Assembly (NCBI GenBank): GCA_016788165.1
Contig: JAEUTH010000016.1
Span: forward strand, 1 to 64,000
DNA: 64,000 bases
Origin: Bacteroidia bacterium
GTDB lineage: Bacteria > Bacteroidota > Bacteroidia > AKYH767-A > OLB10
Direction of reading: 5' to 3'
The notes beneath the pieces were generated by a model. The model was not told where the DNA came from and ran no database searches. It worked only from the letters and a program-made list of their open reading frames with translations. Below, in pieces: positions 1 to 64,000 of the stretch. Position numbers and translations under genes: made by a program. Position 1 is the first letter of the stretch. Each line of letters begins with the position of its first letter.

Positions 1-1
1 A

Positions 2-730
2 CCTTTGGGTTTAAACACAACCTTACATCAAAACATTTCATGCAATGGGGGTAATAATGGTGCAATTACTACTACAGGCAGTGGTGGCAAAACACCTTAC
101 ACGTATTTGTGGAATAATGGAACAACCATTAAAAGTCGTACAGGTTTAGCGGCCAGCAATTACACACTTACCGTTACGGATAATAAAGGATGTGTTTATA
201 CACAAACGTTTAATATCACGCAACCGGCTGTGTTAAGTATAAGTACCTCAAAAACAAATGTTAGTGTTAATGGCGGTAATGATGGCAGTGCAACCGCTAC
301 AGTTACGGGAGGTACTTCGCCATACAGCTATAGTTGGAACACCAGCCCAGTTAAAACAACAAGCAATGCCACGGGGCTTGTGGCTGGTACCTATACAGTT
401 ACTGTAACAGATGCCAATAGTTGTACTGCCACCAAATCAGTAACAATAACACAGCCGGGAGCGCGCTTGATGGATTCAGATAATTTAAGTTTCAACTTAC
501 ATGTTTACCCAAATCCAACTTCAGATGTTTTGAATATTGCATTCGACCATATTATTGATGGAGAAGTTGCCGTACGTATCTATACGCAATACGGAGCCAT
601 AGTTTATACAAGCAACCGTATTGTTGAAGATGCATTACAACTGGATTTAAAACATTTGGCAAAAGGTGTTTATTATGTAAATGTGGAGTGCTTAGGTTTG
701 CGATTTAACAAACGCATTGTATTACATTAG
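2..730 (+). CDS. SprB-repeat T9SS surface protein, 3' part
   Basis: This is the C-terminal part of a secreted or surface protein; the reading frame is open to the left edge, so the true start lies outside the window and the in-frame TTG at position 5 is not a believable start. Two SprB-type repeats of about 75 residues are visible. Each has the form NGGN(D/N)G...GG.sPYsYsWn...GL.aGtYTvTVTD...C. They are followed by a type A T9SS sorting domain with the motif VYPNPTSD, a GEVAVRIY strand, LDLKHLAKGVYYV and a basic end at RFNKRIVLH. SprB repeats occur in large gliding and adhesion proteins of Bacteroidota, so the full gene is probably long. The protein should cross the outer membrane by the T9SS and be attached or released after removal of the sorting domain. 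A hairpin terminator follows. Substrate or binding partner is unknown. Confidence 0.85.
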   Translation, partial: PLGLNTTLHQNISCNGGNNGAITTTGSGGKTPYTYLWNNGTTIKSRTGLAASNYTLTVTDNKGCVYTQTFNITQPAVLSISTSKTNVSVNGGNDGSATATVTGGTSPYSYSWNTSPVKTTSNATGLVAGTYTVTVTDANSCTATKSVTITQPGARLMDSDNLSFNLHVYPNPTSDVLNIAFDHIIDGEVAVRIYTQYGAIVYTSNRIVEDALQLDLKHLAKGVYYVNVECLGLRFNKRIVLH

Positions 731-748
731 AAGTTAAATTATGTTTGA

Positions 749-784
749 AGGCGTTATATCGTAAGGATGTAACGCCTTTTTTTT
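749..784 (+). terminator. Rho-independent terminator
   Basis: A perfect 8-base stem, AGGCGTTA pairing with TAACGCCT, has a 13-base loop and is followed by a run of T. It lies 18 bases after the stop of the SprB-repeat gene and 12 bases before rarA, so it separates the two genes; some read-through may still supply rarA, for which I see no clear promoter. Confidence 0.85.
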
Positions 785-796
785 GATAAAAAGATT

Positions 797-2056
797 ATGA
801 CAACTGAAATGCCTTTGGCCGAAAGAATGCGCCCAACTTCATTACTTGATTATGTAGGGCAACAACATTTGGTAGCACCCGGATGCGTATTACATCAAAT
901 GCTTACAAATAAAAATTTAAGTTCATTAATATTTTGGGGGCCTCCCGGTGTAGGCAAAACATCGTTAGCAAAAATAATTGCCCAACAAATGGCAATGCCC
1001 TTTTATGGCTTAAGTGCAATTGCTGCAGGTGTACGCGAAGTGCGCGAAATTATTCAGCAAACAAATCAGGCAGGCAAAGTCATTTTATTTATTGACGAAA
1101 TACATCGTTTTAATAAAGCACAACAAGATGCATTATTAGGTGCGGTTGAACAAGGGCAGATTATATTAATTGGTGCAACAACTGAAAACCCATCGTTCGA
1201 AGTAATAAATGCATTGCTCTCACGCTGCCAGGTTTATGTATTAAAACCGTTAACTGATAATGATTTAATTCAACTGTTGCAAAAAACAATTGCAACTGAT
1301 ATTTTATTTAAAACCCAACAGGTTACTTTCGAATCGTATGAATCAATTTTAAAATATGCAGGTGGTGATGCCCGAAAATTATTGAATGTGCTTGAAATGG
1401 TAACACAGTTTCAGAGTGGTACTAATGTAATCATCAATAATGCTTTGGTCGAAAAGGTAGTTCAACAAAATATTGCCGCTTATGATAAGGGTGGTGAATT
1501 ACATTACGATATCATTTCGGCATTTATTAAAAGTATGCGTGGCAGCGACCCTAATGCTGCACTTTACTATTTGGCACGTATGTTACAAAGTGGCGAAGAT
1601 CCCAAATTTATAGCGCGAAGAATGTTGATTTTTAGCAGTGAAGATATTGGCAATGCAAATCCCAATGCTTTGCTTATTGCAACAGCTTGTTTTCAATCGG
1701 TTCAGTTTATTGGCTATCCTGAATGCGATTTGATTTTATCGCAGGCAGTAATCTATTTAAGCACATCTGTTAAAAGCAATGCCAGCTATTTGGCCATTCG
1801 TGAGGCTCAACAAACCGTTACAGAAACCGGCAACTTAAATGTTCCGCTACACTTGCGTAATGCACCAACTAAACTTATGAAACATTTAGATTATGGTAAA
1901 AATTATAAATACCCACACGATTTTGAAAATAGTTTTGTAAGAGAAGATTACTTGCCCGAAAGCATCTCGAATAAAATATTTTATAATCCGGCAAACAATG
2001 CACGCGAAAATGAAATCCGAAAAAATTTAAAAAACTGGTGGCCCGATAAATATTAA
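797..2056 (+). CDS. rarA: Replication-associated recombination protein A (AAA+ ATPase)
   Basis: This is a MgsA/RarA/WRNIP1-family AAA+ ATPase of 419 residues, a normal length. It acts at stalled replication forks as a clamp-loader-like enzyme. The N terminus PLAERMRPTSLLDYVGQQHL is typical. Walker A is GPPGVGKTS at residues 48-56, Walker B is FIDEIHRFNKAQQDALL near residues 97-113, and sensor 1 is IGATTENPSFE. The C-terminal half carries the MgsA tetramerisation region, with SMRGSDPNAALYYLARM and RRMLIFSSEDIGNA motifs. The ATG at 797 directly precedes conserved sequence. The stop is only 12 bases from the stop of the convergent gene at 2069, with no hairpin between them, so the two transcripts probably overlap at their 3' ends. 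Confidence 0.97.
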   Translation: MTTEMPLAERMRPTSLLDYVGQQHLVAPGCVLHQMLTNKNLSSLIFWGPPGVGKTSLAKIIAQQMAMPFYGLSAIAAGVREVREIIQQTNQAGKVILFIDEIHRFNKAQQDALLGAVEQGQIILIGATTENPSFEVINALLSRCQVYVLKPLTDNDLIQLLQKTIATDILFKTQQVTFESYESILKYAGGDARKLLNVLEMVTQFQSGTNVIINNALVEKVVQQNIAAYDKGGELHYDIISAFIKSMRGSDPNAALYYLARMLQSGEDPKFIARRMLIFSSEDIGNANPNALLIATACFQSVQFIGYPECDLILSQAVIYLSTSVKSNASYLAIREAQQTVTETGNLNVPLHLRNAPTKLMKHLDYGKNYKYPHDFENSFVREDYLPESISNKIFYNPANNARENEIRKNLKNWWPDKY

Positions 2057-2068
2057 AACTACTTTAGT

Positions 2069-5000
2069 TTATTGAACCACAAACTTGCCCTTTACCAAAT
2101 TACCACTAGCATTGCTAATCAAATATGTATATATACCGGGTGGCAAGTGCTTTTTACTTATGTCTATTTCCTTTCCTTTTGATAGATTATGGGTAGCAAC
2201 TTCATTACCAATAACATCATATATTGTAACAGTTACCTGTTTACCATTACCAAACTCATCAGATAAACGCAGGTATGACACATCGGTAACCGGATTGGGG
2301 TACAACCAAACCTGATTTGTAGTAACCGTATTTGCTATTGTGGCCGGAACATCTATATTAATATTGTCGATATAAATATCATTACCGCTACCATTATAAT
2401 TTACAAACCTAAATTGTACTTGCTGTTGCGCCAACCATCCCAAACTTACACTTTCGTTACGCCATTGCCACGGTGCCGGTACAAAAGCCTGACTGATTGA
2501 GAATGAATTTGTAGTGCGCAATGTAGTACCTCCTTTACTGTAAATTCGTATCCAGGTTAAACCACAATCGAGCGATGCTTCGACCCATAAACTATCGTTT
2601 GAAACCGGAGTTCGTTTTGCATAAGCCACGTCAAATTTTAATAAAGGATTAACCAGGTTGCTTAAATCAAATTGAGGCGTTTTTAAGTAATCAACTACAC
2701 CACTATACGATGTATTAAAATTTACTGCTTTAAATGATTTTAAACTGGAGCCATAGGCTCCAATACCGGCAAAATCCCAGGTTAGCTCAACATTATCTAC
2801 ATTATCAACATGCCAGCCTTGTGGTAATATACTTTCAAATCCTTCGACAAACGGTGCTGCTTGAAATTGTGTTTCGACCTTAGTTGTAAATTTTTTTGTA
2901 ATGCTATCTGTACCAACTATATTACTCACAGTTAACGCAGCGTCATATAAGCCCGCATTGGGGTAATAAACCGTTACTTGTTTTGAATTGGCTGTTGCCG
3001 GATTTCCGCCCGGGAAAAACCACGTACGTGATGTAGGTGCTTCTGTGCTTATATCAGTATAGGTAACTGTTTGACCTTCACAAATCAACACTTTATTCTG
3101 AATAAATGCCGCTGCCGGTTTGCTTTGTTGATACATGCTGCTTTCCCAAATACCACGACCATAAGTGGCAGCTCGTATTTTATTGGTAGCATAATTAAAC
3201 TCAAACTCGCGAACAATTGTATTTGGCAAACCATTATCAAACAATTGCCAGTTTCCTAAAATATTATTGGTGTAAAACACGCCACTTTCCGACCCCACAT
3301 AAACACCTTGCGAAGATGTAGTATCTTCAATAATGGTGTTAAATGGTATATTGGGCAGGTTACCACTTATATTGGTCCAGGTTAAGCCCCCGTTAGTGCT
3401 TTTAAACACTTTAGCTCCGGCAGTAAAGCCACCAATAGTAGCATATACGATGTTAGGGTCAATATCCGATACAGCAATATAACTTTTAGTACCTGCTAAT
3501 CCATTGGTAACATCTGTTACACTACCATTGTTCAAATCAATTTTAAAAACATTTTGGCCGTTTGTAGCATACATCACACTTTGATTTGATTCGCAAATAT
3601 CCATGTACTTTAATACTCCCAACCCCGTATTGGTAATGTTGCTAAAGGTATTTCCATTATTAGTACTTCGCCATATATCTTCATAACCTACAAAAAGATG
3701 CCCAATGTTGTTTAATAAAAATGGGGTATCCCAATCGCTGCTGCCTGAAATACCACCCGAAATATAATTACTGGTTGCGCCTTTATCCATACTACGGTAA
3801 ATGCCACCATATTGTGCTTCGCCATAAATTATATTGTTGTTTAGCGGATTAATTGCTTGTTCAAATCCATCGGCACCCAACCACTGCTCACTGTTTCCAT
3901 TTATTATACTAATGCTTCCATTATCCTGCGCGCCTGCTAAAATAAAATTTGGGTCTGTAGCCGATGTTGCCAAGCGGTAAAACTGCGACACTTGCAAGCC
4001 TTGGCTTAAATCGAGCCATGTAAGTGCACTCTGATCCCATTTAAATAAACCACCATCGGTACCTGCATAAAGATTACCATTAATGTAATCTAAAAAATGA
4101 ATATCGGCATGTACATAACTTTGTGAATTTATAACCCAGTGCGCATTAATGTTAAAAGAGTTACCGCCATCAAAACTTTCCCATACGTTTACGCCCCCTG
4201 TTATTATGTGTGCTGCATTTAATGGGTCGGCAGCAATGGTTAATGTGTACCAACTTTGACCACCGTTATCAGTACCATCCATATCCCATCCCATAACATT
4301 GGGTGTATTGGTAATAAAATTAAAAGTGTTTCCGGCATCAGTACTAAGCCATAGCCCTAAAAACCCACTGTTAGATGCTGCTCCGGCAATTAAATACACA
4401 TAATTGTTATTTGCAGGTGTTACGGCAATTGCAAAACGGTTTGCTGCCAATGGAGCCGGTAAGCCATTAGTAACTATCGAAAAACTTACACCATTGTTTG
4501 TTGATTTATAAAAACTTGAAGCACCAACTGCATACATTTCATTGCTGTTGCCGGGCTTAAATTCCATATCAAAAATGTTTCCGCCTTGCACCAAAGTAAA
4601 AGATGCCGCAGCATCGTTACTTCGGAAAATACCATTGTTTGTACAAACAAAAATGATGTTTCTATCTGTTGGGTCAATTAGCACTTTATGCCCAAGTCTT
4701 GCATTGATGGTATTCCAATTCAAACCGGTAACATTCCAGGTGGCACCGCCATCCATACTTTTTAATAAGCCTAAACTATAAGTATCACCGGCATCGCCAT
4801 CGCCCGATAAGGCATAAACAATATTTGTATCAACATAATCAATGGCTATGCTGTTAAAACCTATTGCAGGTAAATGATCGGTAGTGGTAGTAAAATTATT
4901 ACCGCCTGTGTTTGATTTCCATAAACCTCCGGCTGGTGCGCCTGCATAAATTACATTGCTATTAAGCGGGTTTACAGCAACACCATTAATGCGGCCGATG

Positions 5001-5410
5001 CCCGGGCTCCAACCATTGCCCGGTGCTACTACAAAAGGTCCTACAGGCGACCAATTTCCACTGCTTTGTATATTGTTTCCATTATTTTTTCGCCAGGCAT
5101 TCATCTCATTATAAACTACATCGGGTCTGGGAAATGAACCATCGGAATAAACGCGTGTTTTCCAAAACTCTTCCCATCGTTTGTATATTTTATAACCTGC
5201 TTCGCCTTCATGTTCATCAGGTTTATTGGTTTGAAACAGCTGTTGCATATTTTTTTGTCCTGCTTTTGAATCAAGATTGAAGAATTGATTTGCTTTCCGT
5301 TGCACATCATAAAAATTACGATTTGGTTTTAGCATTTCATTACGCCAATCTTGTGATTTTACACAAGTGGTTAACCAAATAAAACATAACAGGAGGATTG
5401 ATTTTTTCAT
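2069..5410 (-). CDS. Asp-box (sortilin-like) PKD T9SS secreted protein
   Basis: This is a 1113-residue secreted protein with a signal peptide at residues 1-19 (MKKSILLLCFIWLTTCVKSQ). Residues about 120-760 hold many Asp-box/BNR motifs of the form S.DgG.TW (for example KSMDGGATW, KSTNGGLTW), which predict one or two large beta-propellers related to sortilin/VPS10 and exo-alpha-sialidase folds. A PKD domain follows at about 770-860. A jelly-roll region with FVEGFE...LPQGW...D, typical of the 'choice-of-anchor J' family, follows at about 865-1030. The protein ends with a type A T9SS sorting domain (LYPNPVTD). No catalytic residues are recognised, so carbohydrate- or protein-binding is as likely as hydrolysis. 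A second protein of the same general plan is encoded at 32801-35521. Monocistronic by position. Confidence 0.85.
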   Translation of the reverse strand: MKKSILLLCFIWLTTCVKSQDWRNEMLKPNRNFYDVQRKANQFFNLDSKAGQKNMQQLFQTNKPDEHEGEAGYKIYKRWEEFWKTRVYSDGSFPRPDVVYNEMNAWRKNNGNNIQSSGNWSPVGPFVVAPGNGWSPGIGRINGVAVNPLNSNVIYAGAPAGGLWKSNTGGNNFTTTTDHLPAIGFNSIAIDYVDTNIVYALSGDGDAGDTYSLGLLKSMDGGATWNVTGLNWNTINARLGHKVLIDPTDRNIIFVCTNNGIFRSNDAAASFTLVQGGNIFDMEFKPGNSNEMYAVGASSFYKSTNNGVSFSIVTNGLPAPLAANRFAIAVTPANNNYVYLIAGAASNSGFLGLWLSTDAGNTFNFITNTPNVMGWDMDGTDNGGQSWYTLTIAADPLNAAHIITGGVNVWESFDGGNSFNINAHWVINSQSYVHADIHFLDYINGNLYAGTDGGLFKWDQSALTWLDLSQGLQVSQFYRLATSATDPNFILAGAQDNGSISIINGNSEQWLGADGFEQAINPLNNNIIYGEAQYGGIYRSMDKGATSNYISGGISGSSDWDTPFLLNNIGHLFVGYEDIWRSTNNGNTFSNITNTGLGVLKYMDICESNQSVMYATNGQNVFKIDLNNGSVTDVTNGLAGTKSYIAVSDIDPNIVYATIGGFTAGAKVFKSTNGGLTWTNISGNLPNIPFNTIIEDTTSSQGVYVGSESGVFYTNNILGNWQLFDNGLPNTIVREFEFNYATNKIRAATYGRGIWESSMYQQSKPAAAFIQNKVLICEGQTVTYTDISTEAPTSRTWFFPGGNPATANSKQVTVYYPNAGLYDAALTVSNIVGTDSITKKFTTKVETQFQAAPFVEGFESILPQGWHVDNVDNVELTWDFAGIGAYGSSLKSFKAVNFNTSYSGVVDYLKTPQFDLSNLVNPLLKFDVAYAKRTPVSNDSLWVEASLDCGLTWIRIYSKGGTTLRTTNSFSISQAFVPAPWQWRNESVSLGWLAQQQVQFRFVNYNGSGNDIYIDNINIDVPATIANTVTTNQVWLYPNPVTDVSYLRLSDEFGNGKQVTVTIYDVIGNEVATHNLSKGKEIDISKKHLPPGIYTYLISNASGNLVKGKFVVQ

Positions 5411-5601
5411 CTTTAAATAACTTATTAGTTACTGCAAAATAAACATTATGCAGCGTAATTTCTATAGTCAATATATCTATCACTGCCCGACCTGTTTTGT
5501 AATACAACTTACTTAAATTTTGAATGAAGTAGGCAATTACATTTAATTGTATTGGCTACTTTGCACAACGTTTGATTAAAGCAATAACCAAATATTATAA
5601 A

Positions 5602-6207
5602 ATGAAAAAGCTATTGGCTTTACTAATTTTCCCGGCTTACCTGCATGCACAATCTGATACATTAAAAACTTATGCAACAGTTGTTGATGGCGATACCTTG
5701 CCCATGGTTTACATGCAAACAGTTAATGTAGTTGGTGCGCTTAGCCCGCAAGCTGCGGCACAACTTAAAGCTTATTACATATTAAGGCGCGATGTATTGC
5801 GCACTTATCCGTATGCAAAGTTTGCTGCTCAAAAAGTTAGGGAGTTAAATACTGAAGCGAGTCAATTAAAAAACAATCGCGCACGTAAAAAATTTTACAA
5901 GTCGAAAGAAGATGAATTAGCCAAGCTTTTTGAAGATGATTTACGAAAGCTAAGCGTTAACCAAGGACGCATTTTAATGAAATTGATTGAGCGCGAAACC
6001 GGCAATACAACTTATGCCTTAGTTAAAGAAATGCGTGGCGGTTTTAAAGCTACACTTTGGCAAGGTATGGCACGACTTATTGGCGATAACATGCGCGAAA
6101 CTTATGATGCAGGTGGTAAAGATGCTGCTATTGAAGCCATTGTTCAGCAAATTGAGAACGGAACCTTACCTATACCTGCAGCCTATCAAAACAATAAATT
6201 AAAGTAA
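5602..6207 (+). CDS. DUF4294 domain exported protein
   Basis: This is a 201-residue Bacteroidota-specific protein of unknown role that matches the DUF4294 pattern: VVDGDTLPMVYM near the N terminus, then a long basic helical region with RRDVLRTYPYAKFAAQKV and LMKLIERETGNTTYALVKEMRGGFKA.LWQ. I use the ATG at 5602, which gives a clean signal peptide MKKLLALLIFPAYLHAQ; the upstream in-frame TTG at 5572 would put ten charged residues before it. The gene faces ribH, with 23 bases between the stops. DUF4294 proteins are widespread in the phylum and are probably periplasmic; no function is claimed here. Confidence 0.9.
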   Translation: MKKLLALLIFPAYLHAQSDTLKTYATVVDGDTLPMVYMQTVNVVGALSPQAAAQLKAYYILRRDVLRTYPYAKFAAQKVRELNTEASQLKNNRARKKFYKSKEDELAKLFEDDLRKLSVNQGRILMKLIERETGNTTYALVKEMRGGFKATLWQGMARLIGDNMRETYDAGGKDAAIEAIVQQIENGTLPIPAAYQNNKLK

Positions 6208-6230
6208 CCTTTTACGGTGCAGCGTTAACC

Positions 6231-6710
6231 CTAAAAGAGCGCAACCATTTCAATAGCAGTTACGGCAGCCTCAACGCCTTTATTGCCATGTTTGCCTCCT
6301 GCCCTATCTATTGCCTGCTGTTGTGTATTAGGTGTTAAAACGCCAAAAACAAATGGCTTATGATATTGTATGCATAATTGTGTGAGTCCATTAGCCACAG
6401 CCTGGCATATAAAATCAAAATGGCGCGTTTCGCCTTGTATAACGCAACCCAAACATATTACGGCATCAACTTTATGGTTAATTGCCATAATACGCGCACC
6501 ACTTGTTAATTCAAAACTACCGGGCACTTCAATGGTATATATCTGCCCGGCTTCAACACCTGCTTCAATTAATGTATCATAACATGCCTGATACAGTGCC
6601 GTTGTAATTTCTGTGTTCCATTTTGCTTTAACTATACCAAATGCGCGATGACTTACATCGGGTAGTTGCTCTTTTTGGTATTGCGATAAGTTTTTTAATG
6701 ATGATGACAT
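6231..6710 (-). CDS. ribH: 6,7-dimethyl-8-ribityllumazine synthase
   Basis: This is lumazine synthase, which condenses the ribulose-5-phosphate-derived butanone phosphate with 5-amino-6-ribitylaminouracil in riboflavin synthesis. Length (159 residues) is normal. Visible family motifs are the N-terminal FGIVKAKWN, the VPGSFEL substrate-binding loop, GCVIQGETRHFDFIC (the histidine is the catalytic base region) and GVLTPNTQQQAIDRAGGKHGNKG. It lies downstream of the TPR gene at 6778, but a strong hairpin terminator sits between them just before the ribH start, so ribH either has its own promoter or depends on read-through. No riboflavin riboswitch or other rib gene is nearby. Confidence 0.97.
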   Translation of the reverse strand: MSSSLKNLSQYQKEQLPDVSHRAFGIVKAKWNTEITTALYQACYDTLIEAGVEAGQIYTIEVPGSFELTSGARIMAINHKVDAVICLGCVIQGETRHFDFICQAVANGLTQLCIQYHKPFVFGVLTPNTQQQAIDRAGGKHGNKGVEAAVTAIEMVALF

Positions 6711-6721
6711 AAATATTTATT

Positions 6722-6754
6722 AAAAAAAAACAGCAGTACTATCATACTGCTGTT
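6722..6754 (-). terminator. Rho-independent terminator after the TPR gene
   Basis: On the minus strand a 10-base perfect stem (AACAGCAGTA with TACTGCTGTT, loop of 6) is followed by nine T residues. It starts 24 bases after the TPR-gene stop and ends only 11 bases before the ribH start codon. Confidence 0.85.
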
Positions 6755-6777
6755 TATTTAACTTTTGCTTTTCGAAA

Positions 6778-7452
6778 TTATTTAATCATTGCCTGTGCGC
6801 GTGCTATGTACTTTCCAATTTCGCGTCCTTCGGTGCTGGCACTGTAGTCTGATTGAATTTTTTTATACATATCTAAAGCTTCGCTCCACTTGCCTTGCAG
6901 TTCGTATGTGAATGCGGACTTACGCATAAATAACGGTGCCGTAAATTCATTGTTATCGTAGCCCACAGCTTTTTTATAGTAGGTTAATGCTTCGTCATTA
7001 TTTCCTAATTCCATGTAAGCATCGCCCATTAAGCCTAAAGCCATAGCACCGGTAATATCATCCTCGGCATCATACTTTTTTAAAGCATCAATTGCATTTT
7101 GAAACTGACCCTTTTTCATATACAAAACACCCAAGTAATAATTGGCCAAATTGCCTGTGTTTGATGAACTGTATTGGTCGGCTATCTGCTTAAACCCTTT
7201 TTCTTTGCCTTTGCCATTAATCGCTAAATCAATTGAATCCATTTTAAAATATTGCTGTGCAGCAAAAATTTCTTTTTGAGCGCTTTCTTCAGCAGGTTTC
7301 ACCCAAAAATTTGAATACGCAAAATATCCAACCAATACAGCAATAGCAGCACCGGCAATAATTAATAAACTTTTGCGATTTTCCTGAACATAATCTTCAA
7401 CCTTATGAACGGTTTCATCAATGTTAATTGTCTCTTCTTTCTTTTCGGCCAT
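6778..7452 (-). CDS. Membrane-anchored tetratricopeptide repeat protein
   Basis: This is a 224-residue protein with a short charged cytoplasmic N terminus (MAEKKEETINIDETVHKVED), one transmembrane segment at about residues 29-51 (LLIIAGAAIAVLVGYFAYSNFW) and a periplasmic TPR solenoid. TPR signatures include NLANYYLGVLYMKKGQFQNAIDALKKY and GLMGDAYMELGNNDEALTYYKKAV. The plan resembles YfgM/TolA-like periplasmic scaffolds, but no specific partner is shown. It is divergent from recF. A good Bacteroidota promoter lies 29 bases upstream and a hairpin terminator directly downstream, so it is probably transcribed alone. Confidence 0.88.
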   Translation of the reverse strand: MAEKKEETINIDETVHKVEDYVQENRKSLLIIAGAAIAVLVGYFAYSNFWVKPAEESAQKEIFAAQQYFKMDSIDLAINGKGKEKGFKQIADQYSSSNTGNLANYYLGVLYMKKGQFQNAIDALKKYDAEDDITGAMALGLMGDAYMELGNNDEALTYYKKAVGYDNNEFTAPLFMRKSAFTYELQGKWSEALDMYKKIQSDYSASTEGREIGKYIARAQAMIK

Positions 7453-7480
7453 TTTTATAACTATTTTTTTTTAAGGTGCG

Positions 7481-7513
7481 CAAAAGTAAAATTAATTACC
7501 ATATACACTACAA
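7481..7513 (-). promoter_or_regulatory. Bacteroidota-type promoter for the TPR gene
   Basis: Read on the minus strand: TTG (7513-7511), 22 bases, then TACTTTTG (7488-7481), a perfect match to the TAnnTTTG -7 box of the primary sigma factor in this phylum. Predicted transcription would start about 25 bases before the ATG at 7452. Confidence 0.6.
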
Positions 7514-7589
7514 TTTAAATTAAGCCTGTAATTACTTGGTTTTATGGTAGTTGACAGCTAAATTTTTAAAAATATCATCTTAAACTGTA

Positions 7590-7617
7590 TTGAAACACTA
7601 AAATTGAAGCACCTTTG
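7590..7617 (+). promoter_or_regulatory. Candidate promoter of the recF operon
   Basis: TTG (7590-7592), 17 bases, then CACCTTTG (7610-7617), which matches TAnnTTTG at seven of eight positions. It would give a leader of about 55 bases before recF. The spacing is slightly short, so this is a moderate candidate. Confidence 0.4.
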
Positions 7618-7676
7618 TTCCGTTTCCACACAATCCTGCATTATAAAAACAACCAGTACCCTATTGATAAAATTTC

Positions 7677-8753
7677 ATGTTGTATTTGGCGCATTTAAGC
7701 TTGCTTCATTTTAAAAATTATGACCACCTTCAGATTAACCTTCATAGTGGCGTTAATGTTTTTACCGGGCCTAACGGATTAGGCAAAACCAATTTAATGG
7801 ATGCAATTCATTACCTATGTATGTGTAAAAGCTTTTTAAGTACTGACAGTGCCAATATTAAAAGGGGTGCTCCGGCAGCAATGATACAAGGCAACTTTCT
7901 TCAGGACGAAACTGCTTTTGAAGTGTTGTGTACTTTACGTAAAGATCAAAAAAAAGTAGTTAAGCTTAATAGTGAGGAATATACTAAGTTGGCAGATCAT
8001 GTAGGGCGTTTCCCGATTGTGATTATTGCACCGCAAGATCAAATGCTTATTTACGAAGGCAGTGATGTAAGAAGACGTTTTATTGATAGTTTACTATCGC
8101 AAACCGACAGAGTTTACCTTGAAAAATTAATGCTATATAATAGAATATTGCAACAACGTAATGCATTATTAAAAACCGGACAAACTGCTTACGAACTGTA
8201 TGAGTTTTATGACAAGCAATTGGTTGATGCTGGCCAACATATATACGATAAACGCAAGTCGTTTTTTTTGATGTTCAAACCCCTGTTTTTACAGCACTTT
8301 CTATCTATTACTCAAACCGTAGAATCGGCAGATATACAATATCAAACGCAATTAGATTCCAATGATATGAAAACATTACTTGCGCAAAATTTTGAACGCG
8401 ATTTACGAAGCGCATTCACAAATGCCGGCATACATAAAGATGATATTTTATTTACGATAAACGAATTTCCGGTTAAGCGGTTTGCATCGCAAGGGCAACA
8501 AAAATCAATTACCATAGCTTTAAAGTTAGCACAGTTTACTTACATAAGTTCGCATAATAAACCCTTATTGATTTTAGACGATATTTATGATAAATTAGAC
8601 GAACACCGGCTTACACACTTAATGCAATTGATGCAAAATAATAGTTTTGGACAAGTTTTTATTACCGACACACATCCCAATAGAGTTGCAAACATTTTTA
8701 ATAAGTATAACACACCCATCCAAAGTTTTGCAATTGACAAATTAAAATCCTGA
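7677..8753 (+). CDS. recF: DNA replication and repair protein RecF
   Basis: This is the SMC-like ATPase that helps load RecA at single-strand gaps. Length is 358 residues, as expected. The N terminus LAHLSLLHFKNYD is typical, Walker A is GPNGLGKTN at residues 31-39, and the QGQQKSITIALKLAQ signature and Walker B LLILDDIYDKLDEHR lie near the C terminus. The ATG at 7677 fits the family start. It is followed after 3 bases by the DUF721 gene, and the next three genes are close behind, so recF probably leads a five-gene operon ending at the terminator near 11600. In this phylum recF is often not next to dnaA/dnaN, and neither is present here. Confidence 0.97.
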   Translation: MLYLAHLSLLHFKNYDHLQINLHSGVNVFTGPNGLGKTNLMDAIHYLCMCKSFLSTDSANIKRGAPAAMIQGNFLQDETAFEVLCTLRKDQKKVVKLNSEEYTKLADHVGRFPIVIIAPQDQMLIYEGSDVRRRFIDSLLSQTDRVYLEKLMLYNRILQQRNALLKTGQTAYELYEFYDKQLVDAGQHIYDKRKSFFLMFKPLFLQHFLSITQTVESADIQYQTQLDSNDMKTLLAQNFERDLRSAFTNAGIHKDDILFTINEFPVKRFASQGQQKSITIALKLAQFTYISSHNKPLLILDDIYDKLDEHRLTHLMQLMQNNSFGQVFITDTHPNRVANIFNKYNTPIQSFAIDKLKS

Positions 8754-8756
8754 ACG

Positions 8757-9047
8757 ATGCGAAATAACAATGAACATAGTTTAAAAGACTTGATAGCAGT
8801 AATGCTTAAACAACAAAGACTTAAAAACAAATTAAACGAAGTACGCTTAATCGAAAGTTGGGAAAAAGTAATGGGACCTACTATTGCACAACGCACATTA
8901 GAAATTACTTTAAAAAACGAAACACTTTATTTAAAAATAGCCTCTGCACCACTTAAACAAGAATTACGTTACAACTTAGCCCGCATTGTTGAACTGCTTA
9001 ACGAATCGTTAGGCGAAGCGGTTATTAAAGAAGTTGTGATTCAATAA
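8757..9047 (+). CDS. DUF721 (DciA-like) protein
   Basis: This 96-residue protein has the DUF721 core: SLKDLIAVMLKQQRLKNKLNEV, then ESWEKVMGPTIAQRT, then LYLKIASAPLKQEL. The start ATG is 3 bases after the recF stop, so translation is probably coupled. DUF721 is related to DciA, the replicative-helicase loader found in bacteria that lack DnaC/DnaI. The short Bacteroidota form contains only the KH-like domain without the long tail. Its neighbour recF fits a DNA-replication role, which is an inference from family and context. Confidence 0.9.
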   Translation: MRNNNEHSLKDLIAVMLKQQRLKNKLNEVRLIESWEKVMGPTIAQRTLEITLKNETLYLKIASAPLKQELRYNLARIVELLNESLGEAVIKEVVIQ

Positions 9048-9074
9048 TTTTTCGACTCTTAAAACAGCAAAACA

Positions 9075-9986
9075 GTGGAAAAAATTATTGAAGTAAATAA
9101 TTTACAAAAAAGCTTCGGTTCATTTCAGGCAGTTACAAACATAAACATGCAAGTGTTTGCTGGCGATTGTTATGGATTTTTAGGGCCTAATGGCGCAGGC
9201 AAATCAACCACAATTCGCATGCTTACAGGTTTAATAAAACCTTCTGCCGGCACTGTTAGCGTTTTTGGATTACCGCTTCATCATCATAAAACAAACATAC
9301 TAAGTAAAGTTGGGGCCATAGTTGAAAAGCCCGATTTTTACAACTACCTGTCAGCTGAAAAAAACTTAGTTCTCTTTGCCAGAATATGTGGTTGTAATGT
9401 ACCTCAAAAACGCATTGATGAACTTTTTGACGTGGTAGGCTTAAATGGCCGCCAAAAAGATTTGGTAAAATCCTATTCACATGGCATGAAACAAAGATTA
9501 GGCATTGCACAGGTTTTACTTAATAATCCGCAATTGATAATACTTGACGAACCAACAACAGGTCTTGATCCGCAAGGCATAATTGACATCAGAAATTTGA
9601 TTAATTATTTAAGGCAACAAGGCAAAACCATTTTACTTTCGTCACATATATTAAGCGAAATTGAATTAATCAGCAACCGGATGATTATAATCAATAAAGG
9701 CCAAACCGTTATTGAAGGAAGTGTAACAGAATTATTATCAGAAAAAGCTTTGCATGTTACCATTGATGTTAATAAACCCGAAATGGCTATGCAATTATTA
9801 CAACAAAGCAAATTTGCTTTGGCACAAATTGAAATTGATGGCACAGCACTTAAGCTAAACATACCTAAAGACGATATAGCACAGGTAAATAAATTACTGG
9901 CACAAGCAAACTTGGATGTTTTTGAAATAAGTTTTAAACGCCCGTTGGAAAGTTATTTTTTAAAACTGACACATAACAACAAATAA
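9075..9986 (+). CDS. ABC transporter ATP-binding protein
   Basis: This is a cytoplasmic ATPase subunit of an ABC-2-type transporter, 303 residues, starting at a GTG at 9075, the first in-frame start before conserved sequence (VEKIIEVNNLQKSFG). Motifs are Walker A GPNGAGKST, Q-loop near VGAIVEKPDFYNYLSAEKNL, signature SHGMKQRLGIAQ and Walker B LIILDEPTTGLDPQG, followed by an H-loop (SSHIL). A C-terminal domain of about 80 residues follows, as in the CcmA/NatA/GldA-like branch. The permease gene begins 10 bases later. Substrate is unknown; a link to GldA of gliding motility is possible but unproven because gldF/gldG are not recognised here. Confidence 0.92.
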   Translation: MEKIIEVNNLQKSFGSFQAVTNINMQVFAGDCYGFLGPNGAGKSTTIRMLTGLIKPSAGTVSVFGLPLHHHKTNILSKVGAIVEKPDFYNYLSAEKNLVLFARICGCNVPQKRIDELFDVVGLNGRQKDLVKSYSHGMKQRLGIAQVLLNNPQLIILDEPTTGLDPQGIIDIRNLINYLRQQGKTILLSSHILSEIELISNRMIIINKGQTVIEGSVTELLSEKALHVTIDVNKPEMAMQLLQQSKFALAQIEIDGTALKLNIPKDDIAQVNKLLAQANLDVFEISFKRPLESYFLKLTHNNK

Positions 9987-9996
9987 AAATCCGAAA

Positions 9997-10839
9997 ATGT
10001 TTTTGAATTTATTATTGGTTGAGATTTATAAAATATGCATGAAACCGCGTAGCTATATCGGGTTTATAGCAATTGGTGCAATTGCTATGCTCATTCACAT
10101 TGCTATGTGGCTTGATGGGCGTGCTTACATAAGCATGGTAACCCAATCGCTCGAGCAATCATTTAATATTGAAGGAAACATATTAAATGGCAATTTGGTT
10201 TGTTTTATTATTTTACAAATGCTAATTATTCATGTACCCCTGTTGGTTGCTATGGTTACAGGTGATTTAATGAGTGGCGAAGCTGCATCGGGCTCGCTAA
10301 GATTATTGGCTACCAAACCCATTACCCGCAGTCAGATTGTGTGTAGCAAGTTCATAGCAGGTTTGGCTTACACATTAATACTTTTATTGTTTTTAGCAAT
10401 AGTTAGCTGGGGTGCAGCTTATTTTATTTTTGGCTCCGGTGATTTAGTTGTGCTTCGTTCTGATAGTTTGGTGATACTACAAGCCGATGATATAAATTGG
10501 CGCTTTGTTGCCGCTTTTATGCTGGCCTACCTATCGCTTATGCTTATAACATCGCTTTCATTTATGCTTAGTTGTTTCAGCAATAATTCAATTGGACCCA
10601 TTATTACCACCATGGCAATAATGATTTTATTTACGATTATTTGCTCACTCGAAATTCAATTGTTCGATAGTATTAAACCCTGGCTGTTTACTACACACAT
10701 GGCTAGCTGGCGTTTGTTTTTTGACAACCCGATAGAATGGCCCAAAATTTTAAATTCAATTTATATATTGGTAATACATGTAGTGTTGTTTTTTGGTATC
10801 AGTCTGTATCACTTTAACCGTAAAGATATTTTAGTTTAA
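9997..10839 (+). CDS. ABC-2 family transporter permease
   Basis: This 280-residue integral membrane protein has about six hydrophobic segments: near residues 17-38, 63-88, 118-150, 170-195, 203-222 and 250-270. It has the ABC-2 signature region VTGDLMSGEAASGSLRLLATKPITRSQIV, which marks the cytoplasmic loop that contacts the ATPase in this permease family. It sits between its ATPase (10-base gap) and the LolA-like gene (3-base gap). The pairing of this exporter with a periplasmic LolA-like protein may point to export or handling of an envelope component; that is inference from gene order. Confidence 0.88.
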   Translation: MFLNLLLVEIYKICMKPRSYIGFIAIGAIAMLIHIAMWLDGRAYISMVTQSLEQSFNIEGNILNGNLVCFIILQMLIIHVPLLVAMVTGDLMSGEAASGSLRLLATKPITRSQIVCSKFIAGLAYTLILLLFLAIVSWGAAYFIFGSGDLVVLRSDSLVILQADDINWRFVAAFMLAYLSLMLITSLSFMLSCFSNNSIGPIITTMAIMILFTIICSLEIQLFDSIKPWLFTTHMASWRLFFDNPIEWPKILNSIYILVIHVVLFFGISLYHFNRKDILV

Positions 10840-10842
10840 AGT

Positions 10843-11538
10843 ATGAAAACTATCTGGCTACTTTTTTTTAACTGCCTTGCAGTAATAACCTTTGCCCAAA
10901 ACAGTGCTTTTGATTTGATAAAAGATGTAAACCAAAAGTTTAAATCGGTTAATAGTTATATAGCTCAGGTACAGATTAAAACCGATGTGTCATTTATTAA
11001 AATGTTGCCGGTACAAGCCACCATTTACTTTAAGCAACCTGATAAATTACATTTAGAAAGTAAGGGCATAGCCATGTTGCCAAAACAAAGTCCACAGTTT
11101 TTCTTACACAACATCAACCAGAACGATTACCTGTGCATTGAGATTGATAAACAAATAATTGATGGTTATAATTGTAAAGGCATTAAAGTAATTCCACTAA
11201 ATGAAGGTTCGGATTTGGTATTGGCTACTTTATTTATTGACCCGCTAAATTTGGTACTACGTAAAGCACAAATAACCAGCCGTAGCAACGGCACCATACT
11301 AATGCTTTTTAAATATGATAAATATTTAAAACAACAATTACCTGATGCAGTTACATTTGAATTGGATGTAGCTAAATTTAAAATTCCGAAAGTAGTGGCT
11401 GCCGATCTTGAAAACACAAAAACAAATACGGACAATATAAAAAACAAACGTGGAACGGTAACTATTAACTACAAAAGCTATCAATTAAATGTACCAATAA
11501 GTGATACTTTTTTTGAGAAAGTAAACCATAAAAAATAA
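10843..11538 (+). CDS. LolA-like outer-membrane lipoprotein-sorting family protein
   Basis: This 231-residue exported protein has a signal peptide at residues 1-18 (MKTIWLLFFNCLAVITFA). The body has the LolA/LolB-like incomplete beta-barrel pattern: early helix with DLIKDVNQKFKSVNSYIAQVQIKTD, then PVQATIYFKQPDKLHLESKG, then LFIDPLNLVLRKAQI. It resembles the Bacteroidota LolA-like family rather than classical LolA, and lacks an obvious lipobox. The ATG is 3 bases after the permease stop. Role could be carrying a lipid or lipoprotein through the periplasm for the adjacent ABC system; this is not shown by the sequence alone. Confidence 0.75.
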   Translation: MKTIWLLFFNCLAVITFAQNSAFDLIKDVNQKFKSVNSYIAQVQIKTDVSFIKMLPVQATIYFKQPDKLHLESKGIAMLPKQSPQFFLHNINQNDYLCIEIDKQIIDGYNCKGIKVIPLNEGSDLVLATLFIDPLNLVLRKAQITSRSNGTILMLFKYDKYLKQQLPDAVTFELDVAKFKIPKVVAADLENTKTNTDNIKNKRGTVTINYKSYQLNVPISDTFFEKVNHKK

Positions 11539-11595
11539 TCGCAAACCATAGTCAGCTAACGTATTATCTTTAGTTATAAATCTCATTTGCAAAAA

Positions 11596-11626
11596 AAAAG
11601 GCCATGTAAAACTTACATGGCCTTTT
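11596..11626. terminator. Bidirectional terminator
   Basis: A perfect 14-base stem (AAAAGGCCATGTAA with TTACATGGCCTTTT, loop of 3) has an A run on the left and a T run on the right. It lies between the convergent ends of the LolA-like gene and the metalloprotease gene and can end transcription in both directions. Confidence 0.9.
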
Positions 11627-11644
11627 AATATGGATTAAACTAAA

Positions 11645-14185
11645 TTATTGTTTCACAAAAAGTTTCGTCATACTGGTTTCAGTACCAACTACCACTATGT
11701 GATATACGCCATTATTTAAATCTGAAATATTTAATAAAGTACTTGTACCATTAAATGATAGCTGTTTTACCAAACTACCTGTTACGTTGTAAACTTTAAC
11801 TTGATAGGTATCTTCATCATCAACATTTAAATTTAAAGTAGTTGTTGCAGGATTTGGCAATAAAGTAAGACTGCTTGCATTTTCGTTCGAATTAGCCAAA
11901 CGTGGTGTAGCTGTCATATTTAAAATATAGTCTTCAACTTCGCCATAGGTAAATGTACCACAAGTGGGAGGTGCTGCATTGTATTGCATACTTACGCGCA
12001 CTCTGGTAGGGCCTACCAATGCAGTTACAGGTATTGTTATCGACCCGATAAAACTATTGGTTGTACCGGTGCCGGCATAAGCTGTTTCACCCAAATCATC
12101 AAAATCGCCATCACGGTTAAAATCAACAAAAATGCTAACGGCCTCATTATACGTAGAAGTAGTAGTAAGGCTTATATTAAACGCAACTGATGCACCCAAA
12201 GCGGCAGAAGTACTTTGGCTTGTATAATCTGCATAACCACTATTATTGCCCGAAGTGTTGTTAATGCTGCCAAGGGTTACATTATTAATATACTCATACG
12301 ATGAGTTACTTCCATTACTTGCGCAATAACCGGTTGGCGGTAAAATGGCTGTAGTTGTAAATTTCTTTTTTGTTGACCATGTTGTCCAAGTTGCACCACA
12401 CTTAGCTTTAACCTGAAACTCATATTCTGTTACAGGCGTAAGTCCGGTTAAATTTCTGAAAGCTGTAGCAATATTGCCAATAGTCCATGTAGTTGTACCT
12501 ACCTGACGATAGCGTGTTTTATAATTAACAGCACCAACATAATCCGACCAGAAAATGCGCGCTGTAGAAGATGAAATATTATCGGCACCTAAACCAACCG
12601 GTACACCACAACCTGCTAAGCCTGAAGTTGTAAAGGTAGCCGGTGCTGAAAATGGCGAACAATCGGCCGATACACGCCAATCGTAAGCTGTGCTGCTTGT
12701 TAAACCAGAAAGCGCAGCGCTGTTGCTTGTTACAGTTCCTAAAAGGGTGTAAGTTGATGCTGTTGCCAATTTATATTCTACCGTATATTGGGTTGCACCA
12801 CTAACGGCATTCCAATTTAATGTAGCCGATGAAGATGTAATGGCCGTTGTATTTAAACCTGTTGGTGTTGAAGCACCGCTGCCTGTTAAACAAGTTGCTG
12901 TATTAACATTGTTTAAAAGTAAACCGCCCGGCTGCGGACCAAAACCCAAATTTAAATTAATACCCACCGATTGTTGATGACAATAACTCATGATGGTGCC
13001 ACCACCTGAAGGAATTCCGGGTAATGTACAACTGCCTTCAACAAAGCCCGAGCAACCATCAATGGCTGTATTGTTACCATTCCAAACGCAAGCATGTGTA
13101 TGACGCGAACCCATTAAATGACCCATTTCATGTGTAATTACCATTACTGTCCACGAATAAGTTGGAAATGGCGAATACGTAGTATAAATCATACTGGTAC
13201 AGTGTGCTTGTTGCTTATTGCATAAACCGCTAAAGCCTTGTGCAATACCACCACCTAAATTACGTGTAGTTAACAAGTTGGCCATATCGCCATTAAAAGT
13301 ACTTCCGGTTTGGGTTATAAATGCATTGTTAGTAGTACTTGTACTGGTGAATGATGCATAAGGGTCGGTTGCAGTCCAAACTTTAATTTCCGAAATTTCT
13401 ATGTTCATACCATCATTAGCATACAATGTACTTTTAACATTAAATATGCTGGTAACGTAATTCGAAGTGGTGGTTGTGTTCGAGCTAAATGCATTGTACA
13501 TTGCAAAATCAGCTTCATAATAGCATTTAACCGTTTTACAAACTACACTGCTGGTAGTATTGCCACCATTCTTCTCAATAGAAATGTCTGATTTCGAATC
13601 ACCGTCTGTAGTACTACAGTCAATGGCAGGCTTGTTAACAACAAGGTGATCGTTATATAAAAAATACTGATTGTGTTGATTGTTTACTTTACCTAAATTA
13701 AAATTGCCTTCGGCATTGCTAAACATAATCATAACATCATCATTAAAAATACTTACTGCTGCAATTGAATTAAAGTCGCCTTTAATTATACCTCGATAGT
13801 AAACACCTGGTGTGTAGCTTACCTGATTTTGGTTTTGTGTAGAAACCTTAAAATCGTTACTCAAAATGTTTTGCTTAACCACATCCAAAGTAAACGTGCG
13901 GCCATTAGCAGTTGGAATTTCTAAACTAACAGCAGTAGGTTTTGAGGCAAACAGATTACCTAGTTGTGTAGCATCCACAGTTAAACCTGTGCCATTATTT
14001 ACAAATTGCTCGGCATTGGCAACTGTTGTTAGTTTGAACAAATTAACGGGAGTAAAAACCGTTTTAAAGGTTTCGTTTTGAACCATAACCGATAAGCGAT
14101 TACGGTTTTGCGCATGTGCTAATGTTACGCCTAAGAGGCAAACAATTAAAACACTTTGTTGAAATAGAAGTTTGATTTTTTTCAT
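11645..14185 (-). CDS. Secreted reprolysin-like (M12B-type) zinc metalloprotease with T9SS signal
   Basis: This 846-residue protein has a signal peptide to about residue 25 (LLGVTLAHAQ). The propeptide-like N-terminal region is followed by a metzincin catalytic domain with the zinc motif HEMGHLMGSRH at about residue 350 (HExxHxxGxxH) and the cysteine-rich surroundings usual in reprolysins. A methionine-turn-like MSYCH follows about 35-40 residues later (TIMSYCHQQ). Two fibronectin type III domains follow (about 436-520 and 525-610), then a GEVED domain (about 627-755; ends TYGEVEDYIL), then the type A sorting domain (LLPNPATTTLNL). It is therefore a large exported protease of the kind Bacteroidota use on proteins outside the cell. 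It shares a bidirectional terminator with the gene opposite. Confidence 0.92.
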   Translation of the reverse strand: MKKIKLLFQQSVLIVCLLGVTLAHAQNRNRLSVMVQNETFKTVFTPVNLFKLTTVANAEQFVNNGTGLTVDATQLGNLFASKPTAVSLEIPTANGRTFTLDVVKQNILSNDFKVSTQNQNQVSYTPGVYYRGIIKGDFNSIAAVSIFNDDVMIMFSNAEGNFNLGKVNNQHNQYFLYNDHLVVNKPAIDCSTTDGDSKSDISIEKNGGNTTSSVVCKTVKCYYEADFAMYNAFSSNTTTTSNYVTSIFNVKSTLYANDGMNIEISEIKVWTATDPYASFTSTSTTNNAFITQTGSTFNGDMANLLTTRNLGGGIAQGFSGLCNKQQAHCTSMIYTTYSPFPTYSWTVMVITHEMGHLMGSRHTHACVWNGNNTAIDGCSGFVEGSCTLPGIPSGGGTIMSYCHQQSVGINLNLGFGPQPGGLLLNNVNTATCLTGSGASTPTGLNTTAITSSSATLNWNAVSGATQYTVEYKLATASTYTLLGTVTSNSAALSGLTSSTAYDWRVSADCSPFSAPATFTTSGLAGCGVPVGLGADNISSSTARIFWSDYVGAVNYKTRYRQVGTTTWTIGNIATAFRNLTGLTPVTEYEFQVKAKCGATWTTWSTKKKFTTTAILPPTGYCASNGSNSSYEYINNVTLGSINNTSGNNSGYADYTSQSTSAALGASVAFNISLTTTSTYNEAVSIFVDFNRDGDFDDLGETAYAGTGTTNSFIGSITIPVTALVGPTRVRVSMQYNAAPPTCGTFTYGEVEDYILNMTATPRLANSNENASSLTLLPNPATTTLNLNVDDEDTYQVKVYNVTGSLVKQLSFNGTSTLLNISDLNNGVYHIVVVGTETSMTKLFVKQ

Positions 14186-14275
14186 AAGTTTGTTTCGTTT
14201 ATGGCACGAATCTATAATTTAAAAAAGTATCTCCATTTAATTTTTTTCAATATTTAATCATCTAAAAACAACGTT

Positions 14276-14746
14276 ATGAAAAACTTACTTTTTACATTCT
14301 TTTTATTTACTGCTACTATTATTGCTAATGCCCAAATTGACTTAAACAAATTAGGTGGCGATGCCATTAAAGGTTTAGATATGGGCAACTTAAACATGGG
14401 CAGTGTTATTGGCGAATTAGGCAAAGGAATTAAACCCACTATGCTATCGGATGCATGGCAAAACAAAGTTGGCGACTGGACAAAAAATGTAGCTAATATT
14501 AAAGATGTGCCTGGTGCTGTAAAATCGCTTAGCGGTTTGGTTAAGAATATAAAGCCCGAGGCTTTTACATCGGGTTTTGCGGCATTAAAAGGCGATTGGC
14601 TTAAAAATCTTTCGCGTATTAAGGATATGACAGGCTTAGGCAACTCGTTAAAAACATTAATGGGTGGACTTAAACCTGAGGCGCTAACCAGCGACTTTCT
14701 TAAAAAACAAGTTAATTTGGGTAATGCTTTAAACTTGCTTAAATAA
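14276..14746 (+). CDS. Small secreted protein with 40-residue tandem repeats
   Basis: I do not recognise the family of this 156-residue protein. A signal peptide ends near residue 20 (FTATIIANAQ). After a glycine-rich stretch (21-51) come two complete 40-residue repeats, 52-91 and 92-131, and a partial third, 132-156. Shared positions in each unit are (I/L)KP at 1-3, GDW at 15-17, KN at 19-20, IKD at 24-26, G at 29, SL at 33-34 and L at 37. The units look helical and basic. No cysteine, sorting domain or lipobox is seen, so the mature protein is probably periplasmic or released. The gene is divergent from the metalloprotease, has its own terminator, and is preserved as an intact frame with a normal start, which supports that it is real. 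Confidence 0.75.
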   Translation: MKNLLFTFFLFTATIIANAQIDLNKLGGDAIKGLDMGNLNMGSVIGELGKGIKPTMLSDAWQNKVGDWTKNVANIKDVPGAVKSLSGLVKNIKPEAFTSGFAALKGDWLKNLSRIKDMTGLGNSLKTLMGGLKPEALTSDFLKKQVNLGNALNLLK

Positions 14747-14763
14747 ACAAACTGTAATAAAAT

Positions 14764-14792
14764 AAAAAAGCCTCCACATAGGGGGCTTTTTT
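14764..14792 (+). terminator. Rho-independent terminator
   Basis: AAAAAGCCTCC pairs with GGGGGCTTTTT (one T-G wobble) around a 5-base loop, then T-rich sequence. It starts 18 bases after the repeat-protein stop. Confidence 0.8.
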
Positions 14793-14866
14793 ATTTACAG
14801 TTAATATAGATGTTTGTAAAATGTATTTTGAAATTATAAAGCACCTTTCAAAAAAATAAAGTTGCC

Positions 14867-15202
14867 ATGTCAAACAAAAACAAATTGCTTAACGGTGTTG
14901 TATATTCAACCAATAAATCCTATCAATATGAAACCAATGAAGCTAACCCCGTTGAAACATTACCTCCCAACAAACAAATTTTAAAAATCAGGCTCGAAAC
15001 CAAACACCGTGGCGGTAAAGAGGCTACTGTAATTTCAAACTTTGTGGGACTTGACAATGATGCCGAAAAACTTGCTAAAATTCTAAAAACAAAATGTGGT
15101 GTGGGCGGCAGTTATAAAGATGGCGAAATTATTATACAAGGCGATATGCGTAATCGCATAAAATTATTGCTTATTGAAATGGGTTATCAAACAAAAGGAT
15201 AA
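14867..15202 (+). CDS. SUI1/YciH-family translation factor
   Basis: This is a 111-residue eIF1/SUI1-fold protein of the bacterial YciH type. The core reads LKIRLETKHRGGKEATVISNF, then KTKCGVGGSYKDGEIIIQGD, then the closing (R)IKLLLIEMGY, as in other members. In bacteria such proteins are thought to influence start-codon fidelity or stress-time initiation; no direct role can be read here. The stop is 6 bases before asnB, so the two genes are almost certainly one transcript. The association with an amidotransferase rather than ribosomal genes is notable. Confidence 0.92.
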   Translation: MSNKNKLLNGVVYSTNKSYQYETNEANPVETLPPNKQILKIRLETKHRGGKEATVISNFVGLDNDAEKLAKILKTKCGVGGSYKDGEIIIQGDMRNRIKLLLIEMGYQTKG

Positions 15203-15208
15203 TATAGT

Positions 15209-17107
15209 ATGTGTGGAATAGTTGCAGCCATAGCTTTTACCGAAGCCGGTAAAAACAAACTTGGTTTAATTGATAAAGCTACAGAAAAGTTAGCTAAACG
15301 TGGACCCGATGCGCAAGGCATTTACCATCATAACCACATTGCAATTGGCCACAGGCGATTATCAATAATTGATACAAGCCAACAAGCATCGCAGCCCATG
15401 TTTGATAATAGTAGCAGGTATGTAATTGCATTTAATGGCGAGTTTTTTAACTATCAGCAATATCGAAAACAACTGATATCGCAAGGCTTTACATTAAACA
15501 ACCTAAGCGATACGGAAGTATTGCTTCAGCTTTACATACAAGAAGGCGAAAAATTTTTAGAAAAAATAAACGGCTTTTTTGCTTTAATTATATATGATAC
15601 CGTAACACAAACAGTCTTTATTGCACGCGACCGTATGGGCGTTAAGCCTTTGTATTTGTATGAAGATGACGACAACTTGATTTTAGCTTCTGAGCTTAAA
15701 AGTATAATAGCTTTCGGAATCCCAAGAACAATTGACAAAGCATCGCTGTTTACCTACTTACAACTAAATTACATACCTGCACCCAACACCATTTTTGAGT
15801 CGGTTCGAAAAATGATGCCCGGGCATTATTTAAAAGTTGATATTAAGCGTCAACATGAAATCAGGCAGCCTACTTTTGCATTTGAACAGTTATATTATGA
15901 AATTAAACAGAACCCATCTGATATTAATTATCACCAGGCTGTTACACAGTTCCAAAATGTACTTACACAAAGTGTAACAAAACGTTTAATTGCCGATGTG
16001 CCAATTGGTGCTTTTTTAAGTGGTGGTATTGACTCGTCAATTATTACAGGTATTGCTGCACAACAAACCAAAAACCTGAATACTTTCTCGATAGGCTTTA
16101 GCGATGCGCCTCACTTTGACGAAACCTATTTTGCAAATTTGGTTGCAAAAAAACATCAAACAAACCATACCGTTTTTAATGTAACCCAAAAAAATCTCTT
16201 CGAAATTCTTAACGATGTATTGGATTACACCGATGAACCATTTGCCGACTCATCGGCCTTAAATGTTTTTATTCTGAGTAAGCTTACACGTCAAAAAGCC
16301 ACGGTTGCTTTAAGTGGCGATGGTGCTGACGAAATATTTGCAGGCTACCAAAAACACCGTGCCGAATGGATACTGCAAAACGAACCACAAAAAACACAGG
16401 CTATAAATATTGCTGCCGGTTTGCTAAAAAGTTTTTCGGGGTCAAGAAACAGTAAGTTGGGTAATAAAATAAGACAAATACACCGCTTGGCCGAAGGAAG
16501 CAGACTTAATACTGCCAATCGTTATTGGCGTTGGTGCAGTTTGGCATCAACCTTACAAGCCGAAAAACTTATGCCTTTAAGTGCATCCCAATTTTTAAAA
16601 TATAACAACAGAAAAAACAAGATTATTAAAAACATAGGCATTGACTTTAATGATATATTATTAACCGATATGCAATTGGTTTTACCTAACGATATGTTGT
16701 ATAAGGTTGATATGATGAGTATGGCTAATGGGCTGGAAGTTCGTACGCCATTCTTAGATTTTGAATTGGTTGATTTTGCATTTACACTCCCTGCAAATTA
16801 TAAAATTGACCGGTTTAATCAGAAAAAAATACTTAAGGATGCGTTTAAACATTTACTGCCTGATGAAATTTTAAAACGAAGTAAAAAGGGATTTGAAGTA
16901 CCATTACTTACCTGGTTTCAAACCGATTTAAAAACTACTATAAATGAGTTATTGGATGATACTTTCATATTAGAACAAGGTCTTTTTAATATTATAGAAG
17001 TTCAGCATCTTAAAAGGCAATTATTTTCGAACAACCCTGGCGAAATTCAAGGACGTATATGGGCATTAATAGTTTTCCAACATTGGTATAAAAAGTTTTT
17101 TCTTTAA
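15209..17107 (+). CDS. asnB: Asparagine synthase (glutamine-hydrolysing) family amidotransferase
   Basis: This 632-residue enzyme has an N-terminal class II glutaminase domain with catalytic Cys2 (MCGIVA) and RGPDAQGIYHHNHIAIGHRRLSI substrate residues. The C-terminal ATP-pyrophosphatase synthase domain carries the PP-loop LSGGIDSS near residue 270, followed by TFSIGF and ALSGDGADEIFAGY. It transfers ammonia from glutamine to an acyl-adenylate. By sequence it could make asparagine, but similar proteins act on sugars in capsule and exopolysaccharide loci. The two following genes encode a DUF3473 deacetylase and a GNAT acetyltransferase, which favours a polysaccharide role. A second paralogue lies at 59567-61402. 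Start ATG is fixed by the catalytic cysteine. Confidence 0.93.
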   Translation: MCGIVAAIAFTEAGKNKLGLIDKATEKLAKRGPDAQGIYHHNHIAIGHRRLSIIDTSQQASQPMFDNSSRYVIAFNGEFFNYQQYRKQLISQGFTLNNLSDTEVLLQLYIQEGEKFLEKINGFFALIIYDTVTQTVFIARDRMGVKPLYLYEDDDNLILASELKSIIAFGIPRTIDKASLFTYLQLNYIPAPNTIFESVRKMMPGHYLKVDIKRQHEIRQPTFAFEQLYYEIKQNPSDINYHQAVTQFQNVLTQSVTKRLIADVPIGAFLSGGIDSSIITGIAAQQTKNLNTFSIGFSDAPHFDETYFANLVAKKHQTNHTVFNVTQKNLFEILNDVLDYTDEPFADSSALNVFILSKLTRQKATVALSGDGADEIFAGYQKHRAEWILQNEPQKTQAINIAAGLLKSFSGSRNSKLGNKIRQIHRLAEGSRLNTANRYWRWCSLASTLQAEKLMPLSASQFLKYNNRKNKIIKNIGIDFNDILLTDMQLVLPNDMLYKVDMMSMANGLEVRTPFLDFELVDFAFTLPANYKIDRFNQKKILKDAFKHLLPDEILKRSKKGFEVPLLTWFQTDLKTTINELLDDTFILEQGLFNIIEVQHLKRQLFSNNPGEIQGRIWALIVFQHWYKKFFL

Positions 17108-17193
17108 AATTTTGTTCAATTAATTATGAGTTTATTTATTGTGCAATAATTACCACTCACAACCTACCTAAATTTTTTAATTCCACCAGCACT

Positions 17194-18045
17194 ATGAATG
17201 CTTTTACCATTGACTTTGAAGATTGGTATCAAGGCGTTGAACTGCCGTATAGCGATTGGCCCAAATATGAAAAGCGTGTCGAAATTGGCTTCTATAAGAT
17301 TTTTGAGATGTTGAATCAAAAAAATATAAAAGCAACTTGGTTTACATTGGGTTGGGTTGCGCAAAACTACCCGCACCTTATAAAGGAACTACATAATGCC
17401 GGCCATGAATTAGCATCGCATGGCTACAAACATGATTTAGCTTATAAGCTAACACCGGAAATGTTTAAAGAAGATGTTTCAAAAACAAAAAAAATTATTG
17501 AAGATCTCACCGGTCAGCCTTTGGTTGCCTACCGTGCCCCATTTTTTAGTATTACCAGCAACAATTTGTGGGCTTTAGAAATTTTATCTGAAACCGGCTA
17601 TCAAATTGACTGTTCGGTATCGCCCATAAAAACATGGCGCTATGGTATTAGCAAATGCCCCGATAAAATTTTTGAACTTACCGATGCAAAAATTACCCTG
17701 TTTCCAATATCACCTTTTTATGCATTTACCAAACGATGGGCAATTGGTGGTGCTTATTTTAGATTGTTACCTTATGGTTTAACAAAACGAGGTATTGAAA
17801 AACGCATCAGCCAAAAACAATACACCATGTTTTACATACATCCTTGGGAGTATGACGAACACCACCCCATAATAAATATTGATAGAAAAACCAAGTTTAC
17901 TCATTATACCAACCTAAGTAAAACGGTTCACAACACCCGGCAATTATTAAACGATTTTACCTTTGATACCGTAAGTAATGTAGTTGCAAATTATAAACAA
18001 AACCATGTTGTCGAACAGTTTACCATTAAGGTTTTGCAAGGCTGA
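17194..18045 (+). CDS. Polysaccharide deacetylase with DUF3473 tail
   Basis: This 283-residue NodB-fold enzyme belongs to the carbohydrate esterase 4 group. Motif 1 is the variant TIDFEDWYQ (metal and base aspartates), motif 2 is HELASHGYKHDL (metal histidines), and motif 3 is YRAPFFS. The C-terminal third, with WRYGI..CP and YIHPWEYD near residue 225, matches the DUF3473 extension found in deacetylases of exopolysaccharide loci. It would remove N- or O-acetyl groups from a glycan, probably in the cytoplasm or periplasm; no signal peptide is seen. It lies 86 bases after asnB and its 3' end overlaps the next gene by 41 bases. Confidence 0.92.
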   Translation: MNAFTIDFEDWYQGVELPYSDWPKYEKRVEIGFYKIFEMLNQKNIKATWFTLGWVAQNYPHLIKELHNAGHELASHGYKHDLAYKLTPEMFKEDVSKTKKIIEDLTGQPLVAYRAPFFSITSNNLWALEILSETGYQIDCSVSPIKTWRYGISKCPDKIFELTDAKITLFPISPFYAFTKRWAIGGAYFRLLPYGLTKRGIEKRISQKQYTMFYIHPWEYDEHHPIINIDRKTKFTHYTNLSKTVHNTRQLLNDFTFDTVSNVVANYKQNHVVEQFTIKVLQG

Positions 18046-19084
18046 ACCAAGTCATTACAATCAATTGGTGCCTTTGGTAAGGCAAGTTTTAATATCCGGT
18101 AATTCATTACATGCACATAGTTACGATTTTCAAAAGTGGCATTGGAAATATTTTGATTTAAAGCATGCTAAGCCATTAATATACTTGTGTTTAGAAGGCG
18201 ATGAAATAATTGGTTATTATCATTGTCCGGTTTATGAAGGAATAATTGAAACAAAACCGGTTTTAATAGCCATGGTGCAGGATGTTGGCATAACTGAAAA
18301 AGCACGCGGCAAAGGCGTTTTTGCACAACTTGCCAAATTTGCAAACCATGATTTGGCCAAAAATCAGATTGATTTTGTAATTACCTATCCCAATGATAAG
18401 AGTTTGCCAACCTTTATCAAATACAACCAATATCAATTGATAGCTACCTTAGACGCATTAATATTACCTGTAAAATCATCTTTAATAATTGCTCAAAAAC
18501 TTCCTAGGTTTTTAGCTGAAATTTTTGGCGCTTCAATAGATACACTATTTAGCACCACACATAAAACTTGGCAACCACAACAAATTGGTATTGTACCTGA
18601 ATTTAACACAGAAATGATTCAGATTTTTGAGCTGCACTACAACCAATTTCAAAACTATATAAAGCGCAGCATGCATTATCTTAAATGGCGTTTCGAAGCT
18701 AAACCTAACCATACACACTTTATTATAAATGCAAGCTTCGACAACAAAATACATACCGTGCTTGTATTTGGAATCGAAGATTTATTAGGTGTAAAAGCTG
18801 CCGTACTTTTAGACTATGCAACAACAAACCCAAATGCAATGGCCAATGCCATGCTTCAATTAGCAAAAAACAGTGGCAAATATTTTAACCACGATGTTGC
18901 CATGTTTTATACTTCAAGCCTACCGCATAATAGCAAGGTGTTGCAAAAATGTGGGTTCATAAAAATTCCGAAAAAACTCAACCCACGGCCTTTAAACTTA
19001 ATGGCAAAAAACATTACAACAACTAATGATGCTTATTTGGCTGGTAAATGGCAGGTTACGCTTAGCGAATGGGATGTTTTGTAA
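18005..19084 (+). CDS. GNAT-family N-acetyltransferase
   Basis: This is a 359-residue protein. I choose the ATG at 18005, giving MLSNSLPLRFCKAEPSHYNQ; a TTG 21 bases earlier is in frame but less likely. The start overlaps the deacetylase coding region by 41 bases in another frame, which suggests translational coupling. The N-terminal half has a GNAT core with the acetyl-CoA loop (VGITEKARGKGVFAQL, RGKG pattern). The C-terminal half is a second, less conserved domain with SMHYLKWRFEAKPNH, seen in acetyltransferases of surface-polysaccharide clusters. With the deacetylase and amidotransferase upstream, it probably modifies an amino sugar; the substrate is not known. Confidence 0.85.
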   Translation: MLSNSLPLRFCKAEPSHYNQLVPLVRQVLISGNSLHAHSYDFQKWHWKYFDLKHAKPLIYLCLEGDEIIGYYHCPVYEGIIETKPVLIAMVQDVGITEKARGKGVFAQLAKFANHDLAKNQIDFVITYPNDKSLPTFIKYNQYQLIATLDALILPVKSSLIIAQKLPRFLAEIFGASIDTLFSTTHKTWQPQQIGIVPEFNTEMIQIFELHYNQFQNYIKRSMHYLKWRFEAKPNHTHFIINASFDNKIHTVLVFGIEDLLGVKAAVLLDYATTNPNAMANAMLQLAKNSGKYFNHDVAMFYTSSLPHNSKVLQKCGFIKIPKKLNPRPLNLMAKNITTTNDAYLAGKWQVTLSEWDVL

Positions 19085-19141
19085 TAAGCAAATAAGCCAA
19101 CAAATACAAAAGTTTAAAACTAAAGCTGTTATTAACATTGC

Positions 19142-19172
19142 TTGCGTTCACATTGAAAATTAATTTTCTTTG
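19142..19172 (+). promoter_or_regulatory. Candidate pckA promoter
   Basis: TTG (19142-19144), 20 bases, then TTTCTTTG (19165-19172), seven of eight matches to TAnnTTTG. The implied leader before the pckA ATG is about 35 bases. Confidence 0.35.
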
Positions 19173-19209
19173 CCGGCCTAAAAATCAGAAACTTTAAACA
19201 CAAAATATT

Positions 19210-20826
19210 ATGAGCGAATTCGGAACAAAAGCACCCGGTGCATCCTTAGCCGAAATTGGTTTAAAAAATGTAAGTGCTGCTTACTGGAATCTTAGTCCTG
19301 CCGAACTGGTTGAAGAAACCATTTTAAGTGGTGAAGGTGTACTTTCAAGTACCGGAGCCTTAGCAGTTGACACAGGCGAATTTACAGGCCGTTCACCCAA
19401 AGACAAATTTGTGGTATGTGATGACGAAACCGAAAATTCAGTTTGGTGGAGCGATGTAAACATCAAATTTCCGAAAGAAAAATTTGAACCACTTTACAAC
19501 CGCATGTGCGCCTATTTTGCAGGCAAAGAGGTATATGTACGCGATAGTTATGCCTGTGCCGACCCCAATTACCGTATGAACATAAGGGTAGTTACCGAAT
19601 TGCCCTGGAGTAATTTATTTGCCAATAATTTATTCTTACGCCCAACTGCTGACGAACTAAAAACCTTTAAGCATGACTGGTTAATATTAAATGCCCCCGG
19701 TTTTAAAGCCGACCCGGCAATTGACGGCACACGTCAACACAATTTTGCCATTGTAAACTTCACCAAAAAAATGATCATCATTGGTGGTACAGGTTATACG
19801 GGCGAAATTAAAAAGGGAATTTTCAGCGTACTTAATTACGTATTGCCACATCACCACAAAGTACTAAGTATGCATTGCAGCGCCAATATTGGCAAAGCAG
19901 GCGATACAGCACTGTTTTTTGGTTTAAGTGGTACAGGCAAAACAACATTAAGTGCCGATCCAAACCGTGGTTTAATAGGCGATGATGAACATGGATGGAG
20001 CGATAAAACCGTATTTAACTTTGAAGGTGGTTGCTATGCAAAGTGTGTAAATTTAAGTGCCGAAAAAGAACCCGAAATATTTAAAGCAGTTAAGTTTGGC
20101 GCCTTGTTAGAAAACATTGAATTTTATGAAGGCACTACACAGGTTGATTATGACAACATAAGCAAAACTGAAAATACACGTGTTGCCTACCCCATAAATC
20201 ATATCGAAAATGCCGTTGAACCATCGGTAGCTCCTTCACCAAAAAATATTTTCTTTTTAACATGCGATGCCTTTGGAGTGTTGCCTCCAATAAGCAGGTT
20301 AACCATACCACAAGCTATGTATCATTTTATAAGTGGCTACACTGCAAAGGTTGCCGGTACCGAAGTAGGCGTTACCGAACCAACAACCACTTTTAGCGCA
20401 TGCTTTGGTAAAGTGTTTCTACCACTACATCCGGGCAAGTATGCCGAATTATTAGGCGCAAAATTAAGAAACGATACCAGCATTAAAGTTTGGTTGGTTA
20501 ATACCGGCTGGAGTGGCGGCTCTTATGGCACAGGCAGCCGTATGAAACTTAGTTATACGCGTGCAATGATATCGGCAGCATTAAACGGTGAATTAGATAA
20601 AGTTGCCTTTGAAAAATTACCTGTTTTTGGTTTAGAAATGCCAACCACATGCCCTAATGTACCGGTAGAAATTTTAAACCCGCGCAACACCTGGGCCGAT
20701 AAAGCAGCTTATGATGCGAAAGCAATTGACCTTGCTAATAAGTTTATTAAAAACTTTGAACAATATGCTTCAGGGGCCAGTAAGGAAACTTTAGATGCTG
20801 CACCCAAATTAGCTATTGAAGCATAA
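19210..20826 (+). CDS. pckA: Phosphoenolpyruvate carboxykinase (ATP)
   Basis: This 538-residue enzyme converts oxaloacetate and ATP to phosphoenolpyruvate, CO2 and ADP, the first committed step of gluconeogenesis. The ATP-type is shown by the kinase-1a loop GLSGTGKTTLS, kinase-2 motif LIGDDEHGW, the substrate motif FTGRSPKDKF near residue 60 and the NTGWSGGSYGTGSRM region. Length is normal. The ATG at 19210 is preceded by a plausible promoter. It stands alone and ends at a bidirectional hairpin. Its position next to a bicarbonate/carbonic anhydrase group is suggestive only. Confidence 0.98.
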   Translation: MSEFGTKAPGASLAEIGLKNVSAAYWNLSPAELVEETILSGEGVLSSTGALAVDTGEFTGRSPKDKFVVCDDETENSVWWSDVNIKFPKEKFEPLYNRMCAYFAGKEVYVRDSYACADPNYRMNIRVVTELPWSNLFANNLFLRPTADELKTFKHDWLILNAPGFKADPAIDGTRQHNFAIVNFTKKMIIIGGTGYTGEIKKGIFSVLNYVLPHHHKVLSMHCSANIGKAGDTALFFGLSGTGKTTLSADPNRGLIGDDEHGWSDKTVFNFEGGCYAKCVNLSAEKEPEIFKAVKFGALLENIEFYEGTTQVDYDNISKTENTRVAYPINHIENAVEPSVAPSPKNIFFLTCDAFGVLPPISRLTIPQAMYHFISGYTAKVAGTEVGVTEPTTTFSACFGKVFLPLHPGKYAELLGAKLRNDTSIKVWLVNTGWSGGSYGTGSRMKLSYTRAMISAALNGELDKVAFEKLPVFGLEMPTTCPNVPVEILNPRNTWADKAAYDAKAIDLANKFIKNFEQYASGASKETLDAAPKLAIEA

Positions 20827-20844
20827 TTACAAATGCTGTGTGAT

Positions 20845-20882
20845 AAAAAAAGAGCTTGCTAAAATATTAGCAGGCTCTTTTT
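20845..20882. terminator. Bidirectional terminator
   Basis: AAAAAGAGC-TTGCTAA pairs with TTAGCA-GGCTCTTTTT with one mismatch and a short AT loop; A and T runs flank it. It lies between the convergent ends of pckA and the serine hydrolase gene. Confidence 0.85.
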
Positions 20883-20941
20883 GTTTTCGATAGATTATTT
20901 TAAAAAAAACAGCCAAAAGCTATTTAATTCCGAACATTAAA

Positions 20942-22240
20942 TCAGATTTTAATAATGCGTTTATAATAAACCTTACCGGCTGTTTTTAATTTTAAAAGGT
21001 AAATGCCACTATTAAGATTTGGCAATGTAAATGTTGATTTAACAGGTTTAAAACAGTGTAATAAGACGCCCCAATTATTATAAATTTCAAATTGTTCGAT
21101 GGGCATTGTTACTTCAACATTAACAAGATCTGCTGCCGGGTTTGGAAAAACATTAAGCCTGAATGATGTTGGTTCGCTTATCGCATTAGCAGTACAAATT
21201 ATTTGATTTAATATAATCCATATAGAATCATTGAATACAGTAGGTGCATTTGAATTTGTATAGGGTGCATTTCCCATTCGTATAACAACCAAATTCTGAG
21301 ACGGAACCACATTAATAATTTGTCCATTCTTACCTAATGCTGCATACATATCAGCAGGCGCATGCGAAAAAAGATTTCCCTGAAAAGTAAATTGCAATTG
21401 AGGTAACATAAAACTGGCTTTGCCATTTAACCACCACAAATAACCATATGATTGATTTAGGTTTTGAGATGTGTTAATCATTTGGTTGAAGTAATTGGTA
21501 TCGGATAATACGGCATTACCATTCCAAACACCATTTGCATTCATCAACAAACCAAAGCGCGCCATAGCCTGCGGCTTACTATAAAAGACATTATTAAAAC
21601 CACTGGGTAAAAACAAACCGCTTATACCTGTTAAACCAAGTTTAGATGCTGTGTAAGAATTTAGTGATTGACCGGTAGCGGTTTCTATTACACTATCCAA
21701 CAATGTATATGGTGCATTATGATAGGCCCACCTGCTACCGGCCTGTGCTTTATAAATTAAACAAGTATCTAAGGTGCAGTAATTGTCGGGCACACCATCA
21801 TCTAAACCGGTAGTCATACTTAACTGATGCTTTATTGTTATTGCATCTTCTTGTGCAGCAGTACAAGCAGTAAAGCCGGCACCTAAATATTTTGATGTTG
21901 TATCGGTAATATTCAGATAGCCCTCTTGTTGCGCTATACCCACCATAAATGCTGTTAACGATTTGCCTGCCGAAGCCCAATACCATACACTATCAGCCGT
22001 AAAAGTGCCAAAATATTTTTCCAACACCAGTTTACCATCTTTTAATACAATAAAAGCTTTGGAGTTATTTTGTTCCAAATAATTGTAAAGCGTATCAATG
22101 TAAGGTTGGCACCAGCCCAATGAAGCTGGTGCTATGGTATCCCAGTTGTTTTGAGTTGGAAAGTATAAACTTTGCGCCTTTAAATTTCCATTTATTAATA
22201 ATGTAATAACCAGCGCAGCAATAAAAACTCGTGTTTTCAA
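20942..22240 (-). CDS. Secreted serine hydrolase (class C beta-lactamase fold) with T9SS signal
   Basis: This is a 432-residue exported hydrolase. The signal peptide ends near residue 22 (LINGNLKAQ). The catalytic SxxK motif is SAGK at residues 90-93, and the second-motif tyrosine is in YHN (WAYHNAPYT), both as in beta-lactamase/esterase/DD-peptidase family proteins (Pfam Beta-lactamase). A conserved GLLMNANGVWNG follows. The C terminus is a T9SS type A domain (VFPNPAADLVNV ... YYKRIIKI). The likely activity is an esterase or peptidase on an outside substrate, not drug resistance. It starts 36 bases after the carbonic anhydrase stop and could be co-transcribed with it, although no functional link is obvious. 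Confidence 0.88.
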   Translation of the reverse strand: MKTRVFIAALVITLLINGNLKAQSLYFPTQNNWDTIAPASLGWCQPYIDTLYNYLEQNNSKAFIVLKDGKLVLEKYFGTFTADSVWYWASAGKSLTAFMVGIAQQEGYLNITDTTSKYLGAGFTACTAAQEDAITIKHQLSMTTGLDDGVPDNYCTLDTCLIYKAQAGSRWAYHNAPYTLLDSVIETATGQSLNSYTASKLGLTGISGLFLPSGFNNVFYSKPQAMARFGLLMNANGVWNGNAVLSDTNYFNQMINTSQNLNQSYGYLWWLNGKASFMLPQLQFTFQGNLFSHAPADMYAALGKNGQIINVVPSQNLVVIRMGNAPYTNSNAPTVFNDSIWIILNQIICTANAISEPTSFRLNVFPNPAADLVNVEVTMPIEQFEIYNNWGVLLHCFKPVKSTFTLPNLNSGIYLLKLKTAGKVYYKRIIKI

Positions 22241-22276
22241 TCGAAGTAAATTTCTGACTTTGACACCAATTCCTTA

Positions 22277-22912
22277 TTATAGTTTAAACTGATAAATCTT
22301 TTCTAAATCACTTGCCTGACGGTAGCTAACATCTAAGTCCTGAATAATACCGTCTGCAATATCATATACCCATCCATGCACATGTAAAGGTTGGTTGTTA
22401 CGCCAGGCATTTTGCACAATAGAAGTTTTACATAAATCGGTAACCTGTTCTTGTACATTCAATTCAACAAATCGGTTTTCGCGGGCCTTTATATCCTCAA
22501 TTGCCTCCAATTCATCGCTATGCATTCTGTAAACATCTTTTAAATGGCGTAACCAATTATCTATTAAGCCAAATTGTTTATTACCCATTGCCGCAATTAC
22601 ACCACCACAGCCATAATGACCACAAACAATAATGTGTTTTACTTTTAAAACTTCTACGGCATAAGATAATACGCTTAACATATTCATGTCGGTATGTACA
22701 ACCATATTTGCAATGTTGCGATGTACAAATATTTCGCCAGGCCGTGTGCCTGTAACTTCGTTAGCGGGCACACGGCTATCACTGCAACCTATCCATAAAT
22801 ATTCAGGACTTTGTCCTTTGGCTAAGGTTTCAAAATAAGTTGGGTCAAGTTCCAATTGTTTGGCTACCCATTGTTTATTACTGTCTAATAATTTTTGATA
22901 CGATTTTTCCAT
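22277..22912 (-). CDS. Beta-class carbonic anhydrase
   Basis: This 211-residue cytoplasmic zinc enzyme interconverts CO2 and bicarbonate. Zinc ligands are Cys43 (CSDSR), His99 and Cys102 (HYGCGG), and the catalytic Asp45-Arg47 dyad is present. The plant-type signature EYLWIGCSDSRVPANEVTG is intact and the length is normal for the Can type. The gene begins 4 bases after the SulP transporter stop, so they form one operon. Co-occurrence of SulP proteins with carbonic anhydrases is a known pattern for bicarbonate transport, and this favours bicarbonate over sulfate as the substrate of the neighbour. Confidence 0.96.
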   Translation of the reverse strand: MEKSYQKLLDSNKQWVAKQLELDPTYFETLAKGQSPEYLWIGCSDSRVPANEVTGTRPGEIFVHRNIANMVVHTDMNMLSVLSYAVEVLKVKHIIVCGHYGCGGVIAAMGNKQFGLIDNWLRHLKDVYRMHSDELEAIEDIKARENRFVELNVQEQVTDLCKTSIVQNAWRNNQPLHVHGWVYDIADGIIQDLDVSYRQASDLEKIYQFKL

Positions 22913-22916
22913 AATA

Positions 22917-24524
22917 TTAATGTCCTGATGAAATGTAATAATGATTGTTAATTTGATATTCTTCTTTAAAACCTACAAGGGTTAATTTAATTTGCTTTAA
23001 GGGTGCTTTTATGTCTCTAAACTCCTTAATAAACTCCAACACATCAAAGTCTATATAATAAGTTTCTGATGCATTTATAATAACGGTACTGTTTTTAGGC
23101 AAATGATCTAATGATTCGCGAATACTCGCTTTGTTTAAAAAAGATACTTCTTGCGAAAGTTTGATAGTGATTATATCGCCTTCTTTATGTTCTTCTTCAT
23201 GAAAGTAGTACGAGTTTTTAAAATTACCATGTAAAATGGCAATACTGGCCGAAAGAAATCCCACAATAACGCCAATTAGTAAACCTTCGCCACGTACAGC
23301 AGGGACCAAGCCAAATAAATCAATTCCTAAAATTACTGTTACCGTCATAAAGAACGGAATATATTGGTACTTCCCATTTTTAATCATGTCTTTAAAAATG
23401 GAAATTTTACAAAGTTTGTAACCTGTAATAAGTAAAACTGCAGCCAATGCCGACAACGGAATTTTATTAAGTATAAATGGGATGGTTACTACACATACCA
23501 GCAATAAGAATCCATGAAACATGGTTGATAAACGGGTTTTAGCACCTGCATTTACATTGGCACTACTGCGTACAATAACACTTGTTATAGGCAAGCCACC
23601 AATCAAACCGGATAGGGTGTTACCAATTCCTTGGGCAACCAATTCTCTGTTTGTATTGGTTACATTTCTATCGGGGTCAATATTATCAATGGCTTCAATA
23701 CTAAGCATGGTTTCGAGCGAAGCAATTAATGCAATCATTACACCTGTAACCCAAACTTTACTTTCTAAAAAGCCTTCAAAATCGGGCATTTTAAAAAAAC
23801 TGAAAAACTCATGTGCACTTTCGGCTTCGTTTATGTTTACCAAATGGGTGTTATCAATTGCAAATGAGTTTCCAGTAAAATGTAGCAGCTCATTAATTAA
23901 AACAGCTACCGTAACGGCTATTAATGCGCCCGGTATGCCTTTTAATTTGGCTTTAACTTTAGGTTTGTCGCAAATTAAAATTATTGCAATAGATAGCAAA
24001 CAAATTAAAAACACACCTACATTCAGATGCATGATATCTTCTAATATATGATCGCTTTCATCTACCATGATAAACTCTGAAAAATCACCCTTCACATTTT
24101 CATTATAACCAAAAGCATGGGGTATTTGTTTGGCAATAATCAAAATACCAATACATGTGAGCATGCCCTTTATAACACTGCTGGGAAAATAATTTGAAAT
24201 ACCGCCTAAACTGGCCAAGCCCATTGCAATTTGTAAAACTCCGGCTATAACAACAGCACAAAGGAATAATTGAAAACTGCCTACATTTAGTATGGCTGCT
24301 AAAACTAATGCTGCTAAACCGGCTGCCGGTCCACTTACGCTTAAATGCGAAGCACTGAAATAACCAATAATTAATCCGCCAATAATGCCGGATATAATAC
24401 CACTAAAAAATGGAGCGCCACTGGCTAAGCTAATACCTAAACATAAAGGAAGTGCAACTAAAAACACAACTATGCCAGAAGACAAATCGGTTCGCACCGA
24501 TGAAAACATCGAAATTTTTGTCAT
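22917..24524 (-). CDS. SulP-family anion (probably bicarbonate) transporter
   Basis: This 535-residue inner-membrane protein has 10-14 hydrophobic segments. It has the SulP N-terminal pattern RTDLSSGIVVFLVALPLCLGISLASGAPFFSG and the conserved GNTLSGLIGGLPITSVIVRSSANVNAG. A short C-terminal STAS-like domain is present at about residues 440-530 (TVIINASETYYIDFDVLEFI). The substrate is inferred: the next gene, 4 bases away, encodes a beta-carbonic anhydrase, which suits a bicarbonate symporter. No sulfate-assimilation gene is nearby. The start ATG at 24524 fits the family. Confidence 0.92.
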   Translation of the reverse strand: MTKISMFSSVRTDLSSGIVVFLVALPLCLGISLASGAPFFSGIISGIIGGLIIGYFSASHLSVSGPAAGLAALVLAAILNVGSFQLFLCAVVIAGVLQIAMGLASLGGISNYFPSSVIKGMLTCIGILIIAKQIPHAFGYNENVKGDFSEFIMVDESDHILEDIMHLNVGVFLICLLSIAIILICDKPKVKAKLKGIPGALIAVTVAVLINELLHFTGNSFAIDNTHLVNINEAESAHEFFSFFKMPDFEGFLESKVWVTGVMIALIASLETMLSIEAIDNIDPDRNVTNTNRELVAQGIGNTLSGLIGGLPITSVIVRSSANVNAGAKTRLSTMFHGFLLLVCVVTIPFILNKIPLSALAAVLLITGYKLCKISIFKDMIKNGKYQYIPFFMTVTVILGIDLFGLVPAVRGEGLLIGVIVGFLSASIAILHGNFKNSYYFHEEEHKEGDIITIKLSQEVSFLNKASIRESLDHLPKNSTVIINASETYYIDFDVLEFIKEFRDIKAPLKQIKLTLVGFKEEYQINNHYYISSGH

Positions 24525-24592
24525 AATAAATTATAAATAAATAGTAGCCTTAAACAGGCTAATTGTTTGAAAATAGTAAATAAAAAAAATGC

Positions 24593-24901
24593 TTAAGCCA
24601 CCTGCTTTTTAGGTGGTTGCAGTAAAATTTTACTGTGATCAAACCCTTTATTTATAAACCGATACACATGAAAATCAACAAAATAACACATAGGCTCAAG
24701 TACACTTTCAGTTTGAGTTATGCATATTTTATCATGTATGGTTTCTTCAATTAAATTTAAATTCGGAATGGGCGTATCCAATGAATGCTCAATTTGATTT
24801 GCATTGCGGGCAATACAATAATTTACGGTAGCAACTACACTGCCGTAAAGGTTTACAACAGAAAAAAACACAAATAAAATAATGAGTTTGCGTTGCGACA
24901 T
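24593..24901 (-). CDS. Small hypothetical membrane or exported protein
   Basis: This is a 102-residue protein that I do not recognise. Residues 6-26 are hydrophobic (LIILFVFFSVVNLYGSVVATV) and may be a signal anchor; the rest is polar with cysteines in YCIARN, DKICI and EPMCYF, and a basic end (PPKKQVA). It lies 68 bases upstream of the SulP gene in the same direction, with an A-rich stretch before its ATG. A weak hairpin (TAGCCT/AGGCTA, 24545-24561) lies between it and SulP. The frame is intact but evidence for expression is only positional, so it is a moderate call. Confidence 0.55.
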   Translation of the reverse strand: MSQRKLIILFVFFSVVNLYGSVVATVNYCIARNANQIEHSLDTPIPNLNLIEETIHDKICITQTESVLEPMCYFVDFHVYRFINKGFDHSKILLQPPKKQVA

Positions 24902-25214
24902 TTTTATTTTAAAACCTATTTTTAAAGAGTAATTAATATCCGTTTAAGTGGTTGCGCTACTTAACAACATTTTTACTTCTATTATATCGGTCGGCAAAAA
25001 AATTAATTTATTTTAAAATCGAAATAGACATATTAAAAATCTATATGTTGCTAAGCAATAATTAACAGTATCATTTTAAGTTGCAGCTTAAATAAAGAAA
25101 CCTCAAAAATTTTTAAAATTTGACAACTAATTAAACTTGTAATATTTATTAAGTAAGCGCTTGTCGTGCTATGTTTGCAAACGCAAAAAAACCCCAACCC
25201 TTTAACTTTTAATT
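24902..25214. other. AT-rich intergenic region between divergent genes
   Basis: This 313-base gap separates the divergent small hypothetical gene and susC. It is very AT-rich. The only signal I can support is a perfect -7 box for susC near its right end. I see no tRNA, hairpin terminator or repeat in it. Confidence 0.6.
25170..25177 (+). promoter_or_regulatory. Candidate -7 box of the susC operon
   Basis: TATGTTTG is a perfect TAnnTTTG match 37 bases before the susC ATG. No TTG was found at the usual distance upstream, so an activator or alternative sigma factor may be needed. Confidence 0.45.
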
Positions 25215-28200
25215 ATGGCTAAAAAACTACTGTTACTATTTGTAATTTTTCCACTATCAATATGGGGTCAGCAAATTACCGGATTGGTTAAAACGGTTGA
25301 CGAAAAAGAAGCCATGCCTTTTGTAACTGTAAGCAATAATAAGGGTAAAGTAAGTGCAACCGATTTAGAAGGTCGCTTTCAAATTGATGCAAATTTAAAT
25401 GATACGCTTACTTTTTCATTTGTTAGTTATCAAACCATTAAAGTAGTTGTTACAAAAAACTACATAGAAGTGCATATGCAACGTATAACATCGCAAATGC
25501 ATGAGGTAATGGTTACGGCTTTAGGTGTTAGCCGACAAAAACGTTCATTAGGATACTCAACTGAAAAAGTAGAAGGCAAACAATTAGCCGAAAGCAATGC
25601 ACCTAACATTTTAAATGCTATTACCGGTAAAGCTGCTGGTGTACAAATTACCAATCCCGATGGTGTGGATGGTGGTACAACCCGTATAACTATTAGAGGA
25701 AACAACAGTGTTTCGGGCAATAACCAACCACTCATAGTTGTTGACGGAATTCCACTTAGTAACGACCCCGGCTTAACTAACATTGGACGCGGACAAGATT
25801 GGGGTTCGGCAATTAACAACATAAACATGATGGATGTTGACGACATTCAAATTTTAAAAGGCGGTGCTGCATCGGCCTTATATGGTTCGCGTGGCGCAAA
25901 TGGTGTGGTGCTTATTACCATGAAAAAAGGCAAACAACAAAAAGGATTGGGCATTACCTATAACACCAACTTTAAATTTACCACACCTGCTCGTTATCGA
26001 AAAGTTCAGAATATTTATGGTGGTGGCGCACCGGATACCACATATACGCAGCCTGCGTTTCAGGTAGGTATTGATGGCATACCGGTACATCCGCAATTAA
26101 CAGCCGATGCATCTTTTGGCTACCCGGGTTCGGCACTATCATGGGGGCCAAAAATGGAAGGACAAGAAATCCGATGGTGGGATGGTACTTTAAAACCATG
26201 GAGTGCACAACCCGATAATATTAAATTGCCATTTCAAACCGGTAGTCAGTTTACACATAATGTATCGGTAGAAGGTGGTGGCGATATTGGGACCATGCGT
26301 GTATCTATTTCGCGTACCGATAATACGCCCATAGTTCACAACAGCAATTTTAATCAAACTTCGGTAGCCACAGCCGGTAACATTAAAGTGAGCGATAAAC
26401 TTAATGTGGGCATCAGCAGCCAGTATGTAATTTATAATCGCCTAAACAGCCCTATGTTAGGCGAGTCAGAAAATTCGTTTAACAAAGCTTTACTGTATTC
26501 ATACCCGCGTAGCTGGCAAGGCGAAGATTATTATAACCACACCTTGGCAAACGGTACGCGCAATCCAATGGATGGATATCCCTATTTATATATTGACAAG
26601 TATTTATGGTGGAACTATTACAACAGAAACACCACTTTAAACCGATCGAAATTAGTTGGCGGTATTACATTAAATTATGCTATTACACCTTGGCTAAATT
26701 TTATGGGTCGTTCGGGTTTAGATTATACCGATGATGATTATGAAACCAAAGGCAAACCATCCGATATCGTTGGACTTCAAAACGGTTACTACGGCATACA
26801 ACAAGGACGTGACAAAAGTTACAATCATGAATTTTTGTTTACTGCAACACGCGAAAAAATATTAGGCTCCGAGTTTAATGTGAGTTTAAACTTAGGTGGT
26901 GCTACCTGGAATAGAGATATGAGCAGCTTGCAAGCACGCTCAGGTACGTGGTATTTTCCTAATTGGTACAACCTATCCAATTACACGCAACCAACTTATG
27001 GTCAGGATAGTGCCGGCAATACCATTGTAATAAATGCCGGTGATAACATCAGTACACTGGTGCCGGTTACCAATTATTATAAAAAGCGCATTAATTCAGT
27101 TTATGGTTTTGCCAATATCAGCTACAAAGATTTTTTATTTGTTGAACTTACTGCACGTAACGATTGGTCATCAACCTTACCCGATAATGCCAACTCCTAC
27201 TTTTATCCGGGCATATCGGTTAGTTTTATTGCAACAGATGCACTCAATATAAAAACCAATACATTAAACTTTTTAAAACTGCGTGCCGGTGCATCACAAA
27301 CCGCAACAGATACCGACCCGTTTCAAACCGAGTTTTATTATAAAACCAGTTTGTTTGGTTCGCAACAGGCATCAACTTACCCCAATGTAATACCTCCAAC
27401 CAATTTAAAACCACAACGTGTAAACGATTTCGAATTAGGTACGAACATGGGCTTTTTTAACGACAGGCTTACATTAGATTTTACCTACTATTACAAATAT
27501 GCATTCGATCAGATATTAAAAACACCTCTTCCGGGGTCGGCAGGCGCATCGTCTGTATTGATTAACGAAGGCGCAATAAGCAATAACGGTTTCGAGTTTA
27601 TTTTAAATGGAACTATTTTAGACCGCAAAAACTTTACATTTAAAGCCGGTGTAAACGTATCACGTAATCGTAACCGGGTTGAAAGTTTAGGCGATTATGC
27701 CGACATATATATTTTAGCTGATATATGGGGCGAAAACGGCCCGCAAATGGCTTTGCAGGAAGGCGATTTTTTTGGAACCATTGTGGGATGGGATTACGTT
27801 TATAAAGATGGCAAACCAGTAGTTAACGAAGCAGGCACTGCCTATTTATTAAGCGATAAACGTGTGCCATTAGCCAATGCTGCCCCACATTTTATTGCCG
27901 GCCTAACCACTGAATTTAAATATAAAAATTTTTCATTACGTACTTTAATTGATACCAAATGGGGTGGCTCAATTTATAGCGGCAGTTATGTAACCGGTTT
28001 ACAAACCGGCCAAAGCCCTGCCACACTTGATGAGCGCGAAGGCAACGGTTTGCCCTTTACCGACCCATCGGGCAACACATCAAACGTAGGTGTGATATTG
28101 CCCGGTGTTCATGCCGATGGCACACCCAATACTACTGTTGTACATTACTACTACAAGTACATGCCAAATGCTGGCGGATGGGGACATTTTCTTACACGTC

Positions 28201-28454
28201 CGGGTATTGTAGAAAACACCTGGGTTAAATTCCGTGAAATTGTTTTAGCTTATAATATGCCGCTAAAAAACAGTAAAGTATTTCGTGAGCTAAACCTTGC
28301 CTTTACTGCACGCGATTTGTTTTACATCTACACCACATTGCCTGACAATATAAACCCCGAAGGGTTATTAGGTGCCGGTGATGCGCAAGGTTTCGAATGG
28401 GGTGCATTGCCCGGTGTTAGATCTTACTCATTAGGCTTAAACGTAAAATTTTAA
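25215..28454 (+). CDS. SusC/RagA-family TonB-linked outer-membrane protein
   Basis: This 1079-residue outer-membrane transporter has a signal peptide (about 1-18, ending SIWGQ). A carboxypeptidase-regulatory-like domain follows (ITGLVKTVDEKEAMPFVTVS.., about 20-100), then a TonB plug with VTALGVSRQKRSLGYSTEKVEG, NALTGKAAGVQI-like sequence, RG..SVSGNNQPLIVVDGIP and ILKGGAASALYGSRGANGVVLITMKKG (about 105-235), and then a 22-strand barrel ending in a beta strand with a terminal phenylalanine (SLGLNVKF). It would import an oligomer bound by the SusD-like lipoprotein encoded 6 bases downstream. The substrate is not shown; the third gene suggests glycopeptides or other glycoprotein pieces. Confidence 0.97.
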   Translation: MAKKLLLLFVIFPLSIWGQQITGLVKTVDEKEAMPFVTVSNNKGKVSATDLEGRFQIDANLNDTLTFSFVSYQTIKVVVTKNYIEVHMQRITSQMHEVMVTALGVSRQKRSLGYSTEKVEGKQLAESNAPNILNAITGKAAGVQITNPDGVDGGTTRITIRGNNSVSGNNQPLIVVDGIPLSNDPGLTNIGRGQDWGSAINNINMMDVDDIQILKGGAASALYGSRGANGVVLITMKKGKQQKGLGITYNTNFKFTTPARYRKVQNIYGGGAPDTTYTQPAFQVGIDGIPVHPQLTADASFGYPGSALSWGPKMEGQEIRWWDGTLKPWSAQPDNIKLPFQTGSQFTHNVSVEGGGDIGTMRVSISRTDNTPIVHNSNFNQTSVATAGNIKVSDKLNVGISSQYVIYNRLNSPMLGESENSFNKALLYSYPRSWQGEDYYNHTLANGTRNPMDGYPYLYIDKYLWWNYYNRNTTLNRSKLVGGITLNYAITPWLNFMGRSGLDYTDDDYETKGKPSDIVGLQNGYYGIQQGRDKSYNHEFLFTATREKILGSEFNVSLNLGGATWNRDMSSLQARSGTWYFPNWYNLSNYTQPTYGQDSAGNTIVINAGDNISTLVPVTNYYKKRINSVYGFANISYKDFLFVELTARNDWSSTLPDNANSYFYPGISVSFIATDALNIKTNTLNFLKLRAGASQTATDTDPFQTEFYYKTSLFGSQQASTYPNVIPPTNLKPQRVNDFELGTNMGFFNDRLTLDFTYYYKYAFDQILKTPLPGSAGASSVLINEGAISNNGFEFILNGTILDRKNFTFKAGVNVSRNRNRVESLGDYADIYILADIWGENGPQMALQEGDFFGTIVGWDYVYKDGKPVVNEAGTAYLLSDKRVPLANAAPHFIAGLTTEFKYKNFSLRTLIDTKWGGSIYSGSYVTGLQTGQSPATLDEREGNGLPFTDPSGNTSNVGVILPGVHADGTPNTTVVHYYYKYMPNAGGWGHFLTRPGIVENTWVKFREIVLAYNMPLKNSKVFRELNLAFTARDLFYIYTTLPDNINPEGLLGAGDAQGFEWGALPGVRSYSLGLNVKF

Positions 28455-28460
28455 TCAGCT

Positions 28461-30074
28461 ATGAAAAAAACAATTCTGATATGCATGGCTGCAATTGCTT
28501 TTACAGCATGCGAAAAAAATTTCGATACTATTAATTCAAACCCCAATGGTTTTACAACTGCCAGCGATGGATCGTTGTTTAATGCCGCTATCAAATCATT
28601 AAATTTTGGATGGAATGAGCAACTGTATGTAAACGTATCGGTATTATATAAAGAAACACAACTAACAGCCTTACCGCAAGTAAGATGGAACAATTACACC
28701 TTAGGGACTGAAGAAATATGGAGTAACTATTACACAACGTTACCTAATTTTCGTGAACTCGAAAAAAGATTTGCCGCCTACGATACTACACAAGCCGAAA
28801 TATTAAATATGATGGCAATGGAAAAAACATTGCTGGCATTAAAAACTTTTAAAGTTACCGATATGTTTGGCGATGTGCCATTTAGCCAGGCCGGTTACGG
28901 TTTTCAAGATGTAAATGGACTTCGGCCAGCATTTGATGCACAAGAATCTATTTACAAAAAACTGCTTACCGATTTAGCCTGGGCTGATGCTCATTTTAAT
29001 GCCAACGGTGTAATTAACGAACCTTTTATCAGTTTTAAAAAGTTTGACAATCTGTTTCAAGGCGACATAAAAAAATGGCGCAAGCTTGCCAATTCATTGC
29101 GTTTACGTTATGCCATACGTATGGTAAATAAAGAGCCTGCACTTGCCGGTAGCATCGTTAAAGAAATTATTGACAGTAACAAACCTTGTTTCGGAGTAAA
29201 TGATTTTGGCCAATTGGTAACCGACCATCAAGAGTGTGCAGCCATATATCCGTTTCAGGTTGGATTTAGAAATGAAAGTAAAGGCTGGTCGTTTAACGAG
29301 TCAAAAGATTCAAGATTGGGTACTACTTTTTGGCAACTCATTGCCACGCACGATAGCGCTGATGGAAGTGGCATATTTGACCCACGTGCTTATTACTTTT
29401 TCGAAACCAATAACAACAATAAATGGGTACCCTACCCCAATGCACCTGCAACTACAATTCCAACTGATGGTGGCATTCCTTATGAATACCAACGCGATGT
29501 AGTTTACAGCATAAAAGGTGCTACCTGCCTGTACTCGCCCTTAAATTATTATTTGGTTCGCGATATGGACTTTCAGCCTGATATTTTTATAACCGGAGCC
29601 GAAGTTTTGTTTTTACGAGCCGAAGCATATATGCGCGGCATTGGTGTAACTAAAGATGTGGGTATGGCCACTACAGCATTTTTAGATGGCATTCAGTTTT
29701 CATTAAATTTTTGGCAACAGGTAATGCAGCGTTCTAAATTACCAATGGGTACAACATTTGCCACTAATATAACAGTGCCTTCAAATTTGTCATTTATTTC
29801 AGTTCAAAATAATCTGAAATTTTTTAGCGGTACCGAACAACAACAATTGCAGGAAATATATGCACAACAATGGATAGACTTTATACGTCAGCCGCAAGAA
29901 GCATGGGCATTAGCCAGACGTACGCAACAAACACCACGGCAAGGCACTACACCCATGCAAGTAAACCGCTTTAGCATACCACCTATCGAAGCAGCCTATA
30001 ATCAGGCCAACTGGTTGCAAGCAATTGGCAGCTCAGGCGATTATTTAAACACAAAGGTTTGGTGGATGAATTAG
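28461..30074 (+). CDS. SusD/RagB-family nutrient-binding lipoprotein
   Basis: This 537-residue surface lipoprotein partner of SusC has a lipobox ending at Cys17 (AAIAFTAC). It belongs to the SusD-like group 2 type (short N terminus with FDTINSNPNGFTTASDGSLFNAAIKSL), with KVTDMFGDVPFSQAG, KKLLTDLAWADAHF and KWRKLANSLRLRYAIRM motifs of the TPR-like scaffold. The C-terminal part includes EVLFLRAEAYMRGI and EIYAQQWIDFI. It caps the SusC barrel and binds substrate outside the cell. The 6-base gap to susC shows a single operon; the next gene is 72 bases downstream. Confidence 0.96.
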   Translation: MKKTILICMAAIAFTACEKNFDTINSNPNGFTTASDGSLFNAAIKSLNFGWNEQLYVNVSVLYKETQLTALPQVRWNNYTLGTEEIWSNYYTTLPNFRELEKRFAAYDTTQAEILNMMAMEKTLLALKTFKVTDMFGDVPFSQAGYGFQDVNGLRPAFDAQESIYKKLLTDLAWADAHFNANGVINEPFISFKKFDNLFQGDIKKWRKLANSLRLRYAIRMVNKEPALAGSIVKEIIDSNKPCFGVNDFGQLVTDHQECAAIYPFQVGFRNESKGWSFNESKDSRLGTTFWQLIATHDSADGSGIFDPRAYYFFETNNNNKWVPYPNAPATTIPTDGGIPYEYQRDVVYSIKGATCLYSPLNYYLVRDMDFQPDIFITGAEVLFLRAEAYMRGIGVTKDVGMATTAFLDGIQFSLNFWQQVMQRSKLPMGTTFATNITVPSNLSFISVQNNLKFFSGTEQQQLQEIYAQQWIDFIRQPQEAWALARRTQQTPRQGTTPMQVNRFSIPPIEAAYNQANWLQAIGSSGDYLNTKVWWMN

Positions 30075-30146
30075 AATAATTAAAAATGTAACAGTTACTA
30101 TATAGCACAAATTAAATTTTCACAAACAACTTTAATATTTATAACA

Positions 30147-32639
30147 ATGAAACAATTTACTTTAAAAATTTATGCATTGCTTCTCACCTGTTTGTTAAGC
30201 ACACAAATGCAGGCACAATCCAATCAATATCTCGACTTTGATGGTGTTGACGATTTTGTTACCACCAACAACGCTTCGGCATTAATAGCAGGTGCCCCGG
30301 GTTATACCATGACAGGTTGGTTTTACTGCAATGCACTGTCATACGGCCAGGGTATGATGGGCTTGCGCGCTACGTCATGCGGTTTTTACATGATCATGCT
30401 TAACAATGGTGTTATCGAATGTCGTTATGTAAACTCAAACAATACTTTGTTTCAATATGTAACGCCCAGTTTTACTGTAGTACCGCAAACATGGCAACAT
30501 TATGCATGGGTATTTGATGGCAGCAATGTGCGCTTATACCTTAATGGTACACAATTGGGCAGTGCCACTGCCAATGGTGTAATTACAAATACAACAACAC
30601 AATTTGCCATTGGTAAAAGTATTTTAAGTGGGTTTAACTTTGTTTACAACGGTAGGATTGACGAAGTTACCCTATGGAATAAAGCTTTATCGGCTACCGA
30701 AATTCAAGACATGATAGCCAATGAGTTAACCGGTACCGAACCTAATTTACAACTTTATTATAAATTTAATCAGGGCATACCCGGTGGCAACAACACCAGC
30801 ATACCTAGCGTTGTTAGCGAAGTAAATTCACCGTTGTACGATGGTAACTTCAATAACTTTTTATTGGATGGCCCAAACTCTAACTTTAACGGTACCGTTA
30901 ACAACAGTTTTCAAGCAATATCATTTCCGCAAATTGCACCACAACTAATTTCTACGCCATCAATTACTTTAAATGCAACTGCATCATCGGGCTTACCGGT
31001 AAGCTATACCGTTGTATCAGGCCCGGCTACTGTAAATGGTAATGTACTTTCATTAACCGGTGCAGGAACCGTTGTTGTAGCTGCCGACCAGGCAGGTAAT
31101 GCGCAATATAACCCTGCAGTACAAGTGGTAAATACTTTTGATGTATTAGACCCTGCAACAACAACACCAACCATCGAAGCACGTAATCCGATTGATGCTA
31201 CCAATGTTTACATGTCGTCACTATCGGCAATTGATTTGGCAGCCATTGTTACCATTGTACATCCAAGTTTATTTAATGTTCAAAATGTTTCTTTTGTTAT
31301 AAATGGCAATACCATACCGGCTACCAATCATGGTAACGATCATTATACAGCTATATGGACACCACCGGCTTATGGCCCACAAACCATACAAATTGTAAGT
31401 ACCAGTAATTACAATGCCACCAGTAGTGTTACACTTAATATAAATGTAGTAGCGCCTGTTGCAAACTTAGATAGCGTGCAAGCATTTAGCGGTATTATAA
31501 TTGACAGCAGCACACCTTCTAAAACCGTTGAAGGCATATTACCAACTTATGTAGATGCTTATGATAGCGTAATGGCTGTACTTACGGTTACCTGCCCTCC
31601 GGGTGGCTGTGGCCCCTGGGATAGAGTTGCCAGTATTGATGCACGTGGCAAGGATGGCAAATGGTTTGAAATTATACGTTACATAACACCTTATGGCGTT
31701 GCATGCACGCATAAGATTAACCTGATGGATTATGCATCATTGCTGCAAGGTAAAGTAACTTTTAGGGTTAACTGCGCTACTTTAGATAATGGCTTTTCTT
31801 ATGCATTGCGTTTCGATTTTAAAGAAGGTACACCACAATACAAATACAGCCGTGTAACGCAAGTTTGGAAAGATGTTTATCCTTTTGGTGATATGGCCAA
31901 TTTACAACCTGTACCTGCATACAATCATACTTATTGGGCAGGTGCCGTAGCCAGCAAATTAAAATTGGTAAGTACAGGTCATGGTTGGGGTAGTTTAAAC
32001 ACCGGCAATGCTGCCGAATTTTATAATGCTACACATAACATAGCGGTAAATGGAGCCAATACCTTTGTGCAAAACAACTGGACAATTTGTTCGCCAAACC
32101 CCGATGCATGCTCGCCACAGAATGGTACCTGGACTTACAACCGTGCAGGCTGGTGCCCGGGCGCAATAGCACGCCCGTTTGATTATGATTTAACGCCTTA
32201 TGTAGCTGCCGGTAATTTGGCATTAGGCTATCAGTTTCAAACAAGCTATACTGACCAATGCCATCCCAATAACCCCAACTGTATTACTGGTACTACCTGT
32301 GCCGATTGTGCAGATGGATTTAATCCTATTTTAGATGTTAACTGCAACCTGATTACTTATTTTAATAATGCAACCTATTTAAGTGTTGATGAAATAAACA
32401 GCACCATGCTTAATGTTTATCCAAACCCATCAAAAGGCATATTTAATTTAAATCAAACAGCTAAAAACTATGAAGCTTTTGATGTGCAGATTTTCGATTT
32501 AGTAGGTAATGTGATTAAATCGTTTGCCTGGGAAGGTAACAGCATGGCTTTAGATTTAAGTACCTATGCAAAAGGTATTTATATTTTAAAAGCACAAAAC
32601 ACAAAAACACTATCGGTAAAACGATTGGTAATTCAATAA
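30147..32639 (+). CDS. LamG-fold and PNGase F-related T9SS secreted protein
   Basis: This is an 830-residue exported protein. Signal peptide 1-23 (STQMQAQ) is followed by a LamG/concanavalin-like jelly roll (about 25-200; TWQHYAWVFDGSNVRLYLNGTQ, GRIDEVTLWNKALS). An Ig-like stretch follows (about 255-335). A region at about 440-745 resembles peptide-N4-(N-acetyl-glucosaminyl)asparagine amidase F: CGPWDRVASI, EIIRYITPYGV, GTPQYKYS, GHGWGS, AAEFYNATHNIAVN, NRAGWCPG. The Asp of the WDR motif and the Glu of the AEF motif fit two catalytic positions of PNGase F as I remember them; the third acidic position seems not to be conserved. The end is a T9SS sorting domain (VYPNPSKG). It may release N-glycans from glycoproteins for the SusCD pair upstream. 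Confidence 0.82.
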   Translation: MKQFTLKIYALLLTCLLSTQMQAQSNQYLDFDGVDDFVTTNNASALIAGAPGYTMTGWFYCNALSYGQGMMGLRATSCGFYMIMLNNGVIECRYVNSNNTLFQYVTPSFTVVPQTWQHYAWVFDGSNVRLYLNGTQLGSATANGVITNTTTQFAIGKSILSGFNFVYNGRIDEVTLWNKALSATEIQDMIANELTGTEPNLQLYYKFNQGIPGGNNTSIPSVVSEVNSPLYDGNFNNFLLDGPNSNFNGTVNNSFQAISFPQIAPQLISTPSITLNATASSGLPVSYTVVSGPATVNGNVLSLTGAGTVVVAADQAGNAQYNPAVQVVNTFDVLDPATTTPTIEARNPIDATNVYMSSLSAIDLAAIVTIVHPSLFNVQNVSFVINGNTIPATNHGNDHYTAIWTPPAYGPQTIQIVSTSNYNATSSVTLNINVVAPVANLDSVQAFSGIIIDSSTPSKTVEGILPTYVDAYDSVMAVLTVTCPPGGCGPWDRVASIDARGKDGKWFEIIRYITPYGVACTHKINLMDYASLLQGKVTFRVNCATLDNGFSYALRFDFKEGTPQYKYSRVTQVWKDVYPFGDMANLQPVPAYNHTYWAGAVASKLKLVSTGHGWGSLNTGNAAEFYNATHNIAVNGANTFVQNNWTICSPNPDACSPQNGTWTYNRAGWCPGAIARPFDYDLTPYVAAGNLALGYQFQTSYTDQCHPNNPNCITGTTCADCADGFNPILDVNCNLITYFNNATYLSVDEINSTMLNVYPNPSKGIFNLNQTAKNYEAFDVQIFDLVGNVIKSFAWEGNSMALDLSTYAKGIYILKAQNTKTLSVKRLVIQ

Positions 32640-32686
32640 GTTCTGCTTTCGTATTACATTAAGTAATACTTGAATATTTATTTAGT

Positions 32687-32724
32687 AAACAAGCCCCGTA
32701 ATAATTACGGGGCTTGTTTGTTTG
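32687..32724. terminator. Hairpin terminator between convergent genes
   Basis: AAACAAGCCCCGTAA pairs with TTACGGGGCTTGTTT, a near-perfect 15-base stem with a 3-base loop, followed by TGTTTG. It can serve the PNGase F-related gene on the plus strand and, less well, the Asp-box gene on the minus strand. Confidence 0.8.
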
Positions 32725-32800
32725 TAACTAAACTGGCGCTATTTCAAACCTTTTATTAGAAGCATTGCCACATTATTTTCAATACTTAAAAACAATCTTG

Positions 32801-35521
32801 CTATTGTTTGATAAAACTTTTCGACCAACGTTTATTGCCTTTAATTGCATTAACATAGTACAACCCAATAGGCAATTTACTTACATTAATTTTTAAGTGT
32901 TCGTCCGGTTTTAATTGCATCACAATTTGTCCGTTTTGGTTTACGATACTAACCTGCTCTGTTTTATTTAAGGATGCATCAGTTATATTTACTTCTAACC
33001 AATCGGTAACGGGGTTAGGCATTAGCGAAATACCATTTTCTTTAAGTTGTGCAATGGCTGCCACATTATTGTTGGTTATTTTGGTTGTAAATATTCCGCC
33101 ACCATGAGTAGCAATTGCCAGCATTCCATCGGCAACCCTATAGTCCATCATATTAACCACATTGCTGCCAATAGTATTTACACCTTGTTTTGTCCAAACC
33201 GTAGCCGGTGCTATCAGGGTGTCGGTAGCAAACAAGCCCACACTGGTACCCACTAAATAAACAGTGCCATTGCTAACTGGTGCAATGGTAGCCCAGCGGC
33301 AACTTGGGCCATTGCCACTGCCTGTTGCAGTTTGTTCTAAATTACCGCCACAACGCGCCCAGGTGCTTCCTCCATCTTTACTAAATGCCAAACTATAAAT
33401 GTTATAGTTGCTCAACACAACCATAATTTCGTCAGCGTTTTGCGGATTAACGGCAATACAGGTAACGTAACCCGTACCTGCAGGTAATACATTGGCCGGT
33501 ATATTTAATAATGTGGCAGTAGGGCTTCCTGTATGTGCATTATCAATCCTAAAAACTTTACGCTTGTTGGTACCATAGTAAACACGATGTGCAGGTACGG
33601 TTGATGCAGCTACAGCAGTTATTAACTCGCCTGCAGTAGTTAGTGTATCGGTAAAATAGGTCCAGTTTGTATTTTGTTTGTTCCAGGTGTTGTTAGTTGG
33701 CAAAGCCGATAAATCGCTGTTGCGATACAACCTCCGGCCTGCTGTCAAATACATAATGTTGTTATTGTTCGGATCTAAAGTAAATGGATTACTCCACTGG
33801 TAATCGGCCCCATCAACCGGATCGATACGTGTGTATGCCAAAACATTTCCATTAGCGTCCACATCGGTTTTAACAGTGGATCCCAATTGTTGGCTCATAT
33901 AATAATGGCCCGTATTGCTTATGGCACAATAAGCTCCATCGCCTCCCAAGCTGTGTATCCAAGGTGTGTTTGGATTATTGCTGTTGGTGTACCAGGTGCC
34001 ATTATCTTGTAAGCCCCCAATAACTATATCGTTGTTAGCCGCGCCATGATCAATAGCCAAGGCATAAAATTGAGAAGTGGTGTAATTGGAATTAATAAAA
34101 TTCCATTGCACATTAGTAGCTAAACCATCAGTAGTTTTAGAAATACCACCATCGCTGCAACTAAACATTACCGATGGATTAGATGGCAGAAAAGCCAGGT
34201 TATGCTGATCGGGATGATGCCCCGGATATTCGTATTGGTTTGCAAAAACAATGGGCATGGTGCTGTTGGCTTGGTATCCGCCAATTAAGGTGGTGTTAAG
34301 CGAATCGGCAAAAGCTGTTGTACTTCTGTAAATATTGGTACCGCATACAAAAACTACATTACTGTTACCGGGCATTACGCGAACAGCCATATCATATCCG
34401 TTTTGTGTAGCCATTAAATTAAAGGTATTACCGGCATCGGGCAAATTGGCCGACAAATTTGTCCACACGCCACCTGCACCCTGGCCATTACCGCTTATGT
34501 ATTCATACTTGTATAAGCTTGTCCATTCATCGCCAAAATAATAAGTGTACTTACCATTGTTTGGCGTAGCAGCAAAAAAGTAAACTACATTTTCATTATT
34601 TGGATCAATACCAATTACAATTCTATCATAAGTGGCGGGGAAACCAGCCGGTAAAATGTTTACAAAGCCAATACCTCCAACCGATCGGTAAATACCTTTA
34701 GATGCACCATCGCTACTAAGTGTGCCATAAACTACACCTGTTGAAGTAACAGCAACGTCTGTAAAATAACTTTGATTGGTACTACTGCCTAAAGCATAAC
34801 TCCAAGTATTGCCGCCATCAGTTGTTTTGTAAATGGCACCATAAACGGCTGCATATAATTTGGTTTGAACGGTATCCGACTTGTCGAAAGCCAGGTTCCA
34901 GCCTACTTCCCAATTGCTGTTAAAACCCTGAGGCGAGTTTTGGTTGGTGGCACTTAACCCACTCCATGTTAAGCCGCCATCTGTTGATTTATACAAACCA
35001 TTGCCCAAATAAAAAGCGCCTGCTGCACTTGCCGAAGTTCCATAACCTTCACCGGTTTGGAAATACCAATCCTGCGTATGGCCCGGCCTTGTATCCTGTA
35101 CTATTGAAATTACACCCTGAAAGCCATTAACATCGCCCACCTTAGTCCAGTTATTTCCGCCATCGGTTGTGCGATACACACCACCCGAAACACCGGCAGC
35201 AAGCATAATGTTTTCATTGGTAACATCAATAGCCAGTGCACGTGTGCGGCCACCTAAATTATTAGGCCCCATTAATGTAAAGTTTACGGCACTACTTGCT
35301 TTATATAATGCATCGCTGGGTAAAGTATTTGCATAAGTTATTTCACGCATGCGCATAAAAGGTGGTATCCGGCCTGTTGCCGGATCGCATAAACGGGCTA
35401 ACTCATACCTTACACGTTGTCGGCTTTCAATAGCGCCTGCAGGTGCAGGCGCTGTTGTTTTACATTGCCAGATAACTACGCTTGTAAAAACAGATACGAA
35501 CAGGAGAATAAAATTTTTCAT
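32801..35521 (-). CDS. Asp-box (sortilin-like) T9SS secreted protein
   Basis: This 906-residue exported protein has a hydrophobic signal at 1-18, followed by QCKTTAPAPAG; the cysteine is in a poor lipobox context. Several Asp-box motifs (RTTDGGNNWTKV, KSTDGGLTWSGL, KTTDGGNTWSYA, SKDGGSTWARC) predict beta-propellers of the sortilin/VPS10 or glycosidase type over residues about 80-800. The type A sorting domain is at about 825-906 (LMPNPVTDWLEV...WSKSFIKQ). No catalytic motif is recognised. It is the last gene of a minus-strand run after the M1 peptidase (58-base gap) and the MFS transporter, so it may be co-expressed with a peptide-degrading enzyme. Confidence 0.83.
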   Translation of the reverse strand: MKNFILLFVSVFTSVVIWQCKTTAPAPAGAIESRQRVRYELARLCDPATGRIPPFMRMREITYANTLPSDALYKASSAVNFTLMGPNNLGGRTRALAIDVTNENIMLAAGVSGGVYRTTDGGNNWTKVGDVNGFQGVISIVQDTRPGHTQDWYFQTGEGYGTSASAAGAFYLGNGLYKSTDGGLTWSGLSATNQNSPQGFNSNWEVGWNLAFDKSDTVQTKLYAAVYGAIYKTTDGGNTWSYALGSSTNQSYFTDVAVTSTGVVYGTLSSDGASKGIYRSVGGIGFVNILPAGFPATYDRIVIGIDPNNENVVYFFAATPNNGKYTYYFGDEWTSLYKYEYISGNGQGAGGVWTNLSANLPDAGNTFNLMATQNGYDMAVRVMPGNSNVVFVCGTNIYRSTTAFADSLNTTLIGGYQANSTMPIVFANQYEYPGHHPDQHNLAFLPSNPSVMFSCSDGGISKTTDGLATNVQWNFINSNYTTSQFYALAIDHGAANNDIVIGGLQDNGTWYTNSNNPNTPWIHSLGGDGAYCAISNTGHYYMSQQLGSTVKTDVDANGNVLAYTRIDPVDGADYQWSNPFTLDPNNNNIMYLTAGRRLYRNSDLSALPTNNTWNKQNTNWTYFTDTLTTAGELITAVAASTVPAHRVYYGTNKRKVFRIDNAHTGSPTATLLNIPANVLPAGTGYVTCIAVNPQNADEIMVVLSNYNIYSLAFSKDGGSTWARCGGNLEQTATGSGNGPSCRWATIAPVSNGTVYLVGTSVGLFATDTLIAPATVWTKQGVNTIGSNVVNMMDYRVADGMLAIATHGGGIFTTKITNNNVAAIAQLKENGISLMPNPVTDWLEVNITDASLNKTEQVSIVNQNGQIVMQLKPDEHLKINVSKLPIGLYYVNAIKGNKRWSKSFIKQ

Positions 35522-35579
35522 TTTGATTTTGTTTATAACTACACTAATTTATAAGATTAAAATAATGGTTTTGCCTTTA

Positions 35580-37982
35580 CTAATTATCGTTAACTAGTAA
35601 ACTTTCTGTTACTTGCTTTTTACCACTAATCAATACAACATGATAAACGCCTGCCGGCCATTGACTTAAATCTTGTTTAATAAATGGCTGGTGTTGAAAC
35701 ACATCGTGTTGCGCTACACAAATACCTTTCGAATTAAAAATCTGTAACAAGCCCTTACCATTCATCAATTTATCGAAAGTTATTTCGCAAGAAACACCGG
35801 CTGGGTTGGGTGCAATTTTTAATATGGGTTTTGTTTCAATATCATTTATTAGTGAAACCGTATAATCACGTAAGCCCCAGGCATACTCGCCTTTAAGCAA
35901 TGTATCGCAGGTGGCACTTCCTACTTTATCGGTTTTGTTGGCTCCATAATTAAAAGTTACACCGGTTACAATTTGCCAGTCGGTTGCAGTGTTGCTTCTA
36001 TATAATAACACCAGGCTATCTTCAGATGCAGTAATAAAACTATTATCAATATAACCCAGGGTGCCACTATTACTACCGTTGTAGCTAAACTCGGCTTTGG
36101 TTAAAAAACCGTTGCTCCACAATCCATCAGCCTTCCAATAATGATAATCGCTAATTTTTATACCGGGTGCCTGCATTTTAAATCCATCGGGCGCAACCCA
36201 ATGGTGTTCGATACGAACGGTGTTAGTTGCGCTACCTGCATGTGTTACATTTAGTTTTACATTGGTTTCGGGCATCAATACAGCACCGGTATTGTTTACG
36301 TTTACTTCAAAATCGCTAATGGCATCGCTAATTTTTTCGGCACGGTCAACGGCTATCCATGTTGCATTAAAAGGCAGTACAACCGTAAAAGTATTTAAGT
36401 TGCTATCACAGATAACTGTAACCGTTGTATCGTTAATGCCATCGGTAAAACGCAAATCAACTGGCATTTTATAAATATGATTATTGCCTTTACTTCTTTG
36501 TCGCAGGTATAACTGATAATTAATGCTACCACTATTTGAAGTCTGAACAGAGTCAATACTAAAATGTGGGAAACCGGGCGTAAACACCCAATCGTCAAAA
36601 AAGCGTTGCATGTTAATGCCGCTGCTTTGGGTTAAATTATCGCGTAAATTGTATGAGTTGCTATGGTTATAAGCCAAAGTATTCAGGTGATATTTGCAAC
36701 CATTAAAAAAAGCACTATCGCCCATATAGTTACGAAGTGTATGCACGGCATCAGCACCCTTCTTATAAACTGTAGTACCATAAGTATAAGCATGTGGCAC
36801 ATTTACAAAAGGCAAATAACTGCCATCTTCAATATGTGCAAACTGCAATACTTTTCGGTGGTTGTTGCGTATCCAGTCTTTATAAGCTGTTTGCCCGTAA
36901 ACAACTTCTTTCATAAACGCTTCGTTGTAAGAAGCCCAACCTTCGTTAAGCCACATATCGCCTGCTGTTTCGCAAGTTACTTTATCGCCCCACCACATGT
37001 GCGCCAATTCATGTGCCCACAAAGTTTCGTAATTTAATAAGCCATTTATGTATGCTGCACCAATGGTTATTTGCGATGCATGTTCCATAGCACCCGAATT
37101 AAATGGCACCATACTATAACCCACTTTATCAAATGGATAGGGGCCATAGGCATTAATAAAACCATTTAGCACCTGTGGTAAATGTTGAAATGAAATCAAG
37201 GCATTTGCCGTATCGTTAGGTAATAACGCCAACTCGACCGGAATACCGTTTATATTTTGTTGCAACGTATAAAACGGAGCTACAGCCATACACACTAAAT
37301 AGGTTGGTATGGTTTGGGGTTGATGCCAATGCCATTGCTTTCGTCCATCGGGTAATGTTAAGGTGTTTTGTAAGGTACCGTTACAAAATGCTTTTGCATT
37401 TGCAGGTGTGTTTATGTAAAAATTATAGGTAGCACGATCGGTAAAATTATCAATACAGGGATACCACATTTTACCAACATTATGCGGGTTTGAAGCAAAG
37501 CCAACACCTAAATTAAAAACATAACTGCCGCTAAAATAAAAACCACCCCAGCCTGATGCATCTTGTTTGGGATTTCCATTATAATAAACTGTTACTATGG
37601 TAGTATCACCTGCCATAAGCGGTGTTACTACATTAATCCGCAATACGGTATCGTTACAGGTAAAACCGGATACATTAGTGCCCACAACACTATCAACTGT
37701 AAGTTTCAACAAATCAAGTGGTATGCTGCTTACATTGTTTTGTTTACAAACAACCGTTAATTGTGTATGCGCTACAATACTTTTGGCAGTGTAGTTTATC
37801 GTATCAATAAATATATTGTAATGTGCAATGTGAATGGTATCGCCTGTATTACCATAAACTTTTGTTGCTGCAGGTTTGTGTTTGTTAAGTTGACAAGGCG
37901 AAATTTCTTGCGCAAAAACAAAGTGTAATTGCAAGCAGCAACAAACAAGGCTTCCAATAAAAAATTTAAAAATGTATTTCAT
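35580..37982 (-). CDS. Secreted M1-family aminopeptidase with T9SS signal
   Basis: This 800-residue gluzincin has a signal peptide to about residue 24 (LQLHFVFAQ). The M1 catalytic signature is present: substrate motif GAMEHAS, zinc motif HELAHMWWGD at about residue 323 and the third ligand in NEGWASYNEAF, 19 residues further on. The C-terminal region has a jelly-roll-like part and then a T9SS type A sorting domain (IAPNPAGVSCEITF). It removes N-terminal residues from peptides outside the cell or on its surface. It follows the MFS gene by 25 bases and precedes the Asp-box gene, suggesting a three-gene operon. Confidence 0.94.
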   Translation of the reverse strand: MKYIFKFFIGSLVCCCLQLHFVFAQEISPCQLNKHKPAATKVYGNTGDTIHIAHYNIFIDTINYTAKSIVAHTQLTVVCKQNNVSSIPLDLLKLTVDSVVGTNVSGFTCNDTVLRINVVTPLMAGDTTIVTVYYNGNPKQDASGWGGFYFSGSYVFNLGVGFASNPHNVGKMWYPCIDNFTDRATYNFYINTPANAKAFCNGTLQNTLTLPDGRKQWHWHQPQTIPTYLVCMAVAPFYTLQQNINGIPVELALLPNDTANALISFQHLPQVLNGFINAYGPYPFDKVGYSMVPFNSGAMEHASQITIGAAYINGLLNYETLWAHELAHMWWGDKVTCETAGDMWLNEGWASYNEAFMKEVVYGQTAYKDWIRNNHRKVLQFAHIEDGSYLPFVNVPHAYTYGTTVYKKGADAVHTLRNYMGDSAFFNGCKYHLNTLAYNHSNSYNLRDNLTQSSGINMQRFFDDWVFTPGFPHFSIDSVQTSNSGSINYQLYLRQRSKGNNHIYKMPVDLRFTDGINDTTVTVICDSNLNTFTVVLPFNATWIAVDRAEKISDAISDFEVNVNNTGAVLMPETNVKLNVTHAGSATNTVRIEHHWVAPDGFKMQAPGIKISDYHYWKADGLWSNGFLTKAEFSYNGSNSGTLGYIDNSFITASEDSLVLLYRSNTATDWQIVTGVTFNYGANKTDKVGSATCDTLLKGEYAWGLRDYTVSLINDIETKPILKIAPNPAGVSCEITFDKLMNGKGLLQIFNSKGICVAQHDVFQHQPFIKQDLSQWPAGVYHVVLISGKKQVTESLLVNDN

Positions 37983-38007
37983 TTTTCTGTATTTAAAAAG
38001 GTATTTA

Positions 38008-39282
38008 CTATTCGTGATAATTTAAATCTTTAGCATAGGTTTCGTCTAATCCATTTAGCGATATAAGCGATACAGCAAATGCAATTATGCCTACTATAAA
38101 CAATGCATGTATAAAATTAATGTGGCATTGGAATCTTAGAAGACCTAAAATGGCAGTAAGCAAAGCCAGCGAGCCCCTTACCATATTGGGTACCGTTGTA
38201 GTAACGGTGGCGCGTATATTGGTACCAAACTGTTCGCTCGATGTGGTAACAAACACAGCCCAAAAACCCGTAAAAAAACCTAACAAGCCACACATTATAT
38301 AAAACGCTAACAGTGATGCCTGGTTTAATCCATACAAATAAACAGGTGTAAGTATGGCGCATCCCACAATAAAAAAACACAGAACCTTTTTACGGCTTTT
38401 AAACCTTTGCGAAAAATAAGCACAAGCAAAATCGCCCAAACATGTTGCTGCATAAAAATACATAATTGCCCGCCCGCCATCAATACCCACAATGTCTAAC
38501 TCCTTACCAATTTCGGGCGACAGAATAACCAAAATACCAATCACATACCAAATAGGCACACCCAGCCCGATACACTGTAAGTACTTTTTAAAACGCTGTT
38601 TATTATTAAAGAGCATCATCAGGTTGCCACGTTGCACATTAGCCGTTTTTACATCGGCAAACATGCCACTTTCGTAAACGCCAATACGCATCACTAACAA
38701 AGCCAATCCCATAACACCACCTACAATATATGATACACGCCAACCTTCGTCAATGCCATAATAGTTATTGGCAAACTCGGCTAGCAGGTTTGCAAAAACA
38801 GCGCCCAATACACCAAAGGAAACAACTATCATGGTGCCATAACCACGGTGTTCTTTAGTCATGGTTTCGTTTACCAATGTTATACCAGCACCTAACTCGC
38901 CCGCCAAACCAATGCCTGCAACAAAGCGCAATAAACTGTAACAGGTAATAATATCTATATTTAAAAATTGCGCACAGGGTGCTACATAGGCATTTAAAAT
39001 ATTGGCAACACTGTACATTAAAATACTGCCAAATAAAACCGAAACACGTCCTTTCTTATCGCCCAGTACGCCCCAAAGTATGCCGCCAACCAACATCCCA
39101 ATCATTTGAATGCTGATAAGATTTACGCCATAAGTCAATAGCAAATCGGGTTGTGTAATGCCTAAAGCTTTTAAACTGGGTGTACGTACAATACCAAAAA
39201 GTATTAAATCATATATGTCAACAAAATAGCCGAGGGCTGCAATAATTACAATTGCATTGAAAGGATTGCGTGTTACACTCAT
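38008..39282 (-). CDS. MFS transporter (metabolite:H+ symporter-like)
   Basis: This 424-residue inner-membrane transporter has 12 predicted helices. The MFS motif A between helices 2 and 3 is GVLGDKKGRVSV, and helix 4-5 has RFVAGIGLAGELGAGITLV, typical of the sugar/metabolite:H+ symporter branch. I use the ATG at 39282 (MSVTRNPFNAIVII); the longer frame from a TTG at 39333 adds 17 residues and would begin inside a likely promoter. It lies 25 bases upstream of the secreted M1 peptidase, but whether it carries peptides, amino acids or organic acids cannot be told. Confidence 0.88.
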   Translation of the reverse strand: MSVTRNPFNAIVIIAALGYFVDIYDLILFGIVRTPSLKALGITQPDLLLTYGVNLISIQMIGMLVGGILWGVLGDKKGRVSVLFGSILMYSVANILNAYVAPCAQFLNIDIITCYSLLRFVAGIGLAGELGAGITLVNETMTKEHRGYGTMIVVSFGVLGAVFANLLAEFANNYYGIDEGWRVSYIVGGVMGLALLVMRIGVYESGMFADVKTANVQRGNLMMLFNNKQRFKKYLQCIGLGVPIWYVIGILVILSPEIGKELDIVGIDGGRAIMYFYAATCLGDFACAYFSQRFKSRKKVLCFFIVGCAILTPVYLYGLNQASLLAFYIMCGLLGFFTGFWAVFVTTSSEQFGTNIRATVTTTVPNMVRGSLALLTAILGLLRFQCHINFIHALFIVGIIAFAVSLISLNGLDETYAKDLNYHE

Positions 39283-39335
39283 TAAAATTTGGGTAAATAA
39301 AATTTCGATAAATGGAGGGAGTGTTTGCAACAATA

Positions 39336-39343
39336 CAAAAATA
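39336..39343 (-). promoter_or_regulatory. Candidate -7 box of the MFS operon
   Basis: On the minus strand this reads TATTTTTG, a perfect TAnnTTTG, about 54 bases before the ATG at 39282. No matching TTG element was found at the usual distance. Confidence 0.35.
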
Positions 39344-39474
39344 CCCTAAATAAAAATGGATAGTTAAATTTCGATATTCACACTGTTTATTTATTGAAAA
39401 ATAAAATATGACGAATGTCATACACATGATAAATCACAACCAAGTAATATTGTTACGATAAAAAATAAAACATA

Positions 39475-40185
39475 ATGAGCAGTACGAACCATGCACAAAG
39501 AATATTGGTGGTAGAAGATGAACAATCGCTTGCCGAAACCATAAAATTAAATTTAGAACTCGAAGGATACAAGGTACATCATGTTGCCGATGGTCGCACG
39601 GCATTAAAAGTTTTTAAATCGGAGCGTTTTAATTTAATTGTATTGGATGTGATGCTGCCAGAGTTAGACGGCTTTTCGGTATGTGAAGCCATACGCCTAG
39701 AAAACAATAAGGTTCCCATTTTATTTCTGACCGCAAAAAACACATCGGCCGACAGGGTAAATGGTTTAAAAATTGGTGGCGATGATTATTTGGCCAAACC
39801 GTTTAATTTAGAAGAGTTTTTATTACGCGTGCAAAACCTGATAAAACGCAGCACCCAAAATCAAAACGCAGCCAACATTGATGAATATAAATTAGGCAAG
39901 AAAAAAATACGGTTTAGTTTGATGCAAATAATTGATGACAATGGCGAAGAAACCAAACTAACTAAAAAAGAATGCAGCCTTTTAAAATTATTGGTCGAGC
40001 GTAAAAATGAAGTAGTATCACGCGAGCATATTCTCGAAACCGTTTGGGGTTATGATATTTATCCATCAACACGAACTATTGACAACTTTATAGTAACTTT
40101 TAGAAAATATTTCGAAACCGACCCCAGTAATCCCCGCTATTTTCATAGCGTGCGTGGTGTAGGTTATAAATATACAGAAGCTTAA
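39475..40185 (+). CDS. OmpR-family response regulator
   Basis: This 236-residue transcription factor has an N-terminal receiver domain with the acidic pair E14/D15, phospho-acceptor Asp58 (VLDVMLPELDG) and the lysine of LAKPFNLEE. The C-terminal winged-helix domain (about 135-235) has LTKKECSLLKLLVERKNEVVSREHILETVWG and HSVRGVGYKY. No histidine kinase gene is adjacent, so its partner must be elsewhere. It is divergent from the MFS gene and could regulate it, though no operator was identified. It ends at a clear terminator. Confidence 0.95.
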   Translation: MSSTNHAQRILVVEDEQSLAETIKLNLELEGYKVHHVADGRTALKVFKSERFNLIVLDVMLPELDGFSVCEAIRLENNKVPILFLTAKNTSADRVNGLKIGGDDYLAKPFNLEEFLLRVQNLIKRSTQNQNAANIDEYKLGKKKIRFSLMQIIDDNGEETKLTKKECSLLKLLVERKNEVVSREHILETVWGYDIYPSTRTIDNFIVTFRKYFETDPSNPRYFHSVRGVGYKYTEA

Positions 40186-40209
40186 TTATTAATTTAATGC
40201 GCCATAGAA

Positions 40210-40244
40210 GAAGCCCTGCAATTTGCAGGGCTTTTCTTTTTTTA
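40210..40244 (+). terminator. Rho-independent terminator
   Basis: AAGCCCTGCA pairs with TGCAGGGCTT around a tiny AT loop, followed by a T-rich tract. It lies 25 bases after the response regulator stop. Confidence 0.85.
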
Positions 40245-40304
40245 AGATTTCAATTAAAATAAATTCTATTTTTCAGCTATTAAACAACTAAATCCTAAAA
40301 CAAT

Positions 40305-42122
40305 ATGAAAAAACTACTACTGGCATTTACAACAATTGCATTGGGCTTTCAAACCCTGGCACAAACATCGGGCGGACCCGATTTGTATGGCTATACATGG
40401 CGCGATAGCAACGACCCACAAGGCCCTGTATATAATTGGATTGATGTACCTCAATTAACCGATGCACAGGAAGTTACCTTATTAGCCGATGATAATACAC
40501 GCGGCCCCTTTGCATTAAGTGCTCCATTTCATTTTTATTGGTATGATGTAAGTACTTTTTGGGTGGGATCTAACGGCTATATTGCTTTTGGTAATTCAGC
40601 TTTGGCTTCGCCTTTTTTACCTATACCCAATGTGGCTGCACCACATAATTTTATTGCAGGTATGTTATCCGATTTGAATTTTGATGCTGTAGGCAATCCC
40701 GCAGAGTGTTGGTATTGGCGTAATGCCATGGCCGATACCTTAATTGTATCATGGATAAATGTTCCGTTTTGGGATCCAACAACACAATTTACCGGAGCCA
40801 ATACTTTTCAAATTATTCTATCTACCGTTGACAGTAGTATTACCATGCAATATGCTTTACAAAGCGGCTTAACTAATGTAGGCCCGGGCGATTATATGTC
40901 AATTGGTATCGAAAACAATTCAGGTGCAATTGGTTTAGAACATTCGCATAATGTATATCCTGTGGCAAACTATGCTGTTAAGTATTATTATCCGGCCAAC
41001 ACCACATTTCAGGTTAACGATGCATCTTGCAATTATGTTACCAACGAAACTACCGGTGGTATTTTTGTGTCTAAATCGGCAACCGATACTTTTAAACTGG
41101 CTGCTGAAATTAAAAACACAGGCAATACCGTTTTAAATCCATTCAATGTACAAGCTACGGTAAAATCGCCAACCAATTTAACCGTTGCAAGTAATGCAAT
41201 TGCATCAGATACCTTACAAGCCGGCCAAACACAATTAATAAATTTTGCACAAGGTTTTATTCCTACAAATGCCGGCACCTATCAGTTTTCGACAACAACT
41301 TTATTAGGTGGCGATGCAACACCCAGCAACAACAGTTTAACGCAAGAAATTGTTTGTATTGATAGCAATTCGGCCAATCAATGGTTGGGTTATGATAATG
41401 GTGTGGCTGGTGCAACGGGCATAAGTTGGCAAGGCGGCAATGGTGGTGTAGGTAATTATTTTATTCCGCCCTATTATCCATGTAATATTGAGGCTGTACG
41501 TTGTTTCATCACTGCCGACCCTTCGTTAGTGGGCTATTCGGCAATTATTTTTGATGATGACGGGCTGAACAATACACCGGGCACATTACTCGATTCACAA
41601 TTTGTAAGTGCTACAACCACCGGTGTTTGGAATGTTTCGAACACAACAGCACCAATTACCATTAACTCAGGTGGCGTTTATGTAGCTTGGTACATGGGTG
41701 GGCCTGATGTGCAATTAGGCTTAAATACGGCATTACCAATTTCAAACCGATCGTATGAATTGTTAGGCAATGCCTGGGCTATTTATCGTAACCGTGCTAT
41801 TGAAGACTTAATGCTTAACATTAAAATTTCGAAACTTACTTTTCAGGGATTGGACGAAAACAAAAATTTGTCGCTACAACTTTATCCAAATCCTGCAAAC
41901 GATGCTGCCATAATAAAAGTACATGCTTTAGAAACCATAAAACAATTTAGTTATGAAATTATAACTGCACAAGGCCAAAAAGTAAGCAGCGGTTTGGCAG
42001 AACCAAATCAAAGTATGGCCGAAGTAAAAATAGAAACCAAAAGCTTGCCTGCCGGTTTATATATCTGCCGCATACTTGTTAACGATACCGTTATTACCCG
42101 CAGCCTAAGCGTAACACATTAA
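40305..42122 (+). CDS. T9SS sorting-domain secreted protein of unknown function
   Basis: This 605-residue exported protein has signal peptide 1-20 (TIALGFQTLAQ). The N-terminal region (about 25-230) contains YWYDVSTFWVGSNGYIAFG and related phrases seen in beta-sandwich domains of Bacteroidota surface proteins. A CARDB-like beta region follows at about 245-345 (LAAEIKNTGNTVLNPFNV, PSNNSLTQEI). The end is a type A sorting domain (LYPNPANDAAIIKV ... VITRSLSVTH). No enzymatic motif is seen. It stands alone between two strong terminators. Confidence 0.82.
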   Translation: MKKLLLAFTTIALGFQTLAQTSGGPDLYGYTWRDSNDPQGPVYNWIDVPQLTDAQEVTLLADDNTRGPFALSAPFHFYWYDVSTFWVGSNGYIAFGNSALASPFLPIPNVAAPHNFIAGMLSDLNFDAVGNPAECWYWRNAMADTLIVSWINVPFWDPTTQFTGANTFQIILSTVDSSITMQYALQSGLTNVGPGDYMSIGIENNSGAIGLEHSHNVYPVANYAVKYYYPANTTFQVNDASCNYVTNETTGGIFVSKSATDTFKLAAEIKNTGNTVLNPFNVQATVKSPTNLTVASNAIASDTLQAGQTQLINFAQGFIPTNAGTYQFSTTTLLGGDATPSNNSLTQEIVCIDSNSANQWLGYDNGVAGATGISWQGGNGGVGNYFIPPYYPCNIEAVRCFITADPSLVGYSAIIFDDDGLNNTPGTLLDSQFVSATTTGVWNVSNTTAPITINSGGVYVAWYMGGPDVQLGLNTALPISNRSYELLGNAWAIYRNRAIEDLMLNIKISKLTFQGLDENKNLSLQLYPNPANDAAIIKVHALETIKQFSYEIITAQGQKVSSGLAEPNQSMAEVKIETKSLPAGLYICRILVNDTVITRSLSVTH

Positions 42123-42148
42123 TTTAGCTGCAAAACGTTCGTTTAAAT

Positions 42149-42180
42149 AAAAAAGGCTGCTTAATTAAGCAGCCTTTTTT
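42149..42180. terminator. Perfect palindromic terminator
   Basis: A 16-base perfect inverted repeat (AAAAAAGGCTGCTTAA and its complement) begins 26 bases after the T9SS gene stop. The A and T runs make it usable in both directions. Confidence 0.85.
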
Positions 42181-42396
42181 ATTTAAGACTTAATGAAGCA
42201 CATGATAAAATAACTTAGCTTAATTTATATCAAACCACGGCACATATTTATGCACAAAATTACCAAACAAAATGTAACCCTTATAGTAAATACATTTTAC
42301 GGAAGTATAGGCAGAATAAACAAACACTTGCATGCTGTTGCCTTTTAGTTTTTCTATCTAAACGTTAGCATAAATAAAAAAGCAATCAATGACCTA

Positions 42397-43662
42397 TTAA
42401 TAGATGCGATTGTTTTGAGGTTTTGCCTTGTTCGTGTTTTGATGACGTTTATGCGGATTACGCTGTGCCGAACCTACCGATTTTTTATGCGTTGGATTTG
42501 ATTGGGATTTTTTTTCAGGCACTAATTTTTGCATGGGATATGGATGTTCAACAACAGGTATTTTAAAACCAATTAACTTATTAATATCGTCTAAAAATGG
42601 GCGTTCGTCCACATCGCAAAACGAAATTGCAATACCATCGGCCCCGGCCCTACCGGTTCGGCCGATTCGATGCACATAACTTTCGGGAATATTGGGCAAA
42701 TCGTAATTTATTACATGGGTCAAATCGTCAATATCAATACCACGTGCAGCAATATCGGTTGCTACTAATACACGCGTTAAATGATTTTTAAAATTTTGCA
42801 ATGCATGTTGTCTGGCGTTCTGCGATTTGTTACCGTGTATAGCCTGCGCTGCAATATTTGATTTTGATAAATCTTTAGCTACCCTGTCGGCACCATGCTT
42901 GGTACGGGTAAATACCAAAGTGCGCTCAATATTTTTATTTTTAATAATGTACTGCAACAAGTTTTTTTTATTTTCCTTATCAACATAATATAAGGTTTGA
43001 CTTACGGTTTCGGCAGTAGTGTTTTCGGGTGTTACGGCTACTTTTGCCGGATTTTGCAATATCGTATCTGCAAGCTTCAAAATAGCCTGGGGCATGGTAG
43101 CCGAAAAAAACAACGATTGCCTTTTCTTAGGTAAAACAGCAATTACCTTTTTTACATCATTAACAAAACCCATGTCTAACATGCGATCGGCTTCGTCTAA
43201 AACAAAAAACTGAAGATGTTGCAGGTGCACAAATTTTTGCTGCATCAAATCGAGTAAGCGGCCTGGTGTTGCAATTAAAACATCAACACCATGACGCAAC
43301 GCTTCAACCTGGCTGTACTGATTTACACCTCCAAAAATTACGCAACACTTTAATGATGTATTTGCACCGTAGTTCGAAAAACTTTCTGCAATTTGAATTG
43401 CTAACTCACGCGTGGGCGTTAACACCAATGCTCTAATGCGTTTTATACCATGTGCAGGGCTATCCTGAACCAATAACTGAATAATAGGGATAGCGAATGC
43501 AGCCGTTTTACCGGTACCGGTTTGTGCACAGCCCAAAATATCGTTTCGCTCAAGAATTAACGGTATGGCTTGTGCCTGTATGGGTGTGGGTGTGGTATAT
43601 CCTTGCGTTTGCAATGCCTTTTTAATAGGCGCTATCAAGGGTAGTTTGTCAAATGAAATCAT
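42397..43662 (-). CDS. DEAD-box ATP-dependent RNA helicase (RhlE-like)
   Basis: This 421-residue RNA helicase starts with the Q-motif ([16 protein letters not shown]), then motif I AQTGTGKT, Ia PTRELAIQ, Ib [41 protein letters not shown] and [13 protein letters not shown] short basic tail ([20 protein letters not shown]) probably aids RNA binding. The length and tail resemble the RhlE subgroup, which is often cold- or ribosome-assembly-related. It has a 139-base gap to the upstream kinase gene, so it may be transcribed separately. Confidence 0.95.
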
Positions 43663-43801
43663 AAATTAAAGCAGCATTACAACTGCATTTTATATAAAAG
43701 TAAAACTGCAAGGTTATCATTTATTAATTCAATGAAATATTATGCAATACAAATGCACATTTCAAACTTTATTACAAGCCTAAAAACGGACATGCAAAAA
43801 A

Positions 43802-44668
43802 TTAAAAACATGGAAGCAATGCAGCGGTAAATTCTTCTACCGACTGATAGCGCTTCTGATTGTTAATTTGCAATACTTCGTTAATGGCCGCTGCGGTTAA
43901 CTGGTGTGGTGGTCTGCCAAACGATTGTCGGTAGGTGGCTTTGTGTAATACAGCCAATAAGTTTTTATTTATTTTTTTATGCGGTGGCAATGGCAGGTTT
44001 AATTGCAACTGCATGGCATATACCGGATGCTGATGAAAAAAAGGATTGCTACCGGTTAAACAATGATACAAACACATTGCTAAAGCAAACACATCGGTAC
44101 CTGCATTTATAAATGAGGGTTGTTGCAACATTAACTCCGGTGCGGCATAACCTAATGCAAAATTTGACTGGCAATGTGTATCTACATCCCTATTAAAAGC
44201 TAAACCTAAATCAAGCACATATACCTGGTTGCCCATTAATATATTTTCAGGCTTTATATCACAATGAAATATCTGATGCCGGTGTAGTGAATTTAATACT
44301 TCCAGCACATCAACAATAATCTTGTAATAATAAGCCGGCTGTTGCTTCTGAGCCATTGATTGACGTAATGTTTGGCCCGGTATATATTCTTTTATTAAGT
44401 AATGTGTATCATCATCAACAAAGTAGTCAATGGTTTTTTGTAATCGCGGATGCAACAATGCATAGCTGGCTTCTTTTAAATGTACCTGTAACGATTGCGT
44501 GTGGCTTACATATTCAGGTGTAAGCATTTTTACAACTACTTGTTGCTTACTTTCTACATCCATTCCAATATAAACACAGCTAAACTTACCGCTATGTTTT
44601 AAAGTGAGTGCTTGGTTATTGGCATCAAATATATATTGACTTTGATTGGTGGTTAGTACTTGCGCCAT
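43802..44668 (-). CDS. Eukaryotic-like serine/threonine protein kinase
   Basis: This 288-residue protein consists of a kinase domain and nothing else. I use the ATG at 44668, one base after the stop of the lipoprotein gene, rather than the upstream GTG-region start at 44698, which would overlap it. The VAVK-type lysine (VVVKML), the helix-C Glu (KEASYAL), the HCDIKPEN catalytic loop (non-RD, Cys in place of Arg), DLG in place of DFG, and YAAPELM are all present, so activity is expected. The glycine loop is degenerate (HSGKFSCVY). There is no membrane segment or PASTA domain. It is the third gene of the oxidase subunit III - propeller lipoprotein - kinase unit. Confidence 0.9.
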   Translation of the reverse strand: MAQVLTTNQSQYIFDANNQALTLKHSGKFSCVYIGMDVESKQQVVVKMLTPEYVSHTQSLQVHLKEASYALLHPRLQKTIDYFVDDDTHYLIKEYIPGQTLRQSMAQKQQPAYYYKIIVDVLEVLNSLHRHQIFHCDIKPENILMGNQVYVLDLGLAFNRDVDTHCQSNFALGYAAPELMLQQPSFINAGTDVFALAMCLYHCLTGSNPFFHQHPVYAMQLQLNLPLPPHKKINKNLLAVLHKATYRQSFGRPPHQLTAAAINEVLQINNQKRYQSVEEFTAALLPCF

Positions 44669-44669
44669 G

Positions 44670-45626
44670 TTATAAATTAATGAAATATGCCTCACCATTA
44701 TCGCCTACAGCCAACGCTTTGTACTTATTTAAAAGTACTACATCATTAAAAATTACATTTAATGTTGTGTTGCATTGCTGCCAGCTTTTGCCTGCATTAT
44801 AACTAACACTTGCCAAACCATTGGTACCAACGGCAACACCTGTTTGATCCAATAAATAAATTGCATTGTAGTGCAAACGCTTACCTAATAACGTATTGTT
44901 TTGTTGCGTTGCATGCCAATTAACACCATCGGCACTTGTATAAATACCGCCATCAAAACCACAGGCTATCCAACCATTATTGTAAACTACTCCGGTATAA
45001 AAATCGGCCGGTGCAGAAGTAAGTTTCCAGGTGGTGCCAGCATCATGGCTCAGGTAAATGGCACCATAGCCTACTGCTATTGCCTGCTGACCGCTAATAG
45101 CTATGTGTCGCATTTCATGTGTGGTTTGGGTAAGTTGCCAGGTGGTGCCTCCATTGTTGGTCCTATATAAAAATCCTTCCTGAAAATTTTTACCACCGCA
45201 TGCTAATGCTGTTAAGCTATCAAGTACCAATATATCATACACGGCTGCATCAAAAGCACCGGTTGGCATTTGATTGTTGGCTGGTACACTTAAAGCGTAG
45301 TTTTTACCATAATTGTTGCTCCTGAAATAATTGATGTATTTACTCGAAGCCCACCAAACATTTTGATAAGTGCTAACATCATATACCGGATTCCAAAAGC
45401 CGGTTGCAGGTTGTTGCCAGGTTGTACCAGCATCGGTTGACAAAAAAATGTAACCTGTATCAGCATTGCTTCCACAAATCAATATCGAATCAGCTCCAAC
45501 CAAATTCACGCTATGGATATTACCTGAAACAGGTAAATGTAATTGCGTGTAAACCACATCTACTTTGTCTTGGTTGCAACCTGCAAATAACAGCGCGTTT
45601 AAAAAAATAATAGCAACTGTTTTCAT
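44670..45626 (-). CDS. Asp-box beta-propeller lipoprotein (Ycf48-like)
   Basis: This is a 318-residue lipoprotein. The ATG at 45626 gives a good lipoprotein signal (MKTVAIIFLNALLFAGC, lipobox LFAGC); it overlaps the preceding stop as TAATG, so the longer frame from 45665 is rejected. The mature part has five clear Asp-box repeats: STDAGTTW, TNNGGTTW, SHDAGTTW, TSADGVNW, SYNAGKSW. They predict a six- or seven-bladed propeller similar to the photosystem II assembly factor Ycf48/HCF136 and BNR proteins. It probably sits in the periplasm on a membrane. Its close linkage to a CoxIII gene may mean a role in assembling or watching the oxidase; this is inference. Confidence 0.85.
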   Translation of the reverse strand: MKTVAIIFLNALLFAGCNQDKVDVVYTQLHLPVSGNIHSVNLVGADSILICGSNADTGYIFLSTDAGTTWQQPATGFWNPVYDVSTYQNVWWASSKYINYFRSNNYGKNYALSVPANNQMPTGAFDAAVYDILVLDSLTALACGGKNFQEGFLYRTNNGGTTWQLTQTTHEMRHIAISGQQAIAVGYGAIYLSHDAGTTWKLTSAPADFYTGVVYNNGWIACGFDGGIYTSADGVNWHATQQNNTLLGKRLHYNAIYLLDQTGVAVGTNGLASVSYNAGKSWQQCNTTLNVIFNDVVLLNKYKALAVGDNGEAYFINL

Positions 45627-46252
45627 TAAAAAGAAAACAAGAAAATAAAATATAAAAACAGCCACATAAAATCAACAAAATGCCAGTACATGGTTACTAT
45701 TTCCAATTTATTGCCCTCGCGTTTACTGCTAAAAAACATCAACTGCTTAACCATATCATTAGCGGCTACATAGGTATTAAAGTTTAAATAGGCCAGCATA
45801 ACAAAACCTAATAAAATATGCAGTAAATGAAAGGCAGAAATTAGATATAAAAATGACACCGCTGTTTGATAGCTGAAAAACACACCATCGGCATACATTT
45901 TTTGCCAACAAAAAACCTGCATTGTACAAAAAACACCTGCCAATAAAAGCGTAAGAAATAAACTGATTCGTAAATCAATCATGCTATCGGTTTTAAAAGC
46001 AGTTATGCAGCGCGACATGGTGTAACTACTAAATAAAAGTACTACAGTGCTAACCGAAAACAACTTAGGAAAACCAAAGGCAACATTTTGATACTCTACC
46101 ATGCGTATGCCGTACAAAAGCACTAATGCCAAAAAACTTAGTGTGCTGGCAATAATTGCAAAAAACAAAAACGTTTTATGCGGGTGCATTTTCTCTAAAC
46201 GTCTGAATGCACTTATTTTTTCGGTGCGCTTACCTTGGTTTTGTGTACTCAT
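45626..46252 (-). CDS. Heme-copper oxidase subunit III
   Basis: This is a 208-residue membrane protein with five hydrophobic helices, the size and topology of the small (five-helix) subunit III of cytochrome c oxidases. Motifs are SFLYLISAFHLLHILLGFVML (helix 4) and YWHFVDFMWLFLYFIF (last helix). The ATG at 46252 is chosen because the alternative TTG at 46273 falls inside the -7 promoter box. No subunit I, II or IV gene is in the window, so this is an orphan copy, either a replacement subunit or the partner of an unlinked oxidase. It overlaps the lipoprotein gene by one base (TAATG). Confidence 0.9.
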   Translation of the reverse strand: MSTQNQGKRTEKISAFRRLEKMHPHKTFLFFAIIASTLSFLALVLLYGIRMVEYQNVAFGFPKLFSVSTVVLLFSSYTMSRCITAFKTDSMIDLRISLFLTLLLAGVFCTMQVFCWQKMYADGVFFSYQTAVSFLYLISAFHLLHILLGFVMLAYLNFNTYVAANDMVKQLMFFSSKREGNKLEIVTMYWHFVDFMWLFLYFIFLFSF

Positions 46253-46270
46253 ACGTGAAGTGTCGGTTTT

Positions 46271-46300
46271 CAAAAATAACGATTAATTGAAATTAACCAA
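46271..46300 (-). promoter_or_regulatory. Strong Bacteroidota-type promoter of the subunit III - lipoprotein - kinase operon
   Basis: On the minus strand: TTG (46300-46298), exactly 19 bases, then TATTTTTG (46278-46271), a perfect TAnnTTTG. Predicted leader to the ATG at 46252 is about 14 bases. It marks a separate transcription unit that starts downstream of the flippase stop and decides the start codon of the subunit III gene. Confidence 0.65.
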
Positions 46301-46357
46301 CATGATTTCAAAGTTTATGTCGTAGTTTTTTAGTTAAACAAATCCGATAAGAAACGC

Positions 46358-47803
46358 TTACTCCTCTTGCTTCATTATCAAAGCAATGTGTTTTAAATTT
46401 ATCAGTTTAAGCAAAAATGCCAAGCCCAACGCTATGGTTGACGTTAATAAAATACCTACCAACCAGTTGCTTATTAATTGCGATGTTAGGTAAGAAACGG
46501 CCATTACTAGTACAGCATACAAAGCAAACAAAGCCAATAACTTTGAATCGAGTTTAAAGCCAAAAACTTTATGCGATAAACCTATTTGAATAATGGCCGT
46601 TGCAAACTGTGTAACCAAGCTACTGCAGGCAGCACCAAAAGCAAAGTATTTAGGAATGAGAATTAAGTTTAGCCCGATGTTGATGCACATACCGCATAAA
46701 GCCATTATGTTCATTTGTTTTAAGTTACCATTTGCTGTTAGTAAGGTGCCAAAAATGTAGTTGCTCGACATAGCAAAAAAACAAAATACCAAAACCCCTA
46801 AAACCTGTGCCGACTCATTGTGATGACTTTCATACAGCAAGTCCATTATCTGCGTTTTATAAAACATACAACAGCAAATTAAAATTACGGCAGGTACACT
46901 AATGAGGCAATAACTTAATTTGGTAAGCGGTTCGACACTGATTTTATTTTTAAGCTGCGATGCAAATATGGGCAACAATAAACCTCCAAATAAAAAGGCA
47001 ATCATATTGGCCGCATCCAATAAACGATATGCCTGGGCATATATACCACTTTGCTCGGCACCGTTGTTTGGCAGCAAACGTTCAATCATAACTGCATCAA
47101 TACGGTTATAAAAACCCATTAAAAAAATGAGTATAGCAAATGGCGCACTTTTCTTCAATATGGTAATTAAAAAAGGCCAATGAAAAGTAATGCGCTGCAA
47201 AGTTACTTTACCATGTAATATCCATAATGTAATAGCTGCAGTAATCAGGTAACCGGCCGTTTGCGATAAAGCAAACCACTCTAAATGACTGCTAAACTCC
47301 TGTGGAAAAAAGATGAGCAAAAAACCACAAATCAAAATCATTATCAGTCTGTCAATAACTGATATAATACTATCGGTTTTAAATAAATGCAGGCCCGATA
47401 TATTCGACCTGAAATACATAATAAACGATAATAATATCTGATTAAAAAAAAGAATTATCAGCAACTGAAACTGATAAGCCTGGTAACCAATTATAAAAGC
47501 TGTTACCAAACCAATAAGCAAATACAAACCTGCCAATAACAATCTTAGAGCCACAATGCCTGAAAAATGCTTTTGTACCAATTGCATATTTTGCGATATG
47601 TTGCGACTATTGTAATTGGTAATACCCAGATCTAAAAAAATATTAAAGAGCAATGAAAAATTGAAAAGCGATGCATAAAAACCATAATGCTCAGTACCTA
47701 CTGCATTTTGTACGGCACGGTCAATACCTAAAATCCAAAATGGTTTTACCAGAATATTTACAAAAACCAAAAAAGCTATGTTGGTTATAAATTTCTTTTG
47801 CAT
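46358..47803 (-). CDS. Polysaccharide flippase (MATE/MVF-like, Wzx-type)
   Basis: This 481-residue integral membrane protein has 12-14 predicted helices and the general pattern of O-antigen/polysaccharide flippases: an N-terminal NIAFLVFVNILVKPFWILGIDRAVQNAVG, followed by YNSRNISQ and GLVTAFIIGYQ. Such proteins turn lipid-linked glycans across the inner membrane. The ATG at 47803 is used; an in-frame GTG lies immediately before it. It is divergent from rnhB. No glycosyltransferase is next to it, but surface-polysaccharide genes occur at 59-64 kb and 15-19 kb. Confidence 0.9.
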   Translation of the reverse strand: MQKKFITNIAFLVFVNILVKPFWILGIDRAVQNAVGTEHYGFYASLFNFSLLFNIFLDLGITNYNSRNISQNMQLVQKHFSGIVALRLLLAGLYLLIGLVTAFIIGYQAYQFQLLIILFFNQILLSFIMYFRSNISGLHLFKTDSIISVIDRLIMILICGFLLIFFPQEFSSHLEWFALSQTAGYLITAAITLWILHGKVTLQRITFHWPFLITILKKSAPFAILIFLMGFYNRIDAVMIERLLPNNGAEQSGIYAQAYRLLDAANMIAFLFGGLLLPIFASQLKNKISVEPLTKLSYCLISVPAVILICCCMFYKTQIMDLLYESHHNESAQVLGVLVFCFFAMSSNYIFGTLLTANGNLKQMNIMALCGMCINIGLNLILIPKYFAFGAACSSLVTQFATAIIQIGLSHKVFGFKLDSKLLALFALYAVLVMAVSYLTSQLISNWLVGILLTSTIALGLAFLLKLINLKHIALIMKQEE

Positions 47804-47820
47804 CACTAAAATTGAGCGCC

Positions 47821-47828
47821 CAAACGTA
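47821..47828 (-). promoter_or_regulatory. Candidate -7 box of the flippase gene
   Basis: On the minus strand this reads TACGTTTG, a perfect TAnnTTTG, 17 bases before the flippase ATG. A TTG lies 24 bases upstream (47855-47853), slightly far. Confidence 0.45.
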
Positions 47829-47846
47829 TAAAAAATTGAATAGCCT

Positions 47847-48443
47847 ATGCTGCAATCTTATTTGCACAAACATTTAATTGAAGCCGGATGCGATGAAGCC
47901 GGCCGTGGTTGTTTGGCAGGGCCGGTATTTGCCGCAGCGGTTATACTGCCGCCTAATACCAATCACGAATTACTGCGCGATTCGAAAAAACTAAATGTGC
48001 AACAACGTTTAACCATGCGCCAATGGATTGAAACAAATGCATTAACCTTTGCAGTGGCACAGTTAAGTGCCCAGCAAATTGATAAAATAAATATTCTAAA
48101 TGCTTCTATAAAAGCAATGCATTTGGCTTTAGATAAACTAACTATAACGCCACAGTTTTTATTAATTGATGGTAATCGCTTTAAAACATATAATGGCATA
48201 AAACATCAGTGTGTAGTTAAAGGCGACAATACATTTGCTTGCATTGCTGCTGCAAGTATTTTGGCAAAAACGTATCGCGATGAATTTATTTTAACGATGC
48301 ATAATGAATTTCCGCAGTATGATTGGATAAATAATAAAACCTATGGGACTGCCAAACATATTGCAGCCATACAAAAGTTTGGGAATACCAAATACCACCG
48401 TAAATCGTTTGTGGTAAAGGCTAAGCAGCTTTCTTGTTTTTAA
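47847..48443 (+). CDS. rnhB: Ribonuclease HII
   Basis: This 198-residue enzyme cuts RNA in RNA/DNA hybrids and starts removal of single ribonucleotides from DNA. Motifs: AGCDEAGRGCLAGPVFAAAVIL with the catalytic Asp-Glu pair, LLRDSKKLNVQQR, QFLLIDGN, CVVKGDNTFACIAAASILAKTYRD, and a C-terminal YGTAKHIAAIQKFG...HRKSF. Length is normal and the ATG at 47847 fits. It is divergent from the flippase and is followed by an unrelated large gene 118 bases away. Confidence 0.97.
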   Translation: MLQSYLHKHLIEAGCDEAGRGCLAGPVFAAAVILPPNTNHELLRDSKKLNVQQRLTMRQWIETNALTFAVAQLSAQQIDKINILNASIKAMHLALDKLTITPQFLLIDGNRFKTYNGIKHQCVVKGDNTFACIAAASILAKTYRDEFILTMHNEFPQYDWINNKTYGTAKHIAAIQKFGNTKYHRKSFVVKAKQLSCF

Positions 48444-48512
48444 AAATGATTATTAACATGGTTTTGTACATAATTAAGCGGGTGCCGAACAGCTAACAAT
48501 AAGCCACACAAG

Positions 48513-48520
48513 TACCTTTG
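48513..48520 (+). promoter_or_regulatory. Candidate -7 box
   Basis: TACCTTTG is a perfect TAnnTTTG match 41 bases before the ATG at 48562. No TTG was found at the usual upstream distance. Confidence 0.4.
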
Positions 48521-48561
48521 AAACAAATAAAAATTTCTTTTCTATTTAGTTTCAATATCAA

Positions 48562-51183
48562 ATGAATCGTGTTGTTACCGCTTCTGTTGTTTCAGTTATC
48601 ATATTAATTGCAGCCCTGGCTGGTTTTTTATACCTGCGCAATATGGAGCAGGCAAAGGATAAAACTTTTGAAGCCATACCTGCCGATGCTGCCTGTATTG
48701 TGCGCGGCCATTTAACCGCTACTGAAATTAAGCCACTTTTAAGTTCAGCTTTTATTAAAAACTTTAATACGCTTCAGGCAGTACAAACCTTAGAAACCCG
48801 TTTAAGCAATTTATTAAAACTACAAAACGCAAATGCTGATGTACTTGGTTTTTTTCAAAAAAACATGCTTACGGTTTCGATTCATCCTACAAAAGTTGAT
48901 GCTTACGATTTTATATTTTATGCCGATAATGCCGGATTTGCAGGCGCTGATTTTATTACACAAAAAGTTACGGCTTTGTATGATACCGTTATTAATCAAA
49001 ATATCAGAACCTATGTAGGCGAGCAAGTTTATGATTTGCAATTAAAAAATGGAGGCATATTTACATATACTTTGATAGGCGACTTGCTTATTGCCAGCAC
49101 TACATCATTTTTAGTTGAAGATGCCATGCGTCAATTTAAAGCAGGCAAAGCCATTACAAACACCGAATCGTTTTCGAAATTAAGTGCAGATAATAGCGAA
49201 GGTTTAAGTGTATATATTAATTATGGCAACCTGCCTAAATGGTTTGGTGTTTTTTGTAACAGCGCATTAAACATTGATTTTAATAACATCAAACACTTTG
49301 CACAATGGTCGAAATTAGATTTGACTATAAATCAAAACCACATAAGTTGTAGTGGCTATACCCTGGCCGATACCGGTTCATTTATGCAAACGCTTATGGG
49401 CCAAAATGCCAAAGCTGTAAAAGTGTTCGAGGTTATGCCCGATAATGTTGCCTTGCTAAAATCATACATGCTTTCAAATGTATCGCTGCACTTTGATAAA
49501 TTGAATAATTACCTGACATCAACCAACCAACAATTAGCCGTAAAAAATAAAACCATTGAAACCCTGCAAGGCTTAATTGTAGATGAGTATGGTTTGATGA
49601 TTACCGAACCTGCAAGCACTAATATTGACAACAATGTGTTTGCCTATTTCTTAACCAATAATGCAAAGGCATCGCTTAAATTAATTGGCGCTACAGTAGC
49701 TAAAAATGCAAGCGAAACCTATCGCAATCATCAAATAATAACATTGCCCGATAATTTATTGCCACAAGCATTTGGCAGCACATTCAGTTATTTAAAAAAT
49801 ACCATTGCCACACATATTGGCTCCTTTGTATTTATTGCAAACAACAAGGAACAACTGAATGTAATTATTGATGCTTATGAAAACAAAAACAACTGGAGTG
49901 CTTTACCTCAAAGTAAAGAAATGCTAAGTCAGTTTGCAGCCGTAGGCAACTACTTTTGTTATGCTAATGTACCTCGTTGTAACTATTTACTTCAAGGCAA
50001 AGCTAACCCCGGAGCATCAAAATGGCTAACCACTAACAAAGCTACAACTGCATTGTTTGATGCCTTTGCATTTTGTATTAAGCCATCTAACAATCAACTG
50101 GAAACAACCGCTTATTTGCACACATTAAACAAGCCTACTTCGCAAGCCAATGTATTGTGGTCGCAAACATTAGAAGCTCCGGCACTTTTTGCTCCCCAAT
50201 TGGTTATGGCTAACGATAGCATTACCTACATTGCCATTCAGGATACGCTCAATCAATTATACTTGATTGATAACACCGGCTTATTAAAATGGAAACAAAC
50301 CCTGCCCGAAAAAATTACCGGTAATATTCACACAATTGATGCCTATAAAAATGGCAGTCGTTATTTAGTATTTGCTACAGCACAAAAATGGTATTTGTTA
50401 GATTTGAAAGGTATGCCCGTATCAAACTTTCCAATTAAATTACCTGCTGCAACAAATGTAGGGCTAAGCATTTTTGATTTAGATTTAACAGGTGATTTTC
50501 GCATCTACATACCTTGTACAAATGGCATTGTGTACGGCTATAATACCAATGGCAAACCACTAAACAATTTTAATGCTGCATATAGCGCTCACATATTACA
50601 GCCATTGCAATACATCGGTGTAAATCAAAAATTATTATTGGGCTTTACAAACAATCAACACGTTGTTGGATTCGAACGTAATGGTAAAATAGCGTTAGAT
50701 ATAGCATTGCCTGCTGCGGTGCATACGCCTTGTGTAGTAAATAATTTGCCCAACGGCTTTCAATTTATTGATAGTGTTGGTACTGAAATTTCTATTGATT
50801 CGACAGGTAATATGGTGCCGCTGACTGTTGACTACAGTGTATCATTTAATTTAAAACAAAATGACTCAACAACCATTCAATTTAAAATTTTCAATAATTA
50901 TTGTACTGCTGAGTTAAACAATAAAACATTATTTAATTACAATTTTTCTGAATCAGTAGCGCCACAGCTTGGTATTGGATTAGAAGGCAATCAGCCCGTT
51001 TACCTACTGCAGAATTATAATCAATCAAAAACGTATGCATTGCATGCCAATGGTAAACTTATAAATGGTTTTCCGGTGGCCGGCATGTACAAATCGCACA
51101 TTACTGATTTAAATGGCGACCAGCAATTGCGTTTGGTTTTATTAACAGCTGCTAACGTACTGAGCGTTTATAGCCTGAAATAA
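48562..51183 (+). CDS. Large membrane-anchored protein of unknown function with propeller-like C terminus
   Basis: This is an 873-residue protein that I cannot name. One N-terminal transmembrane segment (about residues 5-27, TASVVSVIILIAALAGFLYL) anchors it. Residues about 30-530 are a mixed alpha/beta region with IPADAACIVRGH and repeated phrases about displaced beta sheets, reminiscent of DUF3352-like Bacteroidota proteins; that resemblance is loose. Residues about 545-873 show repeats of the form (Y)LIDNTGLLKWKQ, YLLDLKGMPVSNFPIKL, YGYNTNGKPLNNF and ALHANGKLINGFPV, which suggest a PQQ/FG-GAP-like beta-propeller. It lies between rnhB and dnaX, with its own candidate promoter. Confidence 0.75.
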   Translation: MNRVVTASVVSVIILIAALAGFLYLRNMEQAKDKTFEAIPADAACIVRGHLTATEIKPLLSSAFIKNFNTLQAVQTLETRLSNLLKLQNANADVLGFFQKNMLTVSIHPTKVDAYDFIFYADNAGFAGADFITQKVTALYDTVINQNIRTYVGEQVYDLQLKNGGIFTYTLIGDLLIASTTSFLVEDAMRQFKAGKAITNTESFSKLSADNSEGLSVYINYGNLPKWFGVFCNSALNIDFNNIKHFAQWSKLDLTINQNHISCSGYTLADTGSFMQTLMGQNAKAVKVFEVMPDNVALLKSYMLSNVSLHFDKLNNYLTSTNQQLAVKNKTIETLQGLIVDEYGLMITEPASTNIDNNVFAYFLTNNAKASLKLIGATVAKNASETYRNHQIITLPDNLLPQAFGSTFSYLKNTIATHIGSFVFIANNKEQLNVIIDAYENKNNWSALPQSKEMLSQFAAVGNYFCYANVPRCNYLLQGKANPGASKWLTTNKATTALFDAFAFCIKPSNNQLETTAYLHTLNKPTSQANVLWSQTLEAPALFAPQLVMANDSITYIAIQDTLNQLYLIDNTGLLKWKQTLPEKITGNIHTIDAYKNGSRYLVFATAQKWYLLDLKGMPVSNFPIKLPAATNVGLSIFDLDLTGDFRIYIPCTNGIVYGYNTNGKPLNNFNAAYSAHILQPLQYIGVNQKLLLGFTNNQHVVGFERNGKIALDIALPAAVHTPCVVNNLPNGFQFIDSVGTEISIDSTGNMVPLTVDYSVSFNLKQNDSTTIQFKIFNNYCTAELNNKTLFNYNFSESVAPQLGIGLEGNQPVYLLQNYNQSKTYALHANGKLINGFPVAGMYKSHITDLNGDQQLRLVLLTAANVLSVYSLK

Positions 51184-51257
51184 CAAGCTTTAAAAATTTT
51201 GTTTTACACAATTAGCTTAGGCTTCAATTTAAACCTATAAAGTTTAAATGCTAAAAT

Positions 51258-51265
51258 TACATTTG
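51258..51265 (+). promoter_or_regulatory. -7 box very close to the dnaX start
   Basis: TACATTTG is a perfect TAnnTTTG that ends only 5 bases before the dnaX ATG at 51271. If it is used, the mRNA would have almost no leader. No good TTG was found upstream. Confidence 0.4.
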
Positions 51266-51270
51266 CAGGT

Positions 51271-53040
51271 ATGAATCCATTTGTTGTATCAGCACGCAAA
51301 TACAGGCCAGCCACATTCGATAGCGTTGTAGGCCAAAGTCATATAACCGTTACCTTAAAAAATGCGATTAAAAACAATCATTTAGCACAAGCATTTTTAT
51401 TTTGTGGTCCACGTGGTGTTGGCAAAACAACCTGTGCCCGCATACTTGCTAAAACCATTAACTGCCTTAATATCAACGATAATACCGAAGCTTGCAATAC
51501 ATGCGAATCGTGTGATGCATTTAACAAACAAGCATCTTTTAATATTTACGAATTAGATGCAGCATCCAATAACAGTGTTGAAGATATAAGAGCTTTGGTT
51601 GAACAAGTGCGCTATGCACCGCAATATGGTAAGTATAAAATTTATATTATTGACGAGGTTCACATGCTTTCGAGTAATGCCTTTAATGCATTTCTAAAAA
51701 CACTGGAAGAACCGCCTGCACATGCCATTTTTATTTTAGCAACTACCGAAAAGCATAAAATAATTCCAACCATTTTATCACGTTGTCAGATTTTTGATTT
51801 TAATCGAATTAAAATTGATGACATTGCCATGCAATTGCAAAGCATTGCACTAGCCGAAGCCGTACAAGCCGAACCCGAAGGCCTGCATATAATTGCACAA
51901 AAAGCTGATGGCGCCATGCGTGATGCACTTAGTATGTTTGATCAGATAGTAAGTTTTGCAGGTAATACGGTTACATATAAAGATGTAATAAATAATCTGA
52001 ATGTATTGGATTACGATTATTACTTTAAGATAACCGACCAACTTTTAAATAACGACTACAAAGCATTGCTACTTACTTATGATGAATTAATTAATGAAGG
52101 ATTTGACAGCCATCATTTTATAAATGGCTTAAGTGGCCATTTCAGAGATTTACTGGTATGTCAGGATGCCGTAACCCTATCATTGTTAGAAGTTGCCGAT
52201 AAAATTAAAGCCAAGTATCAAACACAAGCTTCAGGTATTGAAGCCGACTTATTAATGGCCTGGATTGAAATTTGTAATAAAACCGATGTGGAATACCGGC
52301 TTGCAAAAAACACCAGACTGCATGTTGAACTGGCACTATTAAAAATGTGTCGGTTAAAAAAAAAACAGCATAGCGATTTAAGTTTTGTTGAAGTTTTAGA
52401 AATGGTTAGTTTAAACACTGCCACTTCGGTTAAAACCAACAACCCGGGCAGCACTACACAAAATGTTGTATCAAGTGCCATTGCACCAGTTGTAAATACA
52501 CAACCGATGCAACAAAACTACACTGCAGCAAATACGGCATTTGCATTAAGCGAACCCAAACAGCCACTACAAACAATAAGCAAAAGTGCAATTAGCTTAA
52601 CGCCCTCATTAAAAAACATGGGTAAACCCAAGGTTGATGAAACGGCTATTGAAGAAAAAAAACCCACTTTAAATCAAAGTTTTTCGATAAGTGAATTACA
52701 TCAGGCTATAAGCGATTTTGCCCAACTGATGTTACAACAGAACAAGCGTAACTTAGCCTACACATTGCAAACACATATTGCTACGCTGGTAAATAAAGCA
52801 GAAGTTGTTTTTGAACTACAAAATGCAGCTCAGGCCGAAGATATTACGCAGCAAAAAGTAGCCATGTTGCAACATTTAAAATCAGCTTTAAAAAACGATT
52901 TTATTGTTATAACCACCCATGTTATTTCGAACACCGATACGGGAAATAATTTATATACCCCTGCAGAAAAATTTGCCGAAATGGCCCGTAAAAATCCTGC
53001 TTTGCTTGCCTTTAAATCGAAATTTGATTTCGATTTATAA
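51271..53040 (+). CDS. dnaX: DNA polymerase III subunit gamma/tau
   Basis: This 589-residue clamp-loader ATPase starts with VSARKYRPATFDSVVGQSHI. Walker A is GPRGVGKTT, the zinc site is CLNINDNTEACNTCESC (four cysteines), Walker B is IIDEVHMLSS and the SRC sensor is TILSRCQIF. Domain III follows, and then a weakly conserved linker rich in T, Q and N (about 385-460) and a C-terminal tau-like domain (about 465-589). No slippery heptamer with hairpin was identified to make a short gamma form. It converges with msrA; the two stops are 16 bases apart with no visible hairpin. Confidence 0.97.
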   Translation: MNPFVVSARKYRPATFDSVVGQSHITVTLKNAIKNNHLAQAFLFCGPRGVGKTTCARILAKTINCLNINDNTEACNTCESCDAFNKQASFNIYELDAASNNSVEDIRALVEQVRYAPQYGKYKIYIIDEVHMLSSNAFNAFLKTLEEPPAHAIFILATTEKHKIIPTILSRCQIFDFNRIKIDDIAMQLQSIALAEAVQAEPEGLHIIAQKADGAMRDALSMFDQIVSFAGNTVTYKDVINNLNVLDYDYYFKITDQLLNNDYKALLLTYDELINEGFDSHHFINGLSGHFRDLLVCQDAVTLSLLEVADKIKAKYQTQASGIEADLLMAWIEICNKTDVEYRLAKNTRLHVELALLKMCRLKKKQHSDLSFVEVLEMVSLNTATSVKTNNPGSTTQNVVSSAIAPVVNTQPMQQNYTAANTAFALSEPKQPLQTISKSAISLTPSLKNMGKPKVDETAIEEKKPTLNQSFSISELHQAISDFAQLMLQQNKRNLAYTLQTHIATLVNKAEVVFELQNAAQAEDITQQKVAMLQHLKSALKNDFIVITTHVISNTDTGNNLYTPAEKFAEMARKNPALLAFKSKFDFDL

Positions 53041-53056
53041 ATAAAACAGGGCCACT

Positions 53057-53701
53057 TTATTTTATCAGTTTATCAGGAAATACCTTTTTAAATTTTTCGA
53101 GTTTGGGTTGAATAACCATGCGGCAGTAACCCTCACTACTATTTAAGCGGTAATAGTTTTGGTGATAATTTTCGGCTTTATAAAATACATCTAACGGAGT
53201 AACCTCGGTAACAATTTTGCTTGCATAAGCACCCGAAGCATTTAATTGTTCAATAATTTGTAATGCTAAATTTTGTTGCGCACTGCTATTGTAAAAAATA
53301 ACCGAACGGTATTGTGTACCCACATCAGCACCTTGTCTGTTAAGTGTAGTTGGATCGTGCACTGTAAAAAACACCTCAAGTATATCCTTAAAAGAAGTTA
53401 CCGAAGTATTGTACACAATTTGAATAACCTCGGCATGGCCGGTTGTGCCTTCACATATTTGCCGGTAGGTTGGGTTTTTAACCGAACCACCGGCATAGCC
53501 CGATGTAACACTAATTACACCGGCTAATTGTTGATACACCGCTTCTACGCACCAAAAACAACCACCACCCAATGTTATAGTGTCTGATTGTTGGGACAAA
53601 TTTGTTTCACTCATTTTAGCTCTTTGTTTTACAGGTTCGGCACACGATGTAACAGTTACTATACATGCCATTAAAATGAAGTAATACCCAAAATTTTTCA
53701 T
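53057..53701 (-). CDS. msrA: Lipoprotein peptide-methionine (S)-S-oxide reductase
   Basis: This 214-residue enzyme repairs methionine S-sulfoxide. The ATG at 53701 gives a lipoprotein signal with Cys20 in TVTSC, so this MsrA should be anchored outside the cytoplasm; a GTG 18 bases upstream is less likely. The catalytic motif GGGCFWC has the nucleophile Cys48. Further motifs are SGYAGG, PTYRQICEGTTGHAEVIQI, FFTVHDPTTLNRQGADVGTQYRS and YHQNYYRLN. A resolving cysteine near the end (GYCRMVI) is probable. It is single and convergent with dnaX. Confidence 0.95.
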   Translation of the reverse strand: MKNFGYYFILMACIVTVTSCAEPVKQRAKMSETNLSQQSDTITLGGGCFWCVEAVYQQLAGVISVTSGYAGGSVKNPTYRQICEGTTGHAEVIQIVYNTSVTSFKDILEVFFTVHDPTTLNRQGADVGTQYRSVIFYNSSAQQNLALQIIEQLNASGAYASKIVTEVTPLDVFYKAENYHQNYYRLNSSEGYCRMVIQPKLEKFKKVFPDKLIK

Positions 53702-53771
53702 TAAAATAATTTTAAGCACTTACGTTAAATCAACGGTTCAGGTATTTGCTATAACCCATTTTAATGTTGTT

Positions 53772-56108
53772 TTAACGTACAACAACCTCATCAACAAATA
53801 ACCAAGCCGCTGTACCTGCACCCGGATTACCATCCGGAATAATACCGCTATTGGCAACCATTACTTTTACAAACTGAACTTGCTGTGGCTGCACATCTAT
53901 TTTTATGGTTTTAATACCATTGGTTGCATCGGTTACAACCTGCTCAAAATTGGTATAATTAACTCCATCGGCCGAAATGCTTACAGTTACTTTTGCAGGT
54001 GCATATATCCATGAGTTGGTTTTAACCAGATAATTAACGCTTACATTACATACCTGCTTTGGTGTACCCATATCTATTGTTGCATCGCAGTTACTTCCTC
54101 TAAATCCAAACCAATTGCCATCGCCATAATTTATGCTGCCTTCCAAACCATTAGCTAAATCATTTGAATTACCGGGGTTATACTGTTGTGCCGGCTCAAC
54201 TGCTAATGTAACTTTTGCACCGGCTGCCTGATGTATATTAAAATATTTCTCGTATTCAGTACCCAGTTTAATACCATCTTTAAATGCCTGTGCTTTGAGC
54301 GTACATGTTTTATCAATTGTAATGGGGCCTTTATATTGATTGGCAGCAGTAACAGTTGCGCCATCAGTAGTATAAAAAATATCGCTGCCTTTAACTGCCG
54401 ATTGCAAAGCAACACTTAGTGTTTTGTCAGAAATAATTTTAGCTTCTAACTCAAACATGTGTCTTGCATAATTTACTTTTAAAAGGTCGAGTCGTTTAAA
54501 ATGATGAATCATGCGGTTCGAGAAATCACTGAAGTTTCGTTTCTCTTTAGGTGTCCATAAAACTTCGGCTAAAGCACATTGCCTTGGAAAAACCATATAC
54601 TCTACATAGTTTGTATTGTTCATGTATTCTGTCCAAACATTGCCTTGTGCACCCAATATAAATTTACTTTGTGCATCGGTTAAACCTTCGGGTATTGGAT
54701 TAAAACTGTATGTTTTTGCAACAGAAGTAAAACCACCAATAGCATACGGTTCTTTGTTTGATAACGATTGGTAGTGGTCGAAATAACAATGGCTGCCGGG
54801 TGTCATAATTGCATAGTGATTGCTTTTTGCAGCTTCAATTCCACCTTCGGTGCCACGCCAACTCATTATGGTAGCATTTGCCGAAACACCACCTTCTAAT
54901 ATTTCGTCCCAACCAATCATTTGTTTTTGTTTGCTGTTTAAAAACTTTTCTATTCGCTTCATAAAATAGCCTTGCAATGCTTCTTCATTGGCCAGTTTCT
55001 CTCGCTTTATCAAATCCTGACATAATGCGTTTTTCCATTGTGTTTTAGGCACTTCATCACCACCAATATGTATATACTTACCCGGAAACAACATGGTAAC
55101 CTCGGTTAACACATCTTGCAAAAACGTAAATGTTTTTTCGCTGGGACAGAAAATATTTTCGCTCACGCCCCAATCAGTAAGCACTTTTAAATTAGTATCA
55201 GGCTTACAACCCAATTCGGGGTATGCAGCAATAGCGGCCTGTGCATGACCGGGCATTTCAATTTCGGGAATAATGGTTACATATCTGTCTTGCGCGTATT
55301 TTACAACTTCTTTAATCTGAGCTTGCGTATAAAAACCACCATATGGTGTATTATCAAATGCACCCGGTTTATCATGTGCTGTATATATTACTGTACCGGC
55401 TCTAAATGCACCAACCTGAGTAAGCTTAGGGTACTTTTTAATTTCGATACGCCATCCTTGATCATCGGTTAAATGCCAGTGAAATGTATTCATTTTATGC
55501 ATGGCCATTAAATCAATATATCGTTTTATAAATTCAACTTTAAAAATATGACGGGCACAATCGAGGTGCATGCCACGGTATGAAAACTGTGGTGCATCTT
55601 CGATTTTTACACAGGGTATGCTCCATATCTTATTAGTTATTTTTTTGTTTTGATAAATGGAGTCGGCCATTAATTGCAGCAAAGTTTGGCCTGCATAAAA
55701 AGCGCCTGCACCATTACTGCATTTAACTACTACTCTATCATCCCGCACTTCCATAACGTATGCTTCCTTATTGGTTATGGTTTTATCATATAAAAAAGTA
55801 ATGGCATTTTTGCCTGCATCATTACCGGGTGTTAGTTTATCAAAAGTAAATTTATAGCCCGTAGCCGGATTAAGTTTTTCGATAAAAACCTGCGGTGCAT
55901 ATTTGTACTCTTTTATTTTTCCGTCATAAACAATTTTCGTGTTTTCGCGAATAATAAATTTACCTTTTAATGGCGTTAGCGATTGTGGAGCAGGTATAAT
56001 ATCATAAGTAGGCTCGGGTTCTATTGGTTTTGGGTCAGCTTTATAAAACTGGCTCATACTACTTAGCGTTGCGCAACAAAATAACAGGGTGAATAATTTA
56101 AATTTCAT
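53772..56108 (-). CDS. Family GH20 beta-N-acetylhexosaminidase
   Basis: This 778-residue exported glycosidase has a signal peptide to about residue 18 (ATLSSMSQF). The GH20b domain is at about 35-155 (IIPAPQSLTPLKGKFII). The catalytic TIM barrel is at about 170-520, with YRGMHLDCARH, HWHLTDDQGWRIEI, and the catalytic pair in HIGGDEVPK at about residue 347 and WRGTEGG further on. A chitobiase-like C-terminal beta region is at about 550-620 (FYTTDGATVTA). A discoidin/F5-8C-like domain is at about 630-778 (WFGFRGSNCDATIDMGTPKQVCNVSVNYL). It would release terminal GlcNAc or GalNAc. No T9SS sorting domain is present, so it is probably periplasmic. It follows rdgB by 10 bases. Confidence 0.93.
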   Translation of the reverse strand: MKFKLFTLLFCCATLSSMSQFYKADPKPIEPEPTYDIIPAPQSLTPLKGKFIIRENTKIVYDGKIKEYKYAPQVFIEKLNPATGYKFTFDKLTPGNDAGKNAITFLYDKTITNKEAYVMEVRDDRVVVKCSNGAGAFYAGQTLLQLMADSIYQNKKITNKIWSIPCVKIEDAPQFSYRGMHLDCARHIFKVEFIKRYIDLMAMHKMNTFHWHLTDDQGWRIEIKKYPKLTQVGAFRAGTVIYTAHDKPGAFDNTPYGGFYTQAQIKEVVKYAQDRYVTIIPEIEMPGHAQAAIAAYPELGCKPDTNLKVLTDWGVSENIFCPSEKTFTFLQDVLTEVTMLFPGKYIHIGGDEVPKTQWKNALCQDLIKREKLANEEALQGYFMKRIEKFLNSKQKQMIGWDEILEGGVSANATIMSWRGTEGGIEAAKSNHYAIMTPGSHCYFDHYQSLSNKEPYAIGGFTSVAKTYSFNPIPEGLTDAQSKFILGAQGNVWTEYMNNTNYVEYMVFPRQCALAEVLWTPKEKRNFSDFSNRMIHHFKRLDLLKVNYARHMFELEAKIISDKTLSVALQSAVKGSDIFYTTDGATVTAANQYKGPITIDKTCTLKAQAFKDGIKLGTEYEKYFNIHQAAGAKVTLAVEPAQQYNPGNSNDLANGLEGSINYGDGNWFGFRGSNCDATIDMGTPKQVCNVSVNYLVKTNSWIYAPAKVTVSISADGVNYTNFEQVVTDATNGIKTIKIDVQPQQVQFVKVMVANSGIIPDGNPGAGTAAWLFVDEVVVR

Positions 56109-56118
56109 AACAAATGTT

Positions 56119-56703
56119 TTATAACGGATTCCATTGGTTTAAAAACGCAATTAGTTTTTGTATTGCCAAACCACGATGACTTATTTTATTTTTTTCATCT
56201 AACGTCATTTGAGCAAACGATTTATTATAGCCATCAGGGATAAATAACGGATCGTATCCAAAGCCGTCAGTTCCTGTTAACTGCAAAGCAATATGGCCTG
56301 CAATGCTGCCTTCAAAGTAATGCACTTGGTTGCTATAAACCAATGCAATTACTGTTTTAAAATGGGCACTACGATTTGTAATACCATGCAACTTTTGTAA
56401 TAATAGTTGATTGTTTGCTGCATGATTAACCGGAAGCCCGGCAAAACGCGCTGTATGTACGCCCGGTGCGCCATTTAATGCGGTTACTTCTAAACCCGAG
56501 TCGTCAGCAAATACAGCCATGTCTGTATGCTTTGCAATGGTTTGTGCTTTAATTAAAGCATTATCGACAAAAGTATTTCCGTTCTCTTCAATGTCTTGCT
56601 TGTAACCAATTTCGGTTAGGCTAACTACATCAAACTTGCCCCCCAGTAATTGATTTACTTCGGTTAACTTATGTGCATTGTGTGTTGCAAAAATTATTTT
56701 CAT
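56119..56703 (-). CDS. rdgB: Non-canonical purine NTP diphosphatase (RdgB/HAM1)
   Basis: This 194-residue house-cleaning enzyme hydrolyses dITP, XTP and similar nucleotides. The ATG at 56703 gives the family start MKIIFATHNAHKLTEVN; the longer frame from 56733 adds ten poorly matching residues. Motifs: FADDSGLEVTALNGAPGVHTARFAG, TDGFGYDPLFIPDG and KNKISHRGLAIQKL. It is upstream of the hexosaminidase gene with a 10-base gap, probably one transcript, though the products are unrelated. Confidence 0.96.
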   Translation of the reverse strand: MKIIFATHNAHKLTEVNQLLGGKFDVVSLTEIGYKQDIEENGNTFVDNALIKAQTIAKHTDMAVFADDSGLEVTALNGAPGVHTARFAGLPVNHAANNQLLLQKLHGITNRSAHFKTVIALVYSNQVHYFEGSIAGHIALQLTGTDGFGYDPLFIPDGYNKSFAQMTLDEKNKISHRGLAIQKLIAFLNQWNPL

Positions 56704-56830
56704 CGGTCTGTTTGATCGGGTTAACGCAGCCATTGCTTTTAAATTACTGCTGCGTTGATAGTTATAACCCAGGCATTTAAATGTTTAAAACCATAGGCTA
56801 AAACATTATGTATTACCGTGCTTTAAAATA

Positions 56831-56859
56831 AAAAAAGCAGTTTTTCAAACTGCTTTTTA
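56831..56859 (-). terminator. Rho-independent terminator after the MaoC-like gene
   Basis: On the minus strand AAAAAGCAGTTT pairs with AAACTGCTTTTT around a 3-base loop, followed by a T run. It starts directly after the stop codon. Confidence 0.85.
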
Positions 56860-56860
56860 A

Positions 56861-57271
56861 CTACCAAACGTATTGTTTTTTATTCATCAATAATGCCTCA
56901 CCTGTTATGGTTAACTCTTTAGTGTCAACATTAAAAACTTCGGTTTTATAAAGCACTCTGTTTTTTTCAGGAAAAATTTCGGCTACCGTAATAACAGCTT
57001 CATAGTTAACACCGGTAAACATAGGTCGCATAAATTGCATAAGCTGTTTCATGTACACATTGCCATCGGCATATACCGTAGTGCCAAACAATTTTGTAAA
57101 AACGCTACCACCTAAATAGCCGTGTATAATACAACGACCAAACATAGATGCTTTACCTGCAGCTTCGTCAATATGTAAAGGATTGGTATCGCCCGAAACA
57201 CGTGCATAGGTGTTTACATCATCTTGGGTGTAACTAAAGGTGTGCTTAAAAGTATCGCCTACTTGAATCAT
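56861..57271 (-). CDS. MaoC-like (R)-specific enoyl-CoA hydratase (PhaJ-type)
   Basis: This 136-residue hot-dog-fold hydratase begins at the ATG at 57271 (MIQVGDTFKHTFSY); the open frame runs 25 residues further upstream but that part is not family-like. The catalytic signature GDTNPLHIDEAAGKAS matches the (R)-hydratase pattern with Asp28 and His33. Such enzymes add water to trans-2-enoyl-CoA to give (R)-3-hydroxyacyl-CoA, the monomer for polyhydroxyalkanoate (PHA). Its length and its neighbour, a PhaE-like gene transcribed the other way from 57545, support a PHA-related role. A general acyl-CoA role is an alternative. Confidence 0.88.
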   Translation of the reverse strand: MIQVGDTFKHTFSYTQDDVNTYARVSGDTNPLHIDEAAGKASMFGRCIIHGYLGGSVFTKLFGTTVYADGNVYMKQLMQFMRPMFTGVNYEAVITVAEIFPEKNRVLYKTEVFNVDTKELTITGEALLMNKKQYVW

Positions 57272-57464
57272 AATTTTGGGTTTTAAGTTTAATTGGATTA
57301 ATAAAAATGCGAGGTTAGGAAGAAAATAATTTAAGTTTCTAAACAAAAGGACATGTTTTACAATATTTTAACAATCAAAAACAACGACAAAAACCTTTCA
57401 AAAACCAATAAAATAAGCTATTTCAAACCAATTAAAAAGCACTGCTAAATCAATTAACAATAAA

Positions 57465-57497
57465 TTGTTTTAGGTGTGGCAAATAAAACTACTTTTG
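57465..57497 (+). promoter_or_regulatory. Bacteroidota-type promoter of the PhaE-like gene
   Basis: TTG (57465-57467), 22 bases, then TACTTTTG (57490-57497), a perfect TAnnTTTG. The predicted leader to the ATG at 57545 is about 40 bases. The promoter excludes the in-frame GTG at 57476 as start. The spacing and -7 box equal those of the TPR-gene promoter at 7481-7513. Confidence 0.6.
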
Positions 57498-57544
57498 CGC
57501 CCGATTTTAAAACATGGCATAAATGCCGCAAATCAAAACAAAAA

Positions 57545-59389
57545 ATGAACACTAAAACAAGCAACAACAAAAATTTGTACGCCACCTGGGTTGACTCACA
57601 AAAAAAGATGATTGACAGCCTTACTGAATCAACACAGAAATTTACAAAAGACGAAACTGTAAATAATACGATTGAAAAAGGTTCGGCATTGTACAAAAAC
57701 TGGCTTGATAACCAGCTTTCGTTTATGAATGAGCAAACTGATAAAATGCAAAAAAATCCTGCATCAGCTTTGCAACAAGAAGAAATTACCGAAACAGCTA
57801 AAAACTGGATGAAAAATCAAATGGAGCTAACTAAAAGTTTTATGGATTTTTCGATGAATACCATGAAGGAATACATGCAATCGCTTAACAAATCAATGCC
57901 GGTTTTAAATGGCAATGGCGATAAAATGACTAAGATGTTTAATGAGCATGTTGATACATTTAAAAAATGGAGCAATACTTTAAACAAACAAGTTGAAGAA
58001 ATGCTTCAAAATTTTGATAATCAAACTGCTAAAAATGCAATGGCAGGCATGTTTAATCAAACTGATGTTTACAATAAATTTGTTGAGTTGTGGACACCCG
58101 TTATCAAAGCATTACAAACAAACAACTTCAATACCGATTCGTTTAACCAATTAGTTAATCCGGCTCAATTCAAAACATTTATGGATAAAATGTTGGGATG
58201 GAATAAAGAAGCTATGGAAAACTATGCAGGTGCATTCAACTTAAATGGCAATCCGTTTAATGAGTACATGACACAGTTAAGCAACATGAATAAAAACTGG
58301 ATGAATTTGATGCAGCCATCAAACAATCCGGCAAATGATATGATGCAAAACTGGATGAAGTTTACACAAAACCAAACCGGTAACGATTGGATGAAAAACT
58401 GGATGCCTAACAGCAACCAAAATCCAATGGAAATGATGCAACAATGGATGCAAATGTTTCAAACTGCATCGCAAATGAATCAATGGGCTAATCAGTTTCA
58501 AAAATCATTTGGTTTGGAAAATTTTCAAAATGATTGGACTAAAAACTGGAATCAAATGATGGGTAATGATGTAGCTAAAAATTTTAGCAACATGCAAAAC
58601 CAATGGATGGATATGTTTAAAAACTTTTCGCCTTCGGCCGATATGTTTAAAGGCATGCCCAATTACATGGACATGTTTAAAAACTACAATGCCATGGACA
58701 TGTTTAAAAACATAAGCCAGCCTATGGATATGTTTAAAAACCTACCTGCTATGAATGGTGAAGTGTTTGAAAACATAATGAAAACTTATACCAATATGTT
58801 TGCAGCCAGCGAACAAGCTTTTGGTCCTATGTTTAGAATGATGACGCCAAATGCTACAAAAGCTAACATGGAATTGATGAAAAGCGTAATGCATAAAATG
58901 AATCAATACCAGATTAAAAATGCCGAAATGCAATATATGACCTATGAAGCTGGTGTTAAAGCCATGCAGGAAATAGGCAATAAAATGCAAGATAAAATGG
59001 CTAAAGCCGAAGGTTATAAATCAATGAATACCTTATACACTGAGTGGTTAAACACCAGCGATAAAGCTTTAGTTGCTTTATACGAAAGCGATGCTTACAG
59101 CAAAATACAGGCTGAGGTTGCTGCATTAGCTCATGGTATTAAAAAAGATGTTGAAGTGATAATGGAAAAAATGATGGTTAACATTCCGGTAATTACACGT
59201 ACTGAAATGGATGATACCTATAAAACCATTTATGATTTAAAGAAAAGAGTTAAAGAATTAGAACGCAGTTTAGAAAGCAAATCGGTTGCAAAAGCAGTTG
59301 CTGTTGAAACTGAAATGCCTGAAGTTGCAAAAGCAGCGCCAACTAAAAGTGTAGCTAAAGCACCTGTAAAAAAAACAGGACGTAAATAA
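57545..59389 (+). CDS. Enlarged PhaE-like PHA synthase subunit/phasin-like protein
   Basis: This is a 614-residue cytoplasmic protein. The last part (about 450-580) matches the class III PHA synthase subunit PhaE: WLNTSDKALVALYESDAYSKIQAEVAALAHG, then a helix ending MMVNIPVITRTEMDDTYKTIYDLKKRVKELERSL. PhaE is normally about 350 residues; here the N-terminal 450 residues are a long Asn/Met/Trp/Lys-rich helical region with many NWM or QWM phrases. Residues about 355-400 hold five 9- or 10-residue repeats based on MDMFKN. The tail (KSVAKAPVKKTGRK) is Lys/Ala-rich like the DNA-binding tails of PhaF-type phasins. No phaC is next to it. Probable role: granule surface or synthase activation; moderate certainty. 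Confidence 0.75.
   Translation: MNTKTSNNKNLYATWVDSQKKMIDSLTESTQKFTKDETVNNTIEKGSALYKNWLDNQLSFMNEQTDKMQKNPASALQQEEITETAKNWMKNQMELTKSFMDFSMNTMKEYMQSLNKSMPVLNGNGDKMTKMFNEHVDTFKKWSNTLNKQVEEMLQNFDNQTAKNAMAGMFNQTDVYNKFVELWTPVIKALQTNNFNTDSFNQLVNPAQFKTFMDKMLGWNKEAMENYAGAFNLNGNPFNEYMTQLSNMNKNWMNLMQPSNNPANDMMQNWMKFTQNQTGNDWMKNWMPNSNQNPMEMMQQWMQMFQTASQMNQWANQFQKSFGLENFQNDWTKNWNQMMGNDVAKNFSNMQNQWMDMFKNFSPSADMFKGMPNYMDMFKNYNAMDMFKNISQPMDMFKNLPAMNGEVFENIMKTYTNMFAASEQAFGPMFRMMTPNATKANMELMKSVMHKMNQYQIKNAEMQYMTYEAGVKAMQEIGNKMQDKMAKAEGYKSMNTLYTEWLNTSDKALVALYESDAYSKIQAEVAALAHGIKKDVEVIMEKMMVNIPVITRTEMDDTYKTIYDLKKRVKELERSLESKSVAKAVAVETEMPEVAKAAPTKSVAKAPVKKTGRK
58607..58750 (+). repeat. In-frame 30-base repeats coding MDMFKN units
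   Basis: Five copies of a unit containing GA(T/C)ATGTTTAAA begin at 58610, 58640, 58670, 58697 and 58727, with spacing of 30, 30, 27 and 30 bases. All are in frame and code for (M)DMFK(N/G) followed by four or five variable residues. Confidence 0.9.
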
Positions 59390-59428
59390 TCTAATTCAAT
59401 AAAAATATTTTTTGTTGTAGTTTGTTTA

Positions 59429-59460
59429 GCCATCTCTATACAGAGGTGGCTTTTTTATTT
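59429..59460 (+). terminator. Rho-independent terminator
   Basis: GCCATCTCT pairs with AGAGGTGGC (one T-G wobble) around a 4-base loop, then TTTTTTATTTT. It ends the PhaE-like gene. Confidence 0.85.
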
Positions 59461-59566
59461 TAGGCAACTACTTACACTTTTTTCAAAGTATAAAAGCGTA
59501 TTTGATTTAACTGATATACGCAATTAAAAATTGCAGTAAATAATTAGCTCGAACTTGAATTATAAC

Positions 59567-61402
59567 TTAGTGCACAAAATGTTTTAACCAATAATGCAAT
59601 GTAGCAATACGCCATACTAAAACTGCATTACTATTATCGCCCTTACTGTATTGATTAACTATGGTTTTAACCTTGTCAACATTTAGAAACGATAAAACAT
59701 CATAATCTATTTGCAGCAAATGTTGCAAAGGCCCGCGCAGCCATTTGTTTTCGCCCGGTGTTACAAAACCCTTTTTGTCCTTTCTTTCAGTAATAGCTTT
59801 TGGCAAAACATCGCGCAATGCTTCACGCAAAATATGTTTGGTTGACAGCCCTTGTATTTTATCGTCATTTTGAAAACTAAAAGCCAACTCAACCAAACGA
59901 TGATCGAGAAATGGCACACGCGATTCGATTGAAAAAGCCATACTGTTTCTATCCTCATAATGTAACAGTGATGGCAAACTGGTTGTTTGAATGAGGTTGA
60001 TTAAAAAACCATCCATACCTGCATGTGCATCTAATTGAAATGGCGCATCATGTATTGCTCTACCTAAAAATGGGAAATAATTTTTGTATTCAAATTCGTA
60101 AAGTTGCTGTTCTGTCCGAATGGTGCATAAAGCTGATTTGGCAAAATGTATGGCCTTTTGTTTGAAATTAAAGCCAAATTGATTGGTAATTTGTTTGGTT
60201 GTACTAAATGCGCTGCTGTATTCATTTTTGCGCAACATATCGGCAATTAAACGGTAATAGGTATGCATATAACCTCCTAAATATTCATCGCTTCCTTGCC
60301 CATCTAACACAACTTTTATTTTTTGTGATGCAATAAGTTGCATTAAAAAATATTGCGAAATAAATGAAGAGCCGGTTGCAGGCACGTCAGCATGATAAAG
60401 TGCATTGTGAAAATGTGCAGCCACTTCATCATCTGTTGGTTTTTTAAAATAGGCTTCTATTGCCGGATATTTATGCAGTACTTCATTTATGAAGGGTCTT
60501 TCGTCCACATCGCCTTTGCCATCGTAATATATGCTGAACGACTTGTATGGCATACTTTTGTTTAAATGCTGTACCATGCTTACAATGGCACTACTATCAA
60601 TACCTCCACTTAAACAACTGCCTACCGTAACATCGCTGCGCATGTGTAATTGAATGCTATCGGCAAATGCCTGCTTAAACATTTGAACTTTATCCTGAAA
60701 CGAGGCAATAATTTTTGAAGGTTCTATTTGCCAATAACATTTTATTTCGGGTTGTAACTGTTGGTGTAAATGCAAAATCATATAATGCGCTGCTGGCAAT
60801 GATTTTATGCATTGCAAATAGGTTTCATCTTTATAGCAAAGCCAGCCTAATTGCAAACCTCTTAAAGCTTGTGTGTAATTTACCGCGCCATTATAAACAG
60901 GCATTTGTTTAAGGGCTTTATACTCGCTCGAAAAGTAAAACCGGTTATTGGTTAAGATGTAATTAAAAGGTTTAATACCAAACCTATCGCGGGCAATAAA
61001 AAGCTGATGTTGTTTTGCATCATATAATACAAATGCCCACATGCCCACAAAGTAGTTTACACATTGGTGGCCCCAGTATAAATATGCTGCTAAAATTACT
61101 TCGCTGTCTGATTGTGTTGTAAAACTATAACCCGCTTGTTTAAGTTGATTTCTGAGCTCTATGTAATTATAAATTTCGCCATTAAACACCAGGGTTGCAT
61201 GTGCATAGTGCATGGGCTGGTTGGCATGCGTACTTAAATCAATAATACTTAAACGGTTATGACCTAATATCAGATGCTGCTGTTGCCAGGTATCGGTTGC
61301 ATCTGGGCCACGGTGCGTTGTGGTATGCAGCATTTGATTGGCATAAGCCAACCCCTGTTCAGGACTTACACTTGCATCAAACAAACCGGCTATGCCACAC
61401 AT
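59567..61402 (-). CDS. Asparagine synthase-type amidotransferase of a polysaccharide cluster
   Basis: This is a 611-residue glutamine-dependent amidotransferase. Cys2 (MCGIAGL) starts the glutaminase domain; RGPDATDTW and LGHNRLSIIDL follow. The synthase PP-loop is CLSGGIDSS near residue 267, then VVLDGQGSDEYLGGY and SIESRVPFLDHRLVEL. It differs from the first copy at 15209 in length and context: it follows glycosyltransferase and wecB genes (15-base gap), so it more likely forms an amide on a sugar, for example a uronamide, than free asparagine. It is the last gene of its operon within the window. Either role is possible by sequence. Confidence 0.9.
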   Translation of the reverse strand: MCGIAGLFDASVSPEQGLAYANQMLHTTTHRGPDATDTWQQQHLILGHNRLSIIDLSTHANQPMHYAHATLVFNGEIYNYIELRNQLKQAGYSFTTQSDSEVILAAYLYWGHQCVNYFVGMWAFVLYDAKQHQLFIARDRFGIKPFNYILTNNRFYFSSEYKALKQMPVYNGAVNYTQALRGLQLGWLCYKDETYLQCIKSLPAAHYMILHLHQQLQPEIKCYWQIEPSKIIASFQDKVQMFKQAFADSIQLHMRSDVTVGSCLSGGIDSSAIVSMVQHLNKSMPYKSFSIYYDGKGDVDERPFINEVLHKYPAIEAYFKKPTDDEVAAHFHNALYHADVPATGSSFISQYFLMQLIASQKIKVVLDGQGSDEYLGGYMHTYYRLIADMLRKNEYSSAFSTTKQITNQFGFNFKQKAIHFAKSALCTIRTEQQLYEFEYKNYFPFLGRAIHDAPFQLDAHAGMDGFLINLIQTTSLPSLLHYEDRNSMAFSIESRVPFLDHRLVELAFSFQNDDKIQGLSTKHILREALRDVLPKAITERKDKKGFVTPGENKWLRGPLQHLLQIDYDVLSFLNVDKVKTIVNQYSKGDNSNAVLVWRIATLHYWLKHFVH

Positions 61403-61417
61403 ATAAAAGTTATTTGA

Positions 61418-62557
61418 TTAAAGTTTTTCGATAATGGTTTTACAAATAAATTCCGCTGCATGGCCATCGCCAAAAATGGGCGGAAACTGAAGCGAAATAT
61501 CATTACTATAATAATATGCGAATGCATCTTCGATACGCGCAATGTTTGCACCGGCTAAAATAGCTGAACCACATGCAACCAACTCAGTCCATTCGGTTTG
61601 TTGGCGCAATATGATGCAAGGTTTTTTAAAGAAATAGGCTTCTTTTTGTACGCCTCCACTATCGGTAACAATCAGTTTTGCATTGCTTTCGAGCGCTATC
61701 ATATCTAAAAAAGAAACCGGTTCGATTATTTGTATCAATTTATTGTCAACTATGCTTTGATACAATTCGGGCGTGAGTGATTTTGGTAACAAGTGTGCTG
61801 TACGTGGATGTAATGGCAATACAAATGAAACTTGATACGCAAGCGATAAATTTTGAATGGCCTGAAATAAATTATTTAGTGCATCGGCATCATCGGTATT
61901 CTCTGCTCTGTGTACAGTAACCAATACATACGGCTTATTAATTTTATTTAATACGGTTGATTTACGATTTGCTTCTGCTTCAAAGAATAAGCTGTTGTCG
62001 TACATCACATCGCCACAATGCACAATAAATGCATTGTCGTTACTATAAGGTGGTAAAGCATTTTTATTAAAGCCTTCGTTAATTAAATTATTGTAACCGG
62101 CCACAGTTGGCGAAAACAATAAGGTAGCGCAATGATCGCATAAAATGCGGTTAATTTCTTCGGGCATTTTTTTATTAAACGACCTTAGGCCGGCTTCAAC
62201 ATGTACGATGGGTATATGCAGTTTTGATGCAGCAATGGCACCGGCTAATGTTGAATTGGTATCGCCATAAACCAATAATGCATGTGGCTTTTCGGCTACT
62301 AAAATTTGTTCAATACCTTCAATCATTTTTGCGGTTTGAATACCATGTGAACCTGAACCTACCTGCAAATTGTAATTACTGGCAGGTATGCGTAACTCAT
62401 CAAAAAACACTTGCGACATATTGTTGTCGTAATGCTGACCGGTGTGCACAATGACTTCGGCAATCTTATCGGCAAAACTATTTTTTATGGCGCGACTTAA
62501 AGCAGCGGCTTTAATAATTTGTGGGCGAGCACCTATAACAGTTACAATCTTTATCAT
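61418..62557 (-). CDS. wecB: UDP-N-acetylglucosamine 2-epimerase (non-hydrolysing)
   Basis: This 379-residue cytosolic enzyme converts UDP-GlcNAc to UDP-ManNAc for surface polysaccharides. Motifs: TVIGARPQIIKAAALSRAI at the N terminus, HTGQHYDNNMSQVFF, VYGDTNSTLAGAIAA, HVEAGLRSFNKKMPEEINR, and the C-terminal VTDSGGVQKEAYFFKKPCIILRQQTEWTELV. The length is normal. It lies 4 bases after the glycosyltransferase stop and 15 bases before the second amidotransferase, showing a single operon. Confidence 0.96.
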   Translation of the reverse strand: MIKIVTVIGARPQIIKAAALSRAIKNSFADKIAEVIVHTGQHYDNNMSQVFFDELRIPASNYNLQVGSGSHGIQTAKMIEGIEQILVAEKPHALLVYGDTNSTLAGAIAASKLHIPIVHVEAGLRSFNKKMPEEINRILCDHCATLLFSPTVAGYNNLINEGFNKNALPPYSNDNAFIVHCGDVMYDNSLFFEAEANRKSTVLNKINKPYVLVTVHRAENTDDADALNNLFQAIQNLSLAYQVSFVLPLHPRTAHLLPKSLTPELYQSIVDNKLIQIIEPVSFLDMIALESNAKLIVTDSGGVQKEAYFFKKPCIILRQQTEWTELVACGSAILAGANIARIEDAFAYYYSNDISLQFPPIFGDGHAAEFICKTIIEKL

Positions 62558-62561
62558 TTCT

Positions 62562-63860
62562 TTAAGAGGTCATTTGATTTAAAACTTCAACCAATTGTTG
62601 CGTTAGGTTTTTACGAGAATAACGGTCAACGCTTTGTGAAGTAACTTTAAGTTTATTGTTTTTAAACTGTTCATAAAAAGCACTTACAGTAGCTTTCATT
62701 TTTTCTTTATCACCAAAGTTAACCACTACCCCACTTTGTGTTTCATTGATAATTTTTGCGGCATCACCATCCGCAACACCAATGCACAGAATTGGTCGTT
62801 TAGCAGCAAGATATTCAAATAATTTTCCGGTTAAAATGCCTTTTGCATTTGGAGTATTGTTTACCAGCAACAATAAAATTTGTGAACGTTGCTGCTCTAT
62901 TATCACTTCATTATGCTTGAGATATTCAATTTTACGAAGGTTGTCTGCAAGGCCAAGCGCATCAATTTTATCAATAACAGTGAAATCAATTTTACCGGCC
63001 AACTTAATTTCAAGGTCTGCTTTAAAGACCGGATTCCCGGCAATCATTTCGCTCAACACTTCCCATAATAATTGTGGATTTCGATCTTTATTTAGCGACC
63101 CGATGTGTGCAATACTGAATTTTTTATCCTCTATAACAACTTCACTACTTTTATCCGCATCATCAAATCCATTGGTGATAACATCCACATTTCGGTTAGC
63201 AATAATTTGAAATTCCTTAGCCATGGTTGAGCCAATGGTGATTACCCGACTTGCTTTTTGCAACACTTCCTTTTCTAATTTGTGGTGTTTTTTGTCGGCA
63301 GTTTTAGTAAGGAGAAGATCCTTATAAAAGTCAATATTAGTCCATGGGTCACGAAAATCGGCCAACCAAGGCAAGTTGTTTTTTTTGTGGATTTGCATGG
63401 CGATTAAATGCATGCTATGTGGCGGACCTGTAGAAATCAGGGCATCCACCTTATTTTCTTTCAGATAAGATGTTAAGAATTTTACCGAAGGCTTTACCCA
63501 AAAAACGCGTGCATCGGGAATAAAAAAATTGCCACGTATAAACACAGAAATTTTTTCTGTCAGTTTTGGTTTTTTGTTTTCAGAAATAAAACCGGCATTG
63601 ATTTTTTGATGAGGTTTTTGGCCGATAAACTTTTTATACAAATCGTAAGGCTCCCAAATGGGTTGCTGCAGCACTTCAAGATTTGAAGGCAAATCTTTTA
63701 ACAACGAAGCATCATCAACAGGATTTTCGGGATTGGAAGGCGTGTACACAACAGGCTCCCAACCAAAGTTGCGCAGGTACTTTACAAACTTAAGCCAACG
63801 CTGCACACCGGCACCTCCACTTGGTGGCCAATAATATGTAATGATTAGAACTTTTTTCAA
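62562..63860 (-). CDS. Family 4-type glycosyltransferase
   Basis: This is a GT-B fold glycosyltransferase of about 432 residues. The core begins KKVLIITYYWPPSGGAGVQRW (Rossmann loop), with STGPPHSMHLIAMQIH, WLADFRDPWTN and the C-terminal sugar-nucleotide part GILTGKLFEYLAAKRPILCIG. The start is uncertain. The TTG at 63860, just before KKVLII, is used; the longer frame begins with a TTG at 63950, which lies inside the hairpin terminator of the upstream gene. Together with wecB and an amidotransferase it builds a surface glycan. Sugar specificity is unknown. Confidence 0.88.
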   Translation of the reverse strand: MKKVLIITYYWPPSGGAGVQRWLKFVKYLRNFGWEPVVYTPSNPENPVDDASLLKDLPSNLEVLQQPIWEPYDLYKKFIGQKPHQKINAGFISENKKPKLTEKISVFIRGNFFIPDARVFWVKPSVKFLTSYLKENKVDALISTGPPHSMHLIAMQIHKKNNLPWLADFRDPWTNIDFYKDLLLTKTADKKHHKLEKEVLQKASRVITIGSTMAKEFQIIANRNVDVITNGFDDADKSSEVVIEDKKFSIAHIGSLNKDRNPQLLWEVLSEMIAGNPVFKADLEIKLAGKIDFTVIDKIDALGLADNLRKIEYLKHNEVIIEQQRSQILLLLVNNTPNAKGILTGKLFEYLAAKRPILCIGVADGDAAKIINETQSGVVVNFGDKEKMKATVSAFYEQFKNNKLKVTSQSVDRYSRKNLTQQLVEVLNQMTS

Positions 63861-63933
63861 ACTGAAACTTGTTTCGATGCTTCGTTGATGAAGAAGCCTG
63901 TCTGTTTGTTTTCGTGGTGGCGAATATATGCCA

Positions 63934-63967
63934 ATAAAAAAACCTCCCAATTTCTTGAGAGGTTTTT
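63934..63967 (-). terminator. Terminator of a gene mostly beyond the right edge
   Basis: On the minus strand AAAAACCTC pairs with GAGGTTTTT through an inner TTG/CAA and a short loop, then seven T. It lies just after the possible stop at 63980 and before the glycosyltransferase start. Confidence 0.75.
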
Positions 63968-63979
63968 CTTTTTAGAATT

Positions 63980-64000
63980 TTAGAAGATACTTAAACTATC
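63980..64000 (-). CDS. Possible 3' end of an upstream gene
   Basis: On the minus strand the frame reads D-S-L-S-I-F then TAA at 63982-63980, followed 13 bases later by a terminator hairpin. Only six codons are visible, so this is inferred mainly from the terminator; nothing can be said about the product. Confidence 0.3.
   Translation of the reverse strand, partial: DSLSIF

Follow-up and report, generated by a model that had tools for sequence, protein, structure and literature searches.

In class III polyhydroxyalkanoate (PHA) systems, PhaC polymerises (R)-3-hydroxyacyl-CoA, PhaE activates PhaC, and PhaJ makes that substrate from enoyl-CoA. Other PHA producers split synthase activation, granule coating and nucleoid tethering among separate proteins, and the PhaJ of Aeromonas has a class I synthase, rather than a class III enzyme, as its partner. 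The PhaEC systems of Allochromatium vinosum and cyanobacteria combine a TIGR01836 PhaC of ~350 aa, with a Cys-Asp-His triad, and a separate PF09712 PhaE, for which PMC8312272 gives a size of 20-40 kDa. In haloarchaea (Haloferax mediterranei and others) phaJ is linked to the class III synthase in a phaJ1-phaR-phaP-phaE-phaC cluster (PMC9049629), and in Ralstonia eutropha the synthase activator PhaM has a lysine-rich C-terminal tail (PMC3556143, PMC9049629). PHA has been recorded in Bacteroidota as well: class III PhaC is listed for 13 Bacteroidetes genomes in PMC8312272, and passages of PMC9304909 report PHA seen by FISH-Raman in two Saprospiraceae genera, Ca. Vicinibacter and Ca. Defluviibacterium, with phaABC predicted; these passages are silent on phaE, phaJ and gene order.

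The locus described here lies in the window, by which we mean the whole stretch of 64,000 nucleotides of Bacteroidia bacterium DNA that was analyzed, and consists of a phaJ-like hydratase gene and a phaE gene in divergent orientation; the first-pass annotation had placed both there, and both were confirmed. We consider it highly probable (roughly 0.87) that these genes belong to a class III (PhaC plus PhaE) PHA storage system that occupies two separate loci and includes a divergent PhaJ. The basis for this reading is family membership, residues, co-occurrence and synteny, from which we infer complex formation, the substrate, the direction of PhaJ and the polymer made. In the proposed scheme, a 349-aa PhaC encoded on another contig, C46, would be the polymerase with its Cys-His-Asp triad, the window PhaE would probably bind and activate it and sit on the granule, and PhaJ would hydrate trans-enoyl-CoA (crotonyl-CoA, from beta-oxidation) to the (R)-3-hydroxyacyl-CoA that PhaC uses. 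As in A. vinosum and cyanobacteria, a PhaC of that size with the same triad is found together with a separate PF09712 PhaE, but the window's phaE and phaC are not adjacent and its PhaE is 614 aa long (relatives 424-547 aa). As in the haloarchaeal cluster, phaJ is linked to class III phaE and phaC; the haloarchaeal genes, however, form one cluster with a phasin and a regulator, whereas the present phaJ and phaE point away from each other, phaC often lies apart from them and PhaE is much longer. No phasin or regulator gene was seen beside the phaJ/phaE pair. Ca. Vicinibacter and Ca. Defluviibacterium are likewise Bacteroidota, and PHA was seen in them.

The hydratase gene (56861..57271, - strand, stop at 56861) encodes a stand-alone protein of 136 aa with a single MaoC domain, predicted to be an (R)-specific enoyl-CoA hydratase. 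Its start is most likely ATG 57271, which gives 136 aa as in relatives, and the upstream TTG 57346 was set aside as an alternative start. The PF01575 match scores 57.5 bits (cut-off 27), the best solved relatives by sequence are the (R)-specific enoyl-CoA hydratases 5cpg and 1iq6, and the (R)-hydratase signature with its Asp/His pair, noted in the first-pass annotation, is indeed present, with Asp28 and His33 lying within GDxNPxH and Ser56 also in place. The protein resembles 5cpg and the PhaJ of Aeromonas caviae (1iq6) in being a stand-alone, single hot-dog MaoC protein with an Asp/His/Ser site. Between phaJ and phaE lies an intergenic region of 273 bp (57272..57544). It contains a candidate Bacteroidota-type -7 element, TACTTTTG, at 57490-57497, directed towards phaE, and we can only infer from this single match in AT-rich DNA that it may serve that gene.

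The phaE gene (57545..59389, + strand, as are all of its parts below) encodes a putative class III PHA synthase subunit of 614 aa without cysteine, and its start, ATG 57545, is backed by an alignment (A2) with 25 relatives. The profile search named in the first-pass annotation gave a significant PF09712 match, 60.4 bits against a gathering cut-off of 25.7, which covers profile positions 7-310 of 311 and is the only one in the 3.34-Mb genome. The annotation had likened the C-terminal 130 residues to PhaE; the likeness stands, but the matched stretch is longer (residues 246-572; 58280..59260), with the strongest conservation C-terminal. PF09712 is also matched by all 25 aligned members, and together with synteny this rules out a low-complexity artefact. 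The window PhaE missed the cut-off of NCBIfam TIGR01834 (39.5 vs 154.95 bits), as did three other PhaEs of the phylum (43-79 bits), two of which adjoin phaC. Since those three also miss it, TIGR01834 appears, from these scores, to be tuned to other lineages and to leave out the PhaE type of this phylum.

Alignment A2 separates what the protein has in common with its relatives from what is its own. Its N-terminal part (57545..58219), with recurring W-x3-Q helices (atWvdsQ, NWldnQ, NWmknQ), is common to the long Bacteroidota PhaEs, and W88 and Q92 are invariant in the alignment. Across the 25 relatives conservation is highest towards the C-terminus, where a helical core (58760..59263) common to all of them ends in TRTEMDDTYKTIYDLKK (PVITRTEMDDTYKTIYDLKK in the window protein). 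A lysine-rich, basic tail that is predicted to be disordered follows (59312..59386), with a net charge of +6 over the last 16 residues, and such a tail ends every Bacteroidota PhaE relative in a comparison that left out the rows read on the wrong strand, which lacked the core motif and were <260 aa long. Three inserts are window-specific and missing from all 25 relatives: insert 1 (about residues 226-293; 58220..58423), which is rich in Asn, Met, Gln and Trp, insert 2 (about residues 303-342; 58451..58570), and insert 3 (about residues 365-397; 58637..58735), which has a repeated MDMFKN unit. All three are low-complexity, abound in Asn, Met and Gln, and consist in part of short repeats, MDMFKN among them. 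The size of the protein, which had been called giant and is indeed large, is owed mostly to inserts within an already long Bacteroidota PhaE type and not to a new domain. At the DNA level, short degenerate repeats at 58277-58745 encode NWMxx and MDMFKN units, and these look like recent insert growth.

The AlphaFold2 model of PhaE is all-helical with low mean confidence (pLDDT 57, pTM 0.42). Its confident parts are limited to roughly residues 170-220 and 411-540 (pLDDT mostly 74-91 over the latter, 56-71 over the motif helix), and the N-terminal part is helical at mostly low confidence. All Foldseek matches to the model had E>0.1 and were meaningless, and neither phmmer nor the 25-member profile found a relative with a solved structure in the PDB. 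A search for related loci by peptide patterns with PhaE alone found none, and the low complexity of the sequence, which suits such patterns badly, is the probable reason.

The first-pass annotation had observed that phaC is absent from the window and that the synthase must be elsewhere, and the genome search that it had proposed located one. A class III PhaC of 349 aa is encoded at C46:144884-145933 and is the sole TIGR01836 match in the genome (412 bits, cut-off 365), with 134.5 bits to the class I and 56 bits to the class II model; the catalytic residues Cys143, Asp295 and His324 are present. Given this PhaC and the significant PF09712 match, neither of the two outcomes that the first-pass annotation had named as refuting its reading came about. 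Beside phaC on C46 stand genes that resemble those of a secreted metalloprotease and of a rhodanese/thioredoxin, and phaC therefore lies outside any pha operon; with phaE on a different contig, the two are unlinked in this genome. Two other searches in the same proposal came back empty. No protein of the genome exceeded the PhaB cut-off (TIGR01829), the best candidate (258 vs 302 bits) being a FabG that is over its TIGR01830 cut-off, and the search for a PF06850 depolymerase gave only a marginal match within PhaC itself.

These results bear on the direction in which PhaJ works. Because no dedicated PhaB was found in the window genome, we favour PhaJ as the monomer supplier, and FabG could help. 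PhaJ might instead act mainly in mobilisation, where it would dehydrate the (R)-3-hydroxyacyl-CoA that the polymer releases and pass the resulting enoyl-CoA to beta-oxidation, with the monomer coming from FabG or another reductase and with PhaC and PhaE still making the polymer. Such a role has been reported for PhaJ1 of Haloferax mediterranei (PMC9049629), FabG is at hand, and in one clade a PhaB over its cut-off occurs alongside the same PhaJ, so that supply in that clade would not have to depend on PhaJ alone. But the search for PF06850 found no recognised depolymerase, and in a genome without a dedicated PhaB, PhaJ is the natural supplier; we regard a mainly mobilising PhaJ as a serious rival, though a rather unlikely one. 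The clade in question is related to Taibaiella, and in five of its loci (L132, 9057-9797; L154; L164; L170; L176) a PhaB-like SDR/reductase gene is divergent from phaC. The SDR of L132, the one tested of the five, is over the TIGR01829 cut-off (368 vs 302 bits). This clade has a nearly complete phaB-phaC-phaE-phaJ cluster.

PhaE and PhaC were identified in the same genomes. In a sample of the phylum, PhaE was over cut-off in 8 of 395 genomes and PhaC in the same 8, and this perfect co-occurrence is the strongest single argument that the PhaE is functional and more than some stray helical protein. On these numbers it was fair of the first-pass annotation to call PHA metabolism untypical of the phylum, yet PHA was already on record there (PMC8312272, PMC9304909). 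Within the taxonomic order of the window organism, PhaC or PhaE was over cut-off in 1 of 42 genomes, that of the window, a distribution that fits horizontal gain as well as it fits repeated loss. When named genomes were scanned with alignment A1, a pair of PhaCs, 80 loci came up, almost all of them from Bacteroidota, including Chitinophagaceae, Taibaiella, Flavipsychrobacter, Saprospiraceae and MAGs. At L137, a PhaC with 71% identity to that of the window genome is encoded on a contig assigned to a Phycisphaerales (Planctomycetota) MAG, which reflects either misbinning or horizontal transfer. In a different family of the phylum, L057, L058 and L059 (G075, G054 and G172) have a full operon of small helical proteins, a PhaE of ordinary length (375 aa), PhaC, an SDR reductase and a thiolase-like gene.

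Whole-genome searches of the 42 genomes with a close PhaC relative identified PhaE in all of them and a stand-alone MaoC protein, 60-72% identical to the window's, in 41. The hydratase and PhaE genes were adjacent and divergent in 34 of these genomes, adjacent on one strand in two and on different contigs in five. Since the genomes are related, the counts do not stand for independent events, yet the pair recurs in several separate PhaC clades, and chance is excluded as an explanation by the 42/42 and 34/42 conservation. The position of phaC is more variable. Both phaE and maoC lie near it in 22 of the 80 loci, commonly as maoC(-) phaE(+) phaC(+); among the 44 well-flanked loci, 15 have this linkage (e.g. 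L148, L110 and L165) and 29 have no phaE inside the phaC flanks. Linkage of phaC switches at least 4 times on the PhaC tree, and the isolate SSA2 (L100), whose PhaC is the nearest to the window's, retains the divergent phaJ/phaE pair in its genome. Judged by gene order, the divergent phaJ/phaE pair is the conserved unit of the putative Bacteroidota class III PHA system, with phaC either adjoining or detached.

The same data bear on whether the MaoC hydratase is merely an unrelated neighbour of phaE, serving for example surface polysaccharide genes. The asparagine-synthase-like, wecB-like and glycosyltransferase genes at 59567-63950, which abut phaE, are probably a surface polysaccharide cluster, and in genome G004, which has neither phaC nor phaE, a stand-alone MaoC hydratase with 42% identity (L090:5381-5788) lies inside a glycosyltransferase/wecB cluster, where it perhaps has a role in supply for sugar acylation. 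The divergent adjacency to phaE in several clades and the 41/42 co-occurrence with PhaC/PhaE argue strongly the other way, as does the finding that most other genomes of the window's order, all without phaC and phaE, have only a fused, PaaZ-like MaoC; on the adjacency and co-occurrence we rejected the polysaccharide assignment, which we consider highly improbable. Elsewhere in the window (22277-24524), a carbonic-anhydrase-like gene adjoins a SulP-type transporter gene, as judged by eye from the translations, and the two are a plausible bicarbonate uptake pair.

A further question is what PhaE itself does. The first-pass annotation had allowed that it may have another job, such as that of a phasin, and the protein could be primarily a structural, phasin- or PhaM-like granule scaffold in which the synthase-subunit role is secondary or lost. 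Its length, helical character, lack of cysteine, repeated W-x3-Q helices and lysine-rich tail are in keeping with a scaffold, as is its fast evolution (identity ~27-36%, vs 68-78% for PhaC). However, PhaE accompanies PhaC from one genome to the next, no other PhaE occurs in the window genome, a class III PhaC without PhaE would be unusual, and the best conserved part of the protein is the PF09712 C-terminal region. A mainly structural role therefore seems improbable to us, and less likely than that of a synthase subunit, although the two roles are compatible. More speculatively, a single long Bacteroidota PhaE may join PhaC activation (C-terminal PF09712 core), phasin-like granule coating (low-complexity inserts together with the W-x3-Q helices of the N-terminal part) and PhaM-like nucleoid tethering (lysine-rich tail), which we offer as a doubtful suggestion; the likeness to PhaM is one of tail composition. 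If true, a PhaE with three jobs could let phaC drift off while phaJ and phaE stay co-regulated.

PHA in Bacteroidota is thus under-appreciated, not new. In the open-access literature subset that was searched, we found no description of a recurrent divergent phaJ/phaE pair with a detachable phaC in Bacteroidota, nor of long PhaEs with a lysine-rich tail. Operon-based phaEC searches would miss a detached phaC, and class III genes escape amplification by the class I/II phaC primers with which one survey of strains was made (PMC7464897). The divergent phaJ/phaE arrangement would provide a simple genomic marker by which PHA storage could be traced among the Bacteroidota of freshwater and wastewater, and the set of long, rapidly evolving PhaEs offers a test of how PhaE activates PhaC.
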